NCBI GenBank assembly: GCA_030149175.1
Contig: JASBSA010000002.1
Coordinates: 1-32,448, forward strand
Source: Winogradskyella sp.
GTDB lineage: Bacteria > Bacteroidota > Bacteroidia > Flavobacteriales > Flavobacteriaceae
Direction of reading: 5' to 3'
DNA length: 32,448 nt
Each line of letters begins with the position of its first letter. Positions within the stretch are counted from its first letter, which is position 1. Of this stretch, positions 1-32,448 are shown piece by piece. The notes beneath the pieces were generated by a model. It searched no databases. It saw nothing but the letters and a program-made list of their open reading frames with translations, and had not been told where the DNA came from. The position numbers and the translations under genes are program-made.

Positions 1-283
1 TGCACTTTACAATTTAATGGAAGATGCAGCTACAGCGGAAATATCCAGAACCCAAGTATGGCAATGGCTAAAGAACGAAGCGTTCTTGGAAGATGGACGT
101 CAATTTAATAGAGAATTATTCGATGAAATTTTTGATGATGAAGTTGAAAAAATCATACGAGAAGTAGGCGAGGGCAAGATAAAAGACACAAAGTTCTGTG
201 ATGCTATTAACCTCTTCAAAAAACTAGTAACTCAAGAAAAGTTTGAAGAATTTTTAACGCTTTCAGCTTATAGACAAATCTAA
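1..283 (+). CDS. aceB: Malate synthase A, C-terminal end (partial)
   Basis: The open frame runs in from before the window (first complete codon at base 2) and ends at a TAA at 281-283. The visible ~94 residues carry the MEDAATAEISRTQVWQWL block near the C-terminus of malate synthase A, followed by the usual helical tail. Malate synthase condenses glyoxylate with acetyl-CoA to give malate, the second step of the glyoxylate shunt. Isocitrate lyase follows 135 bases later on the same strand, so the two probably form an aceBA unit. The catalytic barrel lies outside the window. An ATG at 17 is an internal methionine, not the start. Confidence 0.93.
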   Translation, partial: ALYNLMEDAATAEISRTQVWQWLKNEAFLEDGRQFNRELFDEIFDDEVEKIIREVGEGKIKDTKFCDAINLFKKLVTQEKFEEFLTLSAYRQI

Positions 284-290
284 ATTTAAC

Positions 291-336
291 GTCACATCGA
301 GTGTCCTGACCGTAAGTCAGGATGTATCGAGATGCA
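291..336. repeat. Imperfect palindromic intergenic element
   Basis: The spacer between malate synthase and isocitrate lyase holds a hairpin: TCCTGAC (304-310), loop CGTAA, GTCAGGA (316-322). It is flanked by the related outer words ACATCGAG and TATCGAG/ATG, so the whole unit is an imperfect palindrome of about 46 bases. This looks like a short dispersed intergenic element of the REP/MITE kind rather than a terminator, because no T-run follows. Copy number elsewhere in the genome cannot be seen here. Confidence 0.45.
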
Positions 337-418
337 TTCAAAAAATAATCCCGCTAATGCGGCAACATTAAACGGGATTCATATTAAATCTAAAGTATCA
401 TTAATACATTTCAAAATT

Positions 419-2050
419 ATGAAAAATTTACCACAATCTAATTATGCTTCTGCTTTACAGACCGTAAAAGATTTAAAAACAAAGTTTGGTAACAATTGGG
501 CAGCAATCAATCCAGATAATGCAGCTAGAATGGCAACTCAAAATCGTTTTAAAACAGGTTTGGATATTGCAAAATATACAGCTGCCATAATGCGCCAAGA
601 TATGGCAGATTATGATGCAGATGCGTCTCAATATACACAATCATTAGGCTGCTGGCACGGTTTTGTGGCACAGCAAAAAATGATTGCAGTTAAAAAACAT
701 CATAAAACTACAAGCAAACGCTACTTATACTTGTCTGGTTGGATGGTTGCAGCTTTACGTTCAGAATTTGGACCATTACCAGACCAATCTATGCACGAAA
801 AAACCGCTGTACCTGCTTTAATTGCTGAGATTTACGATTTCTTACGTCAGGCTGATGCTATTGAACTTAATGATTTATTTAGAAGACAAGCTAATGGCGA
901 AGATGTACAAAATGAGATTGATAATTTTGAAACACATATTGTACCAATCATAGCAGACATTGATGCTGGTTTTGGTAATGAGGAAGCGACGTATTTATTA
1001 GCTAAAAAGATGATTCAGGCTGGTGCTTGTGCTATTCAAATTGAAAACCAAGTTTCTGATGCTAAACAATGTGGTCATCAAGATGGAAAGGTAACCGTTC
1101 CGCACGAAGATTTTATAGCAAAGCTGAATGCTGTACGTTACGCGTTTTTAGAATTAGGGGTAGATGATGGTGTTATTGTGGCTCGTACAGATTCTGAAGG
1201 TGCTGGATTAACGCAAAAGTTACCTGTTAGTAAAGAGCCAGGCGATTTGGCTTCAAAATATTTAGCGTTTGTAGATGCTGAAGAAGTTACGATGGATGAC
1301 GTAAAAGAAGATGAAGTATTGCTGAAGCGTGATGGTAAATTGGTAAGGCCAATCAGGTTACCGAACGGGTTATACAAATTCAAAGATGGTTCCAATATAG
1401 ATAGAGTAGTGCTAGACTGTATTACAAGTTTACAAAATGGAGCAGATTTATTATGGATCGAAACACCAACACCAAATGTAAAACAAATTGCTCATATGGT
1501 TAATAGGGTGAAGGAAGTTGTACCAAATGCTAAGTTGGTGTACAACAATTCGCCTTCGTTCAATTGGACATTGAATTTCAGAAATCAGGTTTTTGAGGAA
1601 ATGCTTGCTGAAGGAGAAAATATGACTGCTTATGACAGAAATAACTTGATGAGTTCTGAATATGACGGCACAGAATTATGTCATAGAGCAGATCAGAAGA
1701 TTAAAACCTTCCAGATTGATGGTGCAAGAGAGGCTGGTATTTTCCATCATTTAATCACATTACCAACATATCACACAACAGCATTGCATATGAATGATTT
1801 AACTGAAGGCTACTTTGGTAAAGATGGTATGTTAGCTTATGTAAGAGATGTACAGCGCCAAGAAATTAGAAAAGGTGTGGCTTGTGTAAAACATCAAAGA
1901 ATGGCAGGATCTGACTTGGGTGACGACCATAAATCATTCTTTGCTGGTGATAAGGCTTTAAAGGCAGGTGGCGAAAAGAACACTTCAAATCAATTTGAAG
2001 CTAAGAATAATGAAATTAAAGTAAAAAAGAAATTAAGCGTAGTTGCTTAA
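419..2050 (+). CDS. aceA: Isocitrate lyase
   Basis: This enzyme cleaves isocitrate to glyoxylate and succinate in the glyoxylate shunt, allowing growth on acetate or fatty acids. The protein of 543 residues has the catalytic signature KQCGH followed by QDGKVTVP, as in the larger Pseudomonas-type isocitrate lyases of about 530 residues. It also has the substrate-site stretch YNNSPSFNW and the early GCWHGF block. I chose the ATG at 419 (MKNLPQSNYAS...). The frame stays open back to an ATG at 332, but that ATG lies inside the palindromic spacer element and would add 29 residues not expected in the family. It follows malate synthase on the same strand and ends before a strong terminator. Confidence 0.95.
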   Translation: MKNLPQSNYASALQTVKDLKTKFGNNWAAINPDNAARMATQNRFKTGLDIAKYTAAIMRQDMADYDADASQYTQSLGCWHGFVAQQKMIAVKKHHKTTSKRYLYLSGWMVAALRSEFGPLPDQSMHEKTAVPALIAEIYDFLRQADAIELNDLFRRQANGEDVQNEIDNFETHIVPIIADIDAGFGNEEATYLLAKKMIQAGACAIQIENQVSDAKQCGHQDGKVTVPHEDFIAKLNAVRYAFLELGVDDGVIVARTDSEGAGLTQKLPVSKEPGDLASKYLAFVDAEEVTMDDVKEDEVLLKRDGKLVRPIRLPNGLYKFKDGSNIDRVVLDCITSLQNGADLLWIETPTPNVKQIAHMVNRVKEVVPNAKLVYNNSPSFNWTLNFRNQVFEEMLAEGENMTAYDRNNLMSSEYDGTELCHRADQKIKTFQIDGAREAGIFHHLITLPTYHTTALHMNDLTEGYFGKDGMLAYVRDVQRQEIRKGVACVKHQRMAGSDLGDDHKSFFAGDKALKAGGEKNTSNQFEAKNNEIKVKKKLSVVA

Positions 2051-2110
2051 TATAATGACCATTCGGTTAATTTGACATTAATCTGTTGTTTATTAATTTA
2101 GTTAGGAGAA

Positions 2111-2140
2111 AACACATCCATTATTGGATGTGTTTTTTTA
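2111..2140 (+). terminator. Intrinsic terminator after aceA
   Basis: A perfect 10-bp stem AACACATCCA / TGGATGTGTT (2111-2120 with 2125-2134), loop TTAT, is followed by a run of T. It ends the aceBA transcript. Confidence 0.85.
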
Positions 2141-2306
2141 TTTTAACATTTTGAAGACTAGCTATTTAATTTGCTTTTAGACGTTTGTTTTATCTGCTTA
2201 TTGTATTTAAACAAGTAATATTACACTTAGTCTAAATTATTGACATTCTGTGTGAATTTTTGATTTCTTTTGGTAAGCTATTAATTACCCCAAACAATTA
2301 TAAACT

Positions 2307-3131
2307 TTGCGATTTAAGTTACTCTACATATTGTTGTTTGTGCTATCAAGTACAGGTCTGAGAGCCCATGGTGACTTACATAAACGAATATTGAAGGTTA
2401 CCCAAGAGATTCAGAAAAATCCAGACAGTGCTAATTTATACTTCAAAAGAGGAAAGCTTTTTTATCAGCATAATAGTTACTCAAGTAGTTTAGAAGATTT
2501 CAAGTCTTCAAAAGCACTGGGATTAGAAAGTGTCGAACAAAGCTTTTACATAGCTAAAAGTAAATATCACCTCGAAAAATTTTCTTCTTGTAAAAGAACT
2601 ATCAAAAAGATATTAAAAGAAGAACCAGAAAATAGTGGTGCTTTAAAATTGCTGGCTGATATATACTTTAAAAAGGGCAGATATAGAAAATCTGCAAAAT
2701 TATATGATGAAGTAATACGAAACTCAGAGGTTAATTTCCCAGAACAATATTTATACGCTTCTAATGCTTGGAACTCGATGGGGAATGAATATGGAAAAGA
2801 ACGTTCACAGTCTATACTTATTGAAGGAATTGAAAAATTAGGAGATGTTGTTGTATTATATAATGAGCTGATTTCAAACTTTATGGATATGCAAGATTTT
2901 GATTCTGCAGTGAAATATCAAAAACGAGTAATTGAAATCAGCAACAGAAAAGAGCGTGCTTATTTAAAACTTGCCAACATCCAGATTCAACAAGAAAAAC
3001 TTAATGAAGCAGAACTTTCCATTGTAAAAGCTGAAGAGAGTTATAATAAATTGCCTCACAGAATAAGGAATGCTAAATTTATGAGAGAGTTTTATTTAGA
3101 ATTACAATTAAAAAAGTCTGTTTTAAAATAG
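2307..3131 (+). CDS. Secreted TPR-repeat protein
   Basis: This is a 274-residue protein with an N-terminal signal peptide (basic start, hydrophobic LLYILLFVLSS, then RAHGDLHKR). Tetratricopeptide-type helical repeats follow, for example around residues 40-75 (NLYFKRGKLFYQHNSY) and 110-140 (ALKLLADIYFKKGRYRKSA). It probably acts as a scaffold in the periplasm or at the surface. The next gene begins 11 bases downstream, so it is likely co-expressed with the phosphatase-like protein. The only start that keeps the signal peptide is TTG at 2307, directly after an in-frame TAA; the next in-frame ATG is far inside the repeats. Start position is therefore uncertain. Specific function is unknown. Confidence 0.8.
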   Translation: MRFKLLYILLFVLSSTGLRAHGDLHKRILKVTQEIQKNPDSANLYFKRGKLFYQHNSYSSSLEDFKSSKALGLESVEQSFYIAKSKYHLEKFSSCKRTIKKILKEEPENSGALKLLADIYFKKGRYRKSAKLYDEVIRNSEVNFPEQYLYASNAWNSMGNEYGKERSQSILIEGIEKLGDVVVLYNELISNFMDMQDFDSAVKYQKRVIEISNRKERAYLKLANIQIQQEKLNEAELSIVKAEESYNKLPHRIRNAKFMREFYLELQLKKSVLK

Positions 3132-3141
3132 AGTAAAACAT

Positions 3142-6069
3142 ATGAAAAAAAATTACTTAATAATATTTTTGTTATTCGTTTCGTTGTCTTCATTCGGACA
3201 AACGATTGTAAGGGGGCCATATCTCCAGAAAGGTACTGAGACAGGTGTTACAATAAAGTGGCGAACCGATATGAGTGACGCATCGGTTATAGAGTATAGT
3301 ACTGATATTAATTTTTCCACGTATTCAACCTTTAATGAGGCTACATTAAAGACAGAGCATGAAGTTGAAATATCAGGACTAACAGCCGGAACCGTTTATT
3401 ATTACAGGTTAGGTATAGGTGGTAGCCTCTTATCAAGTAATTCAGAATTATACTTTAAAACTCATCCAACAATTGGCTCTACTGACCCTTATACGTTTTG
3501 GATTCTTGGTGGTATAGGTAAAGCAGGTTTTAGTTCTAATTCAGCAGCAGCTGCGGAGGTGCGTGATGCTTACTATTCGTACATTGGGAGTAATATTACA
3601 GATGGTATTATTTTAACCGGTGATAATGCAGATTCAAAAGGTACTGATGCTCAGTACCAGGCTAGTATGTTCAATACATATTATGATAAATTACAGAATT
3701 CAATTGTATGGTCTACTATAGGTAACATCGATGGGCAATATGTTAATAATACATCTGGACCAATAGGTGCTTATTATGATATTTTTACATTTCCAACATT
3801 AGGTGAGTCTGGTGGTGTAGCATCAGGTACAGAATCTTATTATTCATTTGACTATGGAAATGTGCACTTTATAGTATTAAATTCTTTTGAGGAAGATAGA
3901 TCTGTTGGTGGTACTATGTATAACTGGGCTTTAAATGATATCCAAAATACAACACAGCAATGGATTGTGGGCATATGGCATCATCCACCATATTCAAAAG
4001 GATACCACACTTCTGAAGGTATACAATACAATGGTGACCCTGTAGAAATAGAATTAATAGAAATGCGTGAGAATATTATACCAATGCTAGAGGCTAATGG
4101 AATAGATTTAATTATTGCAGGTCACACCGAGGTCTATGAAAGATCCTATTTTATTAATGGACATTATGGTGAATCTGCATCATTTGATTTTGCTACACAT
4201 GCAGTTGGACCAAGCGGAGATGGAGATGGTAGGCCAACAAGTAATGGAGCATATAGTAAAAGTAGTGTTGGTGATAATGCTGGATTGGGAACTGTATATT
4301 CGGTAAACGCAACGGCATCTCGTGTTGCTAATGGTGATCTTGACCATAATGCAATGTTCTATGCTGTAAAGCAATATGGTACTGGTATTTTAGAAGTTGA
4401 TGGTAACAATCTTTCAATGAAATTTTTAAATCGTTTTGGTGTAATTGAAGATAATTTTACTATACATAAAGGTCCAGATTATGTATATGATAATGGTTGG
4501 CAAGACGGAAATGACCCAAATGGTGTGTCAACTGATATGGAAGACCTGATTGTAATTGCTGGAGATGCGAATATTGCATCAAATACAACATTCAATACTG
4601 TAACTGTTAATCCAGATGGTAATTTAATTATAGATTCTGGCGTTAGTTTAACGGCTAAAAATATTCTTCTAGAGTCTGATTCTGATGCCTATTCAAGTTT
4701 AAACCCTTCATCTACGAGTACGGTAACGGGTAGAGCAAGATATGAAAGGTATGTTAACCAAATCGGCACCTCTTCTGGAGGTGGTAATGATTTAGTGTCC
4801 TCTCCTGTAACTGATGGAACTATGGAGGCTTTTAGTGATTTTGCTGATTGGAACAAAAATATCGCAGCCCTAAATAATCTAAGAGCATTTGCTCCGTTTA
4901 ACAACGTCTCTGGTAACTACGAAAATTATGATATAGTCGTCAACGAAACCACAGCTCTTGAGGCTGGTAAAGGATATCGTGCTGCAACAGTTGACGGAAG
5001 TCCTGTTGTTTTTACTGGTACTGTTAATATAGGTGATGTTAATACAACGATTTCAGCAGGATCTGCTAGTTCATGGAATTTAGTAGGTAACCCTTATACA
5101 AGTTATATAGACGCTCAGGCATTTATTAGTGAAAATGGATCGTCTGGCAATGACGTTTTAGATTCTAACTATAATGCTGTTTACGGTTATAATGCAGGTA
5201 CTGATGGTTCAGGAATTTGGACTATTATAAATAATGTACAGAATGTTGGAAAAAATATCGCGCCTGGACAAGGATTCTTTGTTCACTCTAATGGTACAGG
5301 TGGCTCAAATAACTTATCGTTTACACCAGCAATGAGAACCACTCTAGGTAATGACGATTTTATTTTGGGTAGAAACAGTTCAATTTCTCACCTAAGTTTA
5401 AGAATTCAAAGTGCAGCAAGTAATTATGATACGGATTTTTACTTTTCGGATAATTGTTCTGCAGGTCTAGATATCGGTTATGATGCAGGATCTTTAGATG
5501 CTAGTGATGCTGACTTCTCTTTATATTCTCACTTGGTTACAGATAATGTTGGAGTAGATCTTGCTATTCAATGTTTATCTTTTGATGACATGGAAAGCGT
5601 AGTTGTTCCTTTGGGAATAAACGCTTCAGCTGGTGAAAATATTAACATTAATATTTATGAGAGTGATTTGTCTGAAGATATTAATATTTATCTTGAGGAT
5701 AACTTAGACAATACATTTACATTACTAAATTCAAATACTTATAGCTTTGCTGCAGCAGAAGATTTAGATGGCACAGGTAGATTCTTTCTTCATTTCTCGC
5801 CTTCTACTTTATCTAATGATTTATACAATATAAATGGTCTTGAGATTTTTACAAGTTCTAATCCAGACAACTTAAGTATTAATGGTAGGTTGGTAGCTTC
5901 AACAGAACTGCAACTTTACGATATGCAAGGTAGGCTGGTATTGTCTAGAACTTTGGAGGGCGGAAGTAATACAAACTCAATAAATGTAGAAGCATTACAA
6001 TCTGGAGTTTATATTGTAAAATTAGATGTTTCAGGTGCTATAAGAACAGAAAAAGTAATTATAAACTAA
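3142..6069 (+). CDS. T9SS-secreted purple-acid-phosphatase-like protein, likely inactive
   Basis: A 975-residue exported protein. In order: signal peptide (to about residue 19, SSFGQ), a fibronectin-III-like purple-acid-phosphatase N-domain (about 22-108), a metallophosphoesterase domain (about 115-345 with family-typical sequence to about 445), a long beta-rich region with VNPDGNLIIDSG-type repeats (about 460-890), and a C-terminal T9SS type-A sorting domain ending in LQSGVYIVKLD...KVIIN. The family fold is clear (FDYGNVHFIVLNS, WHHPPYSKG, VYERS, GHYGESASFD), but the usual GDxG is GGIG (123-126), GNH[DE] is GNID (194-197) and GHxH is GHTE (327-330). D161, N195, H281 and H328 remain. It is probably surface-exposed; hydrolytic activity is doubtful. 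It is probably cotranscribed with the TPR gene. Confidence 0.88.
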   Translation: MKKNYLIIFLLFVSLSSFGQTIVRGPYLQKGTETGVTIKWRTDMSDASVIEYSTDINFSTYSTFNEATLKTEHEVEISGLTAGTVYYYRLGIGGSLLSSNSELYFKTHPTIGSTDPYTFWILGGIGKAGFSSNSAAAAEVRDAYYSYIGSNITDGIILTGDNADSKGTDAQYQASMFNTYYDKLQNSIVWSTIGNIDGQYVNNTSGPIGAYYDIFTFPTLGESGGVASGTESYYSFDYGNVHFIVLNSFEEDRSVGGTMYNWALNDIQNTTQQWIVGIWHHPPYSKGYHTSEGIQYNGDPVEIELIEMRENIIPMLEANGIDLIIAGHTEVYERSYFINGHYGESASFDFATHAVGPSGDGDGRPTSNGAYSKSSVGDNAGLGTVYSVNATASRVANGDLDHNAMFYAVKQYGTGILEVDGNNLSMKFLNRFGVIEDNFTIHKGPDYVYDNGWQDGNDPNGVSTDMEDLIVIAGDANIASNTTFNTVTVNPDGNLIIDSGVSLTAKNILLESDSDAYSSLNPSSTSTVTGRARYERYVNQIGTSSGGGNDLVSSPVTDGTMEAFSDFADWNKNIAALNNLRAFAPFNNVSGNYENYDIVVNETTALEAGKGYRAATVDGSPVVFTGTVNIGDVNTTISAGSASSWNLVGNPYTSYIDAQAFISENGSSGNDVLDSNYNAVYGYNAGTDGSGIWTIINNVQNVGKNIAPGQGFFVHSNGTGGSNNLSFTPAMRTTLGNDDFILGRNSSISHLSLRIQSAASNYDTDFYFSDNCSAGLDIGYDAGSLDASDADFSLYSHLVTDNVGVDLAIQCLSFDDMESVVVPLGINASAGENININIYESDLSEDINIYLEDNLDNTFTLLNSNTYSFAAAEDLDGTGRFFLHFSPSTLSNDLYNINGLEIFTSSNPDNLSINGRLVASTELQLYDMQGRLVLSRTLEGGSNTNSINVEALQSGVYIVKLDVSGAIRTEKVIIN

Positions 6070-6097
6070 TTATACCACATCTAGTCAATGAGAATAA

Positions 6098-6126
6098 AAC
6101 ACATCCTGCATGGTTGTGTTTTTTCT
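6098..6126 (+). terminator. Intrinsic terminator after the phosphatase-like gene
   Basis: Stem AACACATCC / GGTTGTGTT (6098-6106 with 6112-6120, one T-T mismatch), loop TGCAT, then a T-rich tail. It sits in the convergent gap before the exonuclease gene. Confidence 0.75.
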
Positions 6127-6151
6127 TTTATACATTTAACTATAAGCTAAA

Positions 6152-6814
6152 TTACAACAGCCCAACTCGCTTATGGTTTTTTTCTAAATCTTCTAAATTG
6201 AATTTTGAGTTTGTATTCAGCTTAGAGCATAACTTTAAAAATAATAGTGCTGTTATGTAAGCGTCACCAGAAGCTGTGTGTCTATCTTGAAGTGGAATTT
6301 TAAATCTGTGAGACAGTTCATCTAAGCCAAAATGTATTTTGCTATTATCTAGTTTTGTTTTTTGAAACATATGACCAGTGTCAAGAACTCTATTCTTAAG
6401 TTTTGGCAATCTTAATCTGGCAAGAGCAGCATTGATCATTGAAACATCAAAAGCAGCATGATGAGCTACTAAAACCGCATTTTTTATATAATCTAAAAAA
6501 AGTTCAATGGCCCTTTCTTCTTCAACTTTTAGGAGCTTTCCTTCTTTTAGCAAACCATGTATTTTAACTGTATTGGCATTAAACGTTTCTTGTTTAAGAT
6601 ACAATTCCAATTGGTCAGATACTTTTATCCTTAGACTTTCTATTGCTATACAACCTATGGATAAAACCCTATCGTTTTTGGTATTAAGCCCTGTGGTTTC
6701 AGTATCAAAAACAACGAATCGTATTTTTTCTAGATTTTGTTCTTGAGGTTTTGAAAAGCAATTTTTGTAGGATTTCCAAAACTCTGGATAGGACTTACGG
6801 TTAAACCAATTCAT
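6152..6814 (-). CDS. DnaQ/DEDDh-type 3'-5' exonuclease
   Basis: A 220-residue exonuclease of the DNA polymerase III epsilon fold. The three Exo motifs are complete: FDTETTG (D37, E39), HHAAFDVSM with the second Asp, and HTASGDAYIT giving the DEDDh His and last Asp. No polymerase-binding tail or other domain is obvious. It lies 2 bases downstream of the cNMP/CBS/DUF294 gene on the same strand, so the two are almost certainly cotranscribed. This pairing recurs in many bacteria, commonly near acetate permease (actP) or acetyl-CoA synthetase genes; the substrate of this exonuclease in that setting is not settled. It is a separate standalone protein, not the replicative proofreading subunit by position. 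Confidence 0.88.
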   Translation of the reverse strand: MNWFNRKSYPEFWKSYKNCFSKPQEQNLEKIRFVVFDTETTGLNTKNDRVLSIGCIAIESLRIKVSDQLELYLKQETFNANTVKIHGLLKEGKLLKVEEERAIELFLDYIKNAVLVAHHAAFDVSMINAALARLRLPKLKNRVLDTGHMFQKTKLDNSKIHFGLDELSHRFKIPLQDRHTASGDAYITALLFLKLCSKLNTNSKFNLEDLEKNHKRVGLL

Positions 6815-6816
6815 TG

Positions 6817-8706
6817 TTAAAGGAGTTGAGATAGTTTAAAACGTATTTTTATAAGTTCTTGCACTTCTTTAACAGCTTTAAAACTTCTTTTAAGCTGTAA
6901 ACGATGTCCTTTGTCTAAGGATTCTAAATCTATAAATCTACCGGAGTCATTATGTCTTAGTCCCTGCTCAGTTCTAAAAGATAAAAGATTTTTGTAAGTT
7001 TCTGCACAGAACAAATACGTGTCCTTGTTTTGTGGTTCTAATTCAGCAAGTTTTTCGTAACGCTCTAGTGTATTATTAATGAATTTAATATTATGAGAAA
7101 GAATTAACAAACGTGCCGCATCTACCAAGGGCATCATGGCACGGGCCTTAATATCGAACTGGTCTTTGTGTTCGCCATCATCTTCAACTAAAAATTGTCT
7201 AAAAAAGCTTAGTGGAGGTGGATTTAATAAAGCATTTCTCCCTAAATAAGTTAAGAAGATATTACGATTTTCAATACTTTTAAATATGCTTTCTGATAGT
7301 TTGCTTACAAGTTCTTTACTCCCGTAGACGTGTTCATAATCAAAGAAAATTGTGCATAACATTAGGTTGTCTTGGTCTGGTGTTGTTATCCAACTATTAA
7401 ATTGTTTTGACCATTCGGATAGCGATTGACACCATTTTGGATTATTCGCCATCATTTTTGCTGGGCATAATTCAAAACCAACTGTTTCTAAATCTTTGTT
7501 GATATAGTCTGAAAGTTTTAAAAAGTATGATTTTGTAGTGCTGTATTTTTCTTCATCTACGTCTTCAAAAACCAGTGCGTTATCCTGGTCTGTCATTAAT
7601 AGTTGTTCTTGCCTGCCTTGGCTTCCAATGGATAACCATGCAAATTGAGTAGGAGGTTCTATATTTACTTTAGCAATTGAAAACTCAATAATTCGTTGCG
7701 TAATGGAGTCATTAATCGCAGATACCAATCTTGATATAAAATCTATAGGTATGCCTTGTTCCAAGTAGCGCACTAATAATTTTTCTGTACGTTGTCTAAT
7801 GTCCCTAAGTTGTTTTGCCGTACGACTTCGCTTTATTTCTTTTATAAGTGCAGAGGCATTATTCTCTCTAAGAACTATGATATCATGTTCAGAAAGAATT
7901 CCTGTTAAATCTGAATCGTTTGTGCCATCTTTGGTAATACATAAATGAGTAATCTTGTGTTTTAGCATTGCGATTTGAGCCTCGGCTACAGTAATGGTCT
8001 CAGGATATGTAATAACGGGTGAGGACATTATGCTAGAAACAGAACCTTCAATAGAAAACTTACCAGTAGCAATTTTTGTTCTTAAGTCTTTATCTGTAAT
8101 GATTCCAATTGGTTTATGATTTTCTACGATTACGATAGAACCAACATGCTTATCTGTCATAATACTTGCTGCTTCCTTTATTGAGGTGTCAGTTCCGCAT
8201 GTTATTGGGTTTTTAGAGTAGTCTGCTGTTTGTAAATATGTGTATTCTGAAGAGTACTGCAGCGTTTCTACAAAATCATCGTCTTCAGGGTTTTTAATCC
8301 TAATGTTTGAAGCAAAACTTGCCATTAAAAACTGGCTTGCATTGGTATTAGAGGTTATATACGCTTCTAGGTTTTCAAGGGAAATACTGTATATTATACT
8401 TTCTTCAATGGCTTTAGCATTGAGTTTGTACTCGCCTCTGCGAAGAAGGGCACGTAGACCAAAAATGTCACCCTCATCACATTTGTCTACTAAATCGTTG
8501 TTGGTTCCAAAAAGCCCAATAGCTCCATCTCGTACAACATAAAAGTGATTAGCTACAGGTTGCCCAATTTCAAAAAGAAAGCGGTTGTTTTCTAAATAAA
8601 TAACATCAACCGACTTTGCGATAGATAAAAGCTGGTCTTTGGTTAGTAAATTAAAGGGCGGAAACCCTTTCAGGTAATCGTATATGCGCTCGGCAATAGT
8701 ATTCAT
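6817..8706 (-). CDS. cNMP-binding / CBS pair / DUF294 nucleotidyltransferase-like protein
   Basis: A 629-residue cytoplasmic regulatory protein. It has an N-terminal cyclic-nucleotide-binding-like domain (about 10-130), two CBS motifs (about 160-275; SIKEAASIMTDKHVGSIVIV and GILSEHDIIVL), a DUF294 nucleotidyltransferase domain with SIGSQGRQEQLLMTDQDNAL (the GS...E...TDxD pattern shared with GlnD), and a DUF294 C-terminal helical region. Family members are thought to sense nucleotides and modify or regulate a partner, but the target is unknown. It is followed 2 bases later by the exonuclease. A hairpin terminator ends only 16 bases upstream of the start codon, so its own promoter must be compressed or it relies on read-through. 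Confidence 0.87.
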   Translation of the reverse strand: MNTIAERIYDYLKGFPPFNLLTKDQLLSIAKSVDVIYLENNRFLFEIGQPVANHFYVVRDGAIGLFGTNNDLVDKCDEGDIFGLRALLRRGEYKLNAKAIEESIIYSISLENLEAYITSNTNASQFLMASFASNIRIKNPEDDDFVETLQYSSEYTYLQTADYSKNPITCGTDTSIKEAASIMTDKHVGSIVIVENHKPIGIITDKDLRTKIATGKFSIEGSVSSIMSSPVITYPETITVAEAQIAMLKHKITHLCITKDGTNDSDLTGILSEHDIIVLRENNASALIKEIKRSRTAKQLRDIRQRTEKLLVRYLEQGIPIDFISRLVSAINDSITQRIIEFSIAKVNIEPPTQFAWLSIGSQGRQEQLLMTDQDNALVFEDVDEEKYSTTKSYFLKLSDYINKDLETVGFELCPAKMMANNPKWCQSLSEWSKQFNSWITTPDQDNLMLCTIFFDYEHVYGSKELVSKLSESIFKSIENRNIFLTYLGRNALLNPPPLSFFRQFLVEDDGEHKDQFDIKARAMMPLVDAARLLILSHNIKFINNTLERYEKLAELEPQNKDTYLFCAETYKNLLSFRTEQGLRHNDSGRFIDLESLDKGHRLQLKRSFKAVKEVQELIKIRFKLSQLL

Positions 8707-8722
8707 GTAAGCAATTTAACTA

Positions 8723-8758
8723 AAAAATGACCTTCATAATATGAGAAAGGTCATTTTT
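8723..8758 (-). terminator. Intrinsic terminator after the TonB-dependent receptor gene
   Basis: A 12-bp perfect stem AAAAATGACCTT / AAGGTCATTTTT (8723-8734 with 8747-8758), 12-base loop, with T-runs on both strands. It lies between the receptor gene and the DUF294 gene, both read on the minus strand. Confidence 0.8.
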
Positions 8759-8781
8759 ATTGCTAAAATGCTATAGGTTTT

Positions 8782-11310
8782 CTATCCTTCAAAATCAAAA
8801 TCATCACCGTTATTTCCGTTACCTCTTCCAGAACGTTCGCGCTTGTTAAGTTGTTGGTTAAACCTGTAGATAACAGAGAAATTTATTTGTCTTTGTCTCC
8901 ATTGCGAATCTCTAAAACGGTTAAAGAAATCTGTTGTGGTCACAGATTTACGTCGTCTAGAGTTGAGTAAATCTCTAACGTTTAATGATAGTGTAAGACT
9001 ATTGTTAAAAAGTTCTTTACTGAGTGCTAAATCTATGGATAAGATGCCTTCGGTATCTGACTGTGCATCTTGCAATGCACCTCTGTAATTTGCATTAGTT
9101 TGCCAATCAATTTTCCATGGTAAAATCACCTTTGAGCTAAATCTTGCAAACCAACTCGTGTTTTTGGCACTGTAATCTACACCGTTAAACTCACCTTCTG
9201 TTTCAAACTGAAAAAAATTGAAACTAGAGTTCAGTCGCAGCCATTTAGCAGGATTGTACAATACACCCAGCTCGGCACCAGTTCTTGCGTTATTTGATAA
9301 GTTAATTGGTATGGTTCTAATAATATCTATGCCATCTGTAGTTTGCTGACCTGTGTTTTCTTGCACGCGCTCAAAAGAATCAGTTTCGTATTGGTAGTAT
9401 ACAGACGTTGTTAGTGTAAAATCATCCCATCGTTTTAAATAACCAATATCAAAAGCACTTGCAAAGGCTGGCTGTAAATTAGGATTTCCTTGAAAAACAT
9501 TAGTTCTACTAGAACGGGTAGGGAAAGGGTTTATAAACCAACCTCTTGGTCTGTTAATTCTTCGGTTATATCCAAAAGTGATACTTTCTTCAGAGTCTGA
9601 GTCATCATCTCCTAAATTGTAAATAACGTTTACAGTAGGGAAAAGCCCTAGATAATTGTTGTCAAAATCTGTTTGTATAGGAAAACCAAAAGCTTCTACC
9701 AATTCATCATCAGTTAACCGAGAGTCTATTTTTCCTTTTAGCTGTGTATGTTCTAATCGGAGTCCTAAAAGGAATGAAAATTTACCGAACTTAGAGCCAT
9801 ATTGTGTATAGACAGCATTAACATTTTCGTCATAATCAAAAATATTGGTAATAGTATCATTTACCACTAAGTTACCTGTGAGTATATTTTCTTGTTCTAG
9901 CCTGTAATCTGTGACTTCATTTTCGAAACTACCTCTGTAGCCAGCTTCAAATCTAGAATCTTCACCTATTGGTAATACATAGTCGGCTTGTAAAAGGTAC
10001 TCTTTTTGAACCTCTTCTGTAAATTCTTGTTCTTGTTGGAAAGGTTCTGGATCAGTTTGGTTTGTTGTGATATAATTCTCATTAAGGTTGGTAAACCCGT
10101 CTTCAGAGTCATTTTCATACTGAAAATCTGCTGTAAGTCTATGGTCGCTATCTTCTCCAAAACGCTTTACGTAGTTCAGTGTTATTTGATAGCTGTTGTC
10201 TTGTTCAGTTTCTTTTTCGCGTCTCAAGGTCTCTTCAACAACAGTTCCGTCGTTAAATCGCTCACTACTATTTAAAGATAGATCTGCATCGCTTCCTAAT
10301 CTATAGAATAAACCACCGGTTATGGAAGATGATTCGTCTATAAAGTATTCCATACCTATGTTGGCGTTGTAATTTCTATTAAGACGTTCTACATCTTGGT
10401 CTTCAATGATTCGTCTAAATTCTGGTTCTATAGTTTCACCATCTACCAAACGATCAAAGTAAGTAACATCTGTAAAACTGGTTCTTGGTGCATCAAAATA
10501 GCGCCAACTCAGATTGGTAAATATGTTGAATTTCTCGGTTCTGTAATTAATAGAAGAGTTAAGCCCTATATTATCAGGATTACCGATGGTGAAGTTGAAT
10601 GATCCATTGAAGCCAAGTGTTTCTTTCTGTCTTAATATAATATTTAAAATACCTGCTGTACCTTCTGCATCATATCTGGCAGAAGGGGAGGTGATAACCT
10701 CAACGCGTTCAATGGCTTCTGCTGGCACTTGACTTAACACATTGGTGTCACCAAAACCTGCCAATGCAGAAGGTCTTCCGTTAATTAAGATTCTAACATT
10801 TTCGTTACCTCTAAGGCTTATTCCACCTTCTATATCAACAGAAACTGAAGGTACGTTATTTAACGCATCACTTACAGTACCACCTGCTGTGGTTAAATCT
10901 TGGCCTATATTGTAAACTTTTTTGTCTAGTTTAACTTCTACTGTTGTTTTCTCGGCAACCACAGTAACTTCATCTAGAGAGGCTATGTCTAGTGCTAAAC
11001 TAACTGTACCTAGATTTATGGACTTATCAAGTTTTTTATTTAAATATTCTTTTGGTTTGTAAGAAATATACTCAACGTAAATGTTGTAAGTACCAGGCTT
11101 TATGTCTAGTTTAAAATTTCCATCAGTATCTGTAATGCCACCTGTAATAACTTTGTCTCCCGATGTGTTTTTTATGGTTATGGTAGCGTATTCTAGAGGT
11201 ATGTTAGTACCTTCTTCAACTACTTTGCCTTCAATTTCTATGTCTTTTTGTGCATATGACCAAGAGATAGTAAAAAATAAAAATAAGATTAGAGGTAAAT
11301 TAATTTTCAT
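8782..11310 (-). CDS. TonB-dependent outer-membrane receptor (OMP_b-brl_3 type)
   Basis: An 842-residue protein with a signal peptide (FFTISWSYAQ), a carboxypeptidase-regulatory-like beta-sandwich (about 25-110, EGKVVEEGTNIPLEYATITI), a plug domain (about 120-230, with VSDALNNVPSVSVDIEGG, LRGNENVRILINGRPSAL and SPSARYDAEGTAGILNIIL), and a long beta-barrel of the outer-membrane beta-barrel family 3. Such receptors import ligands too large for porins using TonB energy; this subfamily often has no SusD partner, and none is present here. The C-terminus is unusual, ending in a Gly/Asn/Asp-rich tail (GNGNNGDDFDFEG) after the last barrel strand. Substrate is unknown. It probably forms its own transcript, with a promoter box just upstream and a terminator downstream. 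Confidence 0.92.
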   Translation of the reverse strand: MKINLPLILFLFFTISWSYAQKDIEIEGKVVEEGTNIPLEYATITIKNTSGDKVITGGITDTDGNFKLDIKPGTYNIYVEYISYKPKEYLNKKLDKSINLGTVSLALDIASLDEVTVVAEKTTVEVKLDKKVYNIGQDLTTAGGTVSDALNNVPSVSVDIEGGISLRGNENVRILINGRPSALAGFGDTNVLSQVPAEAIERVEVITSPSARYDAEGTAGILNIILRQKETLGFNGSFNFTIGNPDNIGLNSSINYRTEKFNIFTNLSWRYFDAPRTSFTDVTYFDRLVDGETIEPEFRRIIEDQDVERLNRNYNANIGMEYFIDESSSITGGLFYRLGSDADLSLNSSERFNDGTVVEETLRREKETEQDNSYQITLNYVKRFGEDSDHRLTADFQYENDSEDGFTNLNENYITTNQTDPEPFQQEQEFTEEVQKEYLLQADYVLPIGEDSRFEAGYRGSFENEVTDYRLEQENILTGNLVVNDTITNIFDYDENVNAVYTQYGSKFGKFSFLLGLRLEHTQLKGKIDSRLTDDELVEAFGFPIQTDFDNNYLGLFPTVNVIYNLGDDDSDSEESITFGYNRRINRPRGWFINPFPTRSSRTNVFQGNPNLQPAFASAFDIGYLKRWDDFTLTTSVYYQYETDSFERVQENTGQQTTDGIDIIRTIPINLSNNARTGAELGVLYNPAKWLRLNSSFNFFQFETEGEFNGVDYSAKNTSWFARFSSKVILPWKIDWQTNANYRGALQDAQSDTEGILSIDLALSKELFNNSLTLSLNVRDLLNSRRRKSVTTTDFFNRFRDSQWRQRQINFSVIYRFNQQLNKRERSGRGNGNNGDDFDFEG

Positions 11311-11343
11311 TACAAGTGGTTAGTGTTTTGCTCTTTAGATGAA

Positions 11344-11351
11344 CAAAAATA
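11344..11351 (-). promoter_or_regulatory. Bacteroidota -7 box for the TonB-dependent receptor
   Basis: On the minus strand the sequence reads TATTTTTG, a full match to TAnnTTTG, about 33 bases before the receptor start codon. No clear TTG at -33 was found. Confidence 0.5.
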
Positions 11352-11426
11352 CTTTTACTTGTGGTGCATTTGGTTAATCTTATGTTAAAGCGAAATATGG
11401 ATTTTCAATTTTGGAATAGGTACTAT

Positions 11427-11891
11427 CTATCTACCTTTATCTTTCTTTTTCTTTTTACGCTTTTTCTTCTTTTTCTTTTTGACTTGTTTTTCGTCAAAAT
11501 CACCTTTGATCATATCTTTAATCTTAGTCATGTCATTTTCAGAGATGAGTTCTTCTAAGTCTTTAAAGTGAGATTCGTCAAGTTTTTTTATAGCTTGTTC
11601 TCTATCAAATGAACGTTCGTATTTTACTTTTAAAACTTCTGTTTTAGCTTCAAAGTAAGAATTTAGATATTGTTTGATAATTTCTTTTTGAAAATCGTCT
11701 GCCTCTAACGTAGTTAAAAAATTGTCAATATATTCATCTTTTCGTTCCTCTAATTTTTGCTCGTATTTAGCTATTTCTTCTTCAGTTGGCTTTCTGTTAA
11801 TTACAGGATTTCCCATTCTGTCTCTACGACTCTGGGCATAAGTACTAAACGCTAGGAGCAGAGCAAAGATTAATAATGCTGATTTTTTCAT
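11427..11891 (-). CDS. Small secreted protein with Lys-rich tail
   Basis: A 154-residue protein I do not recognise. It has a signal peptide (MKKSALLIFALLLAFSTYAQ), a charged, mostly helical body (about 30-135) rich in Glu and Lys, and a C-terminal tail made almost only of Lys and Arg (about 136-154). It starts 2 bases after the stop of the ArsC-like gene, so the two are cotranscribed. The basic tail could bind polyanions such as nucleic acid or lipopolysaccharide, but that is only inferred from composition. On the plus strand the tail appears as a long pyrimidine tract. Confidence 0.75.
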   Translation of the reverse strand: MKKSALLIFALLLAFSTYAQSRRDRMGNPVINRKPTEEEIAKYEQKLEERKDEYIDNFLTTLEADDFQKEIIKQYLNSYFEAKTEVLKVKYERSFDREQAIKKLDESHFKDLEELISENDMTKIKDMIKGDFDEKQVKKKKKKKRKKKKKDKGR

Positions 11892-11893
11892 AA

Positions 11894-12235
11894 TTAAATA
11901 ATTTCTAGAATTAGTTCTTTTGGTCTCCCGATAACAGCTTTATTACCATTGACAACTATTGGCCGTTCTATTAGTTTTCGGTGCTTTTGCATAGCCTTAA
12001 TGATTTGTTCATCAGTTAATTGTTGTCCTTTATAATCTGATTTCCAGATGGCCTCATTCTTTCTAATTAAATCTATGGGTTTTATATTTAATTTAGAAAT
12101 AAGTGTTTTAAGGTCCTTTTCGCTTAAAACATCCTCAAGGTATTTTACAACCTTAAAGACCTTCTCTGATTGTTCTAATAGAGCTAGTCCCTCTCTAGAT
12201 TTTCGACATCTTGGGTTGTGGTAAATTGTAATCAT
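11894..12235 (-). CDS. arsC: ArsC/Spx-family arsenate reductase-like protein
   Basis: A 113-residue thioredoxin-fold protein of the ArsC/YffB group. The HNPRCRKSR motif places the reactive Cys at residue 10, a second conserved block is RKNEAIWK, and RPIVV...IGRP forms the cis-proline region and the distal arginines. True ArsC enzymes reduce arsenate using glutathione and glutaredoxin. No other arsenic genes are nearby, so arsenate reduction is not certain and a general thiol-reductase role is possible. It lies 53 bases after prfB and 2 bases before the small Lys-rich secreted protein, forming a minus-strand group. Confidence 0.85.
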   Translation of the reverse strand: MITIYHNPRCRKSREGLALLEQSEKVFKVVKYLEDVLSEKDLKTLISKLNIKPIDLIRKNEAIWKSDYKGQQLTDEQIIKAMQKHRKLIERPIVVNGNKAVIGRPKELILEII

Positions 12236-12288
12236 AATGTTCTTTTATTCAAATTTTATGCCAATATTTCTTGGAAACTTTTTGTTTT

Positions 12289-13387
12289 TTAGCTATCATT
12301 TTTTTGTCCCATCATCATTAAATACGCCTTTAAAAAAGGTTCTATATCGCCATCCATAACAGCGTCTACATTACCAGTTTCATGAGCCGTACGTACATCT
12401 TTTGCAAGTTTGTATGGGTGCATCACATAATTTCTAATCTGGCTTCCCCATTCAATTTTCATCTTGCTAGCTTCAATATCCTCGCGCTGTGCCATTTGTT
12501 TTTGAAGCTCAATTTCGTATAACTGAGATTTAAGCATTTGCATGGCTCTAGTTCTGTTATCGTGTTGTGAGCGTGTTTCTGAGCATTGAATTTGTATTCC
12601 AGTGGGTTTGTGTAACAGTTGTACTTTTGTTTCTACTTTATTAACGTTTTGTCCACCAGCTCCGCTTGAGCGCGCTGTAGTAATTTCTATGTCTGCAGGA
12701 TTTATTTCTATTTCGATAGAATCATCAACCAACGGATAGACGTAAACAGAGGCAAAACTTGTATGGCGTTTGGCATTACTATCAAAGGGTGAAATTCTTA
12801 CCAAACGATGTACGCCATTCTCACCTTTTAACCAACCGAAAGCATACTCTCCTTCAATTTCTAAAGTAACTGTTTTTATACCAGCGACATCTCCTTCCTG
12901 TAGGTTGAGTTCTTTAACTTTAAACCCACTTTTTTCGGCATACATTAAATACATACGCATGAGCATGCTTGCCCAATCACATGATTCTGTACCACCAGCG
13001 CCAGCAGTAATTTGCAAAACAGCACTTAAGCTGTCTCCTTCCTCCGAAAGCATATTTTTAAACTCTAGCTTTTCAATAGCATTTGTTGCCTTTTGAAAAC
13101 GAGAATCTAAATCCTCTAAAGAAGCTTCATCTTCTTTATAGAATTCATAAATAACTTCTAAGTCTTCAAAAAGCGTTTTTGCAGCATTGAAGTCGTTAAC
13201 CCAACTTTTCTTTTCTCTAATAGAGCGCATTACCTGCTCAGCTTTTTTAGAGTCGTTCCAGAAATTTGGGTCAAAAGTCTGTTCTTCTTCGTTGGCAATT
13301 TCTATTAACTTGGTATCTAAGTCAAAGATACTGTCTAAGTATGTCTAGACGGGAATTAAGATCTTTAATTTGATCTGATGTTATCAT
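12289..13387 (-). CDS. prfB: Peptide chain release factor 2 with programmed +1 frameshift
   Basis: RF2 reads UGA and UAA stop codons. The gene starts at the ATG at 13387-13385 ([21 protein letters not shown]) and meets an in-frame TGA at codon 22 (13324-13322). The site reads TAT CTT TGA C, the conserved RF2 autoregulatory frameshift. Slipping +1 at CTT gives GAC (Asp) and continues [15 protein letters not shown]... to 12289, for a total of 365 residues, the usual RF2 length. The SPF anticodon-mimic ([16 protein letters not shown]) marks it as RF2 not RF1, and GAGGQ is the peptidyl-hydrolysis motif. Without the frameshift only an N-truncated 313-residue frame would appear. Confidence 0.96.
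13321..13327 (-). promoter_or_regulatory. prfB: RF2 programmed +1 frameshift site
   Basis: Minus strand CTTTGAC, preceded by TAT: CUU slips onto UUU-frame and UGA is bypassed when RF2 is scarce, giving negative feedback. The purine-rich AGGGGG found upstream in E. coli is replaced here by AGACAG, so a Shine-Dalgarno-like stimulator is essentially lacking. Confidence 0.93.
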
Positions 13388-13405
13388 AAAGATTTAAATT
13401 TTTTA

Positions 13406-13413
13406 CAAATATA
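13406..13413 (-). promoter_or_regulatory. Bacteroidota -7 box for prfB
   Basis: Minus strand TATATTTG, a perfect TAnnTTTG, about 18 bases before the prfB start. No TTG at the expected -33 spacing was found. Confidence 0.5.
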
Positions 13414-13466
13414 ATTGGCATATACAAAGCGCCATAATTTTGAAATGTTTTTTCTTGCTTAAAATG

Positions 13467-13501
13467 AAAAAACCGTCTAAATATAACTTAGACGGTTTTT
13501 T
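13467..13501 (-). terminator. Intrinsic terminator after the lipoprotein gene
   Basis: A 14-bp perfect stem AAAAAACCGTCTAA / TTAGACGGTTTTTT (13467-13480 with 13488-13501), 7-base loop. It lies downstream of the lipoprotein and upstream of the prfB promoter. Confidence 0.88.
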
Positions 13502-13529
13502 GTTTTTTAGTATGGGATCAATTAATTGA

Positions 13530-14720
13530 TTACCACCACCAGCACCAGTATGTTGGTGGTTCGTATTCACATAATTCGCCACCATAAGTACTTGTTCCGC
13601 TTACAACCTCAACAACACCACGCTTGTAGCCTGGTCCAATATTCAAGTAGCAGTTAGTCTTAAACTTTGTGTAATAGCAGTTGCCTACATATACATATAT
13701 CCAATCGCCAAAAGTACCATCATGATTAACACCGCTAACAGCCATTTCATCATTTAATCCTACAACATCATCAAATATTTTAACTGCATAGCAAGTATTT
13801 TCGTAACGTTGGTATAATCTTACTCTGTAATCGTTATGCCAATCCCACTTAAATGTAATCTGGTTTACATCTCCAACACAATCGCTACACTCATCTGCCT
13901 CTGGCAAATCTTTTGTAATTAATAACGCTTGTACATTATCAAAATCGGCAGGGATTAGTAATAATCCTAATTTACCACCACATTCAGGTGTGTATCCTTC
14001 TCCATTAGCTACAGCATCATCATAAATTTCGTCACCTTTTGCATTGTCAATAGCTGGTCTCCAATCACCTGGGACAGGAGTTAAGAAATCCGTAAAGTCA
14101 TTAACAAATGGCCCCTCAATAAGTTTCCAAATAGCATACTGTACGTGACCATAAGTATATTGTTCTCCTGGACCATATTCAATATTGTTTAATATCCAGT
14201 TAACTTTGTCAAAGTTTTGAGGGTTTGTGTAAACAGCTTCAAATTCACCACCTGCTAAAATAGCAGTATCGTAGCTTGAAATTACAGTAAAATCAATAAA
14301 ATCATCGTCTGCACCAAGACTAGGTAATCTGTCAGAACAGAAAGCGGAAGTCGCATCTCCACCATCAATAGAGATATCAAAATATGCATTTGCACCTGGC
14401 TTATCTAAAACTTCTATGTTTACAGTTGTGTCAAAACCAGTTTCAAGTAAATCTGGTGTACAATCTGAACTACCATTGTTACTTCCACCTCCATAATTAC
14501 CCCAAGTTTTGGCGTTGCTTAAAGTTGGTTTAACAAGGTCTTCACTTTTTTCGTTAAATGTTAATTCTTTGTCCTCTTCACCATCAGATACAACCATGCC
14601 CTTTTCATCAAATCTTAAAGCGGCTTGTTGTTGACTTTCAATTTCTTGTGTACTTTCTTTTTGACATGAGGCAAAAATTACAAGAACCACAAGTAATACT
14701 ACTTTAGTAATGTGTTTCAT
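13530..14720 (-). CDS. Cys-rich surface lipoprotein with thioester-domain-like region
   Basis: A 396-residue lipoprotein: the signal sequence ends in IFASC, with the lipid-anchored Cys at residue 19, then a low-complexity Gln/Ser/Glu linker to about residue 85. Residues 95-270 resemble internal-thioester adhesin domains: AFCSDRLPSLG (C128), VISSYDTAILAGGEFEAV, VNWILNNIEYG and GHVQYAIWKLIEG (Q194). In such domains a Cys and the Gln of a QxAIW motif form the thioester. The C-terminal third is a Trp/Tyr/Cys-rich beta domain with several Cys, ending in WCWWW. It is probably surface-exposed and may bind host or particle surfaces. The thioester is inferred from motif similarity only. It is transcribed alone, with its own terminator. 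Confidence 0.8.
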   Translation of the reverse strand: MKHITKVVLLVVLVIFASCQKESTQEIESQQQAALRFDEKGMVVSDGEEDKELTFNEKSEDLVKPTLSNAKTWGNYGGGSNNGSSDCTPDLLETGFDTTVNIEVLDKPGANAYFDISIDGGDATSAFCSDRLPSLGADDDFIDFTVISSYDTAILAGGEFEAVYTNPQNFDKVNWILNNIEYGPGEQYTYGHVQYAIWKLIEGPFVNDFTDFLTPVPGDWRPAIDNAKGDEIYDDAVANGEGYTPECGGKLGLLLIPADFDNVQALLITKDLPEADECSDCVGDVNQITFKWDWHNDYRVRLYQRYENTCYAVKIFDDVVGLNDEMAVSGVNHDGTFGDWIYVYVGNCYYTKFKTNCYLNIGPGYKRGVVEVVSGTSTYGGELCEYEPPTYWCWWW

Positions 14721-14763
14721 AATTATTAATTTAGGTTAATAGCATAAATATTTATGTAAAAGT

Positions 14764-14786
14764 ATTTGTTAAAATTGTTAACAAAT
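14764..14786 (-). promoter_or_regulatory. Dyad at the lipoprotein promoter
   Basis: A perfect dyad ATTTGTTAA-N5-TTAACAAAT lies 44-66 bases upstream of the lipoprotein start. It overlaps the end of a near-consensus minus-strand -7 box (TTAATTTG, 14782-14789), so it covers the likely transcription start. It could be an operator or an RNA hairpin. The rest of the 295-base gap to the ATP-grasp gene holds only AT-rich sequence and the promoter noted next. Confidence 0.4.
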
Positions 14787-14921
14787 TAAAAATTTGATGA
14801 AATAGAAGATTTATTAGTTGAATAGTTGAACGTCATATTTAATCGACAAATCAACTTTTTTTTGCACAACTGAATTAGTATTCAATTTATCGAAGAAAAT
14901 TTTAAATGAAGTTTAATTATT

Positions 14922-14929
14922 TACTTTTG
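14922..14929 (+). promoter_or_regulatory. Bacteroidota -7 box for the ATP-grasp gene
   Basis: TACTTTTG matches TAnnTTTG fully, about 87 bases before the ATP-grasp start codon. No clear -33 TTG was found. Confidence 0.45.
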
Positions 14930-15015
14930 AGCTGTTTAATAGTATGTGATTATTATCAACTTATAGATGTTTGTTATGTATGCAAGATCTAGAAGCTAGC
15001 TCCAAATCTTAGTGA

Positions 15016-16188
15016 ATGAAAAATAATTCCAAAACGCTTTCCATATTAATACCAGATGGTGAAACCACTTTGCTTTCTAATGTGGTTCATAGCCTTTCGC
15101 TTATTGCGCATGTGAAGATTTATGTACTATCTTCTCATAAGAGAAGGTATTTTAAATATTCAATTGATAATAATTGTTTTAAATATTCGCGCTTTATAGA
15201 AAAGTTTATTTATTATGAGAACACTACACCAGAAGAATGGATAGACAAAATTGATGCAACAGTAGAAGATTATAGCATAGATCTTATTATGCCCATTTTT
15301 GATGTAAGTACTAAGAGGATTTTAGAACATCAGAATAATCTTAAAAATAGATCTAAACTCTGTTCTTTGTCTAGCTTAAGCAATTTTGAAACTGCGCTGC
15401 GTAAGGATTTGCTGTATTTATTTTTAAAGTCTAATAATTTACCTTGTCCTGAAAGTATTATTGTAGACTCAAGATTTAAAAATGATTTTGTCAATTTAGA
15501 TTTTCCATTAGTAGCGAAACCAACCTATGGTTTCAATGGTGGAATGGGTGTAAAACTCGTTAATGATAAGAATGAACTATTAAACTATATTAACGCTATA
15601 AAAACCGATAATCCTATATTGCTTCAAAAATTTATAGAAGGTTTTGACGTGACCTGTAACGTGTTATGTAAGAATGGTGATATACAAGCTTACACAATGC
15701 AAAAAGCGGCAATAATAAAGAGTGTTAAGGTTACACCTCAATTTGAGTTTAGTTTCTTTAATGATAAAGCTTTACTTGGGCTTATGAAGGATTTAATGAA
15801 GGCATTAAATTGGTCTGGTGTTGCTAATATAGACTTTAGGTTTGACGAAACAGATAATACATATAAGGTTATAGAAATAAATCCGAGGTTTTGGCTTAAT
15901 ACCGAGGCGTCTGCTTTGGCTGGTGTAAATTTTCCGTATTTATATTGCTTATCTACTTTGGACAATAAAATAGAATTTAACCCAGTTGAAAGTGGTACTT
16001 TTTTACATCTTAAGGCTTTGGTTAAGCGTCTTCAACGTAACCCACTTTTAATTTTTAAGGTTAACTTTTTAATAAAAAACACACCTTTTGGATTTATCAT
16101 AAAAGACCCTCTAGTTCTATGGTGTAAGTTTATATGGAGAACTAATAACATTATATCTTCAAAAATTCTTAAAAGGAAATCAGCTTAG
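15016..16188 (+). CDS. ATP-grasp carboxylate-amine/thiol ligase-like protein
   Basis: A 390-residue cytoplasmic protein with an ATP-grasp fold. The N-terminal Rossmann-like part (about 1-120) is followed by the ATP-binding loop FPLVAKPTYGFNGGMGVKLV, the central VTCNVLCKNG strand and the metal-binding VIEINPRFW motif near residues 290-300. Enzymes of this fold join a carboxylate to an amine or thiol through an acyl-phosphate. The substrate is unknown: there is no peptide-synthesis, cell-wall or natural-product gene beside it. The basic, hydrophobic C-terminus (about 330-390) could associate with membrane. It stands alone, with threonine aldolase starting 29 bases later on the same strand, so cotranscription is possible. 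Confidence 0.8.
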   Translation: MKNNSKTLSILIPDGETTLLSNVVHSLSLIAHVKIYVLSSHKRRYFKYSIDNNCFKYSRFIEKFIYYENTTPEEWIDKIDATVEDYSIDLIMPIFDVSTKRILEHQNNLKNRSKLCSLSSLSNFETALRKDLLYLFLKSNNLPCPESIIVDSRFKNDFVNLDFPLVAKPTYGFNGGMGVKLVNDKNELLNYINAIKTDNPILLQKFIEGFDVTCNVLCKNGDIQAYTMQKAAIIKSVKVTPQFEFSFFNDKALLGLMKDLMKALNWSGVANIDFRFDETDNTYKVIEINPRFWLNTEASALAGVNFPYLYCLSTLDNKIEFNPVESGTFLHLKALVKRLQRNPLLIFKVNFLIKNTPFGFIIKDPLVLWCKFIWRTNNIISSKILKRKSA

Positions 16189-16217
16189 TTATTATATTTA
16201 CGTTATATAATTTTTTT

Positions 16218-17237
16218 ATGATAATAGATTTAAGAAGTGATACGGTTACCAAGCCAACAAAAGGGATGTTAGACGCTATGATTTCTGCTGAAGTTGGCGA
16301 TGATGTTTATAAAGAAGATCCTTCAGTAAATACTCTTGAAAAACGACTAGCAGACATTTTCGGAATGGATGAAGCTTTGTTTTTTCCAACTGGCAGTATG
16401 GCAAATCAAGCAGCATTAAAATTGCACACTAACCCAGGCGAACAAGTTATTTGTGATAAATATGCTCATATATATAATTATGAAGGCGGTGGCGCTTCAT
16501 TCAATAGCGGTATATCATGCAAGTTAATAGACGGTCACAGAGGTATGTTTACAGCTGCACAGGCAGAGAGTGCTATTAATCCTCCAGATTTTTATCATAG
16601 CCCGTTAACCTCACTTATAGCTATAGAAAACACCACAAACAAAGGAGGTGGTGCATGTTGGGATTTAAAAGAGTTAAAAAAGATAAGACAAATAGCGGAT
16701 AAACATAATTTAGGGTATCATTTAGATGGTGCAAGATTATGGAATGCTTTAGTTTACAAAGGCGAAAACCCTAAGCACTATGGGGAATTGTTTGATACAA
16801 TTTCAGTTTGTTTAAGCAAAGGCTTGGGTTGCCCAATCGGTTCTGTGCTTATAGGTAAAAAGGAATTAATGAAAGGAGCTCTACGCGTTAGAAAAATTCT
16901 TGGTGGTGGAATGAGACAGGTAGGTTATTTAGCATCAGCAGGGCTTTATGCATTAGACAATCATATAGAACGCCTAAGCGAAGACCATAAAAAAGCTAAG
17001 GAAATAGGCGAAGTTTTATCTCAATTGTCTTTCATTAAAACTGTAGAACCAATAGAAACCAATATCGTTATTTTTGAACTGAATGATAGGTACAGCGAAA
17101 CGGATTTTCTTAATCAACTAAAAGGAAAAAATATATATATTATAGGTATGGGAAGCAACAAACTGCGCATGGTAACGCATTTAGATTATACCGATGCCAT
17201 GCATGATGCATTATTGAGTACGCTTAAGCAATTGTAA
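16218..17237 (+). CDS. ltaE: Low-specificity L-threonine aldolase
   Basis: A PLP enzyme of 339 residues that cleaves L-threonine or allo-threonine to glycine and acetaldehyde. The start MIIDLRSDTVTKPT is the family signature. Further landmarks are FFPTGSMANQAAL, the ring-stacking His in DKYAHIYNYE, HLDGARLWNA (D170 on the pyridine nitrogen) and the Schiff-base lysine K201 in CLSKGLGCPIGS. Length matches the family. It converges with ybaB, leaving only 6 bases between the stop codons. It could share a transcript with the ATP-grasp gene 29 bases upstream, although a near-consensus -7 box (TATATTTA) also lies in the gap. Confidence 0.95.
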   Translation: MIIDLRSDTVTKPTKGMLDAMISAEVGDDVYKEDPSVNTLEKRLADIFGMDEALFFPTGSMANQAALKLHTNPGEQVICDKYAHIYNYEGGGASFNSGISCKLIDGHRGMFTAAQAESAINPPDFYHSPLTSLIAIENTTNKGGGACWDLKELKKIRQIADKHNLGYHLDGARLWNALVYKGENPKHYGELFDTISVCLSKGLGCPIGSVLIGKKELMKGALRVRKILGGGMRQVGYLASAGLYALDNHIERLSEDHKKAKEIGEVLSQLSFIKTVEPIETNIVIFELNDRYSETDFLNQLKGKNIYIIGMGSNKLRMVTHLDYTDAMHDALLSTLKQL

Positions 17238-17243
17238 TACGTA

Positions 17244-17567
17244 TTATTTAAACATATCCATACCAGGAATGTTAGGCATGCCTTCTTTTGCTACAGCAGC
17301 AATTTCAGCCTCGTTAACGTTAGTTGCTTTATCGATAGCTTTGTTAAGCGTTAAAATAAGATAATCCTCAAGCATTTCTTTGTCTTGTAATAAGTCATCA
17401 TCAATAGCAATAGACTTTATAGTTCTATTGGCTGTAATTGTTACTTTTAGTTTGCTATCACTGCTAGCCTCATCAATTAAGACTGTATTTAAACGTTCTT
17501 TAGTTTCTTGAACTTTTTTCTGAGCTTCTTTTAATTTACTCATCATTCCCATCATGTCTCCAAACAT
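17244..17567 (-). CDS. YbaB/EbfC-family nucleoid-associated protein
   Basis: A 107-residue DNA-binding protein. It begins [26 protein letters not shown], the Met-rich helical start typical of the family, followed by the central beta sheet ([20 protein letters not shown]) and a C-terminal helix ([20 protein letters not shown]). Family members form dimers that bind DNA with little sequence specificity and affect nucleoid structure. Often the gene sits beside dnaX or recR, but neither is here. It is read divergently from oligopeptidase B across a 78-base gap that carries its promoter box. Confidence 0.92.
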
Positions 17568-17593
17568 ATGTGTCTCTTTTAAAATTTACCATA

Positions 17594-17601
17594 CAAAATT
17601 A
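17594..17601 (-). promoter_or_regulatory. Bacteroidota -7 box for ybaB
   Basis: Minus strand TAATTTTG, a perfect TAnnTTTG about 26 bases before the start codon, in the divergent gap with oligopeptidase B. Confidence 0.5.
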
Positions 17602-17645
17602 CTAAATTGCGCCACTTTTTTAGATTAAAATTTTCTTAAAACCAT

Positions 17646-19709
17646 ATGGCAAAGACCTCAAGTATAAATCCACCGTTAGCAAAAAAGATTCCTCATGAGT
17701 TAGAAATACATGGTGATGTAAGAGTTGATAACTATTTCTGGATGAAAGATAGAGAGCATCCAGAGGTAATTGATTACTTAAAAGCTGAAAATGCCTACTG
17801 TGAAGTTCAAATGGCACATACCAAAGAGTTTCAGAAAGATTTATTTGAAGAAATGAAAGCCAGAATAAAAGAAGATGACTCTTCAGTACCTTATAAATAT
17901 AATGGTTATTGGTATATTACTAAGTTTGAAAAAGGTAAGGATTACCCCATTTACACTAGAAAAAAGGAATCTTTAGATAATCCGGAAGAATTACTTTTTG
18001 ATTGTAATAAAATGGCAGAAGGTCAGAGCTATTTTAAACTGGTAGGCATAAGTATCAGCCCAGATAACAAATTAGTATCGTATGGAGTTGACACAACAGG
18101 AAGAAGACAATATACAATTCAAGTTAAAGATTTATCTACACATAAAGTCCATAAAGACAATATAGAAAATACTACGGGTTCATCAACCTGGGCAAATGAT
18201 AATAAAACACTGTTTTACACAAAAAAAGATCCGGTAACGCTTAGGGCATATCAAATTTTTAGACATAAACTAGGTTCAAAGCAAGAAGATACATTGATTT
18301 TTCAAGAGGGAGACGAAACCTTTGGCACAGCAATCTATAAGTCAAAATCCAGAAAGTATATCATCATTGCTTGTTATAGTACTTTAACCAACGAGTATCA
18401 TATTCTCAATGCAGATCATCCAGATAAGAAATTTGAAGTTTTTCAACCACGTATTAGGGGATTAGAGTATAGCATTTCACATTATAACGGTTACTTCTAT
18501 ATCTTAACCAATAAGGACAAAGCCACTAATTTTAAGCTAATGAAATGTACAGAGCACAATAGGGCTTTGGAAAATTGGCAAGAGGTTATTCCGCACAGAA
18601 AGGACGTACTGTTAGAAAATATAGATATTTTCAAAAATTATTTAGTAGTTAGTGAACGCAATAATGGTCTTAATAAAATAAGAATTAAACGTTGGGATGA
18701 TACAGAAGACTATTACCTTCCTTTCGATAATGAAACTTATACAGCATACACAACAACCAATGTAGAGTTTGATACCGAAAACTTGCGTTATGCCTACAAT
18801 GCCTTGACAACACCAGCTTCGGTTCTAGAATTTAATATGAAAACCAAAACTAAAACAGTTCTAAAGGAGCAAGAGGTTTTAGGAGGTGATTTCAGAAAAG
18901 AAAATTATACATCCGAGCGTATTTGGGCAACGGCCGATGATGGTGCCAAAATCCCAATGTCAATAGTTTATAAAAAAGGAATAAAAAAAGACGGAAATAA
19001 TCCTTTATTACAATATGCTTATGGTAGTTATGGTTCTACAGTTGACCCGTATTTTTCATCAATACGATTAAGCTTGCTAGATAGAGGTTTCATTTATGTT
19101 ATTACTCATGTAAGAGGTGGAGAGTATTTGGGTAGACAATGGTATGAAGATGGAAAACTTTTAAAAAAGAAAAATACATTTTCAGATTTTATAGCTTGTT
19201 CGATACATTTGATTAAAGAAAGGTACACATCCTCAAAGCATTTATATGCCATGGGAGGCAGTGCAGGTGGTTTATTGGTAGGTGCTGTAATTAATATGGC
19301 ACCAGAGTTGTATAATGGTATTATAGCGGCAGTACCTTTTGTAGATGTTGTAACTACGATGTTAGACGATTCTATTCCTTTAACAACAGGAGAATATGAT
19401 GAATGGGGAAATCCTAACGATAAACTATATTACGAATACATGAAATCATATTCACCTTACGATAATATTGAAGCGAGAGAATACCCTAATATATTAGTTA
19501 CAGCAGGTTTACATGACTCTCAAGTACAATACTGGGAGCCAGCAAAATGGGTTGCAAAGCTGAGGTATTTAAAAACAGACAATAATAAACTATATCTAAA
19601 AACTAATATGGATGCTGGACATGGTGGTGCTTCAGGACGTTTTGAAAGCATCAAGGAAGACGCAGAAGAATTTGCTTTTCTGTTAGATTTAGAAGGTATT
19701 TCGAGTTGA
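17646..19709 (+). CDS. ptrB: Oligopeptidase B (S9 family serine peptidase)
   Basis: A 687-residue cytoplasmic serine peptidase of the prolyl-oligopeptidase clan, close to the ~686 residues of E. coli oligopeptidase B. It cleaves short peptides after basic residues. The N-terminal beta-propeller spans about 70-400. The alpha/beta-hydrolase domain holds the nucleophile S539 in AMGGSAGG, D624 in TAGLHDSQV and H659 in NMDAGHGG; the spacing between these matches the E. coli enzyme. There is no signal peptide. Landmarks such as KIPHELEIHGDVRVDNYFWMKDR at the N-terminus support the chosen start. Transcribed alone, with no obvious terminator before the capA promoter. Confidence 0.95.
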   Translation: MAKTSSINPPLAKKIPHELEIHGDVRVDNYFWMKDREHPEVIDYLKAENAYCEVQMAHTKEFQKDLFEEMKARIKEDDSSVPYKYNGYWYITKFEKGKDYPIYTRKKESLDNPEELLFDCNKMAEGQSYFKLVGISISPDNKLVSYGVDTTGRRQYTIQVKDLSTHKVHKDNIENTTGSSTWANDNKTLFYTKKDPVTLRAYQIFRHKLGSKQEDTLIFQEGDETFGTAIYKSKSRKYIIIACYSTLTNEYHILNADHPDKKFEVFQPRIRGLEYSISHYNGYFYILTNKDKATNFKLMKCTEHNRALENWQEVIPHRKDVLLENIDIFKNYLVVSERNNGLNKIRIKRWDDTEDYYLPFDNETYTAYTTTNVEFDTENLRYAYNALTTPASVLEFNMKTKTKTVLKEQEVLGGDFRKENYTSERIWATADDGAKIPMSIVYKKGIKKDGNNPLLQYAYGSYGSTVDPYFSSIRLSLLDRGFIYVITHVRGGEYLGRQWYEDGKLLKKKNTFSDFIACSIHLIKERYTSSKHLYAMGGSAGGLLVGAVINMAPELYNGIIAAVPFVDVVTTMLDDSIPLTTGEYDEWGNPNDKLYYEYMKSYSPYDNIEAREYPNILVTAGLHDSQVQYWEPAKWVAKLRYLKTDNNKLYLKTNMDAGHGGASGRFESIKEDAEEFAFLLDLEGISS

Positions 19710-19733
19710 TTTAAAAAAAAATCATTAGTTTTG
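19706..19733 (+). promoter_or_regulatory. Bacteroidota promoter for capA
   Basis: TTG (19706-19708), 17-base spacer, TAGTTTTG (19726-19733): both elements of the Bacteroidota housekeeping promoter with accepted spacing. Transcription would start near 19741, about 40 bases before the start codon. The -33 box overlaps the last codons of oligopeptidase B. Confidence 0.65.
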
Positions 19734-19744
19734 CGAGGTTTTAG

Positions 19745-19763
19745 AGTGTAATCATTTTACACT
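19745..19763 (+). promoter_or_regulatory. Perfect dyad in the capA leader
   Basis: AGTGTAA-TCATT-TTACACT is a perfect 7-bp dyad with a 5-base centre, just after the expected transcription start and 17 bases before the capA start codon. It could be a repressor operator or a small leader hairpin. There is no T-run, so it is not a terminator. Confidence 0.5.
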
Positions 19764-19779
19764 TGATTAAATAGCATTT

Positions 19780-20817
19780 ATGGACAAAAACAAAAATGTA
19801 TTTGATAATGTATTACAACTTATAGGTAATACACCACTTATCAAGCTAAATAGAATGACCGCAGACTTCGAAGGCGATTTTTATGCTAAAGTAGAAGCGT
19901 TTAATCCAGGTCATTCATCAAAGGACAGAATTGCACTACACATTATTGAAGAAGCTGAGCGCCAAGGCATTTTAACACCTGGTGATACAATCATAGAAAC
20001 TACCTCTGGTAATACAGGGTTTAGCATAGCTATGGTTAGTATTATCAAAGGTTACGAGTGTATTTTGGCTGTAAGTTCCAAATCTTCAGCAGATAAGATA
20101 GACATGCTAAGATCTATGGGAGCTAAGGTATATGTTTGCCCAGCTCACGTTAATGCAGATGATTCAAGGTCTTATTATCAAGTAGCAAAACGATTACACG
20201 AAGAGATTAAAGGCTCAATTTATATCAATCAATATTTTAATCAATTAAATATTGATGCACATTATAATTCCACAGGTCGAGAAATTTGGAATCAAACAAA
20301 TGGAGAAATTACGCATTTGGTTGCATGTAGTGGTACAGGTGGAACTATCTCTGGAATTGCTAAATACTTAAAAGAGCAAAATCCTAATGTAAAGATAATC
20401 GGAGTGGATGCCTACGGATCTGTTTTGCAAAAATATCATGAAACCAGAGAGTTTGATGAAAAGGAAATTTACCCATATAGAATTGAAGGTTTAGGAAAGA
20501 ATTTAATTCCTACAGCGACGGATTTTGATGCTATTGATAGATTTGTAAAGGTAACTGACGAGGAAAGTGCGCATACAGCAAGGGAAATTTCTAATACAGA
20601 AGGTTTGTTTGTTGGTTACACTAGTGGTGCTGCAATGCAGGCTATAAAGCAATTAAACGAAGAAGGAGAGTTTAAGCCATCAGATAAAATTGTAGTTGTT
20701 TTTCCAGACCATGGATCACGTTACATGAGTAAAGTATATAGTGATAAGTGGATGGAAGACCAAGGCTTTTTTGATAGTAAAAATGAAGTCTCTACAACCA
20801 TTCAGTACATCAAGTAA
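19780..20817 (+). CDS. capA: Cystathionine-beta-synthase-like enzyme, candidate cysteate synthase
   Basis: A 345-residue fold-II PLP enzyme. K48 in NPGHSSKDR binds PLP, the TTSGNTG loop (74-80) and the phosphate-binding CSGTGGT loop (183-189) are intact, and [12 protein letters not shown] resembles cystathionine beta-synthase more than CysK/CysM. There is no regulatory CBS pair. CapA of Capnocytophaga is a CBS-related enzyme that makes cysteate from O-phosphoserine and sulfite. The gene here lies directly upstream of the cysteate acyltransferase, which makes the same role likely. Ordinary cysteine synthase or cystathionine beta-synthase activity remains possible. It has its own promoter, a leader dyad and a terminator, so it is a single-gene transcript beside capB. 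Confidence 0.75.
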
Positions 20818-20837
20818 AATATATGATCAAGAAAATT

Positions 20838-20867
20838 AAAGCCTGCCTTCTAATGGTAGGCTTTTTT
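20838..20867 (+). terminator. Intrinsic terminator after capA
   Basis: Stem AAAGCCTGCC / GGTAGGCTTT (20838-20847 with 20855-20864, one G-T pair), 7-base loop, followed by T's. Confidence 0.85.
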
Positions 20868-20928
20868 ATGTTTAAAACTTAGTGAATACTTAGGTGAAAT
20901 TATATTATGCAGTCATAATAATATTACC

Positions 20929-20936
20929 TAATTTTG
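20929..20936 (+). promoter_or_regulatory. Bacteroidota -7 box for capB
   Basis: TAATTTTG, a perfect TAnnTTTG, about 86 bases before the capB start codon; no clear TTG at -33. It implies an untranslated leader of roughly 80 bases. Confidence 0.55.
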
Positions 20937-21021
20937 TTCACACTAATAAAACTAAATTAAAACTAAAATCTCTTCTATAACTCTTACAGTTTTAGAGAGT
21001 GATTAATGGCAAACGCAACGT

Positions 21022-22281
21022 ATGAAGGATTTATTTGAAAAGATTTATCGAGATAAGGGACCTTTAGGAAAGTGGGCAGCACAAGCGGAAGGTTATTTTG
21101 TATTTCCAAAGCTAGAAGGAGAAATTTCAAATAGAATGAAGTTTCAAGGAAAAGAGGTGATTACTTGGAGTATAAATGACTATTTAGGTCTAGCTAATCA
21201 TCCAGAAGTGAGAAAAGTAGATGCTGAAGCTGCTGCAAAATATGGTTCTGCTTACCCTATGGGAGCTCGTATGATGTCTGGTCATACAGAGTTGCACGAA
21301 CAATTACAAAATGAATTAGCAGCATTTGTTAGTAAAGAAGCAGCTTATCTGCTTAACTTTGGTTATCAAGGTATGGTGTCTACCATAGACGCCTTAGTTT
21401 CTAAAGATGATATTATTGTCTACGATGTAGATGCACACGCTTGTATTATTGATGGTGTTCGTTTGCACATGGGAAAACGTTTTACATACAAGCATAATGA
21501 TGTAGAAAGTTTAGAAAAAAACCTTGAAAGAGCTACAAAAATGGCTGAGCAAACAGGTGGAGGAATCTTAGTGATTTCAGAAGGTGTGTTTGGTATGCGT
21601 GGCGAGCAAGGACGTTTAAAAGAAATAGTTGCTCTAAAGAAGAAATTCAATTTTAGATTATTTGTAGATGATGCACACGGCTTTGGAACTCTAGGAAAAA
21701 CAGGTGCTGGTACAGGCGAGGAGCAAGGTGTGCAAGACGATATTGATGTGTATTTTGCAACATTTGCTAAATCTATGGCAAGTACAGGTGCATTTATTGC
21801 TGGAGATCAAGAAATAATAGACTATTTAAAGTATAACCTGCGTTCGCAGATGTTTGCTAAGTCGTTACAAATGCAACTTGTTGTAGGTGCATTAAAACGA
21901 TTAGATATGTTACGAACCATGCCTGAGCTTAAGCAAAACCTTTGGACGATTGTTAACGCATTACAATCTGGATTAAAAGAGCGTGGTTTTGATATTGGAA
22001 CAACTCAGAGTTGTGTAACGCCAGTATATTTAAAAGGTAGCATTCCTGAAGCAATGGCTTTAGTGAAAGATCTTCGTGAAAACCATGGAATATTCTGTTC
22101 TATAGTAGTTTACCCTGTAATACCTAAAGGATTAATTTTATTAAGAATGATTCCTACAGCAACACATACATTACAAGATGTACAGGAAACATTAGACGCA
22201 TTCGATGCTATTAGAGAGCGTTTAGTAAATGGAACTTACAAAAGAATGTCTGCGGCTTTAATGGCAGCAATGGGCGAATAG
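21022..22281 (+). CDS. capB: Cysteate acyltransferase (3-ketocapnine synthase), serine-palmitoyltransferase-like
   Basis: A 419-residue alpha-oxoamine synthase using PLP. It has NDYLGLANHP and the AYPMGARMMSGHTELH region, the PLP-stacking His H139 (DVDAHACIIDG), DDAHGFGTLG (D217, H219) and the Schiff-base lysine K250 in FATFAKSMASTG. The related enzyme SulA of Alistipes has PLP on Lys251 and a second lysine at 281, which is Ala in serine palmitoyltransferases. Here K280 (MFAKS) sits exactly 30 residues after K250. This supports condensation of cysteate with a fatty acyl thioester to give 3-ketocapnine, the committed step to sulfonolipids, which matter for gliding in Flavobacteria. Cytoplasmic, no signal peptide. 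Confidence 0.85.
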   Translation: MKDLFEKIYRDKGPLGKWAAQAEGYFVFPKLEGEISNRMKFQGKEVITWSINDYLGLANHPEVRKVDAEAAAKYGSAYPMGARMMSGHTELHEQLQNELAAFVSKEAAYLLNFGYQGMVSTIDALVSKDDIIVYDVDAHACIIDGVRLHMGKRFTYKHNDVESLEKNLERATKMAEQTGGGILVISEGVFGMRGEQGRLKEIVALKKKFNFRLFVDDAHGFGTLGKTGAGTGEEQGVQDDIDVYFATFAKSMASTGAFIAGDQEIIDYLKYNLRSQMFAKSLQMQLVVGALKRLDMLRTMPELKQNLWTIVNALQSGLKERGFDIGTTQSCVTPVYLKGSIPEAMALVKDLRENHGIFCSIVVYPVIPKGLILLRMIPTATHTLQDVQETLDAFDAIRERLVNGTYKRMSAALMAAMGE

Positions 22282-22304
22282 TTTCTTGAGATAAAACTGA
22301 TAAA

Positions 22305-22340
22305 TAAAAAAGGCTTTGCTAACAGCAAAGCTTTTTTTTT
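22305..22340. terminator. Bidirectional terminator between capB and the GNAT gene
   Basis: Stem GCTTTGCT / AGCAAAGC (22313-22320 with 22324-22331), loop AAC, with an A-run on the left and a T-run on the right, serving the two converging genes. Confidence 0.85.
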
Positions 22341-22343
22341 GAT

Positions 22344-23462
22344 TTATAAATCTTTTCTAAATGTTTTTCGTCTTTTGTAGACAACAGGGTCAAAATGCTT
22401 CCAGATTTTTTTAATGGCCTCGTTATCTTCTAGTTCAGGTGTTCTGTAACACGTCTTGATACCTTTTTCTTTGAAGGTTTTATAATATTCGTTAAATATT
22501 AAGGCATGTACTCCTTTATTTTGATATTCTGGATGTATACCTATTAAATAAAATATAGCGTCCTTATTGTTTTTCTTTGCCTTCAATAAATGTAAAAATC
22601 CAAAAGGGAATAGTTTACCATTAGTTTTTTTTAAAGCCTTGGCAAAGCTAGGCATAACAATGGCAAACCCAACGAGTTTGTTATTTGCGTCCATAACGAA
22701 CTTTATGTATTCAGGATTTACAAAGCCAATAAACTTTTTCTTGAAATATTTTTTCTGTAAATCTGTGACTTCAACAAAAGATGAGAGTGATGCATAGCTT
22801 TCGTTGAATAAATCAAACATTTCATCTACGTAAGGCATTAATTCTTCAGTCTTGTCAAATTTTAATGCTCTGAGCTTATATCTTTGCTTTATTAGAGATT
22901 GCGCTTTAGTAAATGTTTCTGGTTTAACATTGCTAAAAGGGAATTTGCTCTCGGCATATTCTTTTTCTATAGTGTACCCATGATGCTTGTAATGGTCTAT
23001 ATAGTAAGGATAATTATACCAAGTCATCATAGAAGCGATGCTATCAAATCCTTCTGTCAACACACCAACTTTATCCATATTAGAAAACCCTACAGGACCT
23101 TCAGCGTATTTTAGTTTATTTTGTTTGCCAATATCTTCAACTGTTTTAAGAAGTGCTTTACTGACTTCGAAATCATCAACAAAGTCAAACCAGCCAAAAC
23201 GCATTTTTTTAATCTTCTGCTTTTCAACCTCCAGCCAATTCACAATAGCAGCGATTCTTCCAACGACTTCATTTCCTTTATAAGCAAGAAAAAAACGAGC
23301 TTCAGCATCATTAAATATTGGGTTTTTGTCCTTATTAAAGGTTTCTAACTCTTGCTTTATAATTGGAGGAACCCAGTACTCCGAGTCTTTATAGAGTGAA
23401 AACGGAAACTTAACAAAGGTTTTTAAGCCTTTTCGAGTTGTAACTTCTTTAACTGTTATCAT
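22344..23462 (-). CDS. GNAT-fold N-acyltransferase family protein, candidate capnine N-acyltransferase
   Basis: A 372-residue cytoplasmic protein of the large GNAT-like family related to E. coli YghO. Typical blocks are FVKFPFSLYKDSEYWVPP, the FLAYKGNEVVGRIAAIVN strand, MRFGWFDFVDD, the GPVGFSNMDKVGVLTEGFD and WYNYPYYIDHYKHHGY region, and the C-terminal acyl-CoA-binding GNAT core (IFYLIGIHPEYQNKGVHALIFNEYY). Bacterial ceramide synthase (bCerS) of Caulobacter has this fold. Because the gene ends 63 bases from capB, a role in N-acylating capnine to mature sulfonolipid is plausible, though unproven. It is the second gene of an operon, starting 8 bases after the outer-membrane protein gene. Confidence 0.75.
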   Translation of the reverse strand: MITVKEVTTRKGLKTFVKFPFSLYKDSEYWVPPIIKQELETFNKDKNPIFNDAEARFFLAYKGNEVVGRIAAIVNWLEVEKQKIKKMRFGWFDFVDDFEVSKALLKTVEDIGKQNKLKYAEGPVGFSNMDKVGVLTEGFDSIASMMTWYNYPYYIDHYKHHGYTIEKEYAESKFPFSNVKPETFTKAQSLIKQRYKLRALKFDKTEELMPYVDEMFDLFNESYASLSSFVEVTDLQKKYFKKKFIGFVNPEYIKFVMDANNKLVGFAIVMPSFAKALKKTNGKLFPFGFLHLLKAKKNNKDAIFYLIGIHPEYQNKGVHALIFNEYYKTFKEKGIKTCYRTPELEDNEAIKKIWKHFDPVVYKRRKTFRKDL

Positions 23463-23470
23463 GTGGGAAT

Positions 23471-24457
23471 TTATAAACCATCAGAATCAAAATTATCCTC
23501 TTTTCTTTTCTTCTTTCGTTTTTTCTTAAAGTTACCTGTGTTACCATTACCATTGTCAATTTCCTTGTCTTTGTGAAAATCTAAACGGTAAGAGGCCCCA
23601 AAAGCAATATTGAATACGGAAGGAGTGTCTTTAGTATTAAAAGCAATATTAGCATCTAGCTGAAAATCTTTTGTCCATAAGTAGGCACCACCAACCCTAA
23701 AAATATTATCGGCATAGAAATCGCTACTAATACCTTGTGCTTCACCAAATACCACCCATTGCGGTGTAAAAGAGTGCGTAAGGGTAAAGATATATTGAAA
23801 GTCAGAATAATCAGATCCAATCCTATCTTTTATTAAATTCATAACAAATACCCAACCACCATTAAAATTGTTTTGAGTGGCAATCATAACTTTTGGACTT
23901 ATTCCGCTTTGATCACTAGAATTACTAAAAGCAGTATAAGGTACAAAAGGATTGTTTTTAGTGTCAAAATTTGCACCTGCATATATCGATACTGCCGGAA
24001 TTAAAGATTTCCACTGAAATTTTCTGTTAGCATGATAACTGTATAAGTTTGGCTTAGCTTCTTCAGCATTTTTATAGGGATCATAAACTAAATATTTAGC
24101 CCCAAGAGTTAGGTTTCTAAAATTAGCACGCTTGTCTTCAAAAGGAACTGAAGAACTATTGTAGGTAACATTATCGTTTTGATAGATGCCATCTAATGAA
24201 ATCTCAAGCTGCTCAAACAATAACCCATATCTAATCGAAAAATCTATACCAAACCCTGATATTTCATACTGTAAAGGGGTATGTTCTTCATTCACAGTAT
24301 AGGCACCGACCTCAGCTTGAACTACATTAGTACCTACTGAAAATGCACTTTCTGAAACTCCGGGACGGTTAGAGTTTATTACTTCTGTGTATTGAGCATT
24401 TGCCAAATTGTAAGTCAGTACTAAAAGAAGAATAAAAAAGGATTTGAGAACTCTCAT
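23471..24457 (-). CDS. Outer-membrane beta-barrel-type protein (phenol MetA-like transporter family)
   Basis: A protein of 328 residues from the ATG at 24457-24455. That start gives a clean signal peptide (MRVLKSFFILLLVLTYNLANAQ); a TTG seven codons upstream is less likely. The mature part alternates amphipathic beta strands (SFSVGTNVVQAEVGAYTV, FGIDFSIRYGL, NLTLGAKYLVYD, FNIAFGASYRLDF) like the MetA-pathway transporter family of outer-membrane proteins. The C-terminal 40 residues are a Gly/Asn then Lys/Arg-rich tail ending in an acidic stretch. It is cotranscribed with the GNAT gene (8-base gap). Substrate is unknown; a link to outer-membrane sulfonolipid is suggested only by position. Confidence 0.75.
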   Translation of the reverse strand: MRVLKSFFILLLVLTYNLANAQYTEVINSNRPGVSESAFSVGTNVVQAEVGAYTVNEEHTPLQYEISGFGIDFSIRYGLLFEQLEISLDGIYQNDNVTYNSSSVPFEDKRANFRNLTLGAKYLVYDPYKNAEEAKPNLYSYHANRKFQWKSLIPAVSIYAGANFDTKNNPFVPYTAFSNSSDQSGISPKVMIATQNNFNGGWVFVMNLIKDRIGSDYSDFQYIFTLTHSFTPQWVVFGEAQGISSDFYADNIFRVGGAYLWTKDFQLDANIAFNTKDTPSVFNIAFGASYRLDFHKDKEIDNGNGNTGNFKKKRKKKRKEDNFDSDGL

Positions 24458-24537
24458 TATTTTTTGCTTTAAATTCAAATATATAGATTTTAATGTTTTT
24501 TTAAGGAAATATAACGGAATATAAGTAACTATAATTG

Positions 24538-24545
24538 TATTTTTG
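24538..24545 (+). promoter_or_regulatory. Bacteroidota -7 box for the DUF4834 gene
   Basis: TATTTTTG, a perfect TAnnTTTG, 37 bases before the start codon of the DUF4834 gene; no -33 TTG seen. Confidence 0.5.
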
Positions 24546-24582
24546 GACTTTACTTTTATTTATGCTAAATAAGGCATCTTAG

Positions 24583-24855
24583 ATGGGTTTATTAAGAACA
24601 ATACTAATTATTCTTTTGGTTTGGTACGGATTAAAGATCCTCTCTAGGCTTTTTGCTCCATTACTGGTCAAATTTGTGGCTAAAAAAGCCGAAGAACGTT
24701 TTGGACAGCAGTTTGGCGGTTTTCAGAATCAATCACAACAGCACAAGGAGCAAAAGCGTAAAGAAGGTGAAACCGTTATCGATAAAATGCCAAATCGTCA
24801 AAAATCATCTAACGACAAGGTGGGTGAGTATATAGATTACGAAGAGATAGATTGA
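24583..24855 (+). CDS. DUF4834 family small membrane protein
   Basis: A 90-residue protein typical of Flavobacteriia. One N-terminal membrane segment (LLRTILIILLVWYGLKILSRLF) is followed by a basic stretch, a Gln/Lys-rich hydrophilic linker (about 45-70) and the conserved acidic end VGEYIDYEEID. Topology is probably N-out or hairpin-anchored with the tail in the cytoplasm. Function is unknown. In many relatives it stands immediately before the YfhO gene, as here (75-base gap), which hints at shared expression with envelope-polysaccharide genes. Confidence 0.85.
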   Translation: MGLLRTILIILLVWYGLKILSRLFAPLLVKFVAKKAEERFGQQFGGFQNQSQQHKEQKRKEGETVIDKMPNRQKSSNDKVGEYIDYEEID

Positions 24856-24930
24856 TATAAGTGACCTCAAACTTGAGATTATCATTAAAATTTAATTACT
24901 TTTCAGTCTGAATTATTTAGTTACTTTTTC

Positions 24931-27363
24931 ATGTCATTTTCATTAAAACGAATTTTACCACACGTCTTAGTCCTCATTGGTTTTGTTGTACTGTCTTTAG
25001 CGTATTTTAGTCCAGTTTTACAGGGTAAAAAGATTTTTCAGAGCGATATTATGCACTATATAGGTATGGCTCAGCAACAAAAAGATTTTGCCAAAGCTAC
25101 TGGTGAAGAAACCTATTGGACCAATAGTGCCTTTGGCGGCATGCCAACGTACCAACTTGGAGCACAATATCCTCATAATTATATTAAAAAACTCGACTTA
25201 GTATTACGGTTTTTACCTAGGCCAGCAGATTATTTGTTTCTTTATTTTATTGGGTTTTACATTTTATTACTCTCATTAAAAGTAGATTATAAACTTTCTG
25301 CACTCGGCGCATTAGCCTTTGGTTTTTCTACCTACCTCATTATAATCTTAGGTGTAGGGCATAATGCCAAGGCTCATGCAATTGCATATATGCCAATGGT
25401 TTTGGCGGGAATTATTCTCACCTTTAGGAAAAAGTACGTTTTAGGGTTTTTGCTAACTACGGTTGCATTAGGGTTAGAGATTGTTGCAAATCATTTCCAA
25501 ATGACATACTATTTGTTGTTCTTGGTCATAATTTTGGGTATCGTTTATTTAATCGATGCTTATCATAAACAAGTTTTGCCACATTTTTTTAAGTCTATAG
25601 GTCTTCTATCTGTAGCTGCATTATTAGCTGTTGGATTAAATGCGACTAACCTAATGGCAACGCAACAATATGCTAAAGAAAGCACCAGAGGAAAAAGTGA
25701 ATTGACTATAAATCCTGATGGTTCTAAAAAGGAAGTTACTTCTGGTTTAGATAAAGATTACATTACGGAATATAGTTATGGATTAGCTGAAACGTTTAAT
25801 CTATTCATTCCGCGTTTTATGGGTGGTGGAAATACCGAAGATATTGGTAAAGATTCTGAAACTTATAAAACCTACGTTACCATGGGTGCTTCGCCTATTG
25901 AAGCTTTAGAGCTTTCAAAAAATGCACCAATGTATTGGGGAAATCAACCCATTGTAGAAGCACCAGCTTATGTGGGAGCAGTTATTCTGTTTTTGTTTGT
26001 TCTTGGTTTGTTTTTGGTAAAAGGACGCTTAAAATGGTGGCTAGTTGCTGGTACAATATTTTCGTTATTGCTATCCTACGGAAAAACAGAACCTTTTAGT
26101 TTCATTACAAACTTCTTTATAGACTATGTGCCACTTTATGACAAGTTTAGAGCAGTAACGTCAATTCAGGTGTTGTTAGAGTTGTGTATTCCTGTACTTG
26201 GAATTTTTGCTCTAGTACGATTATTAAATGATTTTGAAAAAGAAGAACAAAAGCTAAAGGCGCTTAAGTACACTGTTGTTATAACTGGAGGTTTATGTAT
26301 TGTATTCTTACTATTTAAATCTGTATTTTTTGACTTTATAAGCTTTAGAGATCAAGGAATACCAGATATGCTTTTAGATGCATTAATTGAAGACAGAAAA
26401 TCGCTTTTCAATGCCGATACCATAAGATCTTTGGTATTAGTACTCTTATCTGCTGGTATTATTTATTACTTTTTAAAGAAGAAATTATCAGAAAGTATGG
26501 TGGTTGTGGTCTTTGCAGTTTTAATTCTCTTCGATTTAGTATCAATTAACAGAAACTACGTAAATAACGACAATTTTGTTTCGGCAATAAAAGTTGATAG
26601 ACCTTACCAGGCAAATACTGCAGATAAAGAAATTTTAAAAGATAAAGGACATTACCGAGTGTTAGATATGTCTACGCAAGGACAACGACAACCAGCGAGA
26701 GCAGCATATTTTCATAATTCTCTATTTGGATATCATGCGGCAAAATTGGGACGATATAATGAACTGATGGAATTTCATATTTATAACAATAATATGAATG
26801 TTCTCAATATGCTAAATACCAAGTATATTATTGCTGAAGATCAAGGACAGATATTTCCCTACGACAACCCAGATGCTAATGGTAATGCATGGTTTGTTAG
26901 TGAGTTAGAAGAATTACCAAGTGCCAACGAAGAAATAAAAGCTTTGGATAGTTTGGATACAAAACATAGGGCAGTTACTACAATGCCAGAATTTAGTAGT
27001 CATCCGGAAGTTTTAAAATTCAAAGTAGACTCAACAGCTTCAATAAACTTAAAAGAATTTAAACCTAATTATTTTAAATACGAATCAAACAATACAAACG
27101 ATGGTTTTGCGGTATTTTCAGAAATCTATTATAAATATGGATGGAATGCCTATATAGATGGAGAATTAAAACCACATATTAGAGTTAATTATGTTTTACG
27201 AGGAATGGAAGTTCCAGCTGGAAAACATACTATCGAGTTTAAGTTTGAACCACAAGTCGTAGAAACAGGAAGTAAAATTGCCTTAGCAAGTTCTGCTGTT
27301 TTAGGTTTTTTATTGTTGTTGGGTATATTTTTTCAATTTAAGAAGAAAAAGGAAGTTGTTTAG
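24931..27363 (+). CDS. YfhO-family polytopic membrane protein
   Basis: An 810-residue integral membrane protein of the YfhO family, which resembles GT-C glycosyltransferases. Hydrophobic segments appear at about 8-30, 95-115, 120-140, 150-170, 178-205, 215-235, 350-370, 375-395, 425-445, 455-475, 500-520 and 530-550. A large soluble domain follows from about 555, with the conserved YDxG-like surface sequence YYKYGWNAYIDG, and a final anchor lies at about 783-803. Family members are thought to add sugars from polyprenyl-phosphate donors to cell-envelope polymers; acceptor and donor here are unknown. The glycosyltransferase gene begins 8 bases after the stop, giving a YfhO-GT4-flippase operon. 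Confidence 0.9.
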   Translation: MSFSLKRILPHVLVLIGFVVLSLAYFSPVLQGKKIFQSDIMHYIGMAQQQKDFAKATGEETYWTNSAFGGMPTYQLGAQYPHNYIKKLDLVLRFLPRPADYLFLYFIGFYILLLSLKVDYKLSALGALAFGFSTYLIIILGVGHNAKAHAIAYMPMVLAGIILTFRKKYVLGFLLTTVALGLEIVANHFQMTYYLLFLVIILGIVYLIDAYHKQVLPHFFKSIGLLSVAALLAVGLNATNLMATQQYAKESTRGKSELTINPDGSKKEVTSGLDKDYITEYSYGLAETFNLFIPRFMGGGNTEDIGKDSETYKTYVTMGASPIEALELSKNAPMYWGNQPIVEAPAYVGAVILFLFVLGLFLVKGRLKWWLVAGTIFSLLLSYGKTEPFSFITNFFIDYVPLYDKFRAVTSIQVLLELCIPVLGIFALVRLLNDFEKEEQKLKALKYTVVITGGLCIVFLLFKSVFFDFISFRDQGIPDMLLDALIEDRKSLFNADTIRSLVLVLLSAGIIYYFLKKKLSESMVVVVFAVLILFDLVSINRNYVNNDNFVSAIKVDRPYQANTADKEILKDKGHYRVLDMSTQGQRQPARAAYFHNSLFGYHAAKLGRYNELMEFHIYNNNMNVLNMLNTKYIIAEDQGQIFPYDNPDANGNAWFVSELEELPSANEEIKALDSLDTKHRAVTTMPEFSSHPEVLKFKVDSTASINLKEFKPNYFKYESNNTNDGFAVFSEIYYKYGWNAYIDGELKPHIRVNYVLRGMEVPAGKHTIEFKFEPQVVETGSKIALASSAVLGFLLLLGIFFQFKKKKEVV

Positions 27364-27371
27364 CTCTAATA

Positions 27372-28661
27372 ATGAACCCTCAGAAAGTACTTATAATCAC
27401 ATATTATTGGCCACCAGCAGGTGGACCAGGCGTGCAACGTTGGCTTAAGTTTGTTAAATATTTGCCTGAATTCGGAATAGAACCAATTGTATATTGTCCT
27501 GAAAACCCTAATTATCCAATCATTGATGAAAGTTTGGTGAATGAAATTCCTAACCAAGTTACCATAATAAAACAACCCATAAATGAGCCCTACCAATTAG
27601 CAAGTTTCTTTTCAAAAAAGAGCTCTAAAAAAATAAGTTCTGGGGTTATTCCTAAGGCTAAAAAGCAATCATTCATTGAGCGTTTAATGCTTTATGTGCG
27701 CGGTAATTTCTTTATTCCAGACGCTCGTAAAAATTGGGTTAAACCTTCTGTTGAATTTCTTTCAAATTATATAAAAAAGCATCGAATTGAAACGATAGTA
27801 ACAACTGGACCACCTCATAGTTTGCATGTTATAGGACTTCAACTAAAACAGAAGTTAAACATCAAATGGATAGCAGATTTTAGAGATCCATGGACAACTA
27901 TTGGCTACCATAAAGCTTTAAAACTTTCAAAAGCTTCAGCGCAAAAGCATCTTCAATTAGAATCTCAGGTTTTAAATTCAGCAGATTCTATTATTGTTAC
28001 AAGTAATCATACCAAAAACGAATTTGCAACCAAGACCAAGCATCCTATTACAGTTATTACCAATGGTTATGATAACCATTCGGTTAGAGTAGAAGGGAAG
28101 GATGAAAAATTCACTTTGTCTCATATAGGGTCATTATTGTCAGAACGTAATCCAAAAGTTTTGTGGGACGTTTTATCAGAATTAATTTCCGAAAATGAAA
28201 CGTTTTCAAAAGCATTTCAACTAAATCTTATAGGTGTTGTAAGTGACGATGTGTTAGAGTCAATTCGTAATTCAGGTTTAAAAAAACATGTAAATCTTAT
28301 CGGTTATGTAAGTCATGATGAAGCAATACAGTATCAAATGCAATCACGTTTATTATTATTGATAGAAATAGACTCTGAAGATACTAAAGCTATTATTCCG
28401 GGTAAATTATTTGAATACTTGATTTCAGAAACACCAATTCTAGCGATTGGTCCAGAAGATTCTGATGTGCAACAAATCATTACAAGGACCAATACAGGTG
28501 TGTATTTTAATTATCATCAAAAGGAAACATTAAAGACTCAAATCTTGTCTTATTTTGATGCTTATTTAAGCAATAATCTTAATGTACATGCTATAGGATT
28601 ACAACCATACAGTAGAAAAGCATTGACAAAGCGCCTTAGTGAAGTTATAAAAACGATGTAG
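27372..28661 (+). CDS. GT4-family glycosyltransferase
   Basis: A 429-residue GT-B-fold enzyme. The N-domain begins VLIITYYWPPAGGPGVQRW, the glycine-rich loop common to envelope GT4 proteins, with TTGPPHSLH and WIADFRDPW further in. The C-domain has TVITNGYD, FTLSHIGSLL, LIGYVSHDEAIQYQ and the nucleotide-sugar signature IIPGKLFEYLISETPILAIG with its catalytic-type Glu. It probably transfers a sugar from a nucleotide donor to an envelope glycan on the cytoplasmic face. The arrangement YfhO, GT4, flippase is consistent with building and exporting a lipid-linked oligosaccharide. Confidence 0.93.
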   Translation: MNPQKVLIITYYWPPAGGPGVQRWLKFVKYLPEFGIEPIVYCPENPNYPIIDESLVNEIPNQVTIIKQPINEPYQLASFFSKKSSKKISSGVIPKAKKQSFIERLMLYVRGNFFIPDARKNWVKPSVEFLSNYIKKHRIETIVTTGPPHSLHVIGLQLKQKLNIKWIADFRDPWTTIGYHKALKLSKASAQKHLQLESQVLNSADSIIVTSNHTKNEFATKTKHPITVITNGYDNHSVRVEGKDEKFTLSHIGSLLSERNPKVLWDVLSELISENETFSKAFQLNLIGVVSDDVLESIRNSGLKKHVNLIGYVSHDEAIQYQMQSRLLLLIEIDSEDTKAIIPGKLFEYLISETPILAIGPEDSDVQQIITRTNTGVYFNYHQKETLKTQILSYFDAYLSNNLNVHAIGLQPYSRKALTKRLSEVIKTM

Positions 28662-28699
28662 TCTTCAAATTAACATCTTAAGTTGTATTTTGCGGTATC

Positions 28700-30157
28700 A
28701 TGGGAATTGTATTAAATCAATCGTTTAAAAATACTATAAGTACTTATGTTGGTTTTGGTATTGGAGCCATAAATACTCTTTTCCTTTACACTAATTTTTT
28801 AACTGATGAATATTACGGTCTGGTTGCGTTTGTGTTATCTGCTGCCAATATTATGATGCCTTTTATGGCTTTTGGAGTCCACAATGCCATCATTAAATAC
28901 TATTCTACTTTCAAAACGAAAAATAGCATAAACAGCTTTTTAACGTTGATGTTGTTTCTGCCATTTGTTTTTATAATTCCTGCAATGATAATTGGTTTCT
29001 TGTCTTATGAAAGTATTTCAAGACTACTTTCAAACGAGAATAATATCGCTGGTAATTATCTCTGGCACATATTTGTTTTGGCTGTAGCTATGGCATATTT
29101 CGAAATATTTTTTGCTTGGTCTAAAGTGCAACTAAAAACTGTTTTTGGCAATGTGATGAAAGAAATTTTTCATCGTGTCTGTATAATGATTCTGTTGTTT
29201 TTAGTGTATCTAAAGTGGTTATCCGCAGAGCAATTTATTTTGGCATTAGTAGCAATATACGTTTTACGAATGATAATTATGAAATTATATGCATATTCGG
29301 TACGATTTCCAAAGTTAAAGTTTGAAATAGTTACAGGTTTTCCTAGAATTATAAAGTATGCCTTGTTAATGATTATTGCAGGTTCTGTAGCTATGCTTAT
29401 TTTAGATATAGACAAATTTATGATTGGTCTTATGTTGGAAGATATTGAGCAAGTCGCTTATTACAGTGTCGCGATTTTTATTGCAACTGTTATAGCTGTG
29501 CCTCAACGTTCTATGCATCAGATAATGATGCCACTAACCGCAAAGTATTTAAACGATAAAGACATGAGTTCTTTAGAAGATTTGTACAAACGAAGTTCTA
29601 TTAGTTTATTGGTTATAAGTGGTTTTATATTTCTTTTAATTATTCTGAATATCAATGAGCTCTATAAAATTCTTCCAGAGGAATTTACAGGAGGATTATT
29701 TGTAGTGCTTTTGGTGAGTCTTGCTAAGTTATATGATAACGGACTAGGTAATAATAATGCTATTTTATTTAATAGTGATTATTACAAAATGGTTTTGTTT
29801 TTTGGTGTGTTATTAGCAGTTTTGGCTATAGTTCTCAATTTTATTTTTATTCCTGTTTACGGAATAGAAGGCTCAGCATTTGCGACCTTTTTAGCAGTAG
29901 TGGTTTACAATACTATTAAGGTTGTTTTTGTAAAACAGAAACTCAAGGTTCAGCCATTTTCAATGTCTACTTTAAAAATGGTTATAATTCTCTTCCTTAT
30001 AACTCTAGCGATGTATTTTTGGGAATTTCCATTTCATCCTATTATTAATATTACACTAAAATCTGTTGTTATATTAATAGTCTATTTTTGGCTAATAATT
30101 AAGTTGAATATTTCTGAAGATATATCTATACAAATAAAAAAGCACCTAAAGTTTTAG
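28700..30157 (+). CDS. Polysaccharide flippase (MATE/Wzx-like)
   Basis: A 485-residue membrane protein with 12-14 predicted spanning segments and little soluble sequence, matching oligosaccharide flippases of the MOP superfamily. Segments include FGIGAINTLFLYTNF, YGLVAFVLSAANIMMPFMAFGV, FLTLMLFLPFVFIIPAMIIGF, LLMIIAGSVAMLILDIDKFMIGLML (the DKFMIG patch typical of the family), FFGVLLAVLAIVLNFIFIPVYGIEG and a paired C-terminal hairpin. It should move a lipid-linked glycan across the inner membrane. It starts 38 bases after the glycosyltransferase and ends before a terminator, closing the operon. Confidence 0.9.
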   Translation: MGIVLNQSFKNTISTYVGFGIGAINTLFLYTNFLTDEYYGLVAFVLSAANIMMPFMAFGVHNAIIKYYSTFKTKNSINSFLTLMLFLPFVFIIPAMIIGFLSYESISRLLSNENNIAGNYLWHIFVLAVAMAYFEIFFAWSKVQLKTVFGNVMKEIFHRVCIMILLFLVYLKWLSAEQFILALVAIYVLRMIIMKLYAYSVRFPKLKFEIVTGFPRIIKYALLMIIAGSVAMLILDIDKFMIGLMLEDIEQVAYYSVAIFIATVIAVPQRSMHQIMMPLTAKYLNDKDMSSLEDLYKRSSISLLVISGFIFLLIILNINELYKILPEEFTGGLFVVLLVSLAKLYDNGLGNNNAILFNSDYYKMVLFFGVLLAVLAIVLNFIFIPVYGIEGSAFATFLAVVVYNTIKVVFVKQKLKVQPFSMSTLKMVIILFLITLAMYFWEFPFHPIINITLKSVVILIVYFWLIIKLNISEDISIQIKKHLKF

Positions 30158-30166
30158 GTACTTTTT
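30137..30166 (+). terminator. Intrinsic terminator after the flippase gene
   Basis: Stem AAAAAG-C-ACCTAAA / TTTAGGT-A-CTTTTT (30137-30150 with 30153-30166), one internal mismatch, ending in T's; it overlaps the last codons of the gene. Confidence 0.75.
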
Positions 30167-30174
30167 ATAAATGA

Positions 30175-30218
30175 GAAATCTCGTAAGGTGCTCTGAGGCA
30201 TACATCATACGAGACTTC
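30175..30218 (-). terminator. Hairpin downstream of the basic-tail protein gene
   Basis: GAAATCTCGTA (30175-30185) pairs with TACGAGACTTC (30208-30218), one mismatch, 22-base loop. It lies between the converging flippase and basic-tail genes. In the minus direction a T/A-rich stretch follows, so it may end the minus transcript. The AGGTGCT in its loop could instead pair with AGCACCT (30141-30147) of the neighbouring terminator. Confidence 0.45.
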
Positions 30219-30251
30219 TACTAACCAACCAAAAAAATCATGTTTATCTTT

Positions 30252-31511
30252 TTATCCTCTGGTTCTTCTTGAGCTAGATCTTGTAGAACTTTGGTTGCTT
30301 TTTCTACTTGTGTTTGATCTTTTCGAAACCGAAGATGACTTTCTTTTGTTTTGAACAGTACTTCGTTGTTTATTACTTTTAGAACTACTTCTACTATATA
30401 TACGAGAATTAGTGCTATTTGGTTTTGATGCTGTAGTACTTTTTGTTCTATTCACTTTATTAGACACAGAACTATTACCTCGGGTCACATTATTTCTAGA
30501 ATTTGTACTTCTAGAGATATTATTAGTACGTGTAGACCTTGTCGGTGTTGATACTTTGTTACTAGATCGAGTAGTTCTAATGCTCCTACTATCATTATTA
30601 TTTCTTGCATTTGGCTTAGAAACTCTGTTTGTAGATCGTGTTTCAGATGTTTTATTACTTCTGGTAACTGTTCTAGATGTACCGGCTTCAGAATTACGGG
30701 ATGCTGTACTTCGAGATGAATGCTCTGCTAATCGTGTTGTACGTGTTCTTGTAATTTCAGCGTTTCTTCTAGATACGGTTCTTTGTATTGTGCGCTCGCT
30801 TCTATTTCTAGGAGTCTGTGCATAACTATCACTATTGTTTCGTCTTACAACCTGAGTTTTTCCTCGTCTTCCTGCATTAACATTGTAATATCTTACATTG
30901 TTTCTGTATGGTCTGTACCAAATGTGTCTAACAGGTGTGTAGTATTGTCTGTAAGGGTTAACATTGATTACACAGTAACTAACAGGTGGAACAATATAGA
31001 ATCTGTGCCATGGTCTGTACACGTAAGCTCTGTTGTACACGTTTATATATCCGTCGTATCTCCAATACACATTGTTTCTGTAATACACATTTAGTCCACC
31101 AATTCTGCTAATTCTGTTAAAACTATTATATGTTATAAAGATGTCACCAATTTGATTTACTCTCCCGTAAAAATCATAGTAGATAGGCGTGTTTTCAATT
31201 TGAATGATTGCACCAAAACTATCGTATTGTACATAAGGATTGTAATCGTATCCAGAGTTAAAACTTAGGCTAAAACCTGGAGCGTCTATATTAACATTTA
31301 CGTCTGGTCCATAATCCGGAATATAAAAGTCGAACTGACCATCTCTGTAAACAGAAAACTCAATACCTCCTTCTGTAAATATGAAAGAATTACCATAACC
31401 TCTCACATAGTTGTTTGTAGAAGCATCAGCTTCAGATGTTGTTGTGGTGGTTGCATATGTAGCAGTTGAAAATGCCACTAAACTTGCTAATAAAAATAGA
31501 ATCCGTTTCAT
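30252..31511 (-). CDS. Secreted repeat protein with Arg/Ser/Thr/Asn-rich basic tail
   Basis: A 419-residue exported protein of no known function. After a signal peptide (LLASLVAFSTATYA) comes a beta-rich domain (about 35-220) with FTEGGIEFSVYRDGQFDFYIPD and repeated units such as YYDFYGRVNQIGDIF and ITYNSFNRISRIGGLN, then a Tyr/Arg/Asn-rich stretch. The last ~195 residues are low-complexity Arg, Ser, Thr, Asn and Lys with almost no acidic residues. The neighbouring gene upstream encodes a shorter paralogue of the N-terminal domain without this tail. A sigma-54-type promoter precedes it. The tail may bind polyanionic surface glycan or DNA; this is inferred from charge alone. Confidence 0.75.
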   Translation of the reverse strand: MKRILFLLASLVAFSTATYATTTTTSEADASTNNYVRGYGNSFIFTEGGIEFSVYRDGQFDFYIPDYGPDVNVNIDAPGFSLSFNSGYDYNPYVQYDSFGAIIQIENTPIYYDFYGRVNQIGDIFITYNSFNRISRIGGLNVYYRNNVYWRYDGYINVYNRAYVYRPWHRFYIVPPVSYCVINVNPYRQYYTPVRHIWYRPYRNNVRYYNVNAGRRGKTQVVRRNNSDSYAQTPRNRSERTIQRTVSRRNAEITRTRTTRLAEHSSRSTASRNSEAGTSRTVTRSNKTSETRSTNRVSKPNARNNNDSRSIRTTRSSNKVSTPTRSTRTNNISRSTNSRNNVTRGNSSVSNKVNRTKSTTASKPNSTNSRIYSRSSSKSNKQRSTVQNKRKSSSVSKRSNTSRKSNQSSTRSSSRRTRG

Positions 31512-31547
31512 AATAATTTGGTTTTAAATTAAACTCGTTATGTATTA

Positions 31548-31563
31548 AACAAACAGCGTGCCA
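31548..31563 (-). promoter_or_regulatory. Sigma-54-type promoter for the basic-tail gene
   Basis: Minus strand TGGCACG-CTGT-TTGTT, preceded by T, matches the -24/-12 pattern TGGCACG-N4-TTGCW except T for C in the -12 GC. Transcription would start near 31538, giving a leader of about 27 bases. The same word occurs before the paralogue. Confidence 0.65.
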
Positions 31564-31606
31564 AAAATTATAAATCACTGTTTTTGAGGTATTTGTTTAA
31601 AATGAA

Positions 31607-31641
31607 AAACCCTGAATTATTTGGGGAAATATTCAGGGTTT
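31607..31641 (-). terminator. Intrinsic terminator after the short paralogue gene
   Basis: Stem AAACCCTGAAT / ATTCAGGGTTT (31607-31617 with 31631-31641), 13-base loop; on the minus strand it is followed by TTTTTCATTTT. It separates the two paralogues into two transcripts. Confidence 0.8.
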
Positions 31642-31669
31642 AAAAAACCATTAGATTATTTTAAATGGT

Positions 31670-32329
31670 TTATTTATGTTTTAATTTTTTTTGCTTTTTT
31701 ATCTTACCGTTCTTTCTGTAGTAGTAAAATTCATTGTCGTTCCAATTTTCATCCCATTCATCTTCATAAGTATATTGGTTATAAGTGCCTGAACCATAAA
31801 TTCCACTTCCTACATTACTATGATTCACAAAACCTCTGGTTCCGATTACCATACCGTATCTGTCATAAAGAATGTGTAGTCCTCCAACTTGTTTTAGTTG
31901 TCCGCGTCTATAACTCATGTACACTGTACCAGCACGTTTTATTCTTCCTTGGCTATCGTAGTTGATAAAAACATTTCCTATTCTTCGTACTCTTCCCAAT
32001 CTATCGTGAGTAATAATTACTCCTCTACCAGTATAATATTGATTTGTGAATGGAGCACCAAATGTTCGATTTGTCTCTCGTCTGTTACGTTTGTAATAGT
32101 AATCGTCATTACTTGGGTATGTTGTAAAAACTTCCGTATTAAAATCGAAGCTTCCATCAGGGAAGATTAAAAATTCAACACCTCGTTCAATAAACGAAAT
32201 AGGTTGTGAGAATCCATAACGCTTAACTTTTAAATCTTCCCCATTTAAAACAGCATTTCCTGCTGTTGTTGCTGTGGCAGATGTAAGTCCTGCTAACACC
32301 ATTGCCAAAAAAAGTAATTTACTTTTCAT
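31670..32329 (-). CDS. Secreted beta-repeat protein, short paralogue
   Basis: A 219-residue exported protein of unknown function, paralogous to the N-terminal half of the next gene downstream. After the signal peptide (LFLAMVLAGLTSATA) it has FIERGVEFLIFPDGSFDFN, then four units of about 16 residues: IITHDRLGRVRRIGNVF, INYDSQGRIKRAGTVY, MSYRRGQLKQVGGLH and ILYDRYGMVIG. The consensus hxYDxxGRhxxIGxh looks like consecutive beta-hairpins, reminiscent of YD or MORN-like repeats but shorter. An acidic/aromatic linker (YEDEWDENWNDNEFYYY) leads to a short Lys-rich end. It has a sigma-54-type promoter and its own terminator. Confidence 0.78.
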   Translation of the reverse strand: MKSKLLFLAMVLAGLTSATATTAGNAVLNGEDLKVKRYGFSQPISFIERGVEFLIFPDGSFDFNTEVFTTYPSNDDYYYKRNRRETNRTFGAPFTNQYYTGRGVIITHDRLGRVRRIGNVFINYDSQGRIKRAGTVYMSYRRGQLKQVGGLHILYDRYGMVIGTRGFVNHSNVGSGIYGSGTYNQYTYEDEWDENWNDNEFYYYRKNGKIKKQKKLKHK

Positions 32330-32399
32330 AATGTATAGGTTTTTAAGATTTACCCAATTCTAGCGTATCTAGAATTTTTAGGTCCTTTGCGTAATAAAA

Positions 32400-32415
32400 A
32401 CCAATTAACGTGCCA
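32400..32415 (-). promoter_or_regulatory. Sigma-54-type promoter for the short paralogue
   Basis: Minus strand TGGCACG-TTAA-TTGGT, preceded by T: a full -24 element and TTG at -12 with correct 4-base spacing. Transcription would start near 32389, about 60 bases before the start codon. The gap 32330-32448 holds no gene. Confidence 0.6.
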
Positions 32416-32448
32416 AGATTTTAAAATTTTGATATTCAGTTTGTTAAT

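Follow-up and report, generated by a model that had tools for sequence, protein, structure and literature searches.

A predicted capA-capB sulfonolipid locus in Winogradskyella sp. and a convergent tandem-GNAT gene as a candidate for the N-acylation step

The neighbouring genes capA and capB of Winogradskyella sp. very probably form the ordinary flavobacterial entry to sulfonolipid synthesis, and they seem to be transcribed apart. The stretch of DNA analysed (the window, 32,448 nt) is part of contig C97 of a genome of 2.53 Mb that is 75% complete. According to the available text of a review (PMC10191378), sulfonolipids are abundant in the membranes of Cytophagia and Flavobacteria, have a link to gliding and affect both hosts and choanoflagellates. 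The sequences show the membership of both proteins in the known sulfonolipid families CapA and CapB, and from these memberships we infer that the enzymes would be active and that Winogradskyella sp. would make a sulfonolipid. The finding of capA and capB is routine. The only part of the locus with novelty is a lead on the next gene, which encodes a tandem-GNAT protein. The features of the locus are as follows.

19780..20817, plus strand: capA, cysteate synthase, 345 aa (NCBIfam NF053679 CysteaSynCapA; near capB in 79/80 loci)
20838..20864, plus strand: terminator-like hairpin after capA, 10-pair stem and T run
20929..20936, plus strand: TAATTTTG, likely -7 promoter box of capB, from its sequence (motif TANNTTTG)
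21022..22281, plus strand: capB, cysteate acyltransferase, 419 aa, with PLP lysine K250 and diagnostic lysine K280 (PDB matches, K280, tree)
22306..22338, plus strand: second terminator-like hairpin, after capB and before the convergent GNAT gene (stem of 15 pairs, T run)
22344..23462, minus strand: tandem-GNAT acyltransferase, candidate capnine N-acyltransferase, 372 aa (relatives beside SPT and capB; fold)
23471..24478, minus strand: Phenol_MetA_deg-family protein, 335 aa (PF13557, 114.2 bits; syntenic in 58/80 loci)

In the proposed pathway, CapA would make cysteate from O-phosphoserine and sulfite, and CapB would make 3-ketocapnine from cysteate and acyl-ACP. Both reactions are taken from published work on relatives and are reviewed, in the text available, in PMC10191378. 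A short-chain reductase (CapC) encoded elsewhere in the genome would then give capnine, which would be N-acylated to sulfobacin-type sulfonolipids.

An earlier note on this DNA had read the open reading frames at 19780-20817 (+, 345 aa) and 21022-22281 (+, 419 aa) as capA and capB. Both frames were found at these positions. The first protein scored 654.9 bits with NF053679, the curated equivalog model for cysteate synthase, against a cut-off of 600, and this bears out its reading as CapA. It stayed below the cut-offs of the rival models (386.9 bits vs 510.25 for cystathionine beta-synthase; 270 for CysK). The protein was told apart from CysK and cystathionine beta-synthase by model scores only; a grouping with CysK had been named in the earlier note as evidence against its reading. 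The note had also expected routine annotation to misname capA. This did not hold, because NCBIfam now includes a CapA model that the protein passes, and capA would be named correctly. A second relative of CapA, at C38, was 53% identical to the window's CapA and scored 467 bits, below the CapA cut-off of 600. It was the only further relative found in the genome at E 0.001 or better.

The second protein had its best PDB matches in 28eh, deposited as a cysteate C-fatty-acyltransferase (E 4.7e-216), and in SulA, 7u7h (E 5.6e-176), and it aligned with both over its entire or almost entire length. The best SPT was far behind (4.3e-73). Eleven NCBIfam models matched CapB and none was passed, the top one being SPT with 304.9 bits vs a cut-off of 640. 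The window's CapB was 96% identical to that of a Psychroserpens, which suggests a flavobacterium close to that genus. SulA of Alistipes finegoldii (PMC9304779) belongs to the same family and was aligned to residues 1-414 of the window's CapB, which has equivalents of both its PLP lysine and its Lys281. According to the available text of that paper, SulA has Lys251 and Lys281, SPT has Ala at the Lys281 position, and Lys281 is the one clear active-site difference of SulA from SPT (PMC9304779). K280 of the window's protein lies 30 residues past the PLP lysine K250, as the earlier note had observed, and so repeats the spacing of the SulA pair.

We aligned 148 AOS proteins from the fetched loci, the window included and some genomes present twice. 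N52, H139, K250 and R375 were invariant in all of them. Position 280 was Lys in 134/134 strong CapB proteins and in 5/5 divergent CapB-like proteins, and Ala in 9/9 SPT-like proteins. The distinction between Lys and Ala that the earlier note had used separates the 139 CapB-type proteins from the nine SPT-like ones. Asn was found at this position in four Kbl/BioF-like paralogues, of which two belong to the window's own genome. In a tree built without the PDB sequences 28eh and 7u7h, CapB and the divergent form made one clade (support 0.995) and SPT another (0.978), with the four Kbl/BioF-like paralogues outside the CapB clade; mid_L087, L090, L091 and L092 in this tree are cut copies of true CapB. 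A grouping of CapB with BioF had been named in the earlier note as evidence against its reading. The tree placed CapB apart from both the Kbl/BioF-like proteins and SPT, and together with the PDB matches and the Lys281 equivalent this upholds the assignment of the second gene as capB.

Of the 57 genomes that encode a CapB-type protein, 22 also have SPT: G033, G091, G099 and 19 members of family f21 (loci L124 and L185-L189 represent the genomes with both). In these counts, a protein was taken as CapB from a score of 430 bits upwards, which admits the divergent form in 19 of the 57, and as SPT from 399 bits upwards. The CapB of 19 of the 22 was this divergent form, 47-51% identical, and Lys280 was present in 5/5 checked. 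In the available text of a review, sulfonolipids and sphingolipids are described as perhaps mutually exclusive (PMC10191378).

Gene order was compared in the nearest 80 CapB loci, the 80 top-ranking ones among at least 590 in a collection of named genomes, which thus represent the nearest relatives. capA was near capB in 79 of them, and an S9 peptidase gene was present in 79/80. Another 20 CapB-type loci were fetched with about 5 kb on either side. Among these, capA was near capB in 3/5 loci of the window's family and in 3/15 of other families. The pairing is common in the window's bacterial family and has mostly been lost outside it. Two of the three capA genes from other families were scanned, and both scored below the CapA cut-off. 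They adjoin capB at L179:3862-4941 (548.2 bits) and L182:3805-4854 (508.8 bits). Since these genes score lower and yet adjoin capB, the NCBIfam cut-off of 600 bits may exclude true CapA.

The locus is a standard one that has already been described. In Capnocytophaga ochracea, the adjacency of capA and capB is published as consecutive accessions in the text available (PMC12927429). These proteins (ACU93374 and ACU93375; Liu et al. 2022, via PMC10191378 and PMC12927429) belong to the same families, and at the level of family and adjacency we found no difference of kind. Alistipes is reported, in the available text of PMC10191378, to have a different, archaeal-type cysteate synthase that is not a CapA homologue, whereas the window has CapA.

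A different reading of the pair is that a cystathionine beta-synthase or cysteine synthase and an enzyme of SPT/Kbl/BioF type are neighbours by chance and that no sulfonolipid is made. Both proteins do lie within those superfamilies, as the scores of 386.9 bits for CapA with the cystathionine beta-synthase model and of 304.9 for CapB with the SPT model indicate, and the relative at C38 (53%, 467 bits) shows that close relatives of CapA with another function exist. However, CapA passes its own cut-off and fails those of the rival models named above, CapB has Lys rather than Ala or Asn at position 280 and falls in a separate clade, and the pair is conserved. We consider the chance pairing highly improbable and retain the reading as a sulfonolipid locus.

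The gap between capA and capB contains a terminator-like hairpin and a copy of TANNTTTG, which we take to be the -7 box of Bacteroidota promoters. Among 81 loci, the window included, 77 had both frames called, and their gaps were compared with mononucleotide shuffles, which keep base but not dinucleotide content. TANNTTTG was present in 68/77 gaps vs 11.4 in the shuffles. Its nearest copy lay 24-40 bases upstream of capB in 46 of the 68 gaps; the copy in the window starts 93 bases upstream. A hairpin with a T run was found in 26/77 gaps vs 0.2 in shuffles by a stricter script, which missed the window's own hairpin at 20838-20864. Because of the hairpin in the gap and the presence of TANNTTTG in 68/77 gaps, capB probably has a promoter of its own, and the two genes would be adjacent without forming a plain operon.

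The earlier note had reported that no CapC is present in the window. A search of the genome with PF00106 (short-chain dehydrogenase) gave 10 places, nine of them over the cut-off and one of these nine partial. None of the 10 was on the window's contig, in agreement with the note. The absence is normal, because in C. gleum and A. finegoldii, too, the reductase genes are separate from the first two genes (PMC11211663, in the text available). L196, one of the nine proteins, was compared with the PDB and matched only SDRs with other functions. A CerR-like epimerase was not found in the window's genome by a search at E 1e-15. Across 12 genomes, it was present in 5/5 with SPT, in 0/5 with CapB only (the window's genome included) and in 0/2 with neither.

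Downstream of capB lies the convergent GNAT gene, with the second terminator-like hairpin between them. The Phenol_MetA_deg gene is on the same strand as the GNAT gene, 8 bases upstream of it. The GNAT protein had weak family matches and a confident structure model of the tandem-GNAT kind (mean pLDDT 87.9). A fold search with this model returned tandem GNATs of other functions, and neither the protein nor its family profile had an informative match in PDB sequence searches. Only one member of the GNAT family was found in the window's genome.

In 57 of the nearest 80 loci, a GNAT gene was found no further than 10 kb from capB. The remaining 23 loci had no GNAT nearby; 20 of them were submitted to a whole-genome search, L077 being left out, and 3/3 positive controls were found. 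In this way, 19 named genomes were searched whole. Twelve have a GNAT elsewhere. In the other seven, which are Gramella, Mesonia, Gillisia, Salegentibacter, Psychroflexus and two other MAGs, none was found. More widely, and among the matches listed, GNAT relatives were present in 150/158 Bacteroidota genomes, including 32/35 genomes with CapB and without SPT. No relative was found in G053 and G041, and G064 gave a partial match of 61 bits only. Genomes with CapB or SPT had a GNAT relative in 147/151 cases vs 3/7 with neither (p 9e-5 among the matches listed, a Fisher value that ignores kinship). After the removal of family f10, the genomes with neither all had a relative (3/3), and the association was gone.

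The family is also linked to sphingolipid genes. In 116 genomes with 117 SPT genes, a GNAT relative was no more than 1 kb from at least 61 of the genes, with a median gap of 93 bp. An NAD-dependent epimerase-type protein stood beside the SPT-GNAT pair in 4/4 loci whose neighbour was scanned. A bacterial ceramide synthase and its reductase have been described in Caulobacter (PMC11087976, PMC11324152), and ceramide synthase proteins of Bacteroides fragilis have been used as references (PMC10865984), according to the text available from these sources. The GNAT is likened to the ceramide synthases CCNA_01212 of Caulobacter and BF9343_4218 of B. fragilis (PMC10865984 and PMC11087976, text available in part) through the position of its family beside SPT and an epimerase-type reductase in many Bacteroidota. 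In contrast to the ceramide synthase setting, the neighbour of the window's GNAT is a convergent capB.

GNAT trees, made with a third of the named-locus sequences (L222 being a mislabelled repeat of L163), had three clades: an SPT-linked clade, a clade of sequences that come from CapB genomes in other families, and the clade of the window, which is separate from the main SPT-linked one. In L148, a GNAT of the window's clade lies between SPT and an epimerase. Twelve genomes without CapB also contribute members to the window's clade (36-43% identity), and the stretches fetched from them contain no AOS gene. Window-type GNATs were found in clusters with ketosynthase, FabA-like and GT2 genes at L137:4925-9289, together with an ACP, and at L151:9866-14746, together with an SDR; both genomes carry divergent CapB and SPT. 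In five flavobacterial genomes (L155-L158 and L160), the block of GNAT, Phenol_MetA_deg, YfhO and glycosyltransferase occurs without capB. The 60 fetched regions were chosen by us and are not a random sample.

It is possible that the tandem GNAT is the N-acyltransferase that converts capnine or 3-ketocapnine to sulfonolipid, as the counterpart of bacterial ceramide synthase. The repeated position of its family beside SPT (at least 61/117 genes) and an epimerase-type reductase (4/4 scanned) is what would be expected of a ceramide synthase, and L148 brings the window's own clade into that setting. In the genomes with CapB and without SPT, 32/35 of which have a relative among the matches listed, a ceramide-synthase-like GNAT would have to use capnine or ketocapnine. 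It is also consistent with this role that no second family member was found in the genome of the window's GNAT and that 12 of the 19 genomes without a GNAT near capB have one elsewhere. However, the GNAT is not present wherever the substrate would be made, being missing in seven of the 19 capB genomes and in G053 and G041, with the partial match in G064. Relatives of the window type are present in 12 genomes without CapB, those in L137 and L151 are clustered with ketosynthase, FabA-like and GT2 genes, and a single outgroup family, f10, accounts for the co-occurrence signal. Moreover, the gene is convergent with capB across a terminator, and L155-L158 and L160 keep its neighbours without capB. 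We therefore regard the N-acyltransferase role as rather unlikely. The GNAT as the N-acyltransferase outright was rejected, because capB genomes without it exist.

We lean towards the interpretation that the GNAT acts on another substrate and that its place beside capB is old flavobacterial synteny only. As five genomes keep the other neighbours of the GNAT (Phenol_MetA_deg, YfhO and glycosyltransferase) without capB, the adjacency may be old synteny. The family members in CapB-less genomes and in the ketosynthase and FabA-like cluster, and the capB genomes without a GNAT, point in the same direction. The repeated linkage of the family to SPT and its presence in 32/35 CapB-only genomes (among the matches listed) speak against another substrate. 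The useful outcome is one concrete candidate gene for the N-acylation step, for which the open-access (PMC) literature searched names no enzyme in the text available. If the GNAT were the N-acyltransferase, one acyltransferase family would serve the sphingolipids and the sulfonolipids of Bacteroidota alike. The sampled genomes of Gramella, Mesonia, Gillisia, Salegentibacter and Psychroflexus, which have capA and capB without the GNAT, make a useful named set.

Two minor observations concern other parts of the window. An ATP-grasp protein encoded at 15016-16188 was present in one of the 80 neighbouring loci; because of this rarity, its gene is probably an insertion among otherwise conserved genes. 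Towards the end of the window, two seemingly related open reading frames of 419 and 219 aa lie on the minus strand at 30252-31511 and 31670-32329, and the 419-aa frame has a long C-terminal tail rich in Ser, Arg, Thr and Asn.
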